64,000 bases of DNA, from the NCBI GenBank assembly GCA_035653615.1, contig DASRBN010000007.1:1-64000 (forward strand), written 5' to 3'. The notes beneath the pieces were generated by a model, which searched no databases, was not told the DNA's origin, and was given only the letters and a program-made list of their open reading frames with translations. The DNA comes from Ktedonobacteraceae bacterium. Its GTDB lineage: Bacteria; Chloroflexota; Ktedonobacteria; Ktedonobacterales; Ktedonobacteraceae. The position numbers were made by a program, and so were the translations under genes. Numbering within the stretch: the first letter of the stretch is position 1; each line of letters begins with the position of its first letter. This document shows, piece after piece, positions 1-64,000 of this stretch.

Positions 1-79
1 GGCTTTCCAACTGCCCGATGCGTTGCTCTCGCTCTGCCGCTTGCTCACGCAGCCGCTGATTTTCTTCTTCCAGGCTCAT
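1..79 (-). CDS. 5' end of a coiled-coil protein, possibly IS66-type transposase (partial)
   Basis: Reading leftwards from an ATG at 79, an open frame of 26 codons runs off the window edge. The peptide begins MSLEEENQRLREQAAE and is a charged heptad-like coiled coil. IS66-family transposases commonly start with this kind of Glu/Arg/Leu-rich leader, so a transposase is my first guess, but any coiled-coil protein could start this way. No strong Shine-Dalgarno is seen; GGTAAAG lies upstream. No terminal inverted repeat could be recognised in the following 300 bases. Confidence 0.4.
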   Translation of the reverse strand, partial: MSLEEENQRLREQAAEREQRIGQLES

Positions 80-398
80 CGCTCTACTTTACCGGCTTTT
101 ACGACGTTTGGCAAGTCCCAAGCGGACCTGGGCAGTTACCTGGAAACTACAAGTATAATGGGCAGTCTTTTCTTGCAGTTGACACCGGTGATGTTCAGAC
201 AACATACGAAGTCACAAACACTGGCTTATATGCACCCCCCTGTCCACCTACTGACTAATCTTTTCGTATAAGGGATAGAAACTGTCATCAAAGGCTCGAA
301 CATTGCTTTCGCAGGGAGTGCCTTGAAATGATAGATACTCCTCAAGAGGCGCTCAAGTCATATCTGCTACTGTCAAAACTTTGTTTGACATCAGCATT
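80..398. other. Intergenic region without a recognised gene
   Basis: About 320 bases between the leftward partial gene and the promoter region of the 226-aa gene. An open frame at 23-271 on the plus strand overlaps the leftward coiled-coil frame, lacks a ribosome-binding site and has no family resemblance, so I do not call it. On the minus strand TATACT at 152-157 could be a -10 element for the leftward gene. The decamer CCTCAAGAGG at 340-349 is an outlying copy of the repeat element described at 399-449. Confidence 0.5.
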
Positions 399-449
399 CC
401 TCTTGAGGTAAACTTGTAAAGCAGATAATGCACAAGTTTACTCAAGAGG
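385..449 (+). promoter_or_regulatory. Promoter with overlapping inverted repeat (putative operator)
   Basis: TTGACA at 385-390 is followed after 18 bases by TAAACT (409-414), a plausible sigma-70 promoter. An inverted repeat overlaps it: 399-417 pairs with 432-449 with one bulged base, around a 14-base centre. A third copy of the arm end, CCTCAAGAGG, lies at 340-349. Such an arrangement is typical of a repressor or activator site for the downstream gene at 487; the cognate protein is unknown. Confidence 0.45.
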
Positions 450-486
450 AATATATAAAGTCATCCCACAGAAAGGAAGCGAATCA

Positions 487-1167
487 ATGCGTACAACGGA
501 CCCAAAGCAAGGCGTGATTAATACACTAACTGATTCTAATCCCTCGATGAAGAGAGAAGAAAGGGGGATGCTAGCTAAAACTGAAAGCATTGTCTTTTTA
601 AAAGAGAAAAATTATCAAAATACATATGCTTATGTGGTGCGTTACACGAGTACCACGTATCAACAGTGGTACGATACAAGTTATGTCATACAAAATGCAG
701 ACGGCTCATTTACTATACAATCTGGAGCTTATTGTAAGGCAGAGGATAGTTCTCTTGCAAATAAAGACCTTCAAATGATACGTACATATCTACCGCAGAT
801 CAGAATATCAGCAGGTGGAGAAAAACCAGCAGTAGAGGCAATAGCTCAAAATGAGCCAATGAGCGAGAAGATAATACAGGAGACAATGGAAGACAATTTG
901 GCAAAACATACGCTGAGAATTGGTAGCTCATCGATAAAGCGTGTGTTTCCAGAGAATGCGCCTAATTATCGCTTCCTGGTTGGCTACCTCACTGCGAATC
1001 GTCACGATGTTGCAAGCATTCGCATGATACCTCGTGTGGGATCTGTAGAAGAAGACGAGGTCGAGGAAAATATAGTCTTATTTCTTAGCCAATTTTCCCC
1101 TCCCATAACCTTTGAGTTTTATGGTCCTTCACACACTTTGATTGCTACTCAGATCTGGAATATATAG
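487..1167 (+). CDS. Hypothetical protein, 226 aa, low-GC
   Basis: I do not recognise this protein. It is soluble, with no signal peptide or membrane segment. Residues about 35-95 are rich in Tyr and Thr (…NTYAYVVRYTSTTYQQWYDT…) and look like beta structure; the C-terminal 70 residues contain a second beta-rich stretch after an acidic segment. An AAGGAAG Shine-Dalgarno precedes the ATG by about seven bases. The gene is clearly more A+T-rich than everything from 1.5 kb onwards, sits between a possible transposase end and a WD40 fragment, and is followed by a strong hairpin. Together this suggests an acquired, self-contained transcription unit. Confidence 0.65.
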   Translation: MRTTDPKQGVINTLTDSNPSMKREERGMLAKTESIVFLKEKNYQNTYAYVVRYTSTTYQQWYDTSYVIQNADGSFTIQSGAYCKAEDSSLANKDLQMIRTYLPQIRISAGGEKPAVEAIAQNEPMSEKIIQETMEDNLAKHTLRIGSSSIKRVFPENAPNYRFLVGYLTANRHDVASIRMIPRVGSVEEDEVEENIVLFLSQFSPPITFEFYGPSHTLIATQIWNI

Positions 1168-1200
1168 CTGGAGATAAGCTCTATAGCCTCGTATTAACCG

Positions 1201-1243
1201 CGATAAATGGCTCTTACATATGTGCTGTAAGAGCCATTTATCG
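1201..1243 (+). terminator. Hairpin terminator after the 226-aa gene
   Basis: A perfect 18-bp inverted repeat (1201-1218 with 1226-1243) around a 7-base loop starts 33 bases after the stop codon at 1167. No run of T follows directly, so it is terminator-like in structure but not a canonical intrinsic terminator. Confidence 0.6.
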
Positions 1244-1395
1244 TACCTATCCAGGATAAAACTATCCAAATAACTTCCACAAGTATGTTACAATAGCACA
1301 GGTATCTTTCGTATAGAAGAGAGGCAAGAGTTTAGGATACCTGTTACCAATACGCCTACCTTTCGGGACGAAGGCATCTATTGCATGGAGAGAGG

Positions 1396-1557
1396 ATGTT
1401 CTGCATGGTTGATCGCGTAGGACAACAGCCAGGCAATACGCTTTTCACCTATCGAGGTCACACCGCCACCGTTTTTGATGCTCAATGGTCCTCAGACGAT
1501 ACACTCATCGCATCTGGAGGCACCGATAAAACCGTTCAGGTATGGTACACATCCTGA
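1396..1557 (+). pseudogene. Single WD40-blade fragment, 53 aa
   Basis: A short frame with GGAG five bases before its ATG encodes one almost perfect WD40 repeat: the GH dipeptide at residues 21-22, then WSSDD, IASGGTDKTV and the closing VW at 49-50, followed by a stop. WD40 propellers need about seven blades, so one blade cannot fold alone. It is most likely the remnant of a larger WD40-repeat protein, or a template for blade recombination. The Shine-Dalgarno leaves open that a small protein is made. The next gene on the opposite strand ends six bases further on. Confidence 0.45.
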
Positions 1558-1563
1558 CGAGAT

Positions 1564-2616
1564 TTACCCTTTTGCCTGTGCTACCTCGCGCTGTTCTCCT
1601 GCCTGCTTTTCCTGACCGCTTTTTTTGGAGTCCAGGTACCACTTCACTCCCTCGGACACGCCGCGAATCACGTCGAACTGAGGCTCATATCCCAGCTCGC
1701 GGCGCGCCTTCTCAATCGAGAACTCCTGGTTGCCGCCGAGCAGCGTTATACCATAGGTAGTAACAGGTGGTGGTGCTGATTTACGTCGTCCCAGCGCCTG
1801 CCAGGTCAATTCGGCAGCGCGCCCGGCACCATACAAAGCCAAGTAGGGAACATGTCGAGAGACAGGAGGCACCTGCAAGAAATCCGCGATAGTATTCAAG
1901 TATTCGGCCTGCGTCACGCGCCGGTCATCGGCGATGGTATATGCCTGCCCAATCGCCTCGTTACCGGCATCACCTGCCTTGATCAGCCCCTGGGCCACAT
2001 CGCGCACATAGACCACCGGCACAATATTTTTGCCAGAGCCGATGATGAAGCCCTTACCAGATTCAACCAGCGCGACGAAGCGCCCAAAGCTGGCCATATC
2101 GCGCGGCCCATAAATCCAGGCGGGGCGCACAATCACGACCGGAGCGCCACGATCCCTGACCAGGTTGCCGATCAATTTCTCGCCCGCGATCTTGGTGCGA
2201 CTATACGGGTTGTCTTCGGCACGAAATGGATAGTTCTCGGTAACGATACCATGCAGGTGATGACCATAGACGGTGATCGAACTCGTATGCACTATACGCT
2301 GGACCCCGGCATCCATCGCAGCGTTTATTAGATCTGCCAGCCCGCGTACATTGATGGCCTGATACACATCCTCTAATCCCCACGGTCCCGTTTTTGCCGC
2401 GACATTGTATACTCGCTGCATCCCCTGCACCGCGCGCTTCAATGTTTCCGGTTCCGTCAAATCACCGTAGACGACCTCGACGCCCTCCAGTGCGCGCAAC
2501 CGCGCCGAGTCCTCAACCGGTCGCACCATAGCGCGCACCTCGTCCCCGCGCTCCAACAGCATATCAACGAGATGGCCGCCTAAAAAGCCGGCCGCCCCTG
2601 TTACTAATACTTTCAC
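1564..2616 (-). CDS. NAD-dependent epimerase/dehydratase (extended SDR)
   Basis: A 350-residue extended short-chain dehydrogenase. The Rossmann signature GAAGFLG lies at residues 7-13, an acidic DL motif near 52-53, the catalytic Ser near 113 and the YxxxK pair at Tyr138 and Lys142. The domain resembles the 3-beta-hydroxysteroid dehydrogenase/isomerase and dihydroflavonol-reductase branch; the substrate cannot be told from sequence and is probably a nucleotide sugar, sterol-like or other hydroxy compound. The last 20 residues are a charged tail (KKSGQEKQAGEQ). The start is GTG, chosen because AAGGAG stands ten bases upstream. It is transcribed in the same direction as the ABC exporter genes but separated from them by 138 bases. 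Confidence 0.85.
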   Translation of the reverse strand: MKVLVTGAAGFLGGHLVDMLLERGDEVRAMVRPVEDSARLRALEGVEVVYGDLTEPETLKRAVQGMQRVYNVAAKTGPWGLEDVYQAINVRGLADLINAAMDAGVQRIVHTSSITVYGHHLHGIVTENYPFRAEDNPYSRTKIAGEKLIGNLVRDRGAPVVIVRPAWIYGPRDMASFGRFVALVESGKGFIIGSGKNIVPVVYVRDVAQGLIKAGDAGNEAIGQAYTIADDRRVTQAEYLNTIADFLQVPPVSRHVPYLALYGAGRAAELTWQALGRRKSAPPPVTTYGITLLGGNQEFSIEKARRELGYEPQFDVIRGVSEGVKWYLDSKKSGQEKQAGEQREVAQAKG

Positions 2617-2754
2617 CTGTATAAATCTCCTTTATTGCCTCGTATTGCCATGTTGCTATATTCTTAACGCGAGTATAACAACACAGCAAAACGTTGGCAA
2701 GAAAGATGAGAAGGTTGGATATCAGACAATCCTGCACGTGGCAGTTCTGTGCGC

Positions 2755-3528
2755 CTACTTTAGGGAACCGCGGTTGTAGACCGCGCGCGCCCAGAAGTAG
2801 CCAACCAGGATCAGGGCAATACACCATACAAGGGCGAGGATAACTCTACTGCCGTCGATTGGTGTCCCTAACAGCAGCCCGCGTACCGTGTCGATGACGG
2901 GCGAGAAGGGCTGATACTCTGAGAACCAGCGTATGCCGGCTGGCATAGAATCCGGGCGGACAAATGCGCTGCTGGTGAACGCGAGTAACTGGAATATGAG
3001 AGCAAGGCTGTTCGCTCCCGCGGGTGTTTTGCCAACCAGGCCGAATGCCACCCCCATCCACGTCACTCCAAGGATAAGCAGCACGATGAGGCCAGGTGCC
3101 GCGAGCCAGGCAAGCGGACCGCCAGTAGGCCGGAAGCCAATGAGCAGGGCAATGAGCGTAATGAGGACGATACTGATCATCGTTCGGATCAGGCTACCGA
3201 TGACCTGCCCGACCAGCACCGAGGAGCGGGAGATCGCCATAGTGCGGAAGCGCGTAATAATGCCCTCGCTCACGTCCATGCACAGGTTAAGCGCAGTCGT
3301 AGCGCACCCACTGCCTACAGTCATGATGATAATCCCCGGTGTGACATAGTCGATATAGGAACCGATACCACCGCCTATCGCACCGCCAAAGAAGTAGACG
3401 AATAGCAACATCATGATAACCGGTACGAATATGCCACTGAGTGTAATTGAGAAGCGACGCAGCGAATGGCGAATATCACGCCGCAGCATGGTCGCCGAAT
3501 CGTGCAGGGTAAGGGAAAGCGTATTCAT
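2755..3528 (-). CDS. ABC-2 type transporter permease (DrrB-like)
   Basis: A 257-residue inner-membrane protein with six predicted hydrophobic segments, beginning near residues 28-50, and the ABC-2 membrane domain typical of daunorubicin/antibiotic exporters. It forms the pore of the exporter whose ATPase is the preceding gene: the ATPase stop and the permease start share the four bases ATGA (3525-3528), a sign of translational coupling. The length is normal for a DrrB-type half. The exported compound is unknown, but the divergent MarR-type regulator suggests drug or metabolite efflux. Confidence 0.85.
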   Translation of the reverse strand: MNTLSLTLHDSATMLRRDIRHSLRRFSITLSGIFVPVIMMLLFVYFFGGAIGGGIGSYIDYVTPGIIIMTVGSGCATTALNLCMDVSEGIITRFRTMAISRSSVLVGQVIGSLIRTMISIVLITLIALLIGFRPTGGPLAWLAAPGLIVLLILGVTWMGVAFGLVGKTPAGANSLALIFQLLAFTSSAFVRPDSMPAGIRWFSEYQPFSPVIDTVRGLLLGTPIDGSRVILALVWCIALILVGYFWARAVYNRGSLK

Positions 3529-4463
3529 CGTACATAGCCTTTCTGTGCGTCGGAGCGGTCGGTAAGGGCAAAGAAGACATCATCGAGGTCGGGCGTGTGA
3601 ATTGTTACCCCCTCGACTTCAATAGCTTCGCGGTCGAGCCGGTCAAGTACGCCCTTCAATGATCGAATACTGCCGTCGGTCGGAATCTGGAGCGCGAGTT
3701 CGTTCTCATCGCGCACGCCATCGCCCAGGGTGTGGGCAGCCTGTTCCAGCTCGTTTACATCTGCGAACTGCAGGCGAATATGGCCGCCAGGAATTCGGCG
3801 CTTCAACTCGTCGGGAGTTCCCTCGGCCACCAGCTTCCCCTGATCGAGTACCGCGATGCGGTCGGCGAGTTGATCCGCCTCTTCCAGGTACTGCGTGGTG
3901 AGCAGGATCGTAATGCCCTCGGCCACGAGGTCGCGAATGATCTGCCACATGGTATGGCGGCTGCGTGGGTCAAGGCCCGTCGTTGGCTCGTCGAGGAAGA
4001 TGACGCGCGGGTTGCCAACCAGTGTCATTGCCAGGTCAAGCCTGCGACGCATGCCGCCGGAATAGGTGGCAGGGGTCTTTTTGGCCGCGTCGACCAGGTC
4101 GAAGCGTTCCAGTAATGCGCCCGCGCGCTTCCGGCCTTCAGCCCGGTTCAGGTGGTGCAGGTCTGCCATCAATAACAGGTTCTCCTCGCCGGTAAGCAGG
4201 TTATCTACCGCCGAGAACTGGCCGGTGACGCCGATAGTGGCACGTACCGCGTCAGGCTCTCGCAGCGGGTCATGTCCGGCAACCCGCACTACGCCACTAT
4301 CGGCACGGAGAAGCGTTGAGAGAATTTGAACGGTCGTGGTCTTGCCAGCGCCATTGGGTCCGAGCAGCGCGAAGATGGTCCCCTCGGCCACGGAGAGATC
4401 AATGCCATCAAGCACCACATGATCGCCGAACGATTTGCGCAAACCACGTGTCTCAATCATCAT
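3525..4463 (-). CDS. ABC transporter ATP-binding protein (DrrA-like)
   Basis: A 312-residue ATPase of the DrrA/CcmA group that drives the adjacent ABC-2 permease. Walker A GPNGAGKTT is at residues 35-43, the signature YSGGMRRRLDLAM at about 134-146, Walker B VIFLDEPTTGLD follows at about 154-165, and the H-loop lies in the segment ITILLTTQYLEEAD (Gln replaces the usual His, as is common in the DrrA group). A C-terminal extension of about 90 residues is the DUF4162-type tail of this subfamily. AAAGG lies shortly before the double ATG. The gene is divergent from the marR-like gene across a 110-base operator region, so it is probably repressed by that protein. Confidence 0.9.
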   Translation of the reverse strand: MMIETRGLRKSFGDHVVLDGIDLSVAEGTIFALLGPNGAGKTTTVQILSTLLRADSGVVRVAGHDPLREPDAVRATIGVTGQFSAVDNLLTGEENLLLMADLHHLNRAEGRKRAGALLERFDLVDAAKKTPATYSGGMRRRLDLAMTLVGNPRVIFLDEPTTGLDPRSRHTMWQIIRDLVAEGITILLTTQYLEEADQLADRIAVLDQGKLVAEGTPDELKRRIPGGHIRLQFADVNELEQAAHTLGDGVRDENELALQIPTDGSIRSLKGVLDRLDREAIEVEGVTIHTPDLDDVFFALTDRSDAQKGYVR

Positions 4464-4526
4464 GGCATATGTTACCTTTCTGTGTTATAATAATTTTACT
4501 GAGTCATTAAATGAAATATCAGAAAT

Positions 4527-4547
4527 TTATCTTAGTAATTAAGACAA
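4527..4547. promoter_or_regulatory. Palindromic operator between drrA-like and marR-like genes
   Basis: TTATCTTA (4527-4534), a 5-base centre, then TAAGACAA (4540-4547): seven of eight positions are symmetric. The site is in the 110-base divergent intergenic region, AT-rich and about the size of a MarR-family operator. A further half-site-like ATATCTTA follows at 4550-4557. The inference is autoregulation and repression of the exporter by the adjacent MarR-type protein. Confidence 0.45.
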
Positions 4548-4573
4548 ATATATCTTACCCGAAGGAATAAAAA

Positions 4574-5674
4574 ATGTCAAGTGGTTCTGAAGAAAAACGC
4601 ATGCAATTACTGGGAGAACTTGCGCGCGAACTCCGGCAGTTCACCGGACTGGGAGCATCCTTCTTCCGTGCGGCGGCGGCCCGCATCGGGATAACCGTCA
4701 CGGATATGCAGGTGATTGATGTTCTTCATCTTACCGGCCCCATGACTGCCGGTCAGCTCGCCGATCTCGCGGGCCTGACCACCGGGGCGATCACCGGGAT
4801 GCTCAACCGGTTGGAGGAGGCCGGGCTTGTGCGTCGTGAGCGCGATCCCAACGATGGTCGCAGAGTGATTGTCCGGCTCGTTCCCGACAAGGACGAAATG
4901 CAGAAGATTGACGCCATCTTCGACTCCCTCGGAGATGCGTGGGATGACATGGCATCGCGCTACAACGAAGAACAGCTTGCTTTTCTGCTAGAATTTCTGA
5001 GAGGCAGCAATACGCTGACCAGAAAGGAGATTGTCCGCTTGCGAGAGACGCCGCCGGGCAGTCATGAGGGAGTCTTCTCCGCGCCTCTTGGAGATCTGAC
5101 GAGAGGCCGGCTCGTTGTCTCATCCGGGGTCTCTCGACTGACCTTGCGTACCGGCGAAGCGATATCCGAACTCTATCAAGCTCGTTTCGAGGGAACACCA
5201 CCAGGCGTCACGGTCAAAGATGGGGTGGTCACAGTTCGCTATCCACGACGTCTGTGGATGCTGGGCGCTGAGCAACGTGCCGCCGAGATCACACTCAACG
5301 CGACTATCCCCTGGTGGATCGTCATTCAGGGTGGAACTTCGGTAGTCGAAGCCAATCTTGATGGTCTCCATCTCGCAGGGCTGGAGATCACGGGTGGACT
5401 CAGTATGATTCACCTGGAACTTCCTGATCCATCAGGAGTAGTACCCGTACGGATCAGCGGAGGAGCATCGACGATTTTCGTTCGGCGTCCCGAAGGCACC
5501 GCCGCCCGCGCGCACCTCAAGGGCTGGGTTTCCACATTTGACTTCGATGACCAGCATCTCAGCGACCTGGGCAACAACGTCTGGTTACAGAGTCCCGGCT
5601 TTGATCCGGCAGCTTCCTTTTATGATATCGAAGTTGCCAGTTCCGCCAGTACGGTAACAATTACCTCTGGTTGA
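4574..5674 (+). CDS. MarR-family regulator with C-terminal beta-rich domain
   Basis: A 366-residue protein in two parts. Residues 1-150 are a MarR winged helix: the recognition region TAGQLADLAGLTTGAITGML is followed by the wing LVRRERDPNDGRR. Typical MarR proteins stop here. Residues 165-366 instead form a repetitive, beta-rich domain with short turns (…GVTVKDGVVTVRYPRRLW…, …GGTSVVEANLDGLHLAGLEI…, …SGGASTIFVRRPEG…), like the beta-helix of bactofilin or DUF4097-type putative adhesins. Only the ligand-sensing role of MarR is established; the added domain may sense or scaffold. GAAGGA lies about eight bases before the ATG. It is divergent from the ABC exporter and probably controls it. Confidence 0.8.
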   Translation: MSSGSEEKRMQLLGELARELRQFTGLGASFFRAAAARIGITVTDMQVIDVLHLTGPMTAGQLADLAGLTTGAITGMLNRLEEAGLVRRERDPNDGRRVIVRLVPDKDEMQKIDAIFDSLGDAWDDMASRYNEEQLAFLLEFLRGSNTLTRKEIVRLRETPPGSHEGVFSAPLGDLTRGRLVVSSGVSRLTLRTGEAISELYQARFEGTPPGVTVKDGVVTVRYPRRLWMLGAEQRAAEITLNATIPWWIVIQGGTSVVEANLDGLHLAGLEITGGLSMIHLELPDPSGVVPVRISGGASTIFVRRPEGTAARAHLKGWVSTFDFDDQHLSDLGNNVWLQSPGFDPAASFYDIEVASSASTVTITSG

Positions 5675-5683
5675 GGAAATATG

Positions 5684-6952
5684 CTACGAAACCGGCACCT
5701 CGCCCTCCTCCACCACAACAGCCTTTCGCTTCCCCACGCGAGCAGCCATAGCAAACAGCAGCAATACAGGCGAAAGGATAATCCCAACGGCAGTCAGCGC
5801 GGCCCGCAGCGATACTGCCGTACCGATATAGCCGACCGGTGGGCCGCCCACGACCTGCCCCAGCGCATCCATCTGGCTCCACATCGAAATAACCGTCGCG
5901 CGCACTTTTGCATCGACGTTCAATGTGAGCCAGGTCGTGAAAATTGGCTGGTTCACGCGACGAAAAACACCCGCAGCCCAATACGCCAACACCGCGAGAA
6001 AGAAATTTCCGGATAGCCCAAATACGAACAGGCTTGCTACCCATAACGCATTGATCACAAATAACGCACGTACCAGAATGCGCTGGTTACTGGTATTGAC
6101 CCGCCGCCGCACAACTTCTGATGCCGCCAGCGTCAAAAGCGTCCCACCGACAGACAGGATACCGAACCAGACCACCGGCTTCAACTGACCAAGGGCAGGA
6201 AAGGTGAAATCGGCCAGAAAATGCGCCGATGACAGCCGGTCAAACCCCTCGCTGGATAGTCCATAAAATAGACTGATCATGAGAATAATGATCAGGATGG
6301 TACTGCCGCGAACAACACGCATCCCATTGCGGAAAGTGCCGGCCATTTCACGCCAGGAGTGAGGCTCATCACGTGGAACGCGCTGAAAACCATCTTCCGG
6401 CATGAACAGCAGCAGGAAACCGGCCAGCACTATATTCATTGCGCCGCCAAAAACAACCGGCAGATTAAGGCGGATACTGCCCAGAGCAACACTGAGCGCG
6501 GCACCGAGCAACCCGCCAATCAAACCAATCTGGGTGCTGCGCATGAAGACATGCCCTACTCTTTCCTCGCCCACTTCGCCGCTAATCCAGGCCTGTTCCG
6601 CGCCATCCATGAAGGTGGCGCCAATGCCAAACAGCGCCTGCGCAGCCATAATTACCGCGAAATTGGGAAAAGAACCCTCGATGACGAAAGCGGCGCCGAG
6701 CAAGAATAGACCGAATATTACCGACAGGCGACGGCTAAAAACATCGGCAAGAATGCCGGTAGGAACCTGGCATAGAAAAGCGACGGTTTCCAATGCCGTT
6801 CCTACCAGCACCAGTTGCAGTGGGTTGAGCTTCGCGATCTCGATCTGGTACACAAGGTTAATGGTGGTAATCGTCGCAAAGAAGAGTGAGTAAGCGCCAG
6901 AGAGTATCAGGTACACTCTATAGGCGCTAAACCATCGCTTTTGCACAAGCAT
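5684..6952 (-). CDS. MFS transporter
   Basis: A 422-residue major facilitator with about twelve hydrophobic segments and the conserved loop 2-3 motif region (GILADVFSRRLSVIFG) after the second helix, as in drug:H+ antiporters and related uncharacterised transporters. The C-terminus is a short basic-acidic cytoplasmic tail. The start ATG lies one base after the rtcB stop, with AAAGGA overlapping the rtcB stop codon, so it is translated as part of the archease-rtcB transcript. The substrate is unknown. It converges with the marR-like gene with only nine bases between stops. Confidence 0.85.
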   Translation of the reverse strand: MLVQKRWFSAYRVYLILSGAYSLFFATITTINLVYQIEIAKLNPLQLVLVGTALETVAFLCQVPTGILADVFSRRLSVIFGLFLLGAAFVIEGSFPNFAVIMAAQALFGIGATFMDGAEQAWISGEVGEERVGHVFMRSTQIGLIGGLLGAALSVALGSIRLNLPVVFGGAMNIVLAGFLLLFMPEDGFQRVPRDEPHSWREMAGTFRNGMRVVRGSTILIIILMISLFYGLSSEGFDRLSSAHFLADFTFPALGQLKPVVWFGILSVGGTLLTLAASEVVRRRVNTSNQRILVRALFVINALWVASLFVFGLSGNFFLAVLAYWAAGVFRRVNQPIFTTWLTLNVDAKVRATVISMWSQMDALGQVVGGPPVGYIGTAVSLRAALTAVGIILSPVLLLFAMAARVGKRKAVVVEEGEVPVS

Positions 6953-6955
6953 AGC

Positions 6956-8419
6956 TTATCCTTTCACAACGATTACCGGCTTCAACCTCGCCACCAGTTT
7001 CGCCAGGCCTGCGTTATGCACCACATTCACGACCTTTTGCGCGTCCTTATAAGCCTGGGGAGCCTCCTCGGTCAGCAAGTTCTTGCTATGCACGCGAATC
7101 GTGATATCTCTAGCCGCCAGCTGATTGAGCAGGTCGCGCGGGCTGAGCGACTTTTTCGCAGCCGTGCGGCTCTGCCTGCGCCCCGCGCCATGACAGCACG
7201 TACCAAACGTCTGCTCAATCGAACCCTGCGCGCCAACCAGTACAAACGAGTAACGGCCCATGTCGCCCGGAATGAGTACCGGCTGGCCTATCGCCTGGTA
7301 CTTTTCCGGCACGGCAGGATGATGCGCCGGAAATGCGCGTGTCGCCCCCTTACGATGCACGCAGACCCGCTGCACCTGTTCATCCACCTCGTATTCTTCC
7401 ATCTTGGCGATGTTGTGACAGACGTCGTAGACCAGCGGCATATCCTTGGGACGCGCTCGCCTTCCAAACACGCTGGCAAACGCCTGTCGCACCCCATGCA
7501 TCAACAACTGCCGGTTCGCCCAGGCAAAGTTCGCGCCGCATGCCATCGCCGACAGGTATGCCTTTCCCGCGTTCGACTGCAAAGGCAAACATGCCAGCTG
7601 CCGGTCTACCAGGTGAAAGCCATAATCCTGCTGCTTCGACTCCGCCAGCCGCACATAATCTTCCGCGATCTGATGCCCGAACCCACGCGAGCCGCAGTGA
7701 ATGGTGACAACAATCTGACCCAACTGGCCAATACCCATCACTTCGGCGGCCTGCGCGTCGTAGATGTGATCGACTACCTGCACCTCACAGAAATGATTCC
7801 CTGAACCCAGGCTGCCAAGTTGCTTCAAACCACGCTGCACTGCCGTATTCGAAACGTTGCCGGGATCAGCGCCTGCCAGGCATCCATGCTCCTCGGTAAC
7901 ATCCAGGTCATCTGGAAAACCATAGCCCTCTTCGATAGCCCAGCCTGAGCCGCGCTCCATCACGGCCCGCATCTCGCCGGTAGTCAGCTGACGCATTCCT
8001 GCACCCCCAACACCCGACGGCAGGTTATTGTACAGTTCGTCTGCCAGCTTATCGACTTTGCCACGCACCTGGTCCCTCAACAGGTCGGTCGCCAGCATGC
8101 GCACACCGCAGTTGATGTCAAAGCCGATACCGCCGGGAGAGACGACACCATAATCAGCATGCGTCGCTGCCACGCCGCCAACCGGAAAACCGTAGCCCCA
8201 GTGAATGTCCGGCATCGCCAGCGAGTGACCGACAATGCCAGGCAAAGTCGCTACATTCGCGACCTGGTGCAGTGCGTTATCCTCAAGAATCTGCCCTATC
8301 AGTTCGTCATCGGCATAGACCATCCCCGGCACGCGCATCTCCTCGTTGTACCGCTGCGGAATGCGCCAGCGATAAGGGTCTACCCGTTCTAACGGTATTT
8401 TCTCCAAAGACTTGCCCAT
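6956..8419 (-). CDS. rtcB: RNA-splicing ligase RtcB
   Basis: A 487-residue RtcB. The enzyme joins 2',3'-cyclic phosphate or 3'-phosphate RNA ends to 5'-OH ends with GTP and Mn2+, acting in tRNA splicing or repair and RNA repair. Visible signatures are FDINCGVRML with the metal-binding Cys, the GSGNHFCEV block, the His-rich CGSRGFGHQ, and TCCHGAGR, which contains the guanylylated His. The N-terminus (SLEKIPLERVDPYRWRIP) is of the archaeal/eukaryotic long type rather than the short bacterial RtcB2. Upstream in the same direction is archease, its activator; downstream an MFS gene is coupled. No intron-containing tRNA is in the window. Confidence 0.97.
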   Translation of the reverse strand: MGKSLEKIPLERVDPYRWRIPQRYNEEMRVPGMVYADDELIGQILEDNALHQVANVATLPGIVGHSLAMPDIHWGYGFPVGGVAATHADYGVVSPGGIGFDINCGVRMLATDLLRDQVRGKVDKLADELYNNLPSGVGGAGMRQLTTGEMRAVMERGSGWAIEEGYGFPDDLDVTEEHGCLAGADPGNVSNTAVQRGLKQLGSLGSGNHFCEVQVVDHIYDAQAAEVMGIGQLGQIVVTIHCGSRGFGHQIAEDYVRLAESKQQDYGFHLVDRQLACLPLQSNAGKAYLSAMACGANFAWANRQLLMHGVRQAFASVFGRRARPKDMPLVYDVCHNIAKMEEYEVDEQVQRVCVHRKGATRAFPAHHPAVPEKYQAIGQPVLIPGDMGRYSFVLVGAQGSIEQTFGTCCHGAGRRQSRTAAKKSLSPRDLLNQLAARDITIRVHSKNLLTEEAPQAYKDAQKVVNVVHNAGLAKLVARLKPVIVVKG

Positions 8420-8594
8420 ACTGCTCCTACTTTCAAACTTGCCGAAGGCAAAACATCCACCCGCTTATAATTCACATTGGATACACGACAGGATACAACC
8501 ATAGATACATTCACGCAATATTCTATGGCTATAAGAAAACAAACATCAAACTGGGCAGGTTTCTGATTACCCTCTGACATACTAATGAAAAGGC

Positions 8595-9017
8595 TTAAAT
8601 GTCGAAGATGATGTGAGCTGTGTAACCATCATCCGTTTGTTCTACGGCAGCCTCATGCCACGTCACAGCTTTAATGGCGCTGCTGAGGTCATGGCGCTGC
8701 GCATCATAGGGTTCGCCGGAGGCTCGTGCTTGCAAGTGAGTTTCTGTGAGGGCGTCGATTTGAAATTGGCGAAAGAGAAGGTATTCGGTATCGAACAGGA
8801 AGATCAGTTCGTTTAGCCAGGCAATCAGCAGTGAGATAGTATCGTGACCATCCACGACAATCTCGCGACTCACCCGCGCCTGCACCTGTTCGGGGACGAC
8901 CATCAAACTTTCCATGCCCTGTGCGGCATGGATGAACAGTTCCGGCAGGGTCGCGCCATAGGCATTCAGACCGATATCTGCCGTATGCTCGAATACCTCA
9001 TAAGGCGAACGCGCCAT
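8595..9017 (-). CDS. Archease (RtcB activator)
   Basis: A 140-residue archease. The family promotes multiple turnover of RtcB by assisting formation of the RtcB-GMP intermediate. The N-terminal YEVFEHTADIGLNAYG motif contains the conserved metal-binding Asp of the HTADIG signature, and the C-terminal AVTWHEAAVE and the terminal hydrophobic HIIFDI strand match the family end. Length is typical. It is the first gene of the archease-rtcB-MFS unit; 175 bases separate it from rtcB, and I see no gene or clear terminator in that gap. Confidence 0.95.
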   Translation of the reverse strand: MARSPYEVFEHTADIGLNAYGATLPELFIHAAQGMESLMVVPEQVQARVSREIVVDGHDTISLLIAWLNELIFLFDTEYLLFRQFQIDALTETHLQARASGEPYDAQRHDLSSAIKAVTWHEAAVEQTDDGYTAHIIFDI

Positions 9018-9124
9018 TACACGCGCTCACTCAGCACAGCTCCCACAAACCCGCGCGTACTTCTTCGATTGCTTTGCATAGCTGTACCCTTCCTTTCCTT
9101 ACGAGGCATCTTTACCTTGTTGAC

Positions 9125-9153
9125 AGGATACCAGAGAGTTTGTGATTTGTCAA
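9125..9153 (-). promoter_or_regulatory. Promoter for the archease-rtcB unit
   Basis: On the minus strand TTGACA (9153-9148) is followed by a 17-base spacer and TATCCT (9130-9125), close to the vegetative sigma-70 consensus and about 110 bases before the archease start. On the other strand a -10-like TATACT at 9188-9193 precedes the BNR-repeat gene, without a convincing -35. Confidence 0.6.
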
Positions 9154-9272
9154 TATGTTTTTTAACGCAATTATCCCAACTTTATGGTATACTCTTATCT
9201 CGGCAAGCATAAAAACACAGCGAAATATCTAATAACACACAAAAGTACACTACTGCCGAGGAGATTTTCTCT

Positions 9273-10757
9273 ATGTCTCAGCTTTTCAGGCATCCTCGTT
9301 TGACTAGCATCGCCCTCATTGTAACCCCCTCACTTCTCCTATTACTCGTCTTTGCTGCCGTCCATACGCTCCCTTTTCTTCATCAGCAGCAACTGACGTA
9401 TGCCTTGCCACCACCCTTGCCGAATGATCTGAGACCGCCATTTCAACTCAGCAGCGACCTGTATAGCAATAAAACCAGCCAGCACCAGACCGAGGTCGAG
9501 CCTGGCACCTTCTCTTATGGTTCAACCATCGTGACCGCTTTCCAGGTTGGACGCTTCAGTGATGGGGGTAGCTCCAATATTGGCTGGGCCACGTCCACCG
9601 ATGGCGGAAATACCTGGAAGAACGGTTTTTTACCCGGCACCACGCAATTTGCAGGTGGGCCTTTTACCCGTGTCAGCGATCCCTCGGTTGCCTATGATGC
9701 CGCTTACAAAACATGGATCATCTCTTCCCTCGCTGTAACAGGTAGTGGAGCTAGCCTGGCCAGCCCTGCCGTGATCGTCAATCTCTCAACCGATGGTGGA
9801 TTAAGCTGGAGCAAGCCCATTGATGTCGTGAATGGTGGCAGTACCTACTATGACAAGGATTGGATCACTTGCGATAGTACTGCTACCAGCAAGTTCTATG
9901 GTCATTGCTACATCGAGTGGGACGATGACAACAAAGGCGGATTGATCGAAATGAGTACCTCTACGAATGGTGGACGTAGTTGGGAAACGCCTATAACTAC
10001 AGATAATAAGGCGCATGGTTTGGGCGGCCAGCCCCTTGTGCAGCCGAATGGAACCGTGATTGTTCCCATCAGCGGTTACGATACTTCTCGCATACTCTCC
10101 TTCATCTCCACAGATGGCGGCGCGAGCTGGAGCAAGACTAGCGTCGTGGCTAAAATCACCGGCAGCGTCCTGCCGACAGCTGCTATGGATGGTTCAGGCA
10201 AAGTGTACCTGGTATGGGTGGATTGCCAGTTTGAGGCAAATTGCAAGCCGGGCGGCGCATCTGATGAAAGCGCGGATAGGTCTGAGAATGATAACTCAGA
10301 CACAAGTTTGAGCGGCAGCGAAGACGACCTCGTCATGTCAACTTCGACGGATGGCATCCACTGGTCGCCTGTCCAACTTATTCCCATCGATTCCCGCGGC
10401 AGCGGGATAGATCACCTGGTACCCGGACTTGGAGTCGATAAGAACACATCCGGCAATAACGCGCATCTCGCGCTCGCCTTCTATTATCATTCGACCACCT
10501 GTGATACTGGCAATTGCCAGTTCTATGCAGGTTTTGTCTCCTCAGACGACGGTGGCAATCATTGGACGAAGAAAATTCAGCTTGCCAGGCCAATGAATTT
10601 ATCCTGGCTACCGCAGGGCAGAAACAAGGTCGGAGATTATATCTCGACCTCATTTGTGGATGGCAACGCTTTCCCCGTTTTCTCGATAGCCTTCGCACCA
10701 TCGAATGGACATCTGAGCGAGGCGATGTATACGATAACGGGGGGATTAGAAGTGTAA
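9273..10757 (+). CDS. Secreted BNR/Asp-box repeat protein (sialidase-like fold)
   Basis: A 494-residue protein with an N-terminal hydrophobic segment (about residues 12-33) that serves as signal peptide or anchor. At least six Asp-boxes of the form S-T-D-G-G-x-x-W are visible: STDGGNTWKNG, STDGGLSWSKP, STNGGRSWETP, STDGGASWSKT, STDGIHWSP and SSDDGGNHWTKK. Asp-boxes mark the blades of the sialidase-type six-bladed propeller. The usual automatic name is exo-alpha-sialidase, but the catalytic Arg triad and FRIP motif are not evident, so enzymatic activity is not supported; a carbohydrate-binding or structural role is equally likely. GAGGAG stands about eleven bases before the ATG. It converges with the CBS gene. 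Confidence 0.75.
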   Translation: MSQLFRHPRLTSIALIVTPSLLLLLVFAAVHTLPFLHQQQLTYALPPPLPNDLRPPFQLSSDLYSNKTSQHQTEVEPGTFSYGSTIVTAFQVGRFSDGGSSNIGWATSTDGGNTWKNGFLPGTTQFAGGPFTRVSDPSVAYDAAYKTWIISSLAVTGSGASLASPAVIVNLSTDGGLSWSKPIDVVNGGSTYYDKDWITCDSTATSKFYGHCYIEWDDDNKGGLIEMSTSTNGGRSWETPITTDNKAHGLGGQPLVQPNGTVIVPISGYDTSRILSFISTDGGASWSKTSVVAKITGSVLPTAAMDGSGKVYLVWVDCQFEANCKPGGASDESADRSENDNSDTSLSGSEDDLVMSTSTDGIHWSPVQLIPIDSRGSGIDHLVPGLGVDKNTSGNNAHLALAFYYHSTTCDTGNCQFYAGFVSSDDGGNHWTKKIQLARPMNLSWLPQGRNKVGDYISTSFVDGNAFPVFSIAFAPSNGHLSEAMYTITGGLEV

Positions 10758-10772
10758 CGAGAACCCCACCAG

Positions 10773-10797
10773 AGGGCGACCACAAGAGTGCGCCCCT
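10773..10797. repeat. Dispersed GGGCGACC palindrome, degenerate copy, at a convergent gene end
   Basis: AGGGCGACCAC, a 4-base loop, then GTGCGCCCCT forms an imperfect hairpin between the BNR-repeat gene and cystathionine beta-synthase, overlapping the stop codon of the latter. The same motif in a perfect form occurs at 17187-17209, also just after a gene. The two copies share GGGCGACCAC-GAG-x-G-x-CGCCC, so they look like members of one intergenic repeat family that doubles as a terminator. Confidence 0.5.
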
Positions 10798-12202
10798 ACT
10801 GATTCCTCGACTGTGCCCAGAACTCCAACAAATCGCTCTTGGTAACGATACCCTCTAGCAATCCATTGTTCATCACGGCGACTGCCGATTGGCCTGCGCT
10901 AAAGAGCGTATAGGCCTCCTGAGCAAGCGCGTCACCGGGCAATTCTGGGAATGGAGGGCCTTGCAGGTCGCGCACGACCATCGCCGCCAATGGTTCGCCG
11001 CTGGCGAGGTGGCGCAGTAGCAGATTTTCGGTCAGGCTACCGACCATGCGCCCATTTTCTATTACCGGCGTCTGGCTGATCCCGTAGCGACGCAGCAGTT
11101 CAACGGCATCGGCAATCGAATCTGTGGGATGAACACTGACCACCAGTGGCATCGTTTGCGAATGGGTGCGGCGATATGTCAGCACATCGCGCAGCGTCGG
11201 CTCTTCAGTCTCAGCCGGCATCAGCATATTGTTTTCGCGCATCCACGTATCGTTGAACTGCTTACTCAAGTAGCCGCGCCCGGTATCGGGTAACAAGACG
11301 ACAACCACATCGTTTGATGTCAGGCGACGCGCATAGACGAGGGCGGCGGCCAATGCCGTACCTGCCGACCCACCCGTCAGGATGCCCTCTTCACGCGCCA
11401 GCCTGCGCGCCCAGTAGAACGAGGTGCGATCATCGATGCGAATAACCTCATCAACCAGCGTTGGATCGTAGTTCTTCGGGAAAAGCTCCATGCCGATGCC
11501 CTCGACCTTGTATGGCCCAGGGGTGTCACCGGAATATACCGAACCTGGGGGATCAGCACCAATGACCTTCACATTCGGATTCTGCTCTTTGAGATAGCGA
11601 GATGTGCCTGAGATAGTACCACCTGTGCCGATGCCCGCCACAAAGGCGCTGATACGTCCGGCGGTATCGTGCCAGATTTCGGGGCCTGTCGTGGCATAAT
11701 GGGTCGCGGGATTCGCCGGATTGGCGTATTGATCTGGACAACAGGCGCCCGGAATCTCGTCGGCCAACCGGTGCGCTACATTCTTGTAATGCTCTGGAGA
11801 ATCGTGCGTGACGCTGCTGGGGCAAATCACCACCTCGGCTCCGTAGGCACGCAACAGGCTGCGCTTCTCCTCGCTGACTTTATCGGTCATCACGAAAATA
11901 CAGTGATATCCTTTAATAGCCGCGGCGATGGCCAGTCCATGACCTGTGTTGCCGCTCGTCGGCTCAACGATTGTGCCGCCCGGGCGCAGTAATCCACGCT
12001 TTTCACAGTACTCGATCATAGCCGGTCCAATGCGATCTTTGACACTGCCACCCGGATTGAACATTTCCATTTTTGCCAGCACAATCGGCTCTACATCGCT
12101 GGCAACTCGATGCAGCCGCACCAGCGGCGTTTCGCCTATCAGATCAAGAACCGAATCATAATAATGCATCTCTCCCATCGGAGCATCTATTTGTTTGTCC
12201 AT
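10796..12202 (-). CDS. Cystathionine beta-synthase
   Basis: A 468-residue pyridoxal-phosphate enzyme: catalytic domain at about 13-330, then two CBS modules (about 345-465). Lys55 in NPGGSVKDRIG is the PLP Schiff-base lysine; SGNTGHGLA and GTGGTISGT bind the substrate and the PLP phosphate. It condenses serine or O-acetylserine with homocysteine or sulfide; the CBS pair, as in eukaryotic CBS, suggests regulation by adenosyl ligands such as SAM. No heme-binding N-terminal domain is present. The start at MDKQID is chosen because GAGAGGG lies nine bases upstream; an in-frame upstream extension of 29 codons lacks support. No other methionine-cycle gene is nearby. Confidence 0.9.
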   Translation of the reverse strand: MDKQIDAPMGEMHYYDSVLDLIGETPLVRLHRVASDVEPIVLAKMEMFNPGGSVKDRIGPAMIEYCEKRGLLRPGGTIVEPTSGNTGHGLAIAAAIKGYHCIFVMTDKVSEEKRSLLRAYGAEVVICPSSVTHDSPEHYKNVAHRLADEIPGACCPDQYANPANPATHYATTGPEIWHDTAGRISAFVAGIGTGGTISGTSRYLKEQNPNVKVIGADPPGSVYSGDTPGPYKVEGIGMELFPKNYDPTLVDEVIRIDDRTSFYWARRLAREEGILTGGSAGTALAAALVYARRLTSNDVVVVLLPDTGRGYLSKQFNDTWMRENNMLMPAETEEPTLRDVLTYRRTHSQTMPLVVSVHPTDSIADAVELLRRYGISQTPVIENGRMVGSLTENLLLRHLASGEPLAAMVVRDLQGPPFPELPGDALAQEAYTLFSAGQSAVAVMNNGLLEGIVTKSDLLEFWAQSRNQ

Positions 12203-12319
12203 TACGCAATACCCTCTCACAGCTTTTTCGCGGTGCTCGGCCACATTGCCGGCCCCCACTTCGACGGACATAGTATAACACATATGCATGATAGGAAAAG
12301 AGGGCAGCGACCGGTTGAG

Positions 12320-14575
12320 CTATTTCGTCCCAAGCTGAACGCGAATTTGATTGGCCGAAACTGGGAGATGATCAGTCCCAAAGGGCAATTGAATCTGAAC
12401 TGAGATTACTCCTGGCTGCGAAGATAGATATACCGTGGCCTGAGCAGGCGTCAACCCCTTGATCTCTTGACGCCAGGTATCGACTTGCTGGTTCGTGATG
12501 TTATAAATCCACAGGCCATGCACAGTTACACTCAAATACAGCATATCGTTCTGTGCCTGCTGCACGCCGATTGGTCCAACGAATGAAATCGAACCTTTTG
12601 ATAAGTGATAATCCTTGCCAGGGTCCTGCGCCGCCTGTTTACTCAACAATTGTTCCGCGATCTGATCAGCTATATTCACGTTATATACCAGAGCCGTCGC
12701 CGCAATACTGACCTGTACCGTTACCTGGTTTGCCTGCGCTCCGACCGGATTATCCGCTACTGCCTTTGTAGTAAAAGAGGGTTGCCCGGCTTCCTGATCC
12801 CCGGCAGCCAGCTGGCTCTGAAGCTGTTTCATCGCCTGTTGCCGGAGTTGCCCGCTTAAAGCATTCGTCACACCATCAATATCCGCCTGCGTCACTATGT
12901 GTACCTGCTGTGAGTCCGTCCCACCCTCAAAAGGCGCGGGATTGCTCACCGTTACCTGGCCGTTGCAGCAATTCGTATTGAGCGCGCCTGCCTGGATATT
13001 TCCGGCAGCACCCGCCTGGACGGCCTGACCAGGGGCCGTAGCCGTGCCATCCTGTCCATTATGGCGTCCCGGCACGTTTACCGACTGCGTCACCATGATT
13101 TGTACGCCTGAACTGGCCGTAAAAGTCGTTCCCTGGGTCACAAACACATCTGTATGGCTGCTATTATCGAACAAGATCGTGCCACTTCCGCGCGTCCCAG
13201 GAAGCGTTTTCTCACCCGTGGTCTGGACGGTACGACTATCCGTACTCGTGGCCTGTACGATATGGTCAGGAATCACGCGTGTCGCAGCGTCCGGCTGCTG
13301 CGTGTGAGGAGAAGCCGTCAAAATGAACGTATTTTGCAACGTCTTGCTTTGAAGCGTGACTAAAATGGTTGCATCTGGTGAGGCGCTCTGAATCGGTACC
13401 GCCGCCGGAATCAGGCTGAAACCAAATACCCGCGGTATGACCAGTACAAGTAAAAGCAGCGCAGGAACCAGCGTTGCGGCCGTTACCGTGAGCGCGAAAC
13501 GTCTCTTCCTCACCTTCATAGAAGCTCTGGCACGCTGACCGATTTGTTGCATTCCCCTTGAAATAGGTCGGACCAGGCGCCTGGGCTGGGGACGCTGCAC
13601 AGGAACGGGTGCAGGGGGTGGCATTTGTTGCGGCTCCGGTTCAACCAGCGGCACTGAGACATGGCGTTGAAGCGGGGGAGCAATATCTTCAAAAGGCTGG
13701 TCATCCTCATCAATGGTCGCAACAGGTTCTTTTAGGGATGCCAGGAAAGCCTCTCGCAACTCGGCCACACTGCTATAGCGCGCCTCCGGCCTCTTGGCCA
13801 TGGCGGTCTGCACTACCTCACCCAGTTCAAAAGGGATCGAAGCGTCAAGATCGCACGGTGAAGGTACAGGCGCGTACAGGTGCATTTTGATGACCTTCAC
13901 CTCATCCGGGTCGTTATAGGGCAGTTCTCCTACCAGCATCTGATACAGCAAGACACCCAGCGCATAGATATCGGTTGAAGTCGTAACGATGCCGCGTGTC
14001 TGCTCAGGAGCCATATAGTGGGGAGTGCCGGGCACTTGCTCGAGGGGAATTGGCCTGCCCTGTTGCTCCATTTCCGCTTGCTGCGATGTGCGCACCAGGC
14101 CGAAATCCGCCAGGTAGACATATGGAGGCCCACTGCGGCGCAAGTCTAGCAGGACGTTCGAAGATTTGATATCGCGGTGAATCAGTCCCTCGTCGTGCGC
14201 ATACTCTACAGCATCCAATAGTTGCAGGAAAATGGCCGCGACCTCATTCAAATCGGGCAGCGCGTGGCGCAGGTAGCTCGTGAGCGTTCCGCCCTCGATA
14301 AACGGCATGACAAGATACAGGAGGCCCCGTTCATCACCAAACTCGATCAGGGGCAGGATATGAGGATGATGCAGCTGCGCGATGGTCTGCGCCTCGCGCG
14401 CAAAGCGACGGCGCATCTCGCGATCAGATGCATAGTTGCCAAGAATGACCTTGATAGCAACGCGCCGTCCAAAGGCCGTGCGCTGCCTACCCTCGTAGAC
14501 AGCGCCCATCCCGCCTACTCGAATGCGCCGGACCACATCATAATTTCCGAGTTGCCTGCCTTCCAGAGCGAGCAT
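12320..14575 (-). CDS. Transmembrane Ser/Thr protein kinase with baseplate-J-like ectodomain
   Basis: 751 residues. The cytoplasmic kinase (about 10-285) has all catalytic elements: glycine loop RVGGMGAVYEG, VAIK with Lys42, HRDIKSSN at 133-140, DFG at 157-159 and MAPE. A Pro/Gln/Arg-rich linker leads to one membrane helix at about 360-385. The extracellular part (about 390-751) resembles the phage baseplate J-like domain as annotated in many Chloroflexota and Firmicutes membrane proteins, and contains an adjacent Cys pair at 536-537. The upstream gene encodes a non-kinase membrane protein with a paralogous ectodomain. The ATG at MLALEG is preferred over an upstream GTG that would overlap the previous gene. 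The ligand is unknown. Confidence 0.85.
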   Translation of the reverse strand: MLALEGRQLGNYDVVRRIRVGGMGAVYEGRQRTAFGRRVAIKVILGNYASDREMRRRFAREAQTIAQLHHPHILPLIEFGDERGLLYLVMPFIEGGTLTSYLRHALPDLNEVAAIFLQLLDAVEYAHDEGLIHRDIKSSNVLLDLRRSGPPYVYLADFGLVRTSQQAEMEQQGRPIPLEQVPGTPHYMAPEQTRGIVTTSTDIYALGVLLYQMLVGELPYNDPDEVKVIKMHLYAPVPSPCDLDASIPFELGEVVQTAMAKRPEARYSSVAELREAFLASLKEPVATIDEDDQPFEDIAPPLQRHVSVPLVEPEPQQMPPPAPVPVQRPQPRRLVRPISRGMQQIGQRARASMKVRKRRFALTVTAATLVPALLLLVLVIPRVFGFSLIPAAVPIQSASPDATILVTLQSKTLQNTFILTASPHTQQPDAATRVIPDHIVQATSTDSRTVQTTGEKTLPGTRGSGTILFDNSSHTDVFVTQGTTFTASSGVQIMVTQSVNVPGRHNGQDGTATAPGQAVQAGAAGNIQAGALNTNCCNGQVTVSNPAPFEGGTDSQQVHIVTQADIDGVTNALSGQLRQQAMKQLQSQLAAGDQEAGQPSFTTKAVADNPVGAQANQVTVQVSIAATALVYNVNIADQIAEQLLSKQAAQDPGKDYHLSKGSISFVGPIGVQQAQNDMLYLSVTVHGLWIYNITNQQVDTWRQEIKGLTPAQATVYLSSQPGVISVQIQLPFGTDHLPVSANQIRVQLGTK

Positions 14576-14594
14576 CGCCAGCCTGTATCCTTTC

Positions 14595-16988
14595 CTAGCT
14601 GCCACCCAACCCCGGCTCAGAGGTGGGTGTAGGAGTCGGCGTTGGCGGTGTCTGTGTTGCCGGTGTTGTGCCTGTCGGAATTGGCGGCGTGGTCGTCGGA
14701 GTACCCGCTGGCAATCCCGGCACCGTATTGATCACAATCGTGATATTGGCAGGATCAGTGGGCAGGCTATTGCCGCTCGAAAGCGTGATCTGCACATCGC
14801 TTATCCCTGGCTGCTGCAACAGTAACGTTTTAGCCTCAGCTTCACTCTTGCCCGCGATCAGCTTCGCCAGGTTCTGCTTCGTGGCATCGCTGAACTGGTA
14901 GACCCAGATGCCCTCCGCGCTCACATCCAGGGAGACGGTCCCCTGCTTATCGATGATGCTGGCCGATGTAATCTGCGTCACCACATTATCATTCAGCAGC
15001 ATATAATTGCTGCCCAGATTCTTCTGTGCCTCGGCCTTGAGCAACCCTGCCGCCAGCGTCTTCGCCCCCGCCTGATCGTACACCTCTCCACTACAGGTCG
15101 CCGTCACACTCACCGTCACGCTCGTTGCTCTATCCCCCGCCTTATGATTAGAGATGACATTGGTGGAACATTGCGCCGGATTGACCAGCTTCTCGTTGCT
15201 CTTAATCTGGGCCTGCAACGCCTTCTGCGCGCTTTTGGTTTGCGACGTTTTCAGGGGAGCAGCCGCCCCATCGATATCGCTTTGCTGTACGGCGGTGTAG
15301 GTGGAGGCATTCTGGCCACCACTAAATGCTCCTCTATTTTGCACAGTCACACCACTAATACAACATGTTCCATTGACATCAAAAGCATTAATATTACCAC
15401 TAACACCTGCCTGTACTGCCCGTGCAGATACAGTGACCGAACCTTCAGTTGGGGGATTGGCTGCTGGTATGACAGCCAACTGGGTGTTCTCCACTTGCAC
15501 ACCATCCGCCCCTCTCAAAACCGTACCTACAGCGACTGTCTGCGAATAAGTCAAAGCGTTAAAAAATGTCAAAGTTCCTGTGGCAAATGTAGCCGGAATT
15601 TGTCCCTTGCCGGTAGCCGGGACCGTATTTGATTGCGAAGGAGTGGTATACAAGAGCTGGCGGGCCTGCACCTGGTGTTTGGAAGCAACGGGCGTCCCCG
15701 TTACTGCCGTGAGAACAAAGGCATCCTTCACATCTTTACTAACTGGAGTAATCGCTACTTTCGCGGTCGGTGACGTACCGGGGATGACATTTGAAAGCCG
15801 CCCGATCCCGCCCGGAGCGGCAAAGGCTATGCCCGCCACCAGCAAGAGGGTGAGTAAAATAAGCAGCACAACCAGCAACGTCCGGCTTGTACGCCGGCGA
15901 GAAGCCCCTCCACCTCCGCCAGGACCTCCAGCATTTCCTCTTGTTGGCGGAGGTGTACCGCCAGTACCTGGGGCCTGAGTCGCCAGTGCCGCACCCGCGC
16001 CTGCTCCTGCCGCACCGGCAGCTATCGCAGCATTTTTCCCGGTATTGCGGCGCTTTTTGGGCGGAACGGCCGGTGGTGTATTTGACTGTGGAACTGGAAC
16101 CGGCGCTACCGCGGCGGGCAATTTTCCCGTCGTCTTTGCACGATTTTGCGGCGATGGAAATACAATTATTCCCGGCCCTCCACCACTCTGAGAATCGTTG
16201 AGAGGCTTCGTTTCCGCTTCATCTTGCGCAGGAGTACCGGCGGGCTGGGAGCTAGTATCGGGTGGCGACTGTCCAGGCGCAGGTGGAAGCAAATCTGCTT
16301 CATCGTCGGGATGAGGGGAAGCATTCGCTCCATTATGAGCAGCAAGGGCAGCAATTCCTGCACCGGCAGCCAGTCCCAATCCTGCTGCGCCTATAGCTGC
16401 CCCATTTACACCCTCCGGCTCATGCTGTTGCTGATCAGGCGAGTTTTCTTCCACCTGATTGACCGGGCTGGACGATGGAGTGACGCGTTCTTCTGGAACA
16501 GGCAGAGGAATGGGCGGGGGCGAGCCCGGTAAAGGTGCGGTCGGTCCACTTTCAACAGCTGCCCTGGAAATCACCCCCGTGCCGTTAGCCGGCTTGGGCC
16601 TGCGTCCAAATAAACCTCTGCGAATGGGCCCGGTAGATGGACTCTCATCACGTAATGATTGCACAAATGATTCTGGAGAAGAATACACGGGAAAACGGCG
16701 CTGTCGTGCGAACTCAGCAGGACCAGGGCCGGGAGGGGCCACAAACACGATCTGCGTCTTCAGGCCGCGGCGCATATTCTTCAGCCCCTCAAAATCCACC
16801 GGGCGTTGAAAGGCCTTGTTATGCTCGGGCAATATGACAGCTACCTGCTTACGGCCAAGCTTATCCTGGGTTAGAATGGCGGCCAGCACACTCTGTCTAT
16901 CATCATTGGGGGCCACGTATATAACGCCAATTTCGGAGCTACGCGGGTCGTTCGCCCCCAGAAGATCCGCTCCATCGCCTTGTCTCAT
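14595..16988 (-). CDS. Membrane protein with baseplate-J-like ectodomain, paralogue of the kinase sensor
   Basis: 797 residues. Residues 1-120 form a cytoplasmic alpha/beta domain (IGVIYVAPNDDRQSVLAAIL…) that I cannot assign. A long low-complexity Pro/Ala/Gly linker (about 130-365) precedes one membrane helix at 369-391. The exterior part (about 400-760) aligns by eye with the ectodomain of the downstream kinase: TGTLTFFN against SGTILFDN, VQAGVSGNINA against VQAGAAGNIQA, and a Cys pair at 542-543 against 536-537. It ends in a Thr/Pro tail of about 35 residues. AGAGGAAG seven bases before ATG supports the start. With 19 bases to the kinase start, the two genes are probably co-transcribed and may form a receptor pair. 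Confidence 0.75.
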   Translation of the reverse strand: MRQGDGADLLGANDPRSSEIGVIYVAPNDDRQSVLAAILTQDKLGRKQVAVILPEHNKAFQRPVDFEGLKNMRRGLKTQIVFVAPPGPGPAEFARQRRFPVYSSPESFVQSLRDESPSTGPIRRGLFGRRPKPANGTGVISRAAVESGPTAPLPGSPPPIPLPVPEERVTPSSSPVNQVEENSPDQQQHEPEGVNGAAIGAAGLGLAAGAGIAALAAHNGANASPHPDDEADLLPPAPGQSPPDTSSQPAGTPAQDEAETKPLNDSQSGGGPGIIVFPSPQNRAKTTGKLPAAVAPVPVPQSNTPPAVPPKKRRNTGKNAAIAAGAAGAGAGAALATQAPGTGGTPPPTRGNAGGPGGGGGASRRRTSRTLLVVLLILLTLLLVAGIAFAAPGGIGRLSNVIPGTSPTAKVAITPVSKDVKDAFVLTAVTGTPVASKHQVQARQLLYTTPSQSNTVPATGKGQIPATFATGTLTFFNALTYSQTVAVGTVLRGADGVQVENTQLAVIPAANPPTEGSVTVSARAVQAGVSGNINAFDVNGTCCISGVTVQNRGAFSGGQNASTYTAVQQSDIDGAAAPLKTSQTKSAQKALQAQIKSNEKLVNPAQCSTNVISNHKAGDRATSVTVSVTATCSGEVYDQAGAKTLAAGLLKAEAQKNLGSNYMLLNDNVVTQITSASIIDKQGTVSLDVSAEGIWVYQFSDATKQNLAKLIAGKSEAEAKTLLLQQPGISDVQITLSSGNSLPTDPANITIVINTVPGLPAGTPTTTPPIPTGTTPATQTPPTPTPTPTSEPGLGGS

Positions 16989-17186
16989 CGCTATACTTCC
17001 TCTTTAATCCCTAAATTTGGCGTATTTTCGCTACTTAAGACATTTTACACTATCTGAACGAAATGGCAAGGGGGCGTTTAAGGCCAGTCAATGCAAATAA
17101 ACGGATTTTGCAGCAATTTCGGTGTTTGCGGCGGTTAGCTGCCACTTGATCCTGGTTCAGGTGAAGATGAAAAGGTAGTCATAGTA

Positions 17187-17209
17187 AGGGCGACCACGAG
17201 GGTCGCCCT
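17187..17209. repeat. Dispersed GGGCGACC palindrome, perfect copy, after pckA
   Basis: Arms AGGGCGACC (17187-17195) and GGTCGCCCT (17201-17209) pair perfectly around a 5-base loop. It lies 43 bases past the pckA stop on the minus strand, where it can act as a terminator hairpin although no U-tract follows. Same family as the degenerate copy at 10773-10797. Confidence 0.55.
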
Positions 17210-17252
17210 CAAAATCTCTCTCCTGACTCTCTTCAACTACTCCCTCATAGAC

Positions 17253-18836
17253 CTACTTTGGCCCCGCATTCCTCACTTCATCGCTGGGCAGTATGAACTG
17301 CTGGAAATTCTTTTTGAAGCGCTCGGCCAGGTTGCGCACCTGCGCGTCATATGCCTCTTTATCTGCCCAGGTATTGCGCGGATTGAGGACTTCGTCCGGC
17401 ACACCTGGACATGAGGCCGGGAAGCTCAACCCAAACACGGGATCAGTCTCCATCTCCACGTTGTCCACCTCGCCACCGATGGCCGCCCTCACCATCGCTC
17501 GTGTATAGTTGATGTTGATACGCTCGCCAACGCCATAAGGCCCGCCAGTCCAACCGGTATTGATCAGGTAGCAGCGTACATTATGCTTCTCGATACGCTC
17601 CCTTAGCAGATTTGCATACTCGCCAGGACGCAGCGGCAAGAAAGCGGCCCCGAAGCATGGACTGAACGTCGCCTCCGGCGTCGTCACACCGGCCTCGGTT
17701 CCTGCCAGCTTGCTCGTATAGCCCGACAGGAAGTAGTACATTGCCTGGACCGTCGTCAGTTTGGAGATCGGAGGCAGCACCCCAAAAGAATCGGCGGTCA
17801 GGAAAATCACCGCCTGGGGATGCCCGCCCATACCCGACTCGACCACACCCTCGATGAAGTCGATAGGATAAGCCGCCCGCGTATTCTCCGTCAAAGAATC
17901 ATCGGCATAATCCGGTTCGCGCGTCTTCTCTTTCAGTACGACATTCTCATACACCGCGCCAAAACGGATCGCATTCCAGATTTGTGGCTCATACTTCTGT
18001 GAGAGATTAATGCACTTGGCGTAACATCCACCCTCGAAGTTGAAGACGCCATTGTCTCCCCAACCATGCTCGTCATCACCGATCAGGTGCCGGCTCGGAT
18101 CGGCTGATAGACTCGTTTTGCCTGTGCCCGACAGGCCGAAGAACAGCGCCACATCGCCCGCTTCACCCACATTGGCCGAGCAATGCATGGGCAATACACC
18201 CTCGGCGGGCAGGATGAAATTGAGGACGGTAAATATAGACTTCTTCATTTCGCCGGCATAATGCGTACCGGCGATCAAAATCAGCCGCTCCTCAAAGTCG
18301 ATAATAATGGCGGCATTCGAGCGCGTGCCATGAATACGTGGATCGGTCTTAAAATTCGGCACACACAGGATGGTGAAGCCTGGCCGGTTGCTAGCCACAT
18401 CGTTCTCATTCACACGTAGGAAGAGTTGGCGGGCGAAGAGGTTATGCCAGGCCAGTTCCGTTATCACCTGGATCGGCATGCGATAATCCGGGTCGGCACC
18501 CGCGGCCGCATCCAGCACGTAGACATCGCGTCCCTGCAAATATGCCGCCAGGCTGGTGCGCACAGACTCAAAATTCTCCTGCGACAGCGGGTGATTATTT
18601 TCACCCCACCAGATCTTCGCTGCGTACTCCTCATTTGAAACGATAAACTTATCTTTTGGCGAGCGCCCTGTATGCGGCCCGGTCGTAGCATCAAACGCGC
18701 CGTTTGATGCTAATTGCCCCTCTCCACGTGCCAGCGCGTGCTCGACCAGGATAGCAGGCGCAAGATTCCAGTAAATTTTTCCCAGGTTTACTAATCCATA
18801 TTCTTCCAGGGCTTTCCGGCTCATCATGATTGTCAT
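17253..18836 (-). CDS. pckA: Phosphoenolpyruvate carboxykinase (ATP)
   Basis: A 527-residue ATP-dependent PEPCK, converting oxaloacetate and ATP to phosphoenolpyruvate, ADP and CO2 at the entry to gluconeogenesis. The kinase-1a loop is [16 protein letters not shown], followed by the metal-binding LIGDDEHGW (kinase-2); the N-terminal [12 protein letters not shown] binds oxaloacetate, and [14 protein letters not shown] lies near the C-terminus. Length is normal. AAGGAG nine bases before the ATG of MTIMMSRK supports this start over an ATG six codons upstream that overlaps the ribosome-binding site. It is transcribed alone, with its own promoter and a hairpin downstream. Confidence 0.97.
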
Positions 18837-18892
18837 AATCTTTTTCTCCTTCATCGCGTTGGAACAACATCGTTCGCGCGTGTACTTGCCAC

Positions 18893-18920
18893 ATTGTACA
18901 ATTCAACGCTTCCCTACCAA
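18893..18920 (-). promoter_or_regulatory. Putative pckA promoter with palindromic -10 region
   Basis: On the minus strand TTGGTA (18920-18915), a 16-base spacer and TACAAT (18898-18893) lie about 60 bases before the pckA start. The -10 element is part of the perfect palindrome ATTGTACAAT (18893-18902), which may be an operator. Consensus match is moderate. Confidence 0.4.
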
Positions 18921-19152
18921 CTGTTAGTCTACCAGACTTATGGCGCCTTCGCAAGCCAGTTCGGGCAGTTCTGGGAGACGAAAAAAGGTTTTACTTATAT
19001 ATGGCAGAAAAAACTTGAATACGTAGATCAGATACTTGCCACTACTCCCCACAAGAGGATACAATACAGGTGGTCTATCTCTGCCCAACTGGTTGCATCA
19101 CTCGCTCATATTGCGTCCCACAGCGCTTGTGGTCAAAAAAAGGAGCGCCGAA

Positions 19153-19818
19153 ATGTCGCAGCACTCGGAATACCACATATGGGACCTGGAATCCGGCTGG
19201 TCGACGATTTTCGCCCAGAGCGCTCTCAGTTTCACGCTCTGGTTTACCGGTCTGCCCGGCACAGGCAAAACTAGCCTGGCACATCTCGTACAGAAAGCGC
19301 TGCTAGCGCGCGGTTACAAGGTTGAAATCATCGATTCGCAGGTGCTTACCCACTGGCTCAATCTCAAACTTCAGATACACGAGGATATCCGGCAAGACAA
19401 TAGCCATACAATCGGCTATGATGCCTTTATCACCTATATTTGCACAATACTGGCGCGTAATGGCATCATAAGCATCACCACTTCGGTATCACCCTATATA
19501 GAGGCACGTTCTTACGCCCGCGAGCAGATACATCGCTTCATTGAGGTCTATTTGCATTGTGAAACCGGGTTGAGGCAGAAGCGTGTGGAACAATCGGAGA
19601 CCAGGTTTCCCACTGAGATAGAAGCCCTCTATGAACCCCCACCATCCCCGGAACTGAGCCTGGACACGGGAAAGGATGCGCTCGAACGCGCCGCATTACG
19701 GCTGATCGCCTATCTCGAACAGCATGGCTATATTGCTCCACTCTGGGAAGAGTTGGCCAACGATGAAGAAATCGAAAGTATCAAATCGCGCCTGCAAGCC
19801 CTGGGCTACCTGGAATAA
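19153..19818 (+). CDS. APS-kinase-like P-loop protein with altered active site
   Basis: 221 residues with the adenylylsulfate kinase fold: P-loop GLPGTGKTS near residues 34-42, the HEDIRQDN helix, the block IISITTSVSPYIEARSYARE matching the PAPS-binding SPY-R region, FIEVYLHC, and the C-terminal ELSLDTGKD. In active APS kinases the LDGDxxR motif after strand 2 and the FTGIDDPYE loop bind APS; here they read IDSQVLTHW and FPTEIEALYE, so the second Asp and conserved Arg are gone. Phosphotransfer to APS is therefore doubtful. GGAG seven bases before ATG fixes the start; an in-frame upstream extension lacks support. No other sulfate-assimilation gene is near. Confidence 0.7.
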   Translation: MSQHSEYHIWDLESGWSTIFAQSALSFTLWFTGLPGTGKTSLAHLVQKALLARGYKVEIIDSQVLTHWLNLKLQIHEDIRQDNSHTIGYDAFITYICTILARNGIISITTSVSPYIEARSYAREQIHRFIEVYLHCETGLRQKRVEQSETRFPTEIEALYEPPPSPELSLDTGKDALERAALRLIAYLEQHGYIAPLWEELANDEEIESIKSRLQALGYLE

Positions 19819-19860
19819 TCCCAGGACGTACTCTTGCTGCCGTCCTCATGAGGGTCGCAG

Positions 19861-21384
19861 TCATTGCAGCATCACCGGATGCTGCAAGTACAGGCCAACG
19901 AAGATACGCAGGTACCCACCATCGTCATCAGGATAACTGCTCGTGTGATTGTTACAATTATTGCATTCATACGTGCTGATCGGGCCTGGATTGGTTACCC
20001 CATCATGCATTGCATCGATATTCATAGTGCCACCATTACCAGGCCCAAACAGGACGGCGATCACACCCGCCGTGGCAAAACTGGCGACATTGTTCAGGAT
20101 ATACTCCGCGCGATTATCCTGGTAGTGGCCGGACGAATTGTTCATGGTATCAAAATACTGATTACCCATTGGCACTTGCCACATCACAATGCGCCGGTGT
20201 GTATCCTTGCTCAGATCACCGATAAAGGTCAGGTAGCGAGCAAAATTGGGAAAAGTCCTATTATAGCGATCCCACCATCCTCGACTACCGGGTTGCCCTG
20301 AGTCAAAATCGGCCACATCGTTGGAAATCACATCCCAGCTTGAGACTCCATTTGGATTACCAACTAACCCGGCAGTATTGAGGAAATTCGCCTCTTTCTG
20401 GGCCAGTCCGGGAACATCCACGTTGGGATTGGTATCCGTGGCGATATCATCACCCGCTGCCCAGGTCGAGGCATGCAGCGCTAGAATAGCGTTGCGCGCA
20501 TATTTGTCGCGCATGTGCAGCAAAGCCCAGGTAAATCCCTGCGCGTTATTGGGAAAGCCGGATGCATCGGGGAAACCGGATGAACTGACACTCGCGGGAA
20601 TGGTAGCAGCATTATCGCTGCCATGGGTGGCATTTTGCAAGAAGCCCCATAAATCAGGCTCGACAACCACGAAGACAGGTTTGCCGAAAGCGCCTATTTT
20701 TTGCAGCATCAGCACCCAGTTCGCAAAATAGGCCTTCATCGTTGATGCATCTGCCAGATTACCTGTATCCTGATCTATATTATGGCCACCGCAATAGCTA
20801 CCGGGATGCGGGCCATTACTCAGGCAGATTTCATAGTAGACAAACACGGGCATATAGCCGTGCTGCGCGCTCTCATCCATATAAGAGGTAGCAAACTGCC
20901 CTTGAGGTTGCTGCCATTGTTCCCATCCCCTGCCTGTATTGACGCCACCGGTCAGATATTGATACCTGAAGCTAAAAGCTGCGCCGTTCCTGCTGCGCAT
21001 ATCATCAAGCTGTGAAGCGCTTCCAGGAGGATTCATCACGCCAAAACTAAAATAATGAGGAAATGCCGCCGGAACAATTCCCTGACCCTGAGGCACGGGG
21101 CCTGGAGGCGGATCGGGATTGCCCTGCCCCTGCGTAGGTGTCGCCCCTGGTGTCGTTCCGCCGGTTGGGTGCGCCCCCGGTGCCCCAGAATTCTGGCGGG
21201 GCACTTGAATGGTAACTCCCGAATACGAGCCTGAGGTTGGACTGCTTTGCCCTGATACCTGCATCTCATTGCTATTCCCAGGTTGCCCCACATTGCTGGA
21301 ACATGCTGTCACAAACAAGAGAAGGCAAATAGAGATCACAGCAAAAGCCCTGACCTTGTTATCCTCACATTGTCGAAAGCGCAT
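19861..21384 (-). CDS. Secreted lipoprotein, possibly a TIM-barrel glycoside hydrolase
   Basis: 507 residues. A positively charged N-terminus, hydrophobic core and lipobox FVTAC (Cys near 28) mark a lipoprotein. Residues about 35-105 are a Pro/Gly/Thr/Gln-rich spacer. The remaining 400 residues are globular, with motifs suggesting a beta/alpha barrel: HYFSFGVMN, PVFVYYEIC, KPVFVVVEPDLWG, AILALHASTWAAGDD and RRIVMWQVPMGNQYFD, where Glu and Asp end predicted strands as in glycosidases. I cannot assign a family. The last codons and the stop are inside a perfect 10-bp hairpin (19864-19887) that probably serves as terminator. It converges with the APS-kinase-like gene. Confidence 0.6.
   Translation of the reverse strand: MRFRQCEDNKVRAFAVISICLLLFVTACSSNVGQPGNSNEMQVSGQSSPTSGSYSGVTIQVPRQNSGAPGAHPTGGTTPGATPTQGQGNPDPPPGPVPQGQGIVPAAFPHYFSFGVMNPPGSASQLDDMRSRNGAAFSFRYQYLTGGVNTGRGWEQWQQPQGQFATSYMDESAQHGYMPVFVYYEICLSNGPHPGSYCGGHNIDQDTGNLADASTMKAYFANWVLMLQKIGAFGKPVFVVVEPDLWGFLQNATHGSDNAATIPASVSSSGFPDASGFPNNAQGFTWALLHMRDKYARNAILALHASTWAAGDDIATDTNPNVDVPGLAQKEANFLNTAGLVGNPNGVSSWDVISNDVADFDSGQPGSRGWWDRYNRTFPNFARYLTFIGDLSKDTHRRIVMWQVPMGNQYFDTMNNSSGHYQDNRAEYILNNVASFATAGVIAVLFGPGNGGTMNIDAMHDGVTNPGPISTYECNNCNNHTSSYPDDDGGYLRIFVGLYLQHPVMLQ
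19864..19887 (-). terminator. Hairpin overlapping the lipoprotein stop region
   Basis: TTGCAGCATC (19864-19873) and GATGCTGCAA (19878-19887) pair perfectly around a 4-base loop. The stem lies in the last codons of the lipoprotein gene, between two convergent genes. No U-tract is seen on either strand. Confidence 0.4.
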
Positions 21385-21536
21385 GGCTTCCCCCTACATA
21401 AATTTTTACCCCGGCCATAGTATAAACTATCGTTTGACTTTCAGTAGAAGAGATAGGACATTTGGGGGAATATCACCGTAAGCTTGCTTTAACCATGGAG
21501 ATGTCCAAACGCTTGCTTGAGGCTTGCAGGGGATTG

Positions 21537-22895
21537 TTACTTCAACGCGCGTACATAAGCGACAAACTTATCGCCGCGGTCGAACTCATTGAGGAACATG
21601 CCAAAGCTGGTAAAACCCGGCGAAAAGAGGAGCACATCCCCGGGCCGCGCCAGCGAAACGGCCTCATTCATTGCGGTCGTGAAATCATCGAAAACGCCGC
21701 ATACGGGGTCAGGGATCCCGTATTTCTCGGCCTCCTGTTGCAGCACCGGCAACAACTCATCTGTACCTGTCCCCTTGAGCAGAATCACGTTCCGGCAGCG
21801 CTGCACAATCGTTCGCGGCCAATCTTCAAGCGGTAGAAATTTCGTATTGCCACCCGCGACCAGCACTATCGGACCATCGAAAGCTTCCAGAGCGATCCGC
21901 CCTGCCACCGGAGTCGTACTGGTACTATCGTTGATGAAGCGCACTCCGTTGATAACCGCGACCTCCTCCAATCTGTGAGGAACTCCGTGAAAACTACGCA
22001 CCGTCGCGGCGATAATCTCGTCAGGAACACCCAGCAATCTCGCAGTTGTCGTCGCCAGCAGGATATTCTCAAGGTTATGCTTTCCTATCAATGGCGTCTC
22101 CGTAAAGATGAATGGCGCAATATCAGAGGAACCGCGCGCGAAACTTCCTCCCAGTTCCAGGCTGGTAAACCAGGTCCTGGCAACCGCTTCCTCTCCAAGG
22201 CGGCGCGTCCAGGGATTATCGTAGTTAAAAATCGCCAGGTCATCCGCGTGTTGATGGCGGAAAATATTTGCCTTGGCCGCGGCATACTCGTCCATGTCCG
22301 CATAGGTATCGAGGTGATCGGGATAGATATTGGTCATGACGGCAACCTGTGGACTGAGCTTATGCGGTTCCAGCCCCTCCAGTTGCCAGCTCGATAATTC
22401 CAGCACTACGAGAGTATCAGGTGTAATGGTGGGCAAGAGAGAGAGCGTTTCAACACCGGCCACGTTGCCACCGATAACCGTCCTGGCACCAGTAGCGCGC
22501 AATATCTCATAAATAAGTGTCGTGGTCGTCGTTTTCCCGCGCGTGCCGGTAATACCGATGATACGGCCGGTACAGGCCTGAAAGAAGAAAGCAATCTCCT
22601 GCTCAATTTGCGCCCCATGTTCGCGAGCGATGCGCAGGTAAGGAGAAGACTTTTTCACACCCGGAACTCGAATGACAACCTCGGCCCAGCGAAAATCCTC
22701 TTCGCGATGTTCTCCAAGCACATACTCGATTGGCAACCCCTCTAGCGTCTTTATGCTTGGCGCGAGCACCTCCGCCGATCTCAAATCGGTCACACGCACA
22801 ATCGCCCCCTGCTGCGCAGCGAACCGGGCCGAGGCAATCCCCGATCCATGCAACCCCAACCCCATAATCAGTACGCGCTTCCCTCGCAAATCCAT
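21537..22895 (-). CDS. murD: UDP-N-acetylmuramoylalanine--D-glutamate ligase
   Basis: 452 residues. MurD adds D-glutamate to UDP-MurNAc-L-Ala in cytoplasmic peptidoglycan precursor synthesis. The N-terminal Rossmann domain starts RVLIMGLGLHGSG; the ATP-binding loop is GTRGKTTTT at about 116-124; the central domain has MTNIYPDHLDTY and GKHNLENILLA, and the C-terminal domain has FINDSTSTTP and VLLFSPGFTSFGMF, near the D-Glu site. Length is typical. It is not in a dcw-type cluster here, which is unusual compared with most bacteria but seen in scattered Chloroflexota genomes. Confidence 0.95.
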   Translation of the reverse strand: MDLRGKRVLIMGLGLHGSGIASARFAAQQGAIVRVTDLRSAEVLAPSIKTLEGLPIEYVLGEHREEDFRWAEVVIRVPGVKKSSPYLRIAREHGAQIEQEIAFFFQACTGRIIGITGTRGKTTTTTLIYEILRATGARTVIGGNVAGVETLSLLPTITPDTLVVLELSSWQLEGLEPHKLSPQVAVMTNIYPDHLDTYADMDEYAAAKANIFRHQHADDLAIFNYDNPWTRRLGEEAVARTWFTSLELGGSFARGSSDIAPFIFTETPLIGKHNLENILLATTTARLLGVPDEIIAATVRSFHGVPHRLEEVAVINGVRFINDSTSTTPVAGRIALEAFDGPIVLVAGGNTKFLPLEDWPRTIVQRCRNVILLKGTGTDELLPVLQQEAEKYGIPDPVCGVFDDFTTAMNEAVSLARPGDVLLFSPGFTSFGMFLNEFDRGDKFVAYVRALK

Positions 22896-22963
22896 CTTTA
22901 TTCCTCGATCAAATAAATCTATCTGGTGCCCAGGCGCATAAAATTATTCCGGCACAACTTTTA

Positions 22964-23542
22964 TCATTTCGCCTGTGGGTTTACCGGCCCGCCGTTTTCA
23001 AAAATCACATCCTCGTAGGCATCGGCAACGGGAAAATGCACCCCCAGGGAAGCAAGCTCAACCTCATCATCAGCGCCAAAAGCATCATACATCCATTTTT
23101 TCTGCTCTTTGCGATATATCTCTATCCTCATAGTCCTGTAGTCCACCAACAGATACTCCTCAATGGTAGGACAGGCAAGATAGGCTTGCAGTTTTCTTCC
23201 ACGGTCGCGAGCCTCCGTACTTGGAGAGAGTACTTCAACGACAACGCGTGGTGATCGGATCAGATCGCTATTCCCTCGATCACGCGCATCGCAACTCACC
23301 ACCACATCAGGATAAAGGTAACGATTCTCCGAGACACGCACTTTCATATCCGAATTGTAGGCGCGGCAAGGGCCACCGCGAAGTAAACCTTTCAGAATGT
23401 CACGGATATTTCCGCCGATAGTCGCGTGATTGGCGCTTCCACCCGGCATTATGTACATATAGCCATCAAGATATTCATAGCGCGTATCAGGATCGCGCTC
23501 TTCGAGTTCAAAGTACTCTTCGACACCTATCTCTAGCGTCAT
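22964..23542 (-). CDS. Uma2-family putative restriction-endonuclease-fold protein
   Basis: 192 residues of the Uma2 (DUF820) family. PD-(D/E)xK elements are visible: the N-terminal RYEYLDGYMY, PDVVVSCD, PRVVVEVLSPSTEARDRGRKL and LVDYRTMRIEIY. These proteins are abundant in Cyanobacteria and Chloroflexota; their function is unproven although the nuclease fold is clear. AAGGA seven bases before the ATG of MTLEIG supports this start over one 15 codons upstream. The gene stands between murD and a P-loop kinase on the same strand. Confidence 0.85.
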   Translation of the reverse strand: MTLEIGVEEYFELEERDPDTRYEYLDGYMYIMPGGSANHATIGGNIRDILKGLLRGGPCRAYNSDMKVRVSENRYLYPDVVVSCDARDRGNSDLIRSPRVVVEVLSPSTEARDRGRKLQAYLACPTIEEYLLVDYRTMRIEIYRKEQKKWMYDAFGADDEVELASLGVHFPVADAYEDVIFENGGPVNPQAK

Positions 23543-23602
23543 GCGCTTATCCTTTCTCCTGGCTATCATTAACATATCCGTAGCCACGCCAGTTCTATTA
23601 TA

Positions 23603-24142
23603 TCATTGGTTTTCTTCGGTAATGAGCGCCTTGAAGAACGCTTCAACCTTCGACGGACGCCGGCAATGGATCACTTTCTCGCCATAAGCGGCTAGATAAG
23701 TAGCTGCTATCATTCGCGAATGCCCCATTGAGGGATCTTTGCTGGTATAATATATCCTGCTGTGCGCAAGAAAACGCAGCAGTTTAAAGAATCCTTTATG
23801 CCGGTTAGTTCCCGCGAGACTTGCTCGCACGTGACGAGTTACAATACGCCACGCGGCAATGATCCAGGGGAGATCAAGCCATACGATATGATCGGATGCC
23901 TGAAAGAGCTCATCCGTCCATTCGATAAAAGCGCCCTCTGTGACCCAATCGGATGACACAGCTATTTGATGAATATCACGCAACCGGTCCTCTAAAGAGC
24001 GTTCAGCTCCTACTCCTCCTTCCCAACCAATGACATCCAATTCATAAAAAGGAATGCGAAAATGTGCCGCTATGCGTTGCGCCAGCGTGGTTTTTCCGCT
24101 TCCAGGCCCTCCAATGATGTGAATACGCAAAGCCTTCCTCAC
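23603..24142 (-). CDS. P-loop nucleotide kinase-like protein (FlaR/AdK-like)
   Basis: 179 residues. Walker A GGPGSGKTT is at about residues 11-19, followed by an AdK-like LAQRIAAHFRIPFYELD and the Walker-B-like HIVWLDLPW. The layout matches proteins annotated as DNA topology modulation protein or adenylate-kinase-like P-loop NTPases; the true substrate is unknown. The start is a GTG (residue 1 in MRKALRIHI), with no clear Shine-Dalgarno. It diverges from the histidine kinase gene. Confidence 0.75.
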   Translation of the reverse strand: MRKALRIHIIGGPGSGKTTLAQRIAAHFRIPFYELDVIGWEGGVGAERSLEDRLRDIHQIAVSSDWVTEGAFIEWTDELFQASDHIVWLDLPWIIAAWRIVTRHVRASLAGTNRHKGFFKLLRFLAHSRIYYTSKDPSMGHSRMIAATYLAAYGEKVIHCRRPSKVEAFFKALITEENQ

Positions 24143-24271
24143 CTATGATCACAGTTGAGCAAATCGAGCTTATAATATAGAATATAAGCAGCACTTTTCT
24201 CACTCGCGCCCCGGTACAAAGAGAGAAGCTTTCTTTGTACCGACTAGTTGGTTTTCTAGAAATTGCATCAT

Positions 24272-27067
24272 ATGCAGCCAGAGCCATCCGCCCGGCTTGA
24301 ACATATTCTCGAACTCATGCCAGTGGGAGTCGCCAGCCTCAACTGCACAGACATGCGCCTCCTTTATGTCAACTCGTACTTCGTCTCACTACTTCCACAG
24401 CCATGGCAAACTCAAAATGTGGTTGGTCACTTGCTGGAGGAAGTACTGCCCGGTGAATTGCTCAGGGTAGTGCAACCGGAAGCGCGAGCAGTCTGTGTCA
24501 CAGGTCAAAAGGCCGTCCTCAGCGAGGTGCCTTATGAAGGCTTTCTCGAAGAACGCGGACGTACCTACTGGCATATCTCTATCGAGCTTTTTACGCCCGA
24601 CGTTCCGCCCGGCACACAACCACAATCTGAAAATTATAACGCAGAACCAACGCTCCTCATCACCATTGAGGACGTTACGAATCATGTTCGTTCAAGGCTG
24701 CACCTGGCAGCCATTCACCATATCTCATCAGCAATCGCGGGCAGATTTGCGCTTCCTGTGGTGCTTGATCGCATCCTCGAAGCCGTTCAGAGCCTGGCAG
24801 GCTCAACACGTTGTGCCGTGATTTTGAGGGATTATTCGATCTCAAATGGCGAATACCTCCTTTCCGGGCTTGAGGAGCGGACCTTTACTGGCCCAGACAC
24901 ACATCATCCGCCGGAGACTGCTCCCACAGTAACGGTTGCCGCTCAGAAAGGATTACATCTGAGCGTCCAGGATTGGCATCCACAGGTAAGCGAACAGCTG
25001 CTACTGGGAAGGGTCATGCGCAGCCGCCGCTCGCTGGTCATTTCAGACACAAGCACTGTGCCCGAAATAGAGTTTCCACTGCTCGACGATAACGGCATAC
25101 CTCGCCGCCCCGGCTCAGTTGTGTGTGTTCCGATATTTGAGCCGACACCAGGTCCCAGTATAGGAGAGCTTTCCAACTCCAGGGGAAACGCCTTTTGGCA
25201 TAAACCAAAAGGCGACGTGCTGGGCACAATCGAAGTCTACCACCGGCGCGCTCGTGGCCTGCCCAAAGAGGAAGTTGAGTTATTGGAGCAATTCGCGCAA
25301 CAGGCCGGGCTTGCGATACAAAATGCCCGCCTGTTCCTGCGCATCGATCACCTGGCGCGTACCGCCAGAAGGCACGCGCGCCAGCAAGAAAACGTCATGC
25401 AGGCTATTCCAGACGGGGTAATCATCTACGATGCCCGCTGGCGGGTAGTTGATTTCAATAACGCTATCCGCAACCTGTTAGGATGGACAAACGATGTCAT
25501 TGGCTTGCATATTAGCGAGGCTCTTGCACATAGTACAGCCCTCTATCCTCCAGATGCTCCTCCTTTCGAACAAATGACAGCAGAACTTGAGCGTTTCCCT
25601 CACGAAAAACGCATTGATGAATTCAAGTTGCATGGCGCCGATGGACACTATTACACAATACGCCGCTCAAAGGCCCCTATACAGGATGAGCTTGGCAATA
25701 TCTTCGCCTTTGTGGTCGTCTATCATGATGTTACCGAACAGGCAGCGGCGCGGGAGCGTACCGAATCAGAAGTCATTGCTCGTACTGCCGAACTGGCACA
25801 GCGCAATCAGGCACTTCAGGAAGCGCAAGAAGCCCTGGAATTGGAAAGCGCCCGCCTGGAATTGCTCTTAGAGCGTTTGCCCTCCGGCGTGTTACTGATC
25901 TCAGCCAACGATAATCGCATTATTCTGAGCAACCACCAGGCCACAGAACTACTGTACCGCATGGGGTGCATTCCATCGAATGGTTCATCTCCGTTCCCTG
26001 AAGATATGGATGCCGCTGTTAAGCAGACCACCGGCATGAATATCGAGGACTTGCTGCGTGGCGTCCTGGTTTATAGGGCCTCCGGCTCTCTGATACCATA
26101 TGAGGAACAGCCACTTTTCCTTGCCCTCAATAAAGGAGAGGCCAGTGAAGCCGAACTCCATCTCACCGCATCCGATGGCCAGACGCTGTACCTGCTCGCC
26201 AAAGCCGCACCATTGCGCGCCAATGATGGCACCATTACCAACGCTGTGCTGGTCTGGCAAGATATTACCAGGCTCAAGGCCCTGGAACGTGTGCGTGAAG
26301 ACTTCTTCACAACCATGGCCCACGAATTGAAAACACCCCTCGCCAATATTCGCGCTCATATCAGCGCGCTACAGGCCAACGATTTGCAGTGGTCGCACGA
26401 ACAGCAACTGGACTTTCTGAAGACAGCCGACGAACAGGTCAATCGTTTAGTAGAAATGATCAACAATTTTCTCGATGCCTCGCGTGTCGAGGCAGGAGCC
26501 TTGCGCCTCGAACGAGAGCCTATTCTGTTGCCTGAAATGGTTGAAGACCTACAAGATCGCCTGGAAGCCCTGATCTCTTCTTCACAGCGTCAATTGGAGA
26601 TTAGCGTACCGGTCGATTTACCGGCAGTGAGCGCGGATTATGAGCTTATTATGAGCGTTCTCACCAATCTGCTCAGTAATGCTTTCCGCTATGCACCGGA
26701 GGGGGACATTGTGCGTCTCGAAGCAGAGGTGGTCTACGATGAAGAAGACGAGCAGCCGGTGGGCGTCGAGATTCGTGTGATCGACCGCGGACCTGGTATC
26801 ACAGAGGAGCGACAGGCTGAACTGTTTACCCGCTTCAGCACCTTCGCGAATCTGAGACGCCCGGCGCCTGATCGACCGGGCCAGCCCATGGTCGCGAAAC
26901 GACCAGGGACTGCCAGGTGGAGCGCGGCGACCGGCCTGGGCCTTTATATCAGTCGCGGTATTATCGAGGCCCATGGCAGCACGCTCAGGTTGCAGAGCAG
27001 CCCGGGGCAGGGGGCGGTTTTCGCTTTCACTCTTCCGCTCGCCGTCCCGGCTCGCAAAGAGGATTAA
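24272..27067 (+). CDS. Multi-PAS/GAF sensor histidine kinase
   Basis: 931 residues with no membrane segment, so a cytoplasmic sensor. Order: a PAS-like domain (about 5-110), a GAF domain (about 145-355; …ICTLAGSTRC-like core, ending LEQFAQQAGLAIQNARLF), a PAS (about 370-495), a short coiled coil, a further PAS (about 525-670), HisKA with MAHELKTPLANIRAH (phospho-acceptor His near 690), and HATPase with N box NLLSNAFRYAPEG, G1 DRGPGITEE and G2 GLGLYISRG. The ATG at 24272 is chosen over a TTG nine bases upstream; no convincing Shine-Dalgarno exists. The downstream response regulator begins 12 bases after the stop, so they form a two-component pair. The signal is unknown. Confidence 0.93.
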   Translation: MQPEPSARLEHILELMPVGVASLNCTDMRLLYVNSYFVSLLPQPWQTQNVVGHLLEEVLPGELLRVVQPEARAVCVTGQKAVLSEVPYEGFLEERGRTYWHISIELFTPDVPPGTQPQSENYNAEPTLLITIEDVTNHVRSRLHLAAIHHISSAIAGRFALPVVLDRILEAVQSLAGSTRCAVILRDYSISNGEYLLSGLEERTFTGPDTHHPPETAPTVTVAAQKGLHLSVQDWHPQVSEQLLLGRVMRSRRSLVISDTSTVPEIEFPLLDDNGIPRRPGSVVCVPIFEPTPGPSIGELSNSRGNAFWHKPKGDVLGTIEVYHRRARGLPKEEVELLEQFAQQAGLAIQNARLFLRIDHLARTARRHARQQENVMQAIPDGVIIYDARWRVVDFNNAIRNLLGWTNDVIGLHISEALAHSTALYPPDAPPFEQMTAELERFPHEKRIDEFKLHGADGHYYTIRRSKAPIQDELGNIFAFVVVYHDVTEQAAARERTESEVIARTAELAQRNQALQEAQEALELESARLELLLERLPSGVLLISANDNRIILSNHQATELLYRMGCIPSNGSSPFPEDMDAAVKQTTGMNIEDLLRGVLVYRASGSLIPYEEQPLFLALNKGEASEAELHLTASDGQTLYLLAKAAPLRANDGTITNAVLVWQDITRLKALERVREDFFTTMAHELKTPLANIRAHISALQANDLQWSHEQQLDFLKTADEQVNRLVEMINNFLDASRVEAGALRLEREPILLPEMVEDLQDRLEALISSSQRQLEISVPVDLPAVSADYELIMSVLTNLLSNAFRYAPEGDIVRLEAEVVYDEEDEQPVGVEIRVIDRGPGITEERQAELFTRFSTFANLRRPAPDRPGQPMVAKRPGTARWSAATGLGLYISRGIIEAHGSTLRLQSSPGQGAVFAFTLPLAVPARKED

Positions 27068-27079
27068 CAGGAGTATTAC

Positions 27080-27829
27080 ATGCCAGTATCAGATAAAAAA
27101 GTTCGTATCCTTTGCGTCGAAGATGATGCGCAAATGCGCTCTTTTCTTCTGGCGCAGTTGAAAGCGAGAAATTATCAGGTTCAGGCAGTGCGTGATGGAG
27201 CCCAGGCTATCGATCTTGCTGCCATTTTCGAGCCGCAGCTCATTCTCCTCGACCTCTCATTGCCTACCCTGGACGGCCTGACCTTTCTAAGGCGCTTGCG
27301 CGAATGGAGCAGCGCACCTGTGATTGTTCTCTCAGCCCATGACGAGGAACTGGTCAAAATCAAGGCCCTCGATCAAGGTGCCGACGACTATCTGACCAAA
27401 CCTTTTAGCCTGAATGAATTGTTGGCTCGCGTCCGTGTGGCCTTGCGCCGCGCGGACGAGGCAGCTCGCCTGCGCAGCAGCAAGGGTGACGATTCGCAGC
27501 GCCCCGTCTATCGCTGTGGCGGCGAACAGGGGCTGGTCGTGGATTTTGCGCATCGCACGGTTCGCTCCGGCGGCAAAGAAATCCACCTGACTCCCACCGA
27601 ATATGACCTGCTCTGCGAACTCACCCGCAACGCCGGAAAGGTTCTTACCCATCGCGAACTGCTCCAGCGCGTCTGGGGGCCGGACTACAGCGCGGAAAAC
27701 ACTTACCTGCGTACCTTTATTCGTCATTTGCGCCGCAAGCTAGAGCCGGACCCTGCCCAACCGCGCTTCCTGCTCAATGAGTTAGGCGTGGGCTATTTTG
27801 TTCCTCCCCCGGATGACAAAGAACCATGA
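27080..27829 (+). CDS. OmpR/KdpE-type response regulator
   Basis: 249 residues. The receiver domain (about 8-125) has the acidic pair in CVEDD, the phospho-acceptor Asp in ILLDLSLP, and Lys in YLTKPF. The C-terminal winged helix (about 150-240) begins FAHRTVRSGGKEIHLTPTEYDLL and ends GVGYFV, as in KdpE, PhoP and PhoB. AGGAG precedes the ATG. Cognate to the histidine kinase immediately upstream. Direct repeats at 27844-27881, right after this gene, are the kind of site this family binds. Confidence 0.95.
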   Translation: MPVSDKKVRILCVEDDAQMRSFLLAQLKARNYQVQAVRDGAQAIDLAAIFEPQLILLDLSLPTLDGLTFLRRLREWSSAPVIVLSAHDEELVKIKALDQGADDYLTKPFSLNELLARVRVALRRADEAARLRSSKGDDSQRPVYRCGGEQGLVVDFAHRTVRSGGKEIHLTPTEYDLLCELTRNAGKVLTHRELLQRVWGPDYSAENTYLRTFIRHLRRKLEPDPAQPRFLLNELGVGYFVPPPDDKEP

Positions 27830-27843
27830 TTACGTGAAGATTT

Positions 27844-27881
27844 TTCACAGATTCTTCACAGTAATCACATGCTTATTCACA
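27844..27881 (+). promoter_or_regulatory. TTCACA direct repeats (OmpR/PhoB-type box) before the orphan receiver gene
   Basis: TTCACAG occurs at 27844-27850 and again at 27855-27861, exactly 11 bases apart, and TTCACA again at 27876-27881, 21 bases further. A TACAAT -10 element follows at 27903-27908 without a good -35. Head-to-tail repeats with an 11-base period upstream of a weak -35 are characteristic of OmpR/PhoB-family binding sites. The likely binder is the response regulator encoded just upstream. Confidence 0.5.
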
Positions 27882-27998
27882 CCATTGTCACCAAAACTTG
27901 TGTACAATTTTTGCTAAGAGAGGCGGCTTCTCTCAAGTCATCTATGATATTACCGCGCTGGCGATGTAGCCGCATTATGAGCGCTTTGCGGGAGCAGG

Positions 27999-28508
27999 AT
28001 GTCAGTCATGCAAGACAGGGACGCTGCAAGGTCATCGTCTGGAGGCGGTCAGTTGAATGCTTTGAACGAGGCCACACCGAATGAGGTGCGAGTGTTTGAT
28101 CATCCAATGCATTCACAAGCGGCGGTAGCCAGGCACTCACACAAAATACTCGTAGTTGAAGATGACACTTCCCTGGCCAGCCTGGAAGCAAATTTTTTAA
28201 CCGCATCCGGCTACGCTACGGAGATAGCAAGTAATGGAGAATTAGCTATCGTGGCGCTTCAACAAGCGATTCCCGACCTTGTATTGCTTGACCTTGATCT
28301 CTCTGGTTCAATTTCCGGCTGGGAAGTCTTGAAAGTTTTACGGACTTATTCGAGCACGCCGGTATTGCTTACCAGTTCGGCATCCGCAGTGCGTCAGCAT
28401 ATTCGCAGCCATGGCGAAAGCCGGGCAACTTTAGATCATTTGCCTAAACCATATCCTATGCATACTCTTCTCAAACGCATTGAACGCATGTTAACGATAG
28501 GACCGTAG
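27999..28508 (+). CDS. Orphan single-domain response regulator
   Basis: 169 residues. The first 45 are polar and unassigned; residues about 46-165 are a CheY-like receiver with VVEDDTSLA, the phospho-acceptor Asp in LLDLDLSG, the switch Ser/Thr in LLTSSAS and the conserved Lys in LPKPY. No output domain follows, so it acts by protein contact or as phosphate sink. GGGAGCAGG just before the ATG supports the start. It follows the two-component pair and its promoter carries PhoB-like repeats, so it may be a target and modulator of that system. Confidence 0.85.
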   Translation: MSVMQDRDAARSSSGGGQLNALNEATPNEVRVFDHPMHSQAAVARHSHKILVVEDDTSLASLEANFLTASGYATEIASNGELAIVALQQAIPDLVLLDLDLSGSISGWEVLKVLRTYSSTPVLLTSSASAVRQHIRSHGESRATLDHLPKPYPMHTLLKRIERMLTIGP

Positions 28509-28609
28509 AAGCATCCCTTTTGGATACCGGCCCGCGGAGCTATCCGCGGCAAGTATTCGCTCCGTAAGAGTTATCCAGCGTGGATAGCTAGACAAAAAAG
28601 GAGGGCCAC

Positions 28610-28810
28610 ATGGACCGCATGGACCGTAAAGAAGATCGTGAAATTTTGCGTAAAGGTGGGTTCGGAGAGGTAGAAATGAAGCGGCTGAGCCAGTTGCGCA
28701 GGGATTACAACGAAAGAGAGAGATTGCAATTGATCGCAGACCAGCGCCGCCTGGAATTTATTCGCTGGCTGGTCAGCACCGGTAAACTTTCTGAACAGCT
28801 CGCCTCTTAG
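28610..28810 (+). CDS. Small hypothetical protein, 66 aa
   Basis: A charged, helix-forming peptide (DRMDRKEDREILR…SQLRRDYNERERLQLIADQRRLEFIRWL) with no Cys and no membrane segment. A strong AAGGAGG Shine-Dalgarno lies six bases before ATG, which argues that it is translated. I do not recognise a family. Its last four bases overlap convergently the 75-aa gene on the other strand. Confidence 0.6.
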   Translation: MDRMDRKEDREILRKGGFGEVEMKRLSQLRRDYNERERLQLIADQRRLEFIRWLVSTGKLSEQLAS

Positions 28811-29034
28811 GATGGCTCTTGCTTTTCGTTTCGTACAACCAGTCCATCCACCTGGCTGTCATTGTCCCACGGAAGCTCTGGATCTGCCTGGCGCGGAGAG
28901 ATGCGCGAAATAGAGTCTAGAATGCGTGCAATGATCCCTGTTGGAGGCTCTAGTGGCGCTAATCGATTGAAGAGCCTGTCAATATCGTCAGGCTCTGCCG
29001 GGTCTGGAAATGAATCATGGCGTGGATGGTCCAT
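28807..29034 (-). CDS. Small acidic protein downstream of sigma factor (possible anti-sigma)
   Basis: 75 residues, acidic and Pro-rich. The segment RLFNRLAPLEPPTGIIARILDSI resembles the PPxxLxxRIL motif often seen at the junction region of small anti-sigma and adaptor proteins. No zinc-binding HxxxCxxC motif is present. GAGGG eight bases before ATG supports this start rather than two upstream ATGs in the same frame. It follows the sigma-factor gene by 123 bases on the same strand, so a role in control of that sigma factor is plausible but not shown. Confidence 0.5.
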   Translation of the reverse strand: MDHPRHDSFPDPAEPDDIDRLFNRLAPLEPPTGIIARILDSISRISPRQADPELPWDNDSQVDGLVVRNEKQEPS

Positions 29035-29157
29035 ACATAATTCCCTCTTATCTTCTTCCATACTATCTCTGCTGTTAGTACGGTCAAGGTAAGAGGGAAG
29101 TTTCACATCGCCTATTTCATTCGCAACAGTCAAAAATAGTTGCTGCTCCGGGTGAGT

Positions 29158-29778
29158 TTAGCATGCGGGCATAATCTGCAACTGGGCCGCCAGTGTCGAC
29201 CGCAATAAGGGCTTTGCGCGCTGGAAGTATGTCTTGGCAGTCGCCTCCGGCATGTTTAGCACGTGCCCAATCTCGGAAAAACTTAACTGGGAAGCATAAC
29301 GCAACAGCACAACTGAGCGAAACTTGGGGGGCAGCGCCTCGATAGCCTTCTGCAGGCACTCTTGTAAATCATGCCGCTCCGCTACTTCCTCCGGTAAAGG
29401 ACCTGTATCCGGCATCGCTGCTAATGGCGAGGCGTCGTCCTCATCTGCCGAGGCTTCCAGGTCAGAAAAATGAATCGCGCGCTTTTTACGCAACTCATCC
29501 AGACAGCGATTGCGGGCCACCTGAAACAACCAGGCTTTCAACGGCTCTCCGGTTCGCAAATTTGGCAGGGAGATGTACAACTGGAGAAACACCTGTTGTA
29601 AGATATCCGATGCCTGGTCATAATCCCCCAGGAAACGGCAGATAAAATTAAAGAGCGGACCATTATAACGTTTGACAAGACTTTCAAACGCCTGCTGGTC
29701 ACCGGCAAGGCTTTGTTGCGCCAGAATACCATCAGTAATGTCAGGCGTGCGTGTTTTTACGCGTTCTCGAATTTGCAT
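29158..29778 (-). CDS. ECF-like RNA polymerase sigma factor
   Basis: 206 residues with sigma-70 region 2 (LVKRYNGPLFNFICRFLGDY, DILQQVFLQLY, LKAWLFQVARNRCLDELRK) and region 4 (LPPKFRSVVLLRYASQLSFSEIGHVLNMPEATAKTYFQRAK). Region 3 is absent, as in ECF factors. GAGG nine bases before the ATG at 29778 fixes the start; an upstream GTG extends it by 11 codons. It is strikingly similar along its whole length to the sigma factor at 46603-47229. No membrane anti-sigma factor is adjacent; a small acidic protein is downstream. Confidence 0.9.
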   Translation of the reverse strand: MQIRERVKTRTPDITDGILAQQSLAGDQQAFESLVKRYNGPLFNFICRFLGDYDQASDILQQVFLQLYISLPNLRTGEPLKAWLFQVARNRCLDELRKKRAIHFSDLEASADEDDASPLAAMPDTGPLPEEVAERHDLQECLQKAIEALPPKFRSVVLLRYASQLSFSEIGHVLNMPEATAKTYFQRAKPLLRSTLAAQLQIMPAC

Positions 29779-30019
29779 GAGTAACAACCTCACTTTCTTT
29801 CGTCCTGACACTAGCGTATCCTTTTCTCGATTAAATTACAATAGTTTTTTGCATTTATAAACTCTGCTGTAGGCACCTCTAAGCATAAACTAAAGTGCGT
29901 GAGTGCAATCTCATTATATTCTTAAGAAATCCCATCCATTTCTTATGGAATTCTAAGGAAGACATAGCAGATTCATACCCATTTGAAAAATCGGAACCAT
30001 CGAGGAGGCAAGCGCGAAG

Positions 30020-31480
30020 CTATATATGTTGTGCCGCTCCGGCCCCTACTATCACTTCGAGTTGATTGATTATCTCAAAGGCATATTGCGCTTCTTCAGT
30101 CCGCTCAAGCTTTTGCAATAGATCGGCCCTGGCACGCCATGCAGGTACATGATTGGGATTACATGAAATGGCCTGCTCATAGACCAATAGAGCCTCGTTG
30201 TAACGCTGCAAATGCTCTAGCGCAAGGCCCTTGCCAAGGTAAGCATCAACATCATAGACATCAAGCTGAATAGCCTCGTCATAGACATCAAGCGCTTGCT
30301 CGTATCGTTTGAGCATGCTGAGCGCCAGCCCTTTACTAATATAGGCATAGGCATCACCGGCATCAAGTTCTATTGCATGCTCAAAGCTATTCAGAGCTTC
30401 TTCATACCGCTTGAGTTTGCACAGCATAAGCCCCTTGCCTATATACGCATAGGCATCACTAGAATCCAATTCAATAGCGTTCTCATATGCGGCAAGCGAT
30501 TCCTCATAGCAACCAGTTTTCTGATGTGCAACAGCTTCATCCAACCAATTCTCCCTGGTTTTCGTCAATACCTCAGGCTCATCTGGTTGGACAGGTGTGG
30601 TCATTTCTGTAGAAGAACCGGCCAATACAGCAATTTGATTGCTAACAGGCATATGTAATGCTGAAATGAAAGCTGCGACATCAGAATGGCGATCGGTAGG
30701 GACTTTCGCCATCGCTTTCAAGATTGCCTGCTCTACATGAGCAGGGAGTTCCTGGTTCAGTTGGGTAGGAGGAATGGGATCCTCCATCATATGCTTCTGG
30801 ATTACAGCCCGTATGCTGAGTGCAGTAAAAGGTTGACGCCCGGTCAAGAGTTCGTAAGCGATGCAGCCAAGTGCATATTGATCTATCCCCTTACTCACCA
30901 CGCCCTCAAACTGCTCTGGTGCCATGTAATAAAAAGTGCCTTCTCCCGCGGTTCGTCTGGTATCTGCCACACCCAACAACACGGCACTACCAAAGTCGGC
31001 GAGGAGCACTTCACCTTTGCCATTAAATAGGACATTTCCTGGCTTGAGGTCACAATGTATGATGTTCTGCTGATGCATATATTGCACTGCTTCCCCAATT
31101 TGAGAAAGGATGACTAAAGCTTCTTCCAACGGCAACGGGCCAGGGCGATAGCGCTCTATGCGATCTTTAAGTGAACCTCCGGGTGCGTATTCGGTTATTA
31201 TGTAGGGAAAACCTTCATCGGTTTGGCCAACGTCAATAATGGATACAATATGAGGGTATCGAAGTAGATCAAGCCTTTCAGCTTCCTGCAAAAATTGCTG
31301 TTGCTTCTCTACTGAACGAAGAGACTTTCTATGCAGCAATTTGATTGCTACTTGATTGTGTTTGAGCAAGAGATGTTGAGCGAGATAGACACCGCTGACG
31401 AAGCCTTGGGTCAAGGCGGCAACCACGCGGTAATTGCCAATCTGCATTCCGATCCAATCGCTTTCATTGATCATACTCAT
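30020..31480 (-). CDS. Cytosolic Ser/Thr protein kinase with TPR array
   Basis: 486 residues without a membrane segment. The kinase domain (about 14-275) has VAIKLL, HCDLKPGN and DFGS; the residue before the catalytic Asp is Cys, so it is a non-RD kinase. The glycine loop (LTQGFVSGVYLA) is degenerate. From about residue 315, five tetratricopeptide repeats of 34 residues follow (…YEESLAAYENAIELDSSDAYAYIGKG… and similar), which show as 102-base near-repeats in the DNA at about 30180-30510. TPRs suggest substrate or partner docking. It is a single gene; the next upstream gene on this strand, a Tat-exported ferritin-like protein, ends 96 bases before its start. Confidence 0.9.
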   Translation of the reverse strand: MSMINESDWIGMQIGNYRVVAALTQGFVSGVYLAQHLLLKHNQVAIKLLHRKSLRSVEKQQQFLQEAERLDLLRYPHIVSIIDVGQTDEGFPYIITEYAPGGSLKDRIERYRPGPLPLEEALVILSQIGEAVQYMHQQNIIHCDLKPGNVLFNGKGEVLLADFGSAVLLGVADTRRTAGEGTFYYMAPEQFEGVVSKGIDQYALGCIAYELLTGRQPFTALSIRAVIQKHMMEDPIPPTQLNQELPAHVEQAILKAMAKVPTDRHSDVAAFISALHMPVSNQIAVLAGSSTEMTTPVQPDEPEVLTKTRENWLDEAVAHQKTGCYEESLAAYENAIELDSSDAYAYIGKGLMLCKLKRYEEALNSFEHAIELDAGDAYAYISKGLALSMLKRYEQALDVYDEAIQLDVYDVDAYLGKGLALEHLQRYNEALLVYEQAISCNPNHVPAWRARADLLQKLERTEEAQYAFEIINQLEVIVGAGAAQHI

Positions 31481-31576
31481 ACTACCCTCAAAAAAGCATA
31501 TTCAAGATAGATCTGAACCACGAACAGAAGAAAGACTTCCGCTCGTGGCTCAGATCACCGCACTACAAAAAGACTG

Positions 31577-32392
31577 CTAGGAACAGGACACAGCATAGGG
31601 CTGGCGATAGATCACGCCGCCAGTAATGTGCGTACCGACTTGCTTATAGGTGTAGCTATTGCCCGGTTTGGGACTTAGGTAGCCAGCCTTCTTTACGAGC
31701 GCAGGAGCTGCGCCAACCGATGGGAGCAGTACAGGGGAGAATACCCAGTTATCGGCGGGTTCGAGTCCACCAATCATGCGCCCCAACGCACGATGCTCCG
31801 CCTCAACTGTGGCAATTTGTCCGGCGATTTCCGCCAGGTCGGGTCGCCCCAATTGCGCGAATTCTCGAATTGCTACCAGGAAGGCAGAGTCGAAAACACC
31901 CTCCAGCTGCTGCTGGGTCGCGATGAAGAGATTTAGATCGGTGAATGTATCGGGGCCATGAGGGAAGCTAAAGGTACTGGCAAGCACCCCTCCGCCGTTG
32001 GCTGCAAAGAAGAGTTCGTGAATTTGCTCCTCAATGAGAGCCGCCTGAATGATATCCAGGTTGTCACCGGTTATCCCCAACTCGTTAGCATTGTTCATGC
32101 CATTCGTGTAGAAGGTAACCGCTAATCGCTCAGCAGTTCGCGCTACGGTGAAAATAGTTTTGATACTATCTACACAACTTGATCCAGCCAGGGCTTTGGC
32201 ATGCACAATATTCGCCGAACCATGCAAGAGCGAAAAGACGCCTGCTCCGGCTGCTGATAACCCCGCCGCACCGGCTACCCCTGCTGCCGCTCCTTTCAGC
32301 AGGGAGCGGCGCGTACGACGTGTTGAGAACGACTCCATGAGATCATCGGTTTCAGGAGTCAAATCGTCCGGTCTTTCCACAGAGCTAATCAT
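31577..32392 (-). CDS. Tat-exported ferritin-like domain protein
   Basis: 271 residues. A twin-arginine signal (TRRTRRSLLKGAAAG, followed by an Ala/Gly-rich hydrophobic core) covers residues 24-58. The mature part is helical with ferritin-like features: ALIEEQIHELFFAANGG and the later ATVEAEHRALGRMIGG, where Glu and ExxH-type pairs could bind metal, separated by the antiparallel helices around LNLFIATQQQLEGVFD. Such proteins occur in many Chloroflexota and Actinobacteria; metal binding or oxidase function is inferred. The downstream kinase gene starts 96 bases later. Confidence 0.8.
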   Translation of the reverse strand: MISSVERPDDLTPETDDLMESFSTRRTRRSLLKGAAAGVAGAAGLSAAGAGVFSLLHGSANIVHAKALAGSSCVDSIKTIFTVARTAERLAVTFYTNGMNNANELGITGDNLDIIQAALIEEQIHELFFAANGGGVLASTFSFPHGPDTFTDLNLFIATQQQLEGVFDSAFLVAIREFAQLGRPDLAEIAGQIATVEAEHRALGRMIGGLEPADNWVFSPVLLPSVGAAPALVKKAGYLSPKPGNSYTYKQVGTHITGGVIYRQPYAVSCS

Positions 32393-32965
32393 TCCTTTCT
32401 TCTACTCAGATCTTCCTAAAATCTGAGATAGACTGTTTGTCATCATACCAATCATCATGATGACATGCTAACATTATGTAGGTATTACTGAAGCAATCGA
32501 TTCTATAAGTTGCCTGTTCTCGGAATCGTATCCGCTCGCGTTTGCGGTTCTCTCGAGGAGATGGAAGGCAATCGATCGTTATCGCTTCTCGTAATATACT
32601 ACGCTACATTCAGGCGTTTAGATTGCATGCTCGCTGCTAAAAGTAACGAAGTAGAGTAGAAAGAATTAATACTTGAGCTAATGATTTTTATTCCCCCTAG
32701 TGCTCATAGCTTGTTCATAGAAAATATGACATTTTTAAAAGCTTTTTGGAATCTTTTTGCATATAATTGTTCAATATGTAAACTCTACCTTAAAAACTTA
32801 TAAGGCATTTTTAAGTTTTCTCAGGATAGATTAATCTAATATCTATACAGTCTGAGAATCCTGTGTCGATGCCCAGGCCCTGCTTATCTCCTTTGTACGA
32901 TTTGAAGGCGGGAATGGACTCAGGTCATTGAGAAGGAACAGTAATGATGGATTACCAGGGCAGTA
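32393..32965. other. 573-base AT-rich intergenic region
   Basis: No gene is supported here. The stretch is clearly AT-rich, with homopolymer-like T and A runs at 32690-32810 and TATAAT at 32762-32767 without a matching -35 box. A weak inverted repeat of A/T-rich arms (about 32790-32820) has no further structure. It separates the Tat ferritin-like gene from a 119-aa gene, both on the minus strand, so it must contain the promoter of the ferritin-like gene. Confidence 0.5.
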
Positions 32966-33325
32966 TCAAGCAGACGAAGGAGGAGGATTGAAAAGGTCAT
33001 TCGCAAAATTGGAAATAGCATACGCATCAAGGTACAGCGCAGGAGCAAATTGGTGAACATAAAGACCTTGACCTTCAGTGAAAGTTGGACCTGTTATATT
33101 CAGCACATAATAGCTAAAGCTTACGGCATACACGTCCTCGGCAATCTTCCGGGTTGCAATAATCTTCAGGTCTGTAAAGCCACGTACACACGTGACAGCC
33201 AACGTTCTAAATGTTGCCTGTCGAATGGCTTCCAGCAGATCAGCTGGATACTGATCAACAGACTGCTTCGTTTGCTCTCCCTCACTCTTTTGTTTTCCGG
33301 CTTTCTCTTGCTCCTCTTGGTTCAT
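32966..33325 (-). CDS. Hypothetical protein, 119 aa
   Basis: The first 25 residues are charged and disordered (EEQEKAGKQKSEGEQTKQ), followed by one globular domain with a helix (YPADLLEAIRQATFRTLAV) and beta strands (…DLKIIATRKIAEDVYAVSFSYYVLNITGPT…). No signal peptide, membrane segment or known motif. AAAGGAA precedes the ATG by about nine bases. It lies 142 bases after the AcuC-AcuA gene on the same strand, so it might be distal in that transcript, but no functional link is visible. Confidence 0.6.
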   Translation of the reverse strand: MNQEEQEKAGKQKSEGEQTKQSVDQYPADLLEAIRQATFRTLAVTCVRGFTDLKIIATRKIAEDVYAVSFSYYVLNITGPTFTEGQGLYVHQFAPALYLDAYAISNFANDLFNPPPSSA

Positions 33326-33467
33326 TCAATGGTTTCCTTTCCAGAAGGATGATAGCCTTTTCCCACTAAATCTTTACTGTAAATCATTAGCCGAGTATTT
33401 AGAGTCAAGCCGCTCAGTTGGCTCCACTGCACTCGATAACAACTTCGCACCTACTAGCCGACCCGCA

Positions 33468-35483
33468 TTATAAACCTCCCAGGTTAGGCGTACTCAACAA
33501 ATGGCTCAAAAACCTGCTCGCGACCCGCTGGTCTACACGACTACCGATGCGGGCCAGAAGGATATTCGCCGGCTCCATACGCACATTCGGTTCGGTCGTC
33601 GGATATTCTGTAAAGCCTTGAGAAGCGAAAAGCCGCGCGATCAATTCGCGATACTGGTAGATATTGAGGCCGAGCCCTTCCATATCCCAATGCCATGATA
33701 GACCCATTGCGTACAAAATGATGTCTTCCAATGCATCGAGTTCAAGCGCAAAGGCCAGCAAATTTTTCGCAATACCCAGCCGGCGCCAGTTTGCGCTGAC
33801 TTCAATCCCCACCTCATAGACGTTCTCCAGGCCTTCCCACCACTCATCACCGGGAGCTAATGTCACCTCACCTACGATCTCACCGGAGGGCGTATGAGCT
33901 ATGGTGAGCGCGCAATCTGGCCGTCTCGCAATACTCAAGAGGAGCTGGTGCTCTCGTTCCGGCAGACGCGCGAAAGCCCGTAATCCTGCATCGATAGTAA
34001 GACGCTCGATCAGCGAGGGTGGGCAAAAATCGCGCAGCAATAGCGTTCCCTTTCCCGTTTCTAATGACCTGCTACGTGAGGGAGTCGCGCTTCCCTGCAA
34101 ATGCAAAAGGTCGAATAGACCGGCCAGGGGAGACCGATTATGAACCGTAGGGAAAGCCTGCCGCACCGGAGGAGGTAGCAACAGCTGGCGTACCAGTGCC
34201 GTCGTGTGCCGGTTCGTGTTGCTGATCGTCCAGCGGCGGGGCTGTGCCGGAAAATCCTGGGGACGATCCATAAAAGTAGTTGGAAAGCTGGCCGGGATCG
34301 ACGATTTTCCCATTACCTGTTGCGCAAGTGTCTCCTGCGCCTCCACGCCAAGCCATACCGGTTGCCAGCGCTCCACCCACTCTTCTGGTAAGGATACCGG
34401 GAGCTCCTGCCCGGACATTTCCGCCCAGACTATAGACCAGGCACGCGGCACGACCCGGTAGAGATCATATCCTCCACCACCCAATGCTACCCAGCGACCC
34501 TTACAATATGTATCGGCCAGCTGGTGTGCCAGTTTGACCTGCGCCTGAATCCCACGCATCGTCAGACTAAGATGTGTCAGGGGGTCCCAGGCATGCGTAT
34601 CACATCCATGCTGGCTGACAATAACGTCAGGAGCAAATGAGATGACCAGGGGAGTCAGAAGAGCCTCCATCGCCTCGATGTACGAATCATCCTCTGTGTA
34701 AGGCTGCAAGGGAACATTGACGGAATAGCCACGGCCTACTCCTTTACCCAGTTCAAGCACATCGCCTGTACCTGGAAAGAGATAGCGCCCGGTCTCGTGA
34801 AATGAGACGGTCATCACGCGCGGCTCATCGTAAAAGGCTCGTTGTACGCCATCGCCATGATGGGCGTCGAAGTCGATATATAACACTTTGGCTTCGCTGG
34901 CACGCAACACATGCGCTATTGCCACTGCGATATCATTGTAGACGCAGAATCCGGAGGCGCGTTCAGCCCACGCGTGATGCAATCCTCCCGCGGGATGAAA
35001 GATATGCAGCGGTCGTTCGTCTTCCGAAGCGAATGTTCCCCCTTCGGGCAGTCCCATTATTGCGCTCAAGGCAACCAGCGTCCCGCCTACGATACGTGCA
35101 GAAACCTCGTGCATTCCCGGCAGCGCAGGGGTATCTCCATCCGCAAAACCATATTTCAAGGCCAGTTCGGCTCTGCTTTCGTCCCGCTGCGCTTGTACGC
35201 GGTCTTCATCTCGACTGTGAAGTTCAGTTGCCGGGTCTCCCTCGTGAGCCTGGCTCAGGCGCTGCACGGCAGCAATATAATCGGGGGTATGAACCAGCTC
35301 CAGTTCCTCCAGCGTGGCAGGACGTGACGGCAAGCGATCCTGTTCGTAAGCGCTATGCCACAAACCACTGGTCTCCAGCAGATTCATCAATGCAACCAAT
35401 CGCGCCGGCTGCAAAGGATGGTCCGGGCCAAAATCATAATGCAGTTCGTCACTATCGAACAGCAAACGCGCCTTACAGTTCAT
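33468..35483 (-). CDS. AcuC-AcuA fusion: protein deacetylase plus GNAT acetyltransferase
   Basis: 671 residues. Residues 1-390 are an AcuC-type class I HDAC-fold deacetylase: HPAGGLHHAWAERASGFCVYND, YIDFDAHHGDG (zinc ligands Asp206, His208), QHGCDTHAWDPL (Asp295) and LGGGGYD. After a linker, residues 480-671 match Bacillus AcuA: a GNAT core with acetyl-CoA loop RRLGIA (567-572), then WHWDMEG and PANILLARIGSRVDQ, which are AcuA-specific. In Bacillus separate AcuA acetylates and inactivates acetyl-CoA synthetase and AcuC reverses it. Here both activities share a chain. The stop of the AcuB-like gene lies seven bases upstream, and AAGGAT overlaps it, so the locus is acuB-acuCA. No acs gene is in the window. 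Confidence 0.92.
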   Translation of the reverse strand: MNCKARLLFDSDELHYDFGPDHPLQPARLVALMNLLETSGLWHSAYEQDRLPSRPATLEELELVHTPDYIAAVQRLSQAHEGDPATELHSRDEDRVQAQRDESRAELALKYGFADGDTPALPGMHEVSARIVGGTLVALSAIMGLPEGGTFASEDERPLHIFHPAGGLHHAWAERASGFCVYNDIAVAIAHVLRASEAKVLYIDFDAHHGDGVQRAFYDEPRVMTVSFHETGRYLFPGTGDVLELGKGVGRGYSVNVPLQPYTEDDSYIEAMEALLTPLVISFAPDVIVSQHGCDTHAWDPLTHLSLTMRGIQAQVKLAHQLADTYCKGRWVALGGGGYDLYRVVPRAWSIVWAEMSGQELPVSLPEEWVERWQPVWLGVEAQETLAQQVMGKSSIPASFPTTFMDRPQDFPAQPRRWTISNTNRHTTALVRQLLLPPPVRQAFPTVHNRSPLAGLFDLLHLQGSATPSRSRSLETGKGTLLLRDFCPPSLIERLTIDAGLRAFARLPEREHQLLLSIARRPDCALTIAHTPSGEIVGEVTLAPGDEWWEGLENVYEVGIEVSANWRRLGIAKNLLAFALELDALEDIILYAMGLSWHWDMEGLGLNIYQYRELIARLFASQGFTEYPTTEPNVRMEPANILLARIGSRVDQRVASRFLSHLLSTPNLGGL

Positions 35484-35490
35484 TTGTAAT

Positions 35491-36237
35491 TCATCCTTGT
35501 TCGTCGTCCTCTACCGGCGAGCCTGCAAACGCATAGTGGATATTCGCCTCCCGCAATCGCACCAGCAAGGGTGAAGGATTTATCGTTCCGAGCCGCAAGG
35601 TCGCAACTTGCAGCACTCCGCTCTCCTGTGGAGCGGCTGTAATACTGCGCACCTGTATTCCTAACTGAGCAGCCAGTACGAGTGTTTCAGCCAGGGGACC
35701 CGGATCACCCGCCGGTAATTGAATCGTCAATTCCATTCCCGGCTCAAATGCGCCCATTAAACGCGCCAGTACTAGCAGCAAATCACTGCGTGTAAGCAAT
35801 CCAACCAGCACAGTGCGCATTCTACCTTCCTCGTCCTGTCCCATCTGCTCATATTCTACCACCGGCAAACAGTTCAAGCCTCGTTCGACCATCAATTGTG
35901 CTGCTGCCGCTACACTCGTCGACGGTGTTACACGGATGCTCGCCCGGTGCATGAACTCGGCCACCGGTCGTTCCTGCCACGGACGATGCAGCACTTCGCT
36001 GGAACTCCATCTACCCATAGCCGCCGCCAGGTCTATATCTTGTGAGGTCAACAACCCCTGGAACTCCGGCAATGCCTTCCGGCCTGTATCAATATATTTC
36101 GACCACGCAGAATTGCTTGCTGACACCACCGGTAGATGATGAAACTGATATTGTCGTAGCAGGTTAGCAGCATGACTCAGCGTATCATCAGGGGTGACTG
36201 TAATCAATTTTGTCGTCATCACTTCGCTTACAATCAT
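35491..36237 (-). CDS. acuB: AcuB-like CBS-pair protein
   Basis: 248 residues. Two CBS modules (about 1-60 with VMTTKLITVTPDDTL, and about 75-150 with HRASIRVTPSTSVAAAAQLMVERGLNCLPVV) are separated by an insert, and followed by an ACT-like C-terminal domain (about 165-245). This is the AcuB architecture. CBS pairs usually bind adenosyl nucleotides, so it may couple acetyl-CoA synthetase control to energy charge. AAAGGAAG before the ATG of MIVSEV fixes the start. The AcuC-AcuA fusion gene follows after seven bases. Confidence 0.85.
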   Translation of the reverse strand: MIVSEVMTTKLITVTPDDTLSHAANLLRQYQFHHLPVVSASNSAWSKYIDTGRKALPEFQGLLTSQDIDLAAAMGRWSSSEVLHRPWQERPVAEFMHRASIRVTPSTSVAAAAQLMVERGLNCLPVVEYEQMGQDEEGRMRTVLVGLLTRSDLLLVLARLMGAFEPGMELTIQLPAGDPGPLAETLVLAAQLGIQVRSITAAPQESGVLQVATLRLGTINPSPLLVRLREANIHYAFAGSPVEDDEQG

Positions 36238-36393
36238 ACGTCTCTTCCTTTCTGCTAAGCTATGATAGCACAAAACAGAGCCTTAGCTTTCCCAGTAACC
36301 CGTAGCCTTTCGTGACGTATTAAAATCAGTAGTATATACTTTCAGCCAATATGACGTAGCGCAAACGACTTGTAAATAACGGAGTTTTGTACG

Positions 36394-38490
36394 ATGATCG
36401 ACAACGATGATCTTTCTACTATCCCTCAGTCCAACGATCAGCGAGATGACACGGTCCATTCCACCATCCAGGTGCCGGTAGTTGAGCCAGCGCCACAACC
36501 TGCTCCTCGTCCATTCCCCAGCGTAGATGACCTGCTAGCACTGCGCATTGCCTCGGACCCGCAAATCTCACCCGATGGTTCCCTCATCGCCTTCACAATA
36601 CAGCAATGCGACGCTCAGACGAATACCACCAGTAGCACCATCTGGTTAGTACGCGCTAAAGCCGCTAAAGGAGACATTCCCTGGCAGATCACTAATGGCG
36701 TTGAAGAAGAGCGTCAAGGCAGGCATGATCTATCGCCGCGCTGGTCTCCTGATGGAAACACCCTCGCGTTTTTGAGCGACCGCAGCGGCACCCTGCAAAT
36801 TTACTTGCTGCCCATGCAGGGTGGGGAAGCCAGGCAATTGACTAATTTGAAACACGGTATTACTGAATATAGCTGGCGACCGGACGGCAAGGCTCTCGTC
36901 GCCCACAGCCCCTGGAGACCTGCGGATGACCGCGATCTGCCTGATACCAGCAACATATCCGTCGTTTTCACCCGTCTGGATGAGCAATGGGATGGCGAAG
37001 GCTATAAGCAAGGACGTCACCAGCAGCTCTGGTTTATTCCTTTAGAGGGTGAACCTGTACGCCTGACAGCAGAACCTGTGGACCTCGTACAATCCTGCTG
37101 GTCGCCCGATGGCAAGGAAATAGCATTCTGCGCCAACCGCCGCCCCGATCCCGATCTTAGCGTAAGCATGGCGCTGTGGGTACTGAACCTGGCAAATCGC
37201 CAGATGCGACGGCTGACACCCGAAGATGGCCTGGCGCAGGCACCCGCCTGGTCGCCCGATGGACAGCATATTGCCTATTACTATGCAGCCGATCAAACAG
37301 AGGCGAGCAATGTGATTCCTTTTGTCGTAGATGTCCAGGGCAGTAGCGCTCCACGCCCCGTCACCTCGCAGTCTCCAAACTTCACCTCTAGCGAGTGGAT
37401 CATCGACGAGCTGCACAGTTATGCGCATACTCGCCCGCAATGGTATCCTGATAGCAAAGCACTACTTGCCACCTTTCAAGAGCGCGGCCAGCTCCATCTG
37501 TACCACCTTGACATGGAACACGATACGATGACTCGTCTGACCGGTGGCAACGGCTGCTACCTCAATCCTCAACTTAGCAAGGATGGACAGATAATCGCAG
37601 TAGTTCGCACGGACTGGTTTACACCCGGCGATATCTGGAGCATGGACGGGAACGGACAAAACTCACACAAATTAACTGGTGTAAACGACACGTACCTGCG
37701 GAGCCTCCAGCTTGTGCGCCCCAAACGTATCACCTGGCAAAGCTTCGATGGCCTGGAGATTGAGGGTTGGCTCTACCTGCCACCATTGCCGGAGGGCACA
37801 AAAGCTCCCTTGATTCTGGAAGTTCATGGCGGCCCAAACCTGGCCTGGGGTGACAGCTATGTTCACGAGTTCCAGGTGCTGGCCGGCAAGGGATTTGCGG
37901 TGCTGGCCGCCAATCCTCGCGGCAGTTCCGGGTACGGAGAAGCATTCTGCCGCAAAAATCTGAACGACTGGGGAGGAGATGATTTCCGGGATTTGATGGC
38001 GGGTATTGACCACGTCATAGCCACCGAGATGGTAGAAGCCAACCGGCTTGGCATTGGTGGCATCAGCTATGGCGGCTACATGACCAACTGGGCAATCACG
38101 CAGACAAACCGCTTTAAGGCCGCTGTGAGTCGCAATGGCATCAGCTACCTTCCCAGCGCCGGTCTGCTCTCGGATCAGACGCTCTGGTTCGATCTCGCAA
38201 TGAGCGGCGAGGGGCAGGATGTAGAGGCATTGAGGCGCAGTTCCTCGCCTCTAACTTTCGCGGATAAGATTACGACTCCGCTCTTGCTCCTGCACGCGGC
38301 AGATGATTTGCGCTGCCCATTCTCTGAATCCTTGCAAATGTTTGTAGAACTGCGCAAGCGCAAACAAAAAGTCGAACTGGTTCGCTATCCGGGTGCCAGC
38401 CACTTGATGGACTGGCCCGATGTCGGTTCGCCATTACAGCGTACCGACCGCCTGGCTCGCACAGTCGAATGGTTCGAGCGTTATGTTTAA
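36394..38490 (+). CDS. S9 family peptidase (acylaminoacyl-peptidase-like)
   Basis: 698 residues. The N-terminal half is a beta propeller with repeated S-P-D-G motifs (ISPDGSLIAFT, WSPDGNTLAFLS, WSPDGKEIAFCA, WSPDGQHIAYYY). The C-terminal alpha/beta hydrolase has the nucleophile Ser in GISYGGYM, Asp in LLHAADDLRCP and His in GASHLMDWP, with LEVHGGPN forming the oxyanion-hole region. It cleaves short peptides or acyl-amino acids. No signal peptide, so cytosolic. It diverges from acuB across 156 bases holding a TATACT -10 element. A loose GGGGTGA/TCACCCC inverted repeat after the stop (about 38514-38550) may terminate it. Confidence 0.92.
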   Translation: MIDNDDLSTIPQSNDQRDDTVHSTIQVPVVEPAPQPAPRPFPSVDDLLALRIASDPQISPDGSLIAFTIQQCDAQTNTTSSTIWLVRAKAAKGDIPWQITNGVEEERQGRHDLSPRWSPDGNTLAFLSDRSGTLQIYLLPMQGGEARQLTNLKHGITEYSWRPDGKALVAHSPWRPADDRDLPDTSNISVVFTRLDEQWDGEGYKQGRHQQLWFIPLEGEPVRLTAEPVDLVQSCWSPDGKEIAFCANRRPDPDLSVSMALWVLNLANRQMRRLTPEDGLAQAPAWSPDGQHIAYYYAADQTEASNVIPFVVDVQGSSAPRPVTSQSPNFTSSEWIIDELHSYAHTRPQWYPDSKALLATFQERGQLHLYHLDMEHDTMTRLTGGNGCYLNPQLSKDGQIIAVVRTDWFTPGDIWSMDGNGQNSHKLTGVNDTYLRSLQLVRPKRITWQSFDGLEIEGWLYLPPLPEGTKAPLILEVHGGPNLAWGDSYVHEFQVLAGKGFAVLAANPRGSSGYGEAFCRKNLNDWGGDDFRDLMAGIDHVIATEMVEANRLGIGGISYGGYMTNWAITQTNRFKAAVSRNGISYLPSAGLLSDQTLWFDLAMSGEGQDVEALRRSSSPLTFADKITTPLLLLHAADDLRCPFSESLQMFVELRKRKQKVELVRYPGASHLMDWPDVGSPLQRTDRLARTVEWFERYV

Positions 38491-38652
38491 AAAGCTCGTT
38501 TGACGGACTCTCATGGGGTGATTGCAGGAACAATTTCCCAGGTCACCCCTCAAAAGAGAGGATCATTTGATAGTTCTGTCCGGCTTGCGTTAAACGATGC
38601 AGAATAACTTTCCGTTTTTTTTAACAGCCAGATAATTCGGAGGAGTAACGAA

Positions 38653-38874
38653 ATGCAGTGGTTAGGCGTACTCATCCTCTTCGGAATATTTGCTTTTCTG
38701 TGCATTGCCGGTATATATCTTGCCCGGACGCAGAAAACCCGCAACACGAATGTGGTAACGCCACTCGATGACCTGTACCGTTCCAAGGGACTTGGCAATG
38801 TTCTCGATGCAAATCATAAACTCAACCTGCGTTCGACAGGAGGGCAGCAACAGAAACACCGCAGGCATAACTGA
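38653..38874 (+). CDS. Small single-pass membrane protein, 73 aa
   Basis: Residues 5-24 (GVLILFGIFAFLCIAGIYLA) form one membrane helix, followed by a basic tail (ARTQKTRNTNVVTPLDDLYRS). GGAGGAG about six bases before the ATG is a strong Shine-Dalgarno. I do not recognise a family. It converges with the four-helix membrane protein on the other strand with nine bases between them. Confidence 0.6.
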   Translation: MQWLGVLILFGIFAFLCIAGIYLARTQKTRNTNVVTPLDDLYRSKGLGNVLDANHKLNLRSTGGQQQKHRRHN

Positions 38875-38883
38875 GTATTATTT

Positions 38884-39279
38884 TTAAGTGGCTGCGCTGA
38901 ACAGAAACACCAGGCTAAATAACGTAGCCAGCAGTAGAAAGATGCCAAAGCACCCGGCCAGGATGCGCGAAACACGAAACGTCCCCCAGGTCGAATAAGG
39001 ACGGAGACTTTGTAGTGTCACACGCAAACTGACGACGAAAATGCCCAGGAGCAATGCAAAGTCCAGCACCCGAATACCGAATGCTCCATTGAACGCGGCA
39101 AAAGATATCTCTACAGCACCAAAAGCGAAAATGGCTCCGATCACATCTAGCGCCGCGATTGCCAAAAACAGGCCCTCATCATACGAGAGCTTGTACAATC
39201 GCGGCGTCATGCTCAGAATAATTACTAACCCGCATATATATGCAATCACACTCAAAATTGTCAATAAACCAGCTGACAT
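38884..39279 (-). CDS. Hypothetical membrane protein, 131 aa
   Basis: Four predicted membrane segments: about 4-24, 36-54, 66-85 and 107-128. No known motif. The start ATG is five bases after the stop of the TolB-like lipoprotein gene, so the two are co-transcribed. It could be a small accessory membrane subunit; its function is unknown. Confidence 0.65.
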   Translation of the reverse strand: MSAGLLTILSVIAYICGLVIILSMTPRLYKLSYDEGLFLAIAALDVIGAIFAFGAVEISFAAFNGAFGIRVLDFALLLGIFVVSLRVTLQSLRPYSTWGTFRVSRILAGCFGIFLLLATLFSLVFLFSAAT

Positions 39280-39284
39280 TCAAT

Positions 39285-40622
39285 TTATCCCCACACAAAA
39301 TCTTGTGCATCCTTCATTAAAAGCTGGCCCTGTGCTTCTCCTGTTTCAAAAAGGTACGGGCCTATCGAATCGCCGGCATCCGCGGCATCCTGGTCCTGTA
39401 AAGCGAAAGCGGAACTATCCGGTTTCCAGCTCACTTCGCCAGCCTGCGCTGGCGCATACTTCTGCATGGCAACAGGATTCGCCAGGCTCGCGCTATACGG
39501 ACCATCCTGGCTCTGCATGTGATATTCCGCCGCCACGAGCGTCTGGCTATCAGGCCCCCAGCTCAACGTATCATCCCGTGTAAGCATCCGAGCAGGCAAC
39601 TGGTTCAATAAACTCGCCGTCACACCATCTTTCAAATTCAGAACCTGAATGCTCCCTAGCGCCTGGTCAGGACCACTTGCCGTTACCATTTGAGCTGCCA
39701 GTTGCTGGCCGTCGGCGGAAACATCCCAGCCCGGTTTTATATAAGGCCCGCTCCCCTGTGCCGCGCACCACGGCTCAGTTCCTTGAGAGATGACCTTGCT
39801 CGAAACCAGGCCAGGTTGAATTACCGAGTGACGATAAATCACAAACTGGCTCTGGCGCCCAAATGGATGTACGATCACTTGATAAAAAAGTTGCTCATTA
39901 CTATAACGCATAGAAAGCAACAGCGGTACATTGTTCTGCGCCGCGAAGAGTGTCGCCGCTCCCAGCGCGCTGAGAGGAATAACCTGCGCCAGCGATCCAC
40001 TGATCGCATCATAACGATAGAGGCCAGCAGCCCGGCTCGTTTTTCCCATCACCCCATTGTACCATGCCAGCAGGTGCGTCGAATTTTCCCAAAATACATA
40101 TTGCCAGTATCCGCCCTCTGGACTTTTCGCGATTGGATCAGCGCTATCGGCAGGCACTAGCAGCTGCGTGAGTTGCATAGTACCGGTATTCAATACGTAA
40201 AGCGCTCCATTGGCCCCAAAATCGGGTGCTGGGCAGCCACCACCACCTACTCCCGCCGGTCGCGCATTCATGATAAAGGCGATGAAATGATCGTCTGGAG
40301 ACCATGCCGGCAAACGCCAGAAAACATTCGGCGCATTCTTATAGTTAAAGTGCGTCACCTGCACCGGCTTTGCGCCATTGCGAGCAACCCAGAGCTGGTC
40401 GTTGCGCACAAATGCATAGGAAGTCCCTAACGCGCTGGGCGGGGCCGTCATGACGGGCGCTGGACTCACGGTCTGTGTAGGGATAACAGCAGGAGTACCA
40501 TTGCCATGATCAGGCGTGCCACTGGGAATAGCGCCAATTCCAGAACTTCCGCACGAAGCAAGTCCCACCACTATCGCTAAAAATACGCAAGATATCAGCA
40601 GTTTCTGAATACGCGAAGTCAT
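39285..40622 (-). CDS. TolB-like beta-propeller lipoprotein
   Basis: 445 residues. A signal peptide with lipobox GLASC (Cys near 23) anchors it outside. A Pro/Thr spacer precedes a beta propeller with WD40-like PD40 blades, recognisable by PxWSPDDHFIAFI, LSWGPDSQTLVAAEY and VSWKPDSSAFALQ. TolB-like propellers usually bind partners rather than catalyse. AGGAG before the ATG supports the start chosen, 15 codons inside the longest frame. The 131-aa membrane protein follows in the same unit. Confidence 0.75.
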   Translation of the reverse strand: MTSRIQKLLISCVFLAIVVGLASCGSSGIGAIPSGTPDHGNGTPAVIPTQTVSPAPVMTAPPSALGTSYAFVRNDQLWVARNGAKPVQVTHFNYKNAPNVFWRLPAWSPDDHFIAFIMNARPAGVGGGGCPAPDFGANGALYVLNTGTMQLTQLLVPADSADPIAKSPEGGYWQYVFWENSTHLLAWYNGVMGKTSRAAGLYRYDAISGSLAQVIPLSALGAATLFAAQNNVPLLLSMRYSNEQLFYQVIVHPFGRQSQFVIYRHSVIQPGLVSSKVISQGTEPWCAAQGSGPYIKPGWDVSADGQQLAAQMVTASGPDQALGSIQVLNLKDGVTASLLNQLPARMLTRDDTLSWGPDSQTLVAAEYHMQSQDGPYSASLANPVAMQKYAPAQAGEVSWKPDSSAFALQDQDAADAGDSIGPYLFETGEAQGQLLMKDAQDFVWG

Positions 40623-40776
40623 TCTATCTTCTCCTATCTGTCTGCACCGGCAAAATACTGTATGCATCTTTCACAGCTCGTTGCCCCGATCAATCAAACG
40701 AGCTATGCATCAAAATATATCAACATATTTCATCTGAGCAAATTGTATGGTTATAACGGGCTATTTGATGAAATCA

Positions 40777-40805
40777 TTGACAGCAGGCCGTTTCTTGCTT
40801 ATGAT
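40777..40805 (+). promoter_or_regulatory. Strong sigma-70 promoter for the DNA methyltransferase
   Basis: TTGACA at 40777-40782, a 17-base spacer and TATGAT at 40800-40805 are five or six of six matches to consensus at each box. The ATG of the methyltransferase is at 40863, giving a 5' leader of about 50 bases. Confidence 0.75.
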
Positions 40806-40862
40806 GCATCCTGAAGAGGCCTGATCGAAAAGAGACAAGCTGGAGAAATTGGCGGAATAACA

Positions 40863-41939
40863 ATGGTAGAACTGATTTGGGAAGGAAAAGGTATTACAGG
40901 CGCGGAAAATTATAAATCCCATTATCTGCATATGTGCGAGGCTTTCAATACAAACCAGTATGATGATCAGATCAACCCGGCCGGTAATTCTTCATGCTGG
41001 TACAACCGCCTCATCCATGGAGACAAAAAACGCATCCTTCCTGCCTTGCTTCCCGAATTTGCCGGTAAAATCGACCTTATCTATATCGATCCCCCTTTCA
41101 TGACGGGCCGCACCTTCACGCTCGGCAACGAGCTTGCTTACAACGATACCTGGAACAATCTGGATTCCTATATTCAATGGCTATATGAAACATTCGCGGC
41201 ACTGCATAGGCTGCTGGAGAATGATGGTAGTCTGTATGTGCATCTCGACTGGCGGGTCATCCATTACGCAAGGGTAATTTTGGATGAAATCTTTGGCTAC
41301 GAACCGAATGCCAGAGGCTCCGGCTTCAAAAATGAAATCATCTGGCATTATCAATCCGGCGGGCGTTCTACAAAAGGCTATGCCCGCAAGCATGACACCA
41401 TCCTGCTTTACACAAAATCTGCCGACTATTGCTTTCACGCCGAACGCATTGGAGAACGGCGTGGCTCTCAGAAACGCAATCATATGCGTAAACATCTGAA
41501 TGAGGATGGACATGTCTACTGGACGATACACTCGGCAGGACGCACCTATACCTATCACGAGGATCAGTTAATGACGCCATCCGATGTCTGGAACGATATC
41601 AGCCATTTGCATCAGAAAGACCCTGAGCGTAACGGCTATGCCACCCAGAAACCGGCGGCGCTGCTCGAACGTATCATCCTGGCATCATCTGAGGAAAACG
41701 ATCTTGTTCTCGACTGCTTTTGTGGCAGCGGTGTCACTCCCGCTGTGGCAGACGAGCTTGGTCGCCGCTGGATTGCTTGCGATCAGAGCGAATTGGCGAT
41801 CCGGCTGACGCGCCAGCGCTTGCTTGAACTCAAACAAATACGCCCTTTTGTCTTACAACGTCTCATCGAACATAAAGATGAACAAGCCATTTTAGATGAG
41901 AGTATAAGCGGCGTGGTGAATGATCAACCAATATCCTAA
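40863..41939 (+). CDS. Orphan site-specific DNA methyltransferase (N6-adenine, beta class)
   Basis: 358 residues. The catalytic motif IV DPPF (in IDLIYIDPPFMTG) precedes the SAM-binding motif I LDCFCGSGVTP, which is the beta-class order, and DPPF points to adenine-N6 methylation. A Mod-like target recognition segment lies between. No restriction subunit or vsr gene is adjacent, so it is probably a regulatory or solitary methyltransferase. It has a near-consensus promoter upstream. A probable inositol-phosphatase gene follows 29 bases later on the same strand. Target sequence unknown. Confidence 0.88.
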   Translation: MVELIWEGKGITGAENYKSHYLHMCEAFNTNQYDDQINPAGNSSCWYNRLIHGDKKRILPALLPEFAGKIDLIYIDPPFMTGRTFTLGNELAYNDTWNNLDSYIQWLYETFAALHRLLENDGSLYVHLDWRVIHYARVILDEIFGYEPNARGSGFKNEIIWHYQSGGRSTKGYARKHDTILLYTKSADYCFHAERIGERRGSQKRNHMRKHLNEDGHVYWTIHSAGRTYTYHEDQLMTPSDVWNDISHLHQKDPERNGYATQKPAALLERIILASSEENDLVLDCFCGSGVTPAVADELGRRWIACDQSELAIRLTRQRLLELKQIRPFVLQRLIEHKDEQAILDESISGVVNDQPIS

Positions 41940-41968
41940 ACCGCAAGTAGGCAGATAGCGAGCGCCCG

Positions 41969-42766
41969 ATGTTAGAACTTCTAGAACACCTCTTCCGGCG
42001 CGTTCAGGCGTATTTACACTCCGAACGTTTCGACCGCGGTCAGATCTTTTTTTCATCGCCCCAGCACGTGACCATGCAGTTTGATCGCGAGGCCGAAGAT
42101 ATTATCATCAACGGCCTGGCTGAAAGCGGGTATGGTTTCGAAATCATGACTGAAGAGCGACCGGCTTTCACAACGTCCTCTATGCCGCTGTATCGGATCA
42201 TTGTCGATCCCATCGATGGCTCGACGAATGTCTGGCGGGGAATTATGACCGCCGCTGTATCGCTTGCGGTACTGCCCATCGATGCGCCCATAGTACCTGA
42301 ACGGGTAGAATGGGCGCTCGTTGGCGAACTCTTCAGTGGCACAGTTTACCAGGCTCAACGCGCTGCTGGCGCTTTTTGCAATGGAAAGCGCTGCCGGGTC
42401 AGTGAGACGAAACGACTCGATCAGTGCCTTGCCGGCATGAACTTCGATGGTCGTAACTTGCAGGCACAACTGAAATTGCTCACCCGGCATCCGGCGATCA
42501 GCAATATAAGACGTACCGGCAGTTCCGCAATGGACCTTGTGTATATTTCCAATGGCGCATATGATGCCTGCATCGATATCGGAGACATCCTGACGGCTGA
42601 ATCGTTCCTCGCGGCATCCAGTATCATTTGTGAGGCTGGCGGCATCATTTCTGATCAGTCCGGCAAACCTTTACGCCCTATCACCAATCTCACCACGGGT
42701 TTTTCTCTCATAGCAGCGGGAACCGGAGAACTGCACCGGGAGATTGTATCGCGCGTCAACAGTTAA
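41969..42766 (+). CDS. Inositol monophosphatase-family protein
   Basis: 265 residues of the FIG (IMPase/FBPase/PAP phosphatase) superfamily. The metal-binding DPIDGSTN motif is present in IIVDPIDGSTNVWRG, and a second motif around GDILTAESFLAA takes the place of the usual WDxAAG, whose Trp is not conserved. The N-terminal Glu metal ligand is in EDIIINGL or MTEERP. Activity is probably on a sugar or inositol phosphate, but the altered second motif leaves the substrate uncertain. It has a weak ribosome-binding site and overlaps convergently by four bases with the C39-like gene. Confidence 0.8.
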   Translation: MLELLEHLFRRVQAYLHSERFDRGQIFFSSPQHVTMQFDREAEDIIINGLAESGYGFEIMTEERPAFTTSSMPLYRIIVDPIDGSTNVWRGIMTAAVSLAVLPIDAPIVPERVEWALVGELFSGTVYQAQRAAGAFCNGKRCRVSETKRLDQCLAGMNFDGRNLQAQLKLLTRHPAISNIRRTGSSAMDLVYISNGAYDACIDIGDILTAESFLAASSIICEAGGIISDQSGKPLRPITNLTTGFSLIAAGTGELHREIVSRVNS

Positions 42767-43695
42767 CGTGGAGTCAATACCGCGCTAAATCCCTGCCACA
42801 TGCCCAAAAACATCGCGTGCGTCATGCGTTGAAAATCTGCCGGAGAAGAGTCCGCAATGTAGACATAGCTGCTATCCCCCCCGCGTATCACAAAGAGATG
42901 ACCTCCTGGAAAGTAGTAGCTATCGCGCACACTCACAATCACAGGATACCCTTTATTACTCAGGCTTATGATGTCATCCAATGTACGCGCATGGCTGAGG
43001 CTCGCATTGAAGCCAAAATACGCCGCCGTAAGCGCGACACCATCCTCGCGCAACAGCCCCTCAGACACCGACCATACTCCCAGATTCAACTCCACCTGCA
43101 GGACATCGGCAGCGATAAGATGGCGACCATACGCATTCATCACCTCCTCCATGGAAATGCCCGAACAGGAGGAGTAGGACCATACATTCCATTGATAATC
43201 GGTATAGTACTGCCTGCGGTCAGCGGAATCCACGCGCACCAGGCGCTGGCTGGCCGTAAGCGGGAGGCCAGGAGCCTGATTCTGGTGCGCAGCGGTATTT
43301 AGAGCAATACCGGTGGTATGCTGCGCGAAGCTGAGTAAGGCGATGCCGTCGTTTAACTCGTGCAGCGCCCCATCCACAATGCCACTCTGTATAAACAGGG
43401 TAAGCAACAACATTACGAGCAGGCAAACTGTGACAAACATGCGATGGCGGGTATACCAGGAAGAGGGTAGTGTAAAGGCAGGAGGAGTTACAGGTTTCTC
43501 CAGGCCCAGCAGCGTTCCATCCTGGAGCTGCAAAACTAAGGTAATACGACGGTCAGATGATACGCCCGGCTCCTGGCTCTGGAGAGCAAGTCTACGGACA
43601 TAGCGTCTCCGTTCGAGGAAAACACTGACGACAATACTGCCTATGATCAGCACTATTGTCAAAAGCAAGAGCGCCGTGATTACGGCAGACGACAT
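42763..43695 (-). CDS. Membrane protein with C39-like (papain-fold) peptidase domain
   Basis: 310 residues. Two membrane helices (about 5-27 and 87-104) flank a short cytoplasmic part. The C-terminal domain (about 170-305) has a papain-like triad: Cys in YSSCSGISMEEVM, His in GGHLFVIRGGD and Asp in YIADSSP. The order Cys-His-Asp and the spacing fit the C39-like peptidase group. It is probably exported, facing outwards. Substrate is unknown; no bacteriocin-type transporter is adjacent. Confidence 0.7.
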   Translation of the reverse strand: MSSAVITALLLLTIVLIIGSIVVSVFLERRRYVRRLALQSQEPGVSSDRRITLVLQLQDGTLLGLEKPVTPPAFTLPSSWYTRHRMFVTVCLLVMLLLTLFIQSGIVDGALHELNDGIALLSFAQHTTGIALNTAAHQNQAPGLPLTASQRLVRVDSADRRQYYTDYQWNVWSYSSCSGISMEEVMNAYGRHLIAADVLQVELNLGVWSVSEGLLREDGVALTAAYFGFNASLSHARTLDDIISLSNKGYPVIVSVRDSYYFPGGHLFVIRGGDSSYVYIADSSPADFQRMTHAMFLGMWQGFSAVLTPR

Positions 43696-43900
43696 ACATT
43701 ACCCTCACAACAAATAGATTTCTCCTGATCTCTTCTATAAGAGTATAACGCCGATCTTAGCAATACTATGGGGTATTGCCAGAATACAACCAGAATTTGC
43801 TATATGCGCGGAGGAAATCTTAACCAACCCGGCCGGGTTGGTGGCTACATTTGTTCATCCGCTTATTCACCATTGACATTTCACTCTCCTGATACTTTAG

Positions 43901-44332
43901 TTATAGCCTGCCTCTAACGATGCCGGTGCAATTTTTAGCACCACAGTTACATTTCATTGACCAGGACTTTGGGCTGAGTTGCGCATAATCGAGAGTTAGC
44001 TCCTCTCCCGCTTCAATGTCTCTAAGGGCTATCATTTCATCGCCTGCAGGTGCGATATTCGGGTCGCAACTATGATTGCCATAATTCGAAGGGTCTTCTG
44101 CTCGTGAGACAGTACTCACACGATGGGTACCATTACCCAGATAGACAGCGTCATATGACTGAACAGCTCTGATGTAATCCTGAAACTCCTTATCGGTCAT
44201 AACGACCCAGGAATGCTTACCGGAAGTAACTGTAAATCGCTCACCCTTCTTGAAAGGCTCTTTAGCAAATAACCCCTTACCCTCTATAGGCGAGTCACGA
44301 ACTTCAATTTTTGGATGTAATACTAATGCCAT
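43901..44332 (-). CDS. SET-domain protein (lysine methyltransferase fold)
   Basis: 143 residues with the complete short SET fold: SPIEGKGLFAKEPFKKGE at the N-terminus, the SAM-binding NHSCDPN pseudoknot motif, GEELTLDYA, and the post-SET cysteines of CNCGAKNCTG. Length is that of bacterial minimal SET proteins. It probably methylates a lysine of a bacterial protein; the substrate is unknown. The next gene on the minus strand begins downstream across an 84-base gap. Confidence 0.85.
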   Translation of the reverse strand: MALVLHPKIEVRDSPIEGKGLFAKEPFKKGERFTVTSGKHSWVVMTDKEFQDYIRAVQSYDAVYLGNGTHRVSTVSRAEDPSNYGNHSCDPNIAPAGDEMIALRDIEAGEELTLDYAQLSPKSWSMKCNCGAKNCTGIVRGRL

Positions 44333-44416
44333 AAGCTCAGTATATGCCAGCTTCCGCAGAAGGACAAGCTGCTTTTATCACATTACTTTACAGAACCGTG
44401 AAAAGAAGAAAGGCTC

Positions 44417-44803
44417 CTATGCTACGCGCATATCATATACTTCCAGATCCCGCGCCATCTGACGGCGATATATTTTTACTCTGTGGACATGCAAAGTAAG
44501 AGATAGCACCAGGTACTCAACCTCATCGCCTTCGGCAACGGGCCGTACATTGAGATTGCCATGCTTTTGCAAGCGGAAAGTTCTACTTTCCCCGGCATCG
44601 ATTATCCCCAGCATATGGTAATCATGGTACACACGCCAGGACACATTCGTCATATTCTCTACAATTAACTCCTCGTCATCCCCACCCATTGCCAGCCGAA
44701 CGCGCTGCTGTAAACGCCGGAGCCATCCTCCGGAACGTTGAGGCCTCGTCTCGAGTGGCGGAGCCTCCGGGCGATCCACCTCAGTCGCAAATTCTGTAGC
44801 CAT
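44417..44803 (-). CDS. Hypothetical protein, 128 aa
   Basis: The first 40 residues are Pro/Arg-rich; the rest looks like an immunoglobulin-like or beta-sandwich domain (LIVENMTNVSWRVYHDYHMLGIIDAGESRTFRLQ), ending in VHRVKIYRRQMARDLEVYDM. No signal peptide or membrane segment. I do not recognise a family. It lies downstream of the sigma-factor/membrane-protein pair on the same strand, 54 bases after the degenerate M48-like gene, so it may belong to the same transcript. Confidence 0.6.
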   Translation of the reverse strand: MATEFATEVDRPEAPPLETRPQRSGGWLRRLQQRVRLAMGGDDEELIVENMTNVSWRVYHDYHMLGIIDAGESRTFRLQKHGNLNVRPVAEGDEVEYLVLSLTLHVHRVKIYRRQMARDLEVYDMRVA

Positions 44804-44857
44804 TATATTCCTCTGTCCTTTCTGCTATGAGTTGTCTATAACACTAGCCCGTCGCTA

Positions 44858-45670
44858 TTATCTGACCAGAGTCAGCCGCTGGCTCTCAGTTTCCACCTGC
44901 GTTCCACATACTCGCCCTATACGCTCGGCCAACGATGGTTCCCATAGGAACACTCGCCGTTGTTTATCGCCTTGCCCCGCTAACAAATGTAACCCCCGGC
45001 AAACACGACTTCTTCCCAGCCATCTCACCATCAACTCGTCCGCTTGAAACACCCGCCTCCGCCTCTGAATACTTACCAATGCTGCCACAATAACAAAGAG
45101 TATTATGGCTATAAGAAATGCAAGAAGTGAGTATTGATAAGCCAACCACAAAATGAACGTTACCAGCATAAGTATCACAGTTGCTACCAGGAACACCCTG
45201 AGCAGCCTGTTCTCCAACCGGCGCGAGTAGGAGTAACGCGCCAGGCCCATCGCTAAAAGCACTTCCAGCATTGCCGTTTCCATTGATCCTGCCCCATAGG
45301 ATGGGAGAATAAGCCATATTTTACGCTCGCCCAAAAAAGAGGTATGAACTTCAGGCATGTGCAGGGTGCTTTTGAATGAACAACGCAAACCTGGAGTATC
45401 GCTTTGCATATGAGCTTCATATATAATGCGCGAAAAAGTATCCTGGATGTATGCCGGCACCCGATTACTCCGTGCATTGCGGCGTAGCAGAATCCTTCGC
45501 ACATGCCTGCCCTTGGCAGTATGCCGATGGCCAAGTTTTGCCCGTAGTCGCAGCCACTCTGTTTGAGGTAATGGTTGCTCGCGCAGATCAGGGCCATAAT
45601 AAGCCGCGAGCCTGCTCTCCAGATCGGCTTTGTCATTATCTCTACGCGCTTCGAAATCCCGTTCGTGCAT
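44858..45670 (-). CDS. Membrane protein resembling an M48 peptidase without zinc ligands; possible sigma-factor partner
   Basis: 270 residues. Two membrane helices lie at about 157-178 and 180-200. Around them the layout follows M48/HtpX peptidases: ETAMLEVLLAMGLARY stands where AVLAHELGHxxxRH is expected, RRVFQADELMVRWLG where REYxADxxAxxLTG is expected, and EPSLAERIGRV where HPPxxxRIxRL is expected. The two His and the Glu of HExxH are replaced, so it cannot be an M48 protease. The N-terminal 60 residues are basic and helical. The gene starts six bases after the stop of an ECF sigma gene, which is the usual place for an anti-sigma factor. The alignment is by eye only. Confidence 0.5.
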   Translation of the reverse strand: MHERDFEARRDNDKADLESRLAAYYGPDLREQPLPQTEWLRLRAKLGHRHTAKGRHVRRILLRRNARSNRVPAYIQDTFSRIIYEAHMQSDTPGLRCSFKSTLHMPEVHTSFLGERKIWLILPSYGAGSMETAMLEVLLAMGLARYSYSRRLENRLLRVFLVATVILMLVTFILWLAYQYSLLAFLIAIILFVIVAALVSIQRRRRVFQADELMVRWLGRSRVCRGLHLLAGQGDKQRRVFLWEPSLAERIGRVCGTQVETESQRLTLVR

Positions 45671-45676
45671 CTTTAG

Positions 45677-46237
45677 TCACTTCCTCTCATCTTCTAGCAA
45701 GTGCCGGAGTCGATCACGCGCACGATTCAGCCGTGACTTTACTGTACCAATCGGCCATCCTAATACCTGGGCTATATCAGCTTCGGTAAGATCGGCCCCA
45801 TAGCGCAGAGCAATTACACGCCGTTGATCTGTGCTAAGTTGAATGAGCGCCTGGCGCACCTGTTCGCGCTCGGCCACCCACGCTTGCAAATCTCTTTGTT
45901 GCGAGACATTTGAACCGCCCTGATAGTGTGGATCGTCGACCTCGTCCAGGGGTAGCGGAAGCCGGTAGATATCTTGCCGCTCCATCTCGTCTAGTGCATG
46001 CCGGTAAAGAATGCGCATCAACCAGGGACGAAAAGGCTTCCCAGGCTGAAAACGCGGTAACCCGCGCCATGCCAACAAAAAAGTTCCCTGTGTAATATCT
46101 TCCGCCAGCGAACGATGATGGCAAAGCCGCAGCGCTGCTGCCATGATAACGGCATGATAAGCCTCCCACAGCAGGCGAAAAGCCTCCTGATCTCCAGATG
46201 CTGCTCTTTGAATGATCTCATCTTCACAAGGAACCAC
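45677..46237 (-). CDS. ECF-like RNA polymerase sigma factor
   Basis: 186 residues. Region 2 is FRLLWEAYHAVIMAAALRLCHHRSLAEDITQGTFLLAW with RPWLMRILYRHALDEM; region 4 is LSTDQRRVIALRYGADLTEADIAQVLGWPIGTVKSRLNRARDRL. Regions 3 and 1.1 are missing. A GTG start is proposed because GAGGAG lies five bases before it; the ATG 22 codons upstream lacks a Shine-Dalgarno. The membrane protein immediately downstream may be its anti-sigma factor. Divergent from the sigma factor at 46603, so two sigma genes face away from each other across 360 bases. Confidence 0.85.
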   Translation of the reverse strand: MVPCEDEIIQRAASGDQEAFRLLWEAYHAVIMAAALRLCHHRSLAEDITQGTFLLAWRGLPRFQPGKPFRPWLMRILYRHALDEMERQDIYRLPLPLDEVDDPHYQGGSNVSQQRDLQAWVAEREQVRQALIQLSTDQRRVIALRYGADLTEADIAQVLGWPIGTVKSRLNRARDRLRHLLEDERK

Positions 46238-46602
46238 TGTCGCTCCTCTCCTCTGAATATGTACTACGCCAGAAAGCAAGCAAAAGGTTCCATGTCTTCC
46301 CATTACTTAAAAATAAATGAGAATCCTGAGAATTTGTAACTCTGGAGTTAAGAGTAGCAACTTTTTCAGAAGAAAATTCGTGCAATATATGTGGGAGAAA
46401 ACTTCTTTGGAATTCTTGAGTAATTCCACCAAATATGTAGTAAGAAGTATGTATTGCTGTAACTTATAACAGCAACAGTTGAGAGCCAATTTTTCCCCTT
46501 GAAAAGGCGGGGTCCTTTTCGATACGTTATTAGACGATTTCAAACACCATTTTCTCTAGGGAAGCAGCAGCCCTTTTTATTCGATAAAGAAAGATGTTTC
46601 AG
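46238..46602. other. Divergent sigma-sigma intergenic region
   Basis: 365 bases between two divergent sigma genes. AT-rich, with an inverted repeat TTGCTGT/ACAGCAA around 46454-46475 and a small hairpin CCCC-TTGAAAAGGC-GGGG at 46496-46512. No gene is supported: the 78-aa frame at 46307-46543 on the minus strand is low-complexity Leu-rich and lacks a start signal. Expected to hold the promoters of both sigma genes. Confidence 0.5.
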
Positions 46603-47229
46603 ATGCAAATCCAGGAAATCCAGGAACCAAATAGAGCGCCATATGCCGAAATCCCGGATGGTGTGCTGGCTCAACAGGCACTTGCAGGAGATCAATGGGC
46701 ATTCGAAACGCTCGTACACCGCTACAGCACTCCGCTCTTCAACTTTATTTGTCACTTACTGGGGGATTATGACCTGGCCTGTGATGTGCTACAACAGGTT
46801 TTCCTCCAGCTCTTTATTTCCCTCTCCACACTGCACAAGGATAAACCGCTGAAGTCCTGGCTGTTTCAGGTTGCGCGCAATCGCTGCCTGGACGAACTTC
46901 GCCGCAAACGCGTCGTTCATTTCTCGGAGCTAGAAATTGGCGGTGATGACGAAGAACCAGCTCTGGCTGCATTGCCCGATAACGGTCCTTTACCGGAAGA
47001 GTTGGTAGAACATCGCGACATGCAGCGCCTCTTGCAACGAGCTATCCAGGGATTACCTCCACGTTTCCGCTCGGTCGTTATATTGCGCTATACCGCCCAG
47101 CTCAGTTTTTCTGAAATCGGCCAGTCATTAGGAATGCCGGAAGCAACTGCAAAAACATATTTTCAACGTGCCAAGCCATTGCTCCGGGCGGCACTGGCGA
47201 CACAACTTCAAGCCACTGCATCTTATTGA
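46603..47229 (+). CDS. ECF-like RNA polymerase sigma factor, paralogue of the one at 29158
   Basis: 208 residues. Region 2 contains LVHRYSTPLFNFICHLLGDYDLACDVLQQVFLQLF and LKSWLFQVARNRCLDELRR; region 4 contains LPPRFRSVVILRYTAQLSFSEIGQSLGMPEATAKTYFQRAK. The match to the 29158-29778 sigma factor is close along the entire length, including the acidic linker and the LLRAALATQLQ end, so the two are recent paralogues. The ATG at 46603 aligns with the other's start; an upstream ATG exists three codons before. A bidirectional terminator follows and converges with the HTH-TPR regulator. Confidence 0.9.
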   Translation: MQIQEIQEPNRAPYAEIPDGVLAQQALAGDQWAFETLVHRYSTPLFNFICHLLGDYDLACDVLQQVFLQLFISLSTLHKDKPLKSWLFQVARNRCLDELRRKRVVHFSELEIGGDDEEPALAALPDNGPLPEELVEHRDMQRLLQRAIQGLPPRFRSVVILRYTAQLSFSEIGQSLGMPEATAKTYFQRAKPLLRAALATQLQATASY

Positions 47230-47250
47230 CCGCGCATATTGTAGAGCTAA

Positions 47251-47280
47251 AAAGGAGTTTGCGAATGGGCAAACTCCTTT
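47251..47280. terminator. Bidirectional terminator between sigma and HTH-TPR genes
   Basis: AAAGGAGTTTGC (47251-47262) pairs perfectly with GCAAACTCCTTT (47269-47280) around a 6-base loop. On the minus strand a TTTTT run follows the stem, a good intrinsic terminator for the HTH-TPR gene; on the plus strand it ends the sigma gene. Confidence 0.8.
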
Positions 47281-47285
47281 CAATG

Positions 47286-49061
47286 CTAGCTTACTCCTGC
47301 ATCTCTTGTTACGGGCACAGGCGGAAATTGTAACTGGTAGAGGGCATTTTTGAGCAGAGCCAACAATGTATTGGTCGTCTCCTCATAGAGATCAGGAGCC
47401 GTTTCGATACGCTCTTCCAGTAAAGCGACACAGCGCTGGTACATGCGTACCAGGTAACCCGGATCACCCTCTCGCGAAGTTATTACCGCACGAGCCCCAT
47501 TGAGCGCTGCTTCGTAAAACTGGTTGGCGCGGGCATAACAATCGCTGGCATAATCCTGCTCGCTGGCAGCGCGACCGAGTTCTTCGGCAACCGTTCCGGC
47601 AGCGAAGAAGAGTTCGGCCCGACTGATGGGGTTTCGCGAACCTCCGGCAAGGCTACCTGATAAGTCAGGGAAATGCGGCAGATATGCTGAGCGATACGCT
47701 ATACTTCGCACATCCATCATCAATGCATTGTGCAAATGCGTTCCTGAAGCATCCTCCCATAAAAATGTGCTAAAAGATTCCTGGCAGAGGTAAGATGCTA
47801 TTGCTCTATTGCGATTGGCCGTATCCTGATATCCATCCAATCGAGCGGCAGCTGCCCGCTCTACGTACACACGTATCATATACGCCAGGGCAACGAAGAC
47901 ACTGGTATCAAGCTCAATAGATGAGGCATCAGCATCCTTTAAATGCTCCTCATAGCGCATAAGTACCTGCCGGCACTGCTCCTCCGCATCTTGTAGCAAG
48001 GAGGTGAGCGTGGAAAAAGTGCGCTTGCTATCCTGGTCTTTCTGCGCTTTAGAAAGCCCTCTGCGCCAGGCATAGAAGTCCAGCTGGACCAGCGCTAGAG
48101 TCAGCCCAACTTTTGCCTCTTCCTTGTAATCACCGCTTACCTGGTAGACACTCTTACTCTGGATCAGAAAGCTGATAGCGCGCTGGTACTGTCGTTCAAT
48201 CTCTTCCATAGTGAAACGGGGGTGAGAAGCATCCGCAAGCATTACCTCTTGCTGCAAGAGTTCATAGGTGCAATAGCCTAATCCCCAATAGAGCATGCCG
48301 GCGCTATTCATATCATGCAGGGAGTTCAGACACTCACGCGCTCGTTCGTAGCTTTCACACGCTTCGCGATAGGCTCCAAGGGCCCGGTAGGCATTGCCAC
48401 AATGCAGTTCGATTTTAAAAAGCATTGCAGAAGATGTCCCATTCATCGAGTTTTTTTGCAGGCTATGTAATGCTCGTATGTAGTAATTTAATGCCGTTTG
48501 GTAAGCCTCAGCCAGGTAATAGTTGTTACCAAGTTCATCGAGGATTGCTGGATAGTGGCGTGCCGGAGCAAGCATGAGCGCGCGTTCAAAAGCATACAGT
48601 GCCGTCGAGAGATTATTATTCTGCTGGGCTATCAGTCCTAACAGAAAATAGTAGCGGGCTTGCCGTGCGGGTGGCAACAATGCAATAGCCTCGGGAGATA
48701 GCATTGGTAACTGTTCATAGTGAACCGGGAACGTATTGAACTCGGTATGGTCAAGCATGGTATCGAGCAGGACCAGCTCATCATCCTGAATCATGTGACC
48801 GGTAGCGGCTGTCAGACCCAGATCATTCATCGTGGATAATGTTCCCGAAGACTCAGGCTGCACAAAAAGAGTAGTAAAGTAGTCCTCAGACTGCTCCAGT
48901 CGCTGCGCAAAAAATTTGAGCGCATCCGGGGAGGGCACTATTTTATTCCGTTCTACAGCACTGACATAGGACTTTGAGAACCGGTCTCCTCCCAGTTCAG
49001 TTTGTGTCAGGTTACGCTGCCGGCGTGCCTGTCGAATATACTCCCCAATACCCTCTGTCAT
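47286..49061 (-). CDS. HTH-XRE/TPR regulator
   Basis: 591 residues. The N-terminal HTH (about 1-65, GEYIRQARRQRNLTQTELGGDRFSKSYVSAVERNKIVPSP) belongs to the Xre/Cro group. The rest is a long helical, TPR-type array (…LIAQQNNNLSTALYAFERALMLAP…, …YQTALNYYIRALHSLQK…, …YREACESYERARECLN…). This architecture resembles quorum-type RRNPP and Streptomyces-type regulators that respond to peptides, but no peptide gene is found here. GGGAGG eight bases before ATG supports the start. It converges with the sigma gene. Confidence 0.85.
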   Translation of the reverse strand: MTEGIGEYIRQARRQRNLTQTELGGDRFSKSYVSAVERNKIVPSPDALKFFAQRLEQSEDYFTTLFVQPESSGTLSTMNDLGLTAATGHMIQDDELVLLDTMLDHTEFNTFPVHYEQLPMLSPEAIALLPPARQARYYFLLGLIAQQNNNLSTALYAFERALMLAPARHYPAILDELGNNYYLAEAYQTALNYYIRALHSLQKNSMNGTSSAMLFKIELHCGNAYRALGAYREACESYERARECLNSLHDMNSAGMLYWGLGYCTYELLQQEVMLADASHPRFTMEEIERQYQRAISFLIQSKSVYQVSGDYKEEAKVGLTLALVQLDFYAWRRGLSKAQKDQDSKRTFSTLTSLLQDAEEQCRQVLMRYEEHLKDADASSIELDTSVFVALAYMIRVYVERAAAARLDGYQDTANRNRAIASYLCQESFSTFLWEDASGTHLHNALMMDVRSIAYRSAYLPHFPDLSGSLAGGSRNPISRAELFFAAGTVAEELGRAASEQDYASDCYARANQFYEAALNGARAVITSREGDPGYLVRMYQRCVALLEERIETAPDLYEETTNTLLALLKNALYQLQFPPVPVTRDAGVS

Positions 49062-49431
49062 CTCTTTAACCTCCCGGGGCCACGAAACGTCCTCATGATG
49101 CAAGCATTGGCCCCTCTTTATTTATAAAAATCTGTCTCCCTCAGAAAACATCAGTTGTATTTTACCTTATTTTTTGTAACTGTTCAATAAAAAATAGCCC
49201 TTTTTCCTTGGAAGTTCATTAGAATTCTGGAGAAATGTCGAAAATTCCATGAAACGCTTCCTCATCCTTAATCGTATTAACGGTAGTAACCCTACATTCT
49301 GGCAGAGAGCACATCATTCCGTTGAAGCAAAGCAGGCATGCTCACCAGTACTCTTATTTACATTACAACTGGCCTTTTTTCCTTTGCCTGTTATGCTTGA
49401 AGGGATTCAAGTATAGATAAAGGACACTCTT
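49062..49431. other. Intergenic region between HTH-TPR regulator and 101-aa gene
   Basis: 370 bases, AT-rich, between two divergent starts; it must carry the promoters of both genes. Two AATTCTGG/AAAATTCC-type near-inverted motifs lie at about 49212-49246. No gene or strong hairpin is seen. Confidence 0.4.
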
Positions 49432-49737
49432 ATGAAACAACCCGAGCAGGCACAAGCTCGCCGCATATATATTCCCGCCGTCGCAATACAGCGGGCTACC
49501 TATCGCAAATCCTGGGGCAAAATTCCGGTGGCTACTATGGATGCCCCTGACCAAATTTGCGGCCTGGCACAACGCGTGGGCTATACCGGCAAATCAGACA
49601 ACGACCTGGCTATTTACCGGCTCAAGGTGAGGATTGGTCAATCCGCTCCCGTCTTCACCATCCCAGGCTTCTTCGTGATTGAGGAGGGCATATTTGAGGA
49701 CTACGATCTCTGGCTTGCAAATCACGAACTAAAGTAG
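49432..49737 (+). CDS. Hypothetical protein, 101 aa
   Basis: Not recognised. The sequence is basic at the N-terminus (QAQARRIYIPAVAIQRATYRKSWGKIP) and has one candidate beta-rich segment (LAIYRLKVRIGQSAPVFTIPGFFVIEEGIF). AAGGA precedes ATG by about seven bases, supporting translation. A hairpin follows and the convergent glycosyltransferase gene ends 133 bases later. Confidence 0.6.
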   Translation: MKQPEQAQARRIYIPAVAIQRATYRKSWGKIPVATMDAPDQICGLAQRVGYTGKSDNDLAIYRLKVRIGQSAPVFTIPGFFVIEEGIFEDYDLWLANHELK

Positions 49738-49789
49738 CATCTCGTTTCCCGCCCGCAGGTAAAGATGAAAAATGGCGAAATAGCTCAAT

Positions 49790-49826
49790 AAGGGCAGAAC
49801 ACCTTATGGCTTCTGTAACTGCCCTT
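49790..49826. terminator. Bidirectional hairpin terminator
   Basis: AAGGGCAG (49790-49797) pairs with CTGCCCTT (49819-49826), followed by TTTTGAG; the flanking bases GTAAAG…AATGGC and GCCATT…CTTTAC on both sides show further partial symmetry. It lies between convergent genes ending at 49737 and 49870. Confidence 0.6.
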
Positions 49827-49869
49827 TTGAGAGCCATTCGCCTTTACTTCGCCCTACCTGCTGAACGTC

Positions 49870-51120
49870 TCAAGGGCCTGGTTCCAGCTTCACCTTTGCC
49901 CTGCTAGCCTGAGCCTGACCCCCTAGATAAGGGAGTTGAACAGGCAAGACTGTTTTAATGAAATCTGGAACGGAAGGTGGAGTGAGTACCGGCTTCTTCT
50001 GGCGCTTCTCCTCGTACTTACGCACGCCCGCTTCCTTACCCATGGCAATTACCTTCTTATATATCCTGGTATATTTATTAGCCATGGCACGCACCGAAAA
50101 ATTCTTCTCGATGTATGCACGCGTCTCATCGCGATTAATGTCATCAATACGCGGGATGAACCGTGCCATCTCTTCTACGTCATGCACCAGGAAACCGGTT
50201 TTGCGATGCGCCACAATCTCTGGCGCGGCTCCCCGCGGGAACGAAATGACGGGACAGCCCAGCGCCATGGACTCAATCATGACCATCCCAAAGGGTTCGT
50301 TCCACTCGATAGGATTGAGAAATCCCCGTGCCTGGCTCAAGAGGCGAATCTTTTGCTCCATATTTACCGGCCCAATATATTTGACCTGTTCGTCATCAAT
50401 ATGGGGCTTGATCAACTCTTCAAAGTAGTTAATCGACTCGGGTAAATGACGATCTACGATACCTGCGAGAGTAAGCGGTACTCCCGCTTTGCGCGCAGCC
50501 TCGATTGCCAGGTGCGGACCCTTCTCAGGCATGAAGCGGCCCAACCACACAAAAAAATCGCCTCGCGGTACATCTAACGGGCGAAATGTCTCCATCGGTA
50601 TGCCATGGTGTACGACTCCCACAAAATTCAGGTTATGGGGCACCTCCTCCATGGCACTTTCACTAATCGCGACCACCGGCACAAATGGAGCCCACTCCAT
50701 ATAATATTTATCCGCTTCACCTGTCCATTCTCGCACACGATCAAACGGGAAACAGCTGTGCAGCGTCGTTACATGAGGTGTCTCTAGATGAGCCGAAAGC
50801 GGAAAAATGTACATATCCGAACTTGAGGAAAGATGGGTATGTACAATATCAAAATCGGAATCCTTGACTTGCTCAAAAGACTTGTACAGGTGGTAAAAAG
50901 GCTTCAGGTGCGCAGCCCATGGTATTCCCTCATCAATCAATGATTTCGGGAAAAATGACACTTGCTTTGCCGAGGTTCTGGCATCGCCCGGCGCAAATAA
51001 CGTGACATCATGCCCCTGCGCCACCTGCTCCTCTACCAGATTATAAATCACAATCTCCGTCCCACCATAGTTCTTCGGCGGAATAGCTATCCAGGGGGGA
51101 GCTATGTGAGCTATTTTCAT
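49870..51120 (-). CDS. GT4-type glycosyltransferase
   Basis: 416 residues. The N-terminus MKIAHIAPPWIAIPPKNYGGTE with HTHLSSSSDMY is a GT-B donor/acceptor domain, and the C-terminal half has RFMPEKGPHLAIEAA and the E-x7-E signature EPFGMVMIE. It probably transfers a sugar from a nucleotide sugar to a glycan or lipid. AAAGGA before ATG supports the start. No cluster of polysaccharide genes is adjacent. Confidence 0.88.
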   Translation of the reverse strand: MKIAHIAPPWIAIPPKNYGGTEIVIYNLVEEQVAQGHDVTLFAPGDARTSAKQVSFFPKSLIDEGIPWAAHLKPFYHLYKSFEQVKDSDFDIVHTHLSSSSDMYIFPLSAHLETPHVTTLHSCFPFDRVREWTGEADKYYMEWAPFVPVVAISESAMEEVPHNLNFVGVVHHGIPMETFRPLDVPRGDFFVWLGRFMPEKGPHLAIEAARKAGVPLTLAGIVDRHLPESINYFEELIKPHIDDEQVKYIGPVNMEQKIRLLSQARGFLNPIEWNEPFGMVMIESMALGCPVISFPRGAAPEIVAHRKTGFLVHDVEEMARFIPRIDDINRDETRAYIEKNFSVRAMANKYTRIYKKVIAMGKEAGVRKYEEKRQKKPVLTPPSVPDFIKTVLPVQLPYLGGQAQASRAKVKLEPGP

Positions 51121-51873
51121 TCTGCATCCTTTCATGCTGGTATCTCAGCCCCTGCACACGGTCTACCTCGTTCATAACCTCATACCCGGCAGAAGCCTTG
51201 ATACCATAACATCACCACTTTCCATCATCCATCTCCCCTTCTCTCTTGTGTCTCACACGGACACGTAGAAGACTCTCTCTATCTTCCCACCGCAATCATA
51301 ACCCAAATAGTATTGTTTGTCAAGTACTTGACCGAAGAGATTGAATTTTTCATGGATTTTTTATATTCTTAATCTATTTCTAAGCTTAGCACTTTTTCGT
51401 CTCTTCTACTGCTCTAGCAAGAGTCAATGGAAGCCTATAGAACACCGGCAGCCTGGTATTTTATAAGGGTCTCCGTTTCCCTCAACCATAACGAGGAACT
51501 TCAATCATGTAGCAGTTGAAATACAAAAGGCTCCGATTTTCAGTTTTACCTGTACGGAGCCTTTTGTACGGAATCAGAGAAGGAGAAGGAAAAAGATTTG
51601 CTCTAGTTTTAATATTCCTTTCGAAAAGGGATTTTGAGATAAATAAAATAATATCCGCTCCACTTATTGCCTGGCGAGATAATGCCAGTCATACAATGTA
51701 GAGCGGCATTGTACGTGACGTTTTTAACGCCATTCCCCCCGTACAATCCAATACAAACAGTAATACGTCAAAGGATTTTTCATGGATTACTTGCACCTTC
51801 AGATTGCATTGCTATTAGTTCTTCCAGAAGTGCTTTTCAGCACCCATTGAACCTGGTGAGACCGCCTGGCAAG
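51121..51873. other. 753-base gene-free region with two inverted repeats
   Basis: No coding region can be supported; the small frames (for example 51516-51701) lack ribosome-binding sites and overlap the hairpins. A 14-bp perfect inverted repeat TACAAAAGGCTCCG/CGGAGCCTTTTGTA (51522-51535 and 51555-51568) and a second one TACAATG/CATTGTA (51692-51698 and 51707-51713), flanked by GTCA/TGAC, are the only structure. It includes the glycosyltransferase promoter and the downstream end of the thioesterase. Confidence 0.5.
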
Positions 51874-52392
51874 TTAAGGTGGGGGAAACGCTTTGCCTTC
51901 CATCTGCTCAAACGCAAAGCGCAGAGAACGCGGAACAGGATGCGGACGACCGTTGAGATAATTACACCAGACCATGACCGATTTACCTGCCGCAAAGATG
52001 CGTTCGTGTTCGGTCATATCGCGTATCTGGTGTTCCATTGTGAAGCTGGTGCGCCCTACCCGCACCACACGGACACCGACTTCGACACGATCAGAACGGA
52101 TCAAGGGCAGTTCATACGTGCAAGAAATCTCTTTGACCAGCAGACCGTAATGGCTTCCATTGGGCCGCGTTTGAATGCGAGGATTATGCGGTGGATGCGA
52201 AACAATGCCTTCGACCTCCTGATGCTCCTCACGGGAGGGCCATTCATTCAGCCAGGTTTCGAGCTGGTTGAAATAATAGCTTCTGGCCTCCTCGAAATAG
52301 GTAAAGTAGACGGTATTGTTCACATGCGCCAGGGGATCAAGGTCCCGGAAGCGGATTTGTACTGGATACCAGCACGGAAAGGAATCATCCAT
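51874..52392 (-). CDS. Acyl-CoA thioesterase, 4HBT hotdog family
   Basis: 172 residues. The N-terminal VQIRFRDLDPLAHVNNTVYFTYFEEAR is the 4-hydroxybenzoyl-CoA thioesterase signature with the catalytic Asp. The rest is hotdog-fold beta structure (…SDRVEVGVRVVRVGRTSFTMEHQIRD…). It hydrolyses an acyl-CoA or acyl-ACP thioester; length somewhat longer than YbgC. It stands alone on the minus strand with the sigma gene divergent. Confidence 0.85.
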   Translation of the reverse strand: MDDSFPCWYPVQIRFRDLDPLAHVNNTVYFTYFEEARSYYFNQLETWLNEWPSREEHQEVEGIVSHPPHNPRIQTRPNGSHYGLLVKEISCTYELPLIRSDRVEVGVRVVRVGRTSFTMEHQIRDMTEHERIFAAGKSVMVWCNYLNGRPHPVPRSLRFAFEQMEGKAFPPP

Positions 52393-52607
52393 AGTTCTTT
52401 CTTACCCTTTCATCCTCATTCGTACTTCATATTACCAGAAGCAATGGGCGCAAAACAAGAGACCTTTCACAATAAAAATTGACCCATCCAGGTTTTTATC
52501 ATTACCCGGCCCATCAATCTGTTACAATAGAAGCAGAGGCCGGTCCCAAAATGATCTAATCGCAGCCTGATCTCGTATTATTAGATAGGGAGTGTAAAAA
52601 AACTGCT

Positions 52608-53207
52608 ATGCAGAGTTTTTCGGATGCTGATATCAGAGACGAACCAAGTGATGAAGCGCTGCTTAATGCGATTGCCGGGGGAGCTGCATGGGCCATGGAA
52701 TTGCTGTACCAGCGCTATAGCCGCATCCTCTACTCGCTTGCCTATCGCATGGTAGCGGATCACCAGGTAGCCGAAGACCTGCTACAAGACGCATTTATAG
52801 CCGTGTGGAAACGGGCCACCTCCTTTTCTCCCCAGGCGGGAGGAGCACGCAGCTGGCTGATCTCTATCCTCCATCACCGCACGATTGATTACCTGCGCAA
52901 AGTACGCCGCCGCTCAGTCTTACACGAAGCCCCGTTGCAAGAAGTTGAATTCGAAGAAACAGTTGTATTTCCCGATGTCTGGGATGAAGCATGGCGGAAC
53001 GTCCAGAGTTCGCAGGTACGAGCGGCTCTCATGAAGATTGCCCCCGAACAACGCCTGGTAATCGAACTGGCCTACTTTCAAGGATGGACACATGTTGAAA
53101 TTGCCGAGGGTACGCAAGTGCCTCTCGGTACGGTCAAGGCCCGCATGCGTCTTGGTCTCCACCACCTCAAGCGCATTCTTAAGAAGGAGGGCATGGATGA
53201 GGTCTAA
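52608..53207 (+). CDS. ECF-like RNA polymerase sigma factor (SigK-like)
   Basis: 199 residues. Region 2: LLYQRYSRILYSLAYRMVADHQVAEDLLQDAFIAVWK with GGARSWLISILHHRTIDYLRK. Region 4: IAPEQRLVIELAYFQGWTHVEIAEGTQVPLGTVKARMRLGLHHLKRI. The Shine-Dalgarno is weak. Different from the other three sigma factors. It converges with the pseudokinase gene and is not next to an obvious anti-sigma factor. Confidence 0.88.
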   Translation: MQSFSDADIRDEPSDEALLNAIAGGAAWAMELLYQRYSRILYSLAYRMVADHQVAEDLLQDAFIAVWKRATSFSPQAGGARSWLISILHHRTIDYLRKVRRRSVLHEAPLQEVEFEETVVFPDVWDEAWRNVQSSQVRAALMKIAPEQRLVIELAYFQGWTHVEIAEGTQVPLGTVKARMRLGLHHLKRILKKEGMDEV

Positions 53208-53242
53208 GCATCTTTCTCAAACCAGGTGCAATTTGCACCCAT

Positions 53243-54628
53243 TTATGGCTGGCTCCCCTTATCAGGCCTGTCAACCACCGGTTCGGGCATACCGGGAATC
53301 TTAAAAACCAGGCGTACAGAGCCAAATTGCACGACATCGCCATGTTGCAACGGTTCCGGCTTCAGCGGAATTAGAGGTGTTTCACCAAGCCGCGTCTTGT
53401 TGCGGCTCTTCAAGTCCTCGATATGAAAGGCTGTCTTCTCGTAACGTATACGCGCGTGCTGCCGCGAGACTGTCATACGAGGATCGACAGGTGTAAGATC
53501 GATTTCAGGTTTCAGGCCGCGCTTCGGGTCAACGCGCCCGACGATCACATACTTATCCTTAATGGCGAAGCGCTGTATATCTTTCCCATCTTTCTCCAGG
53601 CATAAATATGCATACACTCCCTCTTCCGCTGGCACAAGCTGTACACCATCCACAGCAGTAGGTACATCTGTTACCGTATCATCGATCACCGTATCGCTTA
53701 AGGAAATATCCCCTGTATCTCGAACCGTCGTCATTTCACCCGTTATATGGGCACCCCCAGGCTGATCACCTGCAAGCGAGCGTTGTGGAAGAGGCAAGGC
53801 CTCTAAAGCCGTAAGCAGTGCGGTGGCATTCGGGAAGCGCTGAGCCGGGTCCTTCGCCATAGCCCGGTCGATCACAGCTTGCAGTGCCGCGGGCGTATTG
53901 GGACGGAACTGTTCCAGGCGAGGAACAGGAGCGCTGCTCTGTAACGCGGCCGTCTCAGCAGGTGTATGCCCGACAAAAGGGGCCCGGCCCGTCACCAGTT
54001 CAAATAAAATCAACCCGAGTTGATAGACATCCGTCCAGGGGCCAACTGGCCCCTGCTGCAAAGATTCAGGCGCCAGATAGCGAGGGTCTAGATTCCAGAG
54101 ATCATCCGCCTGCTGGCTATGAATATAGCCGAGTTGCGTCATTAATAAACGCAGCCCGACATCGTCTAATTGTACGCGATCCGCGCCATCTACAGTGTCT
54201 ACCGTTACCAGCTGCGGGCGCAGGTCTGTATCTATTATTCCTTCTGCCTGTAAAGCAAATAGTCCCTGCGCCATCTGCTGCGCGATATCCACCGCGCGCC
54301 GCAAATTTAATGCTTCGTCCTCGAGTATGCTGCGCAGCGTCACTCCGCGCGGTGGATCGGTCGCGATGAATGCGCGGGAGCCATCTATCCCCCAATCGTA
54401 GACATGGATCACATGCGGGGACTCTACCTGGCGCCTTCGTTCCAGCGGTTGGAGCAGCTGTTGCGCAACCTCCGCTCCTATAGTTGGTGGCACTTCCAGC
54501 ACCAGCAACCCCACCACATCACTCGTATTGCGATTATAGGCGCTATACATCGAAAGAATAGAGCCGCTCGCGAGAACCTGTCCTACCCGATAGATACCTC
54601 CGATCAAACGGGAATCGCGCTGCGCCAT
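53243..54628 (-). CDS. FHA-domain pseudokinase
   Basis: 461 residues. Residues about 8-290 have the Ser/Thr kinase fold and end regions (YLAPESL, DVYQLGLILFELVTGRAPF). The catalytic elements are lost: the VAIK lysine is Leu42 (VVGLLVL), HRDLKPxN reads DTDLRPQL at 133-140, so His and Asn are gone, and DFG reads DVG at 156-158. The glycine loop is LASGSILSMYSA. Residues about 355-455 are an FHA domain with YVIVGRV, SRQHARI and SRNKTRLGE, which binds phosphothreonine. AAGGAGG five bases before ATG supports the start. The LCP gene ends 31 bases upstream on the same strand, so they form an operon. Confidence 0.85.
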   Translation of the reverse strand: MAQRDSRLIGGIYRVGQVLASGSILSMYSAYNRNTSDVVGLLVLEVPPTIGAEVAQQLLQPLERRRQVESPHVIHVYDWGIDGSRAFIATDPPRGVTLRSILEDEALNLRRAVDIAQQMAQGLFALQAEGIIDTDLRPQLVTVDTVDGADRVQLDDVGLRLLMTQLGYIHSQQADDLWNLDPRYLAPESLQQGPVGPWTDVYQLGLILFELVTGRAPFVGHTPAETAALQSSAPVPRLEQFRPNTPAALQAVIDRAMAKDPAQRFPNATALLTALEALPLPQRSLAGDQPGGAHITGEMTTVRDTGDISLSDTVIDDTVTDVPTAVDGVQLVPAEEGVYAYLCLEKDGKDIQRFAIKDKYVIVGRVDPKRGLKPEIDLTPVDPRMTVSRQHARIRYEKTAFHIEDLKSRNKTRLGETPLIPLKPEPLQHGDVVQFGSVRLVFKIPGMPEPVVDRPDKGSQP

Positions 54629-54659
54629 ACCTGCCTCCTTGTGGGAAGAAGTACAACTT

Positions 54660-56075
54660 TCAATTGTACAAATTTTTCTTCACATAATCCTTAATAGCCT
54701 GCCAGTTGCCATTCACAGGTAATAAAATGTATTGCCCATTGTTGGATGTGGCATCCATCAACACATTTTGATTGCTTAAGCTCACACGGTGCGCACTATC
54801 TAGATTCATCTTCTGGGCAAACAGTCCCAGATCGGCCAGCGACAGATTTGTGTAGATGGCTTTTGACAGCACGTTCAATGCATTATACAGGCTAGGCCAG
54901 GTAGAAACCGACTTCACCTTTGATAGCGCGGCCTTGATGATGATCTGCTGCCGTGCCGAACGGGCAAAATCGGTCAACTCGGCCTGATTCTCAGACGTGC
55001 CCTTGCCACATACTTCCAGTGGCTCACGCGCGCGCGCATATTCAATCGCTCGGGCACCATCCATATGCTGCCAACCCTTGTTGAATTGAACCTTAATCCA
55101 GCCCGGGTCTATGCTTGCATCATCATTCCTTGGATAGCAGGCATTGAAGGAATCGGGCACATAGACATCGATTCCACCAATGGCGTCAATGAAATCCTTA
55201 AATCCTGTGAAATTGATGGTCAACCAGTATTTCACATCCAGGCCGGTAATAAGCGATATCTTTTGCGCTGCCGCATTGCCGCCCGCAACCGGATTCGCAT
55301 TGTTATTGGATGCATACTCGTAGACAGAATTGATTTTACCATAATTTCCAGAGCCTTCTGGAATCTGCACCCAGAGGTCTCGCGGCACCGATACCAGCGT
55401 AGTATGACCATTATTCGGTAGCAGGCTCATCACTACCAGAGAATCTGTCAGGTATGCTCCATCATGACCGCTTCCACCATAACCCATCACCAGCAGGTTT
55501 ACGCGATCACTGCCCCCCATGTAGCCTGTCTGCGTGCTGAGTGGAGATTGGGTAGAAATCGCCGAACCGAATGCCAGCACCTTTTGCAGGGTTACTGCCG
55601 CAAAGCCTATAACTATCACTAGCAGCAGTACGACAGACAGGCATCCGATCAGGCAACCTTTGCGCCTGCGCGGACGCCGGTTTGAAGCCGGACGCGCAAC
55701 CGGACGTCCTGAGCTATAACTTCCAGGGCTTCTTCCCGGTGTCGCATCAGGCCTGGCCGGGGGCGAGGGAGCAGACGATTGGACAGGAGGCCACGCTTGA
55801 TCCTGAACCTGTTGCTGGGGCGCTCTTAGTATGAATGGTTCTGGCTTCTGCATATTTGCACCAGGCTCAGGAGAGAGAGGCGTAAATTGATAAGGGCGAC
55901 GCGAAGACCCTCTTCTACTGCTGGATGGGCCTGTACCGATCGTTTCGTCCGCGTTATTTCTATTCACAGCAGGATACCCGTTGGCTCCCTGACCCTTACC
56001 CTGAACACGCCCACATACACCACAAAACCTGGCACCCGCGGGTAACTCGGAACCACAATATTCACACTGGCTCAT
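54660..56075 (-). CDS. LytR-CpsA-Psr family glycopolymer transferase with N-terminal zinc ribbon
   Basis: 471 residues. Residues 1-30 carry CEYCGS and CGVCGR, a double zinc ribbon; a Pro/Arg-rich linker and one membrane helix (about 145-170) follow. The exterior LCP domain (about 190-395) has VSVPRDLWVQIP and YARAREPLEV and DFARSARQQ, with the conserved Arg and Asp residues that bind the pyrophosphate. LCP proteins attach glycopolymers such as teichoic acid or polysaccharide to peptidoglycan. AAGGAG five bases before the ATG supports the start. The zinc ribbon is cytoplasmic, which is unusual for LCP proteins. Confidence 0.9.
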   Translation of the reverse strand: MSQCEYCGSELPAGARFCGVCGRVQGKGQGANGYPAVNRNNADETIGTGPSSSRRGSSRRPYQFTPLSPEPGANMQKPEPFILRAPQQQVQDQAWPPVQSSAPSPPARPDATPGRSPGSYSSGRPVARPASNRRPRRRKGCLIGCLSVVLLLVIVIGFAAVTLQKVLAFGSAISTQSPLSTQTGYMGGSDRVNLLVMGYGGSGHDGAYLTDSLVVMSLLPNNGHTTLVSVPRDLWVQIPEGSGNYGKINSVYEYASNNNANPVAGGNAAAQKISLITGLDVKYWLTINFTGFKDFIDAIGGIDVYVPDSFNACYPRNDDASIDPGWIKVQFNKGWQHMDGARAIEYARAREPLEVCGKGTSENQAELTDFARSARQQIIIKAALSKVKSVSTWPSLYNALNVLSKAIYTNLSLADLGLFAQKMNLDSAHRVSLSNQNVLMDATSNNGQYILLPVNGNWQAIKDYVKKNLYN

Positions 56076-56291
56076 AAAAACTCCTTACCATGGGAGATAA
56101 AAAAGCAAGTAAACAGTAATAAAAATCCTTGAAGTATCAGATTATAGAGATCAATGTTCTATTTTAGAATGCATAAGCGACTGATCACTAAGTATATGAA
56201 CGAATCAATTACCAGGAAGTCTCATTTCCCAGCAATGAGCAAAGAGCAGAATCCAGGATGACCGCAAGGCCGATGACCGGTTTTGGTTGTC

Positions 56292-56358
56292 AATCGGCGA
56301 TGGGCGCAGTAAACCGGCCTCTACGGTAGAGGCCGGTTTACTGCGCCCATCGCCGATT
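56292..56358. terminator. 33-bp perfect inverted repeat (long hairpin) downstream of the XdhC gene
   Basis: Bases 56292-56324 and 56326-56358 are exact reverse complements, 33 bases each, with a single central base. The inner part is GC-rich (CCGGCCTCTAC). It lies between the XdhC stop at 56379 and the LCP start at 56075. On the minus strand no U-tract follows, so it is a very long terminator-like hairpin or a mobile palindrome. Confidence 0.75.
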
Positions 56359-56378
56359 CATTCAAATGAATGGAGAAC

Positions 56379-57155
56379 CTATTTTTTTGACCAATCATTT
56401 ATGGCTTTAGCATCCTTGCCATGACGAGTAGCCACGATTTCGGCCATAATTGCCAGGGCCATCTCTTCAGGCGAGGTTGCACCTATATTCAATCCGATCG
56501 GGCCATGAATGCGGCGCAACTGTTCATCTGTCAGTCCCTTCTGCCTCAGTCGCTCATCACGCTCCTCTTTCGTCTTGCGGCTGCCAATCGCACCGATATA
56601 GCCGACATTGCGTGATAACACAACCTGCAATGTCGGCTCGTCGAACTTGGGATCATGTGTCAAAACGGCAACCGAGGTCGAAGGATTGAGATCCATCTCC
56701 TGCAAGACCTCATCGGGCCAGGCCACAATCAGCTCATCGGCATGCGGGAAGCGTTCGCGGGTAGCGAATGCCGCGCGCGCATCGATCACTACGACGCGAT
56801 AATGCAGGGTTTTGGCAAAAGTAGTCAAAGGGATAGCAATGTGCCCCGCGCCTACAATTAAAAGCGTTGGCGGCGGCGGAAAGCCCTCGATGAAGACATC
56901 AAAAGCTAAAGCACCGGTTTCGCTTTCCACGCTGTAGGTTTGCGTTCCTGCATCCCCATTCCAGATGGCCCGCTCGGCATCCTCAACAACCAGGGTATCA
57001 AGCGCGGCATTTCCAAGCGTGCCGCGCGTTTTTTTGCCCGGATACACCAGCATCTTCGCGCCTAGATACTCCTCCTCGCCCTGCACGATGGTGGCCAATG
57101 CGACACCTTTTTCCTGCTTCAGCAAATCCCTCAATTCGTCGTAAAGTTCGCCCAT
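56379..57155 (-). CDS. XdhC/CoxF-family molybdenum-cofactor insertion protein
   Basis: 258 residues. The N-terminal part (about 1-75) is a CoxI-like domain and the C-terminal 170 residues form a Rossmann domain (LLIVGAGHIAIPLTTFAKTL, VVVIDARAAFATRERFP, VLTHDPKFDEPTL, GYIGAIGSRKTKEER, INDWSKK tail). XdhC-type proteins deliver sulfurated molybdopterin to xanthine dehydrogenase or CO dehydrogenase-type molybdenum hydroxylases. The ATG at MGELYDEL follows the stop of the CoxI gene by four bases; an ATG eleven codons upstream overlaps the previous gene. No target molybdenum enzyme is in the window. Confidence 0.88.
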   Translation of the reverse strand: MGELYDELRDLLKQEKGVALATIVQGEEEYLGAKMLVYPGKKTRGTLGNAALDTLVVEDAERAIWNGDAGTQTYSVESETGALAFDVFIEGFPPPPTLLIVGAGHIAIPLTTFAKTLHYRVVVIDARAAFATRERFPHADELIVAWPDEVLQEMDLNPSTSVAVLTHDPKFDEPTLQVVLSRNVGYIGAIGSRKTKEERDERLRQKGLTDEQLRRIHGPIGLNIGATSPEEMALAIMAEIVATRHGKDAKAINDWSKK

Positions 57156-57159
57156 GACC

Positions 57160-57477
57160 TTACCAATCCAATCGCTCGACGAAGACACGAATCGTTCCGC
57201 CGCAGGCCAGCCCTATCTTCTCGAAGTTTTCCTCTTCTGAAATGCCAAATTCGAGCATCTGCGGCTTGCCCGTCTTAATCACTTCCATGGCCGAATGCAC
57301 GACAGCAGGCTCAACACATCCCCCGCTGACCGAACCGGACAACTCGCCTTTCTCGCTCACTGCCAGTTTTGCTCCTGGCCTGCGGGGAGCCGATCCGGCC
57401 ATCGATACGACAGTAGCCACCGCCACACGCTCGCCGTTTTCGCGCCACTTCTCGACATCAGGCAGAATATCACGCAT
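57160..57477 (-). CDS. XdhC/CoxI N-terminal domain protein
   Basis: 105 residues, a stand-alone CoxI domain: VATVVSMAGSAPRRPGAKLAV, GSVSGGCVEPAVV and the end GLACGGTIRVFVERL. Two Cys (in GGC and ACGG) are the typical pair of this domain. It is the first half of the two-gene XdhC arrangement and lies four bases before the larger XdhC-type gene, so probably they act as one complex. Confidence 0.88.
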   Translation of the reverse strand: MRDILPDVEKWRENGERVAVATVVSMAGSAPRRPGAKLAVSEKGELSGSVSGGCVEPAVVHSAMEVIKTGKPQMLEFGISEEENFEKIGLACGGTIRVFVERLDW

Positions 57478-57525
57478 AACAGACCTCCTTTTCGTTGGTA
57501 CACGCCATTCTATATGGATTACCGC

Positions 57526-58893
57526 TCACCACACCCGTGGCTTACTCCATTCAGCAGCAGCTTTACGGCGGGCCGCCGCGCTGCGTACCGGCCTGCTATC
57601 GTCGATAGCCGCCAGTAGATTGCCCAGGCTGATCAAGCTATCCAGGTTATGAGCAGGCAAAAAATTATCGATATACGGCAGTGCTGTCTTCATACCAATC
57701 GTCAGCGGTCGGTAATCAGGAGAACCCAGCAACGGATTCAGCCAGATCAACCGGTGACAGTTGTGCTGCAAGCGATCCATCTCCACTTCAAGCATACCCG
57801 CGTCGCCACGATCCCAGCCATCGCTGATAATCAGCACTACGGCCCCATGCCCCAGTACACGCCTGGCCCATTTACGATTGAAGTAGTGCAGCGCGTCCCC
57901 AATACGTGTTCCGCCCGACCAATCCTGCACTAATTTTGACACATCGCGCACGGCATCGTCGACATCACGTTTCTTTAACTGGCGCGTAATACGTGTAAGC
58001 CGCGTACCGAAAACAAACGCCTCTACATTCATCAAGCCATTAGAAATGGTATGAATGAAATGCAAGAGCAGCCGTGAATACAGGCTCATCGAACCACTGA
58101 TATCACAGATGATGACCAGCGGGCGCGGCTTATAGCGAATCTCGCGCCACGTCAGTTCCAGAAACTCCGCTCCATACTTGAGATTACGGCGCACGATACG
58201 CCGCATATCAGGATAGGAGCCATGGCGAGCAGGCGACTTGCGATGTGTAGGCCGCATACCCAGGTGCCAGCGCATCTCGGCCATCAACCGCTTGGCCTCC
58301 TGCACCTCATCCCAGGTAAAAGACTCAAAGTCTTTCTTCCTCAGCATCTCGATGGCACTGTACGCTGTTCCCTGTGGATTGGCGGCATCGTCGTCATCCT
58401 CCTGCTCGATGCGCTCATCCTTGCGACGGCGGCGTTCGCTTTCGCGCATCTCCGGGCGCAGGTCTTTACGCTGTTCCGACTGCGAATTGAGGTGTTCCGC
58501 CAGGCGTTTCCGTTCCGAAGGGGGCAGGCGCATCTGACGCTCATCCCGTTTTGCTGCCCCGGATGCATTGTTCGCCTTCTTATCCTGCCGATCTCGCATA
58601 TACCAATAATACAGGAACAGCTGATTGAACACCGGCTCCTGCTCATGTTTGGCAAGCAGGCTGCACTTGAGCGTATTATAGAAATCCTCTTTGTTGGTGA
58701 TATCGATATAATCCAGCGTCTCGGCAAGGTCGAGCATCTTGCGAGGCCCTACATCAATACCAGACTCCCAGAGAATACGCCCAAATTCGGTAAGCCGGAA
58801 AAGCAGGCGCGCGCCGCGCTCAAGTTCAACCGGACGCAGTGGCTCGGCAGCAAAGTAATCACCATTTTGTTGCGGTTGCCCCTGTATGCCCAT
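57526..58893 (-). CDS. VWA-domain protein (CoxE-like)
   Basis: 455 residues. The C-terminal VWA domain has a MIDAS motif, ICDISGSMSLYSR, with the second site in WSGGTRIGDAL and ISDGWDRGD. The N-terminal 250 residues are charged and helical (…DERQMRLPPSERKRLAEHLNSQ…), as in CoxE. CoxE works with the MoxR-type ATPase CoxD in the maturation of CO dehydrogenase-like enzymes. It starts two bases after the MoxR stop and is followed by the CoxI/XdhC pair. Confidence 0.88.
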   Translation of the reverse strand: MGIQGQPQQNGDYFAAEPLRPVELERGARLLFRLTEFGRILWESGIDVGPRKMLDLAETLDYIDITNKEDFYNTLKCSLLAKHEQEPVFNQLFLYYWYMRDRQDKKANNASGAAKRDERQMRLPPSERKRLAEHLNSQSEQRKDLRPEMRESERRRRKDERIEQEDDDDAANPQGTAYSAIEMLRKKDFESFTWDEVQEAKRLMAEMRWHLGMRPTHRKSPARHGSYPDMRRIVRRNLKYGAEFLELTWREIRYKPRPLVIICDISGSMSLYSRLLLHFIHTISNGLMNVEAFVFGTRLTRITRQLKKRDVDDAVRDVSKLVQDWSGGTRIGDALHYFNRKWARRVLGHGAVVLIISDGWDRGDAGMLEVEMDRLQHNCHRLIWLNPLLGSPDYRPLTIGMKTALPYIDNFLPAHNLDSLISLGNLLAAIDDSRPVRSAAARRKAAAEWSKPRVW

Positions 58894-58895
58894 AC

Positions 58896-59798
58896 TCAGG
58901 CTACTCCCTGCGCCTTGCGGATCATCTTGTAGAGCTCGCTGCCGCCGGCCTTCAGTACATCATCCTGGTACTTGAGCAGCGCGCCCAATGTATCGCGTAC
59001 CGGTCCCTCGACCAACTCTATCTGATTGAGCGCCAGTAGTGAGCTGATCCAGTCGAGCGTCTCGGCGATGCCGGGGGCCTTGAACAGATCGATACTGCGC
59101 AATTCGCGCACAAACGCGCATACCTGCTTGGCAAGCCGCTCCGGTACGCCGGGCATGCGTGCCAGCACAATAGAATATTCTTTCTCTAATGTAGGATAAT
59201 CAATCCAATAATACAGGCAGCGCCTCCGCAGCGCATCATGAATCTCGCGCGTGCGGTTAGAGGTAATAATTACGACCGGCGTCTCTTTCGCACGAATGGT
59301 GCCGATTTCAGGAATTGTAATCTGGAAATCTGACAGCAGTTCGAGCAGATACGCCTCAAACTCCTCGTCACTGCGATCCAATTCATCGATGAGCAAAACA
59401 GGAGCTTTGGCATTCGACGGATCAATAGCCTGCAATAGCGGGCGGGTTATCAGAAAATCGGGACCAAAAATTTCCTTGAGTTCTTCAGAGCGGTTGAGTC
59501 GCTGTGCCTCCATCAGGCGAATATGCAGCATCTGGCGCGTATAATTCCACTCGTAGACGGCAGTGTTCACATCGATCCCCTCGTAACACTGCAAACGAAT
59601 CAGGTTCGTATCGAGGACGGCAGCCAAAACTTTGGCTACCTCGGTCTTGCCAACTCCTGGCTCGCCTTCAAGCAAGAGCGGCTTGCGTCGTTTCAGCGCC
59701 AGGAACACGGCCGTTGCCAGGCTGCGATCGGCGATATAACGCTCGTCAAACATTGCCCGTTGTACATCTTCGATAGTCTTCAATTGTTCCTGGTCCAA
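58896..59798 (-). CDS. MoxR-family AAA+ ATPase (CoxD-like)
   Basis: 300 residues. Walker A LLEGEPGVGKTE, Walker B VLLIDELDRSDEEFEAYLLE, sensor-1 VIITSNRTREIHDALRRRC. MoxR ATPases cooperate with VWA proteins as chaperones for metalloenzyme assembly; CoxD in this order sulfurates the MoCu centre of CODH. A TTG start at 59798 is proposed because GGGAGG is six bases upstream; a GTG twelve codons further up has no ribosome-binding site. It is the first gene of a MoxR-VWA-CoxI-XdhC operon. Confidence 0.88.
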   Translation of the reverse strand: MDQEQLKTIEDVQRAMFDERYIADRSLATAVFLALKRRKPLLLEGEPGVGKTEVAKVLAAVLDTNLIRLQCYEGIDVNTAVYEWNYTRQMLHIRLMEAQRLNRSEELKEIFGPDFLITRPLLQAIDPSNAKAPVLLIDELDRSDEEFEAYLLELLSDFQITIPEIGTIRAKETPVVIITSNRTREIHDALRRRCLYYWIDYPTLEKEYSIVLARMPGVPERLAKQVCAFVRELRSIDLFKAPGIAETLDWISSLLALNQIELVEGPVRDTLGALLKYQDDVLKAGGSELYKMIRKAQGVA

Positions 59799-60208
59799 AA
59801 AAAGCCTCCCAGAAAAACTAGTGCTATCCAGCACAAGAAAACGTTATGATACTACTCCTATTCTATGACTTTAAAAAGGGAAGCGTCAATGATACCACAT
59901 CAGAAAAACCCCATTCCCTCTCCAGAATTTTATAAACCTACCGATTATAGAACCTGACCAATCGACATGCTTCAATATATTTCTTTATGTATTGGAGTAT
60001 GTCAATACGTTGATGGAAAAAGTGCCAGATTGCATGGATGTAATTCATCGCTCACGATGACGCACATTGGCAACGAGATGAGAATTGTGGAAAGCGAGAG
60101 ATAACCATGCAGGTCATAGCGCAGGCGGTAGGAAATAAGTTCTTGTATATTGCAAACCCGGCACATATTTGTTACCCTCTATATAGAAAAAAGCAGGGTG
60201 ACACATCT
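59799..60208. other. Promoter region between MoxR and GH5 genes
   Basis: About 410 bases between two divergent starts. GTATTG and CAATAC at 59989-59994 and 60003-60008 make a small inverted repeat, an operator candidate for the GH5 gene. No clear consensus promoter or gene. Confidence 0.4.
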
Positions 60209-61486
60209 ATGAAGAACTTGATACGCCTTTCACGCGGTTTGAGGCCAAAATCTTCGTTCGTTCGAAGATTGGGCTGTATTGTGTTACTCTTACTGGTCAT
60301 CATCGGTCCGCTGACCATTTACCTGGCAAGCAATCAGGGTGGCTTGAACCAATTAGTAAACAATGGTATCAAGCTATTTCCTCATAATGCGCCAGGGCAA
60401 TCACTTACACTTCCACCGCAAAACTCACAGGGCGGCGGCAGCCATGGCACGCAAGGCCCACAGAAGGTACCAAATACTGCCAACGGCTGCGGCGTCACAC
60501 AAAATCCCGACGGCTCCTATACTTTTTCATGGCTGCATGTAGCAAACGGTAAAATTGTCGATGCAAACAATTGCGTTGTTCACCTGGTAGGACTGAATAT
60601 GGGAGGCTTGTTCCTGGCTTCAGCCGGGCATGCCCCTCCCTCCGCCATTAGCTGGTTCAAACAGCATATTGCCATGAATGTCGTGCGGGAAGCCTACAAC
60701 GCCTACTGGTGGAACACCGATGTCTACGTGCCGGATGTAAGAATGCACTTCCGTCAATGGTTAGAGACGGTCGTAAAGTGGCAGGAGCAGCAAGGCAACT
60801 ACGTGATCCTGGATAACGCCACCCAGTTTCACAATCCTCCTTGTGGCGATGATGGTATGGGCTATCATGTTAGCCTGTGCCCATCACAAAACCAGGCACA
60901 AAAGAACAATCCTCCCAATCCACAGGAGAAATCTTCTTACCAGCCGACTGCGCTTGCTGCCCTTGCCAGCCTGGCACAGTTGTATGCCAACGACCCCGCC
61001 ATCATCTTCGATGTCTGGAATGAACCGGGCAACGCGGACTTACAGGGCATCTCGGAGCAAACCTACTTCCAGGATATGAACGCCCGCATCAACACGGTGC
61101 GGCAATATGCGCCTCGCTCACTTATCATGGTCTACAATCACGACCAGCCGGATATTGAATCCGGTCGCTTCCCCAACTTTTCACAGCCGAACATCATCTG
61201 GGATACCCACATCTATGATCCCAACTGGAATCCTTCGCAGGGTGCTTCTAAGAACGTCTCATTCGCACAGGCACATAACCAGGGGTTCATTATAGGAGAA
61301 TGGGGCGGGCAATACGGCCAGCCGTCACCCAACACCATTATTCCTTTTATCCAGGCCAATGCGCTTGGTTCCACCTACTTCGATGCCGATATGCTGACTA
61401 ATGGTGGATGGAAACATCCGACCAGTTTTAATAGCCTTGGCCAACAGGTGGCTGCAGCATATGCCACAATCTTTGTATCGCAATAA
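60209..61486 (+). CDS. Secreted GH5-family glycoside hydrolase (cellulase-like)
   Basis: 425 residues. An N-terminal basic stretch and one hydrophobic segment (about 20-42) anchor or export it, followed by a Gly/Pro/Gln linker. The (beta/alpha)8 domain shows the acid/base Glu in FDVWNEPGN and the nucleophile Glu in FIIGEWGGQYG, with VHLVGLNMGG and HPT-rich end. GH5 members cleave beta-1,4-glucans, mannans and similar. AGGGTG eight bases before the ATG supports this start; a longer frame upstream adds 34 codons without a ribosome-binding site. Ends at a long hairpin. Confidence 0.88.
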   Translation: MKNLIRLSRGLRPKSSFVRRLGCIVLLLLVIIGPLTIYLASNQGGLNQLVNNGIKLFPHNAPGQSLTLPPQNSQGGGSHGTQGPQKVPNTANGCGVTQNPDGSYTFSWLHVANGKIVDANNCVVHLVGLNMGGLFLASAGHAPPSAISWFKQHIAMNVVREAYNAYWWNTDVYVPDVRMHFRQWLETVVKWQEQQGNYVILDNATQFHNPPCGDDGMGYHVSLCPSQNQAQKNNPPNPQEKSSYQPTALAALASLAQLYANDPAIIFDVWNEPGNADLQGISEQTYFQDMNARINTVRQYAPRSLIMVYNHDQPDIESGRFPNFSQPNIIWDTHIYDPNWNPSQGASKNVSFAQAHNQGFIIGEWGGQYGQPSPNTIIPFIQANALGSTYFDADMLTNGGWKHPTSFNSLGQQVAAAYATIFVSQ

Positions 61487-61495
61487 ATTACTGTA

Positions 61496-61551
61496 GTTGT
61501 GTGCAAAATAATCCGGCGTTCCGCGGAATGCCGGATTATTTTGCACACGAC
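61496..61551. terminator. Long inverted-repeat hairpin between GH5 and aminopeptidase genes
   Basis: GTGTGCAAAATAATCCGGC (61499-61517) pairs perfectly with GCCGGATTATTTTGCACAC (61530-61548); the centre GTTCC/GGAAT extends the stem with one G-T pair, and the outer GTT/GAC adds another. The result is a stem of about 25 bp in a 56-base element that can terminate transcription from both convergent genes. Confidence 0.75.
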
Positions 61552-61560
61552 CGTAGCAGC

Positions 61561-62694
61561 CTAGACTAATATCTTCCCATCCTTCAAAAACAGTGTATCA
61601 TCAACCCGGACCTCGCCCGATTTGCGTAGATCACAGACCATATCCCAATGCAGGGCCGACTGATTTTCCCCTCCTGTTTCAGGATAGCTAGCGCCCAATG
61701 CAAAATGTACCGTCCCGCCCATTTTTTCGTCAAACAGTGTGTTCTTAGTACTGCGGTCCACTCGTGGGTTGTTGCCAAAAGCAAATTCGCCCAGGTAACG
61801 AGATCCGGCGTCCAGATCTAACATTTGCTCCAGGAAGTCCTGGCCCTGCCTCGCGCTCGCCTCCACCACCCTTCCCTCGCGGAATACTAACCGTATACCC
61901 TCGATAGTGCGGCCTTCATAGTTAGAGGGTATATCAAACTGGACGACCCCATTGGCGCTGTTCTCGACCGGACCGGTAAAAAACTCGCCGCTAGGAAAGT
62001 TCCGTTTCCCATCACTATTGATGAACACCCGGTCTTGAATGGAGAGCGTCAAATCTGTTCCCTCGCCCTGAATACGCACCTGCTTATGACCAGCAAGCCA
62101 GTCTACCAGTCGTTGCTGCTTTGCCGCCAGTTCCTTCCAGCGCGCTATCGGATCGGCATCATTGAGGAAGCACACATCGAACACAAACTCCTCAAATTCG
62201 CGCAGTGACATACCGGCATCCTGGGCATAGGCCATTGTGGGATAGAGGGTTGATGACCAGCGGAATGTCTTCTCCTGGGCGCGTTTGCGCAATACGTGGG
62301 TGACACTTTGATTGGCCTGCCGCCGTTTCGCCACGCGTGCCGGCACAATCCCGCTCCAGGCACGTGTATTGCCTTCCGACTCGATAGTAAGCCGGGCATC
62401 GACCTTTTCTGCCAGCGCATTCATCACAGGCGATGGCCTCAGCAGTTGCTCATTGCTTCCTTCCTGCAAAAGAATCTCATCGAGGCTTTCCAGGTCAATT
62501 AAAGGCACAGGGAAAGCCCCGACATGTAACAGTTCGCTATAAACGGCCTCCACCAGCGGCGCAGCCAATGGGGTAGCGCGAATTAAGACCGTTTCTCCTG
62601 CTTTCACATACAGGCAATAACGGACGAGCGTGTGCGCCCATCGCTCAATACGGATATCATGCATACTCGTTGTTTCTAGAAAGGGCATTTTCAC
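61561..62694 (-). CDS. M29-family aminopeptidase
   Basis: 377 residues of the thermophilic aminopeptidase family (AmpS/AmpT, M29). The N-terminal GETVLIRATPLAAPLVEAVYSELL is the Rossmann-like part; the C-terminal catalytic half has FINSDGKRNFPSGEFFTGPVENSANG with the metal-binding Glu, GIRLVFREGRVVEASARQGQDFLEQML, FGNNP, and HFALGASYPETGGENQSALHWDM with the His and Asp metal ligands. It removes N-terminal amino acids, metal-dependent, probably in the cytosol. The GTG start overlaps by four bases (GTGA) the stop of a four-codon leader ORF with the strong Shine-Dalgarno; an ATG ten codons later (MHDIRIE) is an alternative. Confidence 0.88.
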   Translation of the reverse strand: MKMPFLETTSMHDIRIERWAHTLVRYCLYVKAGETVLIRATPLAAPLVEAVYSELLHVGAFPVPLIDLESLDEILLQEGSNEQLLRPSPVMNALAEKVDARLTIESEGNTRAWSGIVPARVAKRRQANQSVTHVLRKRAQEKTFRWSSTLYPTMAYAQDAGMSLREFEEFVFDVCFLNDADPIARWKELAAKQQRLVDWLAGHKQVRIQGEGTDLTLSIQDRVFINSDGKRNFPSGEFFTGPVENSANGVVQFDIPSNYEGRTIEGIRLVFREGRVVEASARQGQDFLEQMLDLDAGSRYLGEFAFGNNPRVDRSTKNTLFDEKMGGTVHFALGASYPETGGENQSALHWDMVCDLRKSGEVRVDDTLFLKDGKILV

Positions 62695-62705
62695 CAGTCA
62701 GGCAT
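62691..62705 (-). promoter_or_regulatory. Four-codon leader ORF (MPDW) coupled to the aminopeptidase
   Basis: On the minus strand AAGGAGG, ten bases before an ATG at 62705, is followed by ATG CCT GAC TGG TGA. Its stop overlaps the aminopeptidase GTG start as GTGA, and no other ribosome-binding site precedes the GTG. The sequence around it can form a hairpin: 62680-62688 pairs with 62704-62712 and covers the leader ATG and its start region. Translational coupling or attenuation is inferred. Confidence 0.45.
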
Positions 62706-62712
62706 GCCCTTT

Positions 62713-63081
62713 TTACCTCCTTATAATAATGCTAATGTTAGATACAACGATTATGGGCAAGGGTGGGGTTCAAAATACTGAGGGCTTTCTGGCAATCGCC
62801 TGGATGGGAAAACGATATGACCGTCTTTTCCGTCTATAGTAATGGGCCAGGAGACCTTGCGCTGCAACATACCTGGGACGAATACAAGGCGCATCCCAAG
62901 ACTGTAAAAGATATATAACCGGCAAGAGAACATTGGGATCAGGAAGCTGCCGATTGTCAATCTCCTGATCTCCAACTCTTTTGCATAGCGGATGCCCTCA
63001 CAGGCGTGATAAGATGGGTGATGGCGCTCTTGCCTGAGGTAATATCTTAGATCAATTTATCTTATATGAAAGGGAAGCCGC
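62713..63081. other. Intergenic region, possible gene remnant
   Basis: About 370 bases between divergent genes. A 33-codon frame (62817-62918, starting MTVFSVYSNGPGDLAL) has no ribosome-binding site and no known family, and is not called. Both promoters should lie here. Confidence 0.4.
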
Positions 63082-63627
63082 ATGAAGCACGTTCTTTCTG
63101 CCCTGGCAATAATCGCCGTTTTGTCGTTACTCTTATGCGGATGTGATGTAACCATAACGTCGAGTGGTTCAGCGACTGCTACTCCCTCGTCCGGCGCCAC
63201 TCACTTTGGGGTACAGACAAAAACATCAGGTTGTCAAGCGCATGGAGGGCTTCCCGATTCGGCCTGTACCCCTGGCGCGATCTTCCCAAATGCGACAGCG
63301 CAGGAAATTTGCAAGTCTGGATACGCAAGCTCAGTACGCAACGTACCAACAAGTGAAAAAGATCAGGCCTATGCTGAGTATGGAATTACACATCACTCTT
63401 CAGGCCAATACGAAGTCGATCACCTCGTCTCCTTAGAGTTAGGTGGCTCCAATGACATCGCAAATCTCTGGCCTGAAGCGGCATCGCCAACTCCGGGGTT
63501 CCACCAGAAAGACCAGGTTGAAAACTACTTGCACAATCAGGTATGTTCAGGAGCTATTTCCTTGAAAGAGGCACAGATTGAAATCGCGACCAATTGGCTT
63601 GCCGTATATCAACGCATGCCCCATTAA
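63082..63627 (+). CDS. HNH-like lipoprotein, 181 aa
   Basis: A signal peptide with lipobox LCGC (Cys21) marks an exported lipoprotein. After a Ser/Thr-rich spacer the mature domain has the HNH-type core YEVDHLVSLELGGSND with IANLWPE, residues about 111-131, and a preceding ICKSGY with CxxxC spacing; Cys residues 51, 62, 77 and 155 may form disulfides. The pattern DH-x(10)-N-x(3)-NLWP occurs in uncharacterised exported HNH-fold proteins of Actinobacteria and Chloroflexota. DNA cleavage is not shown. AAGGGAAG before ATG supports the start. A further gene follows 39 bases later. Confidence 0.7.
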   Translation: MKHVLSALAIIAVLSLLLCGCDVTITSSGSATATPSSGATHFGVQTKTSGCQAHGGLPDSACTPGAIFPNATAQEICKSGYASSVRNVPTSEKDQAYAEYGITHHSSGQYEVDHLVSLELGGSNDIANLWPEAASPTPGFHQKDQVENYLHNQVCSGAISLKEAQIEIATNWLAVYQRMPH

Positions 63628-63666
63628 CAGGCATGAAGAGCATCATGAGATGGAGGATTCTTAAAT

Positions 63667-64000
63667 ATGACACAACAAAGTGACCGGGCTACCATGTTCC
63701 TGCTGGCAGGTGAAGGGGTGAAGATTTCTTACTACGTCAACGAGGATAATTCGTCCGAGCTTGACTATGAAGATGCTAATGGAACCCTCACCTTTCAGAG
63801 TGATCACCTGAACATCCAGAATTCCTCGCTGGGAACGCTCATCACCGCTACTCTCAAGTCGGCTGCTGATTCCGGTGCAAGGATGTTTACCCTGGTGCTA
63901 CCACAAGTCAAGCTCGGCGGACAGACAGAGCAGCCCTTAGAAACATTAGGAATTATTACGCAGGACAATAGCACAAAATCAAAAGCAGGCGCGCAGCTCA
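63667..64000 (+). CDS. Hypothetical protein (3' end outside the window)
   Basis: An open frame of 111 codons that runs off the right edge. GGAGG ten bases before the ATG supports it. The peptide starts MTQQSDRATMFLLAGEGVK and continues with DYEDANGTLTFQSDHLNIQNSSLGTLITATLKSAADSGARMFTLVLPQVKL in overlapping pieces; it looks like an alpha/beta or beta-rich domain with no signal peptide. No family recognised. It is 39 bases after the HNH-like lipoprotein gene, on the same strand. Confidence 0.6.
   Translation, partial: MTQQSDRATMFLLAGEGVKISYYVNEDNSSELDYEDANGTLTFQSDHLNIQNSSLGTLITATLKSAADSGARMFTLVLPQVKLGGQTEQPLETLGIITQDNSTKSKAGAQL

Follow-up and report, generated by a model that had tools for sequence, protein, structure and literature searches.

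An acuC::acuA gene fusion beside acuB in Ktedonobacteraceae encodes a predicted single-chain acetyltransferase and deacetylase for acetyl-CoA synthetase

We analysed a 64,000-nucleotide stretch of DNA from a Ktedonobacteraceae bacterium (assembly GCA_035653615.1, contig DASRBN010000007.1, positions 1 to 64,000; the window). In this stretch acuA, acuB and acuC are encoded together on one strand, with acuB placed 7 nt before a gene in which acuC and acuA are joined. In Bacillus, separate AcuA and AcuC proteins acetylate and deacetylate acetyl-CoA synthetase (Acs), and AcuB is encoded alongside them. The features of the locus are as follows.

33468..35483, minus strand: acuC::acuA fusion gene, 671 aa (single frame; Pfam and PDB matches; conserved in 23/29 family genomes)
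34179..35483, minus strand: AcuC (class I HDAC) part, residues 1-435 (Pfam, PDB, tree; alignment reaches the C-terminal end of free AcuC)
34074..34178, minus strand: linker, residues 436-470 (mostly low predicted confidence; conserved among Ktedonobacterales)
34101..34163, minus strand: conserved linker block RxAFPxxRxRSPLxxLFDLLH, residues 441-461 (9 of 21 columns invariant in 20 orthologues)
33471..34073, minus strand: AcuA (GNAT) part, residues 471-671 (PDB matches, active-site alignment, tree)
35491..36237, minus strand: acuB, 248 codons (248 aa), two CBS units plus ACT (solved-AcuB match, model, Foldseek), 7 nt upstream of the fusion
36394..38490, plus strand: divergent S9 (prolyl oligopeptidase-type) peptidase (Pfam Peptidase_S9)

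Positions 33468-35483 read as a single uninterrupted frame of 671 codons. The class I HDAC domain Hist_deacetyl of Pfam covers residues 22-355 of the product (E = 2e-82), and the best Foldseek matches of its predicted model are class I HDACs. The generic Pfam GNAT match to the C-terminal part is weak (residues 510-581). Despite this, the last 204 aa align with solved AcuA chains along almost all of their length: 2q04 (E = 2e-26) and 9g7f (E = 5e-25), the latter being the AcuA of an entry that postdates the AcsA–AcuA work. A reading of this domain as a generic GNAT was therefore rejected. Identity to B. subtilis AcuA is 33% over 186 columns. Because the AcuC alignment runs to the very end of free Bacillota AcuC and AcuA homology begins about 35 residues later, the fusion can be described as two full-length proteins, AcuC (1-435) and AcuA (471-671), joined end to end through a 35-aa linker. 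An AlphaFold2 model built with 13 orthologues has two folded units, with pLDDT below 50 for most of residues 436-468. A preliminary description of this DNA had proposed a 671-aa frame with an HDAC-fold deacetylase followed, after a linker, by a GNAT domain of AcuA type; the frame reading, Pfam and the PDB matches bear out each of these elements.

The preliminary description also called for a survey of Chloroflexota, and this found the fusion both in the window's own family and in others. Of 29 family genomes, 23 have it intact; in the rest it is cut by a contig end (one genome), broken in frame at homopolymers (G321 and G340), reduced to a remnant (G272) or without any AcuA match (two genomes). 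Its hosts among close relatives include three Thermogemmatispora species, Tengunoibacter, Dictyobacter and Ktedonospora, and divergent fusions are present in G084, G145 and G193, which belong to three further families of Chloroflexota, and in the Chloroflexota MAG KLAP209. On this distribution, the fusion is old and conserved. The joining of two separate genes by an assembly or frameshift artefact has next to no probability: errors do occur, as the breaks in G321 and G340 attest, but the same single frame recurs across the family, in several other families and in cultured strains, and for the Chloroflexota fusion this reading was rejected on that recurrence.

Two observations on individual records belong here. 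The frames of G321 and G340 (L086 and L087) are broken at homopolymer-type positions, which is most simply put down to sequencing error, as a split in the adjoining peptidase of L087 also suggests. The fusion is also present in a record named 'Proteobacteria bacterium Centralia_MAG_106' (L091), which appears to be the same as the G193 contig and is probably a misnamed Chloroflexota MAG.

Phylogenetic trees place both halves of the fusion with Bacillota AcuA and AcuC. The HDAC half pairs with Bacillota AcuC to the exclusion of the two other HDACs of the window genome (support 100/100), on which basis its assignment to the common bacterial HDAC-like amidohydrolases was rejected. The GNAT domain groups with AcuA. 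Neither of the two refuting outcomes named in the preliminary description, a placement outside AcuA and two halves in separate frames, was observed. The fused AcuA domains of Chloroflexota form one clade (100/98), and the family's free AcuA genes branch within it; from this position, these free genes, including a copy in the window genome, most simply derive from the fused gene. That copy is 64% identical to the fused AcuA half and keeps its active-site residues. In L016 8222-9405 (G000:C41) it directly follows a hotdog thioesterase gene of the same orientation; no such gene was found beside the other free AcuA genes.

We aligned the catalytic residues of both halves with those of characterized homologues. 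In the AcuC half, the active site consists of H169, H170, D206, H208, D295 and Y339, and in fused and free AcuC alike the His pair, the zinc ligands and the Tyr of the HDAC site do not vary. In the AcuA half, the general base E102 of B. subtilis AcuA corresponds to E561, R108 to R567, E97 to E557 and W138-H139-W140-D141 to W597-H598-W599-D600; E102, R108 and WHWD are kept in every fused protein aligned. In B. subtilis AcuA, E102Q abolishes activity and W140A nearly abolishes it (PMC11255334). The position of E135 is occupied by Gly in the window protein and nearly all sequences from Chloroflexota, which gives no argument for inactivity because E135A and E135Q raise the acetylation activity of the B. 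subtilis enzyme (PMC11255334). For pairs with unsaturated dS, the HDAC part has a dN/dS of 0.04-0.10 and the AcuA part one of 0.02-0.10, ratios by which both halves are under strong purifying selection. Both catalytic sets are thus complete, and both halves look active, activity being predicted from residue conservation.

The free AcuA of the window genome, with its identical active site, means that the AcuA half of the fusion may be redundant or redirected. The fusion might then be a deacetylase tethered to its substrate, with the AcuA half serving as a docking or steric-inhibition module and acetylation left to free AcuA or to chemistry. AcuA does bind and sterically inhibit AcsA without acetylating it (PMC11910552). 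We nevertheless judge this unlikely, given that the general base, the acetyl-CoA-contacting residues and WHWD are invariant in all fused proteins, that the AcuA half has the low dN/dS given above, and that most fusion genomes in the family survey lack a free AcuA.

The product of the gene upstream of the fusion matches the solved AcuB 9s4v (E = 4e-16) over its second CBS unit and ACT domain. Its predicted model contains two CBS units followed by a beta-alpha-beta-beta-alpha-beta ACT domain, and the 18 best Foldseek matches of this model are all solved AcuB chains. No Pfam match was obtained for the ACT domain, and its presence is predicted from homology and from the model. The AcuB-type neighbour described earlier at a distance of seven bases is thus confirmed in its position and its layout. 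The association with acuB is nearly invariant: of 25 testable loci, 24 have acuB as the gene directly before the fusion, and G328 (L058) is the sole complete fusion locus in which no upstream acuB was detectable. A near-full-length homologue of the divergent S9 peptidase is also found close to acuB-acuC::acuA in at least nine related loci; we regard it as a conserved neighbour and not as part of the Acu system.

A second fusion was found outside Chloroflexota. In a survey of 398 genomes from the phylum of a Clostridia locus, AcuA matches were present in 64, and only one of these, G449, has AcuA in a long fused frame:

L215 2859-7410 (G449:C34:204858-209409): second fusion operon, acuB-acuC::acuA-acsA

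The operon runs on one strand, with a fusion of 600 aa and an acsA whose product carries the motif RSGKIMRR. Both the AcuA and the AcuC halves of G449 group with Bacillota sequences, and a single common origin of the fused AcuA domains was rejected with a constrained tree (AU p = 0.0027). The G449 junction retains a ribosome-site-like stretch, AAGGAGGTG, a leftover of the kind expected if acuA had begun as a separate gene. Judged from these trees, the second fusion is independent and of Bacillota-side origin, as seen in one genome and one assembly. A different arrangement occurs in Actinomycetota, in which AcuA-like genes (L105, L107, L110 and L111) have a CBS-domain gene beside them on the opposite strand and often have long N-terminal extensions with unverified start codons; this is possibly a further variant of the Acu system.

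The fusion might be a joining of neighbouring genes with little consequence, both enzymes being active and co-translated for dosage only in an otherwise Bacillus-like system. The Bacillota-side loci L114 and L216-L218 have acuB, acuC and acuA as separate genes in this same order, and the linker is predicted to be mostly unstructured. Against this, the fusion has been kept through deep Chloroflexota divergence and has arisen twice, and the Ktedonobacterales linker is almost as conserved as the domains that it joins: mean pairwise identity within Ktedonobacteraceae is 0.64 for residues 436-470 and 0.70 and 0.72 for the domains. Twelve linker positions (R441, A443, F444, P452, L456, D458, L459, L460, H461, P468, S469 and R470) are invariant in 20 proteins, and the block RxAFPxxRxRSPLxxLFDLLH is highly conserved although predicted to be mostly unstructured. 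We consider a fusion of little consequence possible but doubtful, and it is compatible with the reading preferred below in all but a possible benefit of coupling. We also considered that free AcuA might be made from the fused mRNA at a conserved internal start, and rejected this, as no start codon in the linker is conserved in the orthologue alignment.

The link to Acs was examined in the genomes that carry the fusion. No acs gene was found near the fusion in the window or in any other Chloroflexota locus examined. All 16 fusion genomes tested contain Acs, and all 16 Acs sequences inspected have the target lysine. The only Acs of the window genome above the curated cut-off, which is of a second Acs type and scores 749 bits, carries RSGKIMR, the seven-residue target motif of B. 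subtilis AcsA. The motif is kept in the Acs of most relatives as well, and the Acs of G193 and G145 have RSAKIMR, in which the lysine is retained. Most related fusion genomes have a canonical Acs of higher score; none was detected in the window assembly, which is about 95% complete. Elsewhere in the window genome, L180 6415-8432 (G000:C40, ~98.4-100.4 kb) encodes the C-terminal part of an acyl-CoA synthetase beside serine-recombinase-like frames, a gene probably interrupted by a mobile element. Its identification as a lost AcsA was rejected because it ends in PKTISGKIRR, unlike the RSGKIMR of Acs.

These findings bear on whether Acs is the primary target. Other acyl-CoA synthetases or other proteins might be preferred: acs is unlinked in Chloroflexota, the window genome has many ANL synthetases, AcuC has further substrates such as TufA (PMC13039410), and the free AcuA paralogues suggest target specialization. 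Such a broader role is also improbable, because acsA adjoins the independent fusion, acuA and acsA are divergent neighbours in most Bacillota loci, and RSGKIMR is conserved as described. It is the order acuB–acuC::acuA–acsA of the independent operon that ties the fusion to acetyl-CoA synthetase. The earlier designation of the locus as one of acetyl-CoA synthetase control thus gains from that operon and from the RSGKIMR motif of the window Acs, but in Chloroflexota, in which acs is unlinked, we infer this role.

Regulation by AcuB was considered in the light of recent work on Bacillus and Geobacillus, in which AcuC is inhibited by AcuB (PMC13039410, PMC13121692). The inhibition is promoted by AMP (PMC13121692) and by Ap4A (PMC13039410). 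In Geobacillus, AcuB acts on AcuC through its ACT domain, at an interface formed by D89, E92 and M188 of AcuB and by R197, Y198 and the C-terminal tail of AcuC (K378; A368-Y379 by HDX) (PMC13039410). By motif position, R197-Y198 correspond to R233-Y234 of the fusion and are kept. The AcuB contact residues D89, E92 and M188 are T, A and I in the window. In every aligned AcuB from Ktedonobacteraceae, His replaces the Ap4A residue R33, with H34 kept in the window, and Ktedonobacterales AcuB also differs from Bacillus AcuB by G104N and an insertion inside the first CBS unit. R33 and E92 are retained in the AcuB of other fusion-bearing lineages. Because residues of the Ap4A site and of the AcuC contact are changed and the linker motif is invariant, AcuB regulation in Ktedonobacterales may differ from that in Bacillus. 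The proposed role of AcuB as a nucleotide-sensing partner therefore holds for Bacillus and Geobacillus (PMC13039410, PMC13121692) and is less secure for Ktedonobacterales, in which R33 and D89/E92 are changed.

The motif RxAFP...RSPLxxLFDLLH and the loss from AcuB of the Bacillus contacts and the Ap4A Arg occur in the same lineage. The AcuC tail in contact with AcuB passes straight into the linker, and a rebuilt AcuB dock at the linker is therefore possible, as a hypothesis drawn from one correlated lineage event. A stronger version, which we hold only tentatively, is that selection has favoured the physical coupling of writer and eraser on two or more occasions, and that the Ktedonobacterales protein has become an integrated machine. 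By docking on the linker or next to it, AcuB would then switch the one chain from an acetylating to a deacetylating state and back, and Acs would be under an AceK-like control that is robust to concentration.

The reading that we prefer, with a probability of about 70%, is that the fusion is an AcuB-regulated bifunctional Acs acetyltransferase/deacetylase that resembles AceK in its logic. The C-terminal AcuA domain would bind Acs and acetylate the catalytic Lys of RSGKIMR with acetyl-CoA, switching Acs off, and the N-terminal AcuC domain would deacetylate Acs and switch it on. AcuB would bind the AcuC part and block deacetylation according to adenine nucleotides. The net direction would then be set by acetyl-CoA for the writer and by AcuB for the eraser. 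The fusion would fix the writer:eraser ratio at 1:1, a presumed benefit, and both sites may hold Acs. Futile cycling would not have to be wholly avoided, and robustness of the AceK type, through a ternary complex, would be possible with a fusion; for AceK, a ternary complex of the bifunctional isocitrate dehydrogenase (IDH) enzyme with its substrate has been proposed to render the output robust against changes in protein levels (PMC2645677). Counting against the preferred reading are the unlinked acs of Chloroflexota, the free AcuA paralogue of the window genome, the canonical Acs that was not found, the changes at D89, E92 and M188 of AcuB, and the single genome that carries the second fusion.

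The locus resembles the AcuABC systems of B. subtilis and Geobacillus in the sequences of its three components, their catalytic residues, their gene clustering and the Acs target motif. It differs in having AcuC and AcuA in one chain, in the order acuB-acuC::acuA and in the conserved linker, as well as in the acs gene, which is not adjacent in Chloroflexota, and in the nucleotide-site and contact residues of AcuB. AceK is alike in its working, as it combines opposed modification and demodification of one enzyme of acetate metabolism in one polypeptide, but it is an unrelated protein that acts by phosphorylation and is not a fusion of two separate enzymes; the acuC::acuA product does not belong to the AceK family. 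In Salmonella and E. coli, Pat (PatZ) and CobB reversibly acetylate the active-site lysine of Acs. These differ in that Pat has an NDP-forming acyl-CoA-synthetase-like domain, CobB is a sirtuin, and the two are encoded by separate genes. No published account of an acuC::acuA fusion was found in the open-access papers searched. Each part of the protein is a member of a known family; it is the single-chain lysine-acetylation writer–eraser, its conservation and its repeated origin that we did not find described.

The fusion is carried by soil-dwelling Ktedonobacterales, an order of the phylum Chloroflexota, and cultured hosts are available in Thermogemmatispora (among them the thermophile T. tikiterensis), Dictyobacter, Tengunoibacter and Ktedonospora. 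How the opposed acetylation and deacetylation of Acs avoid running together is posed as an open question in the introduction of the 2026 work on AcuB (PMC13121692). A conserved, twice-evolved single-chain writer–eraser makes this question directly testable with one protein, one partner (AcuB) and one substrate, and the fusion would offer an acetylation counterpart to AceK.
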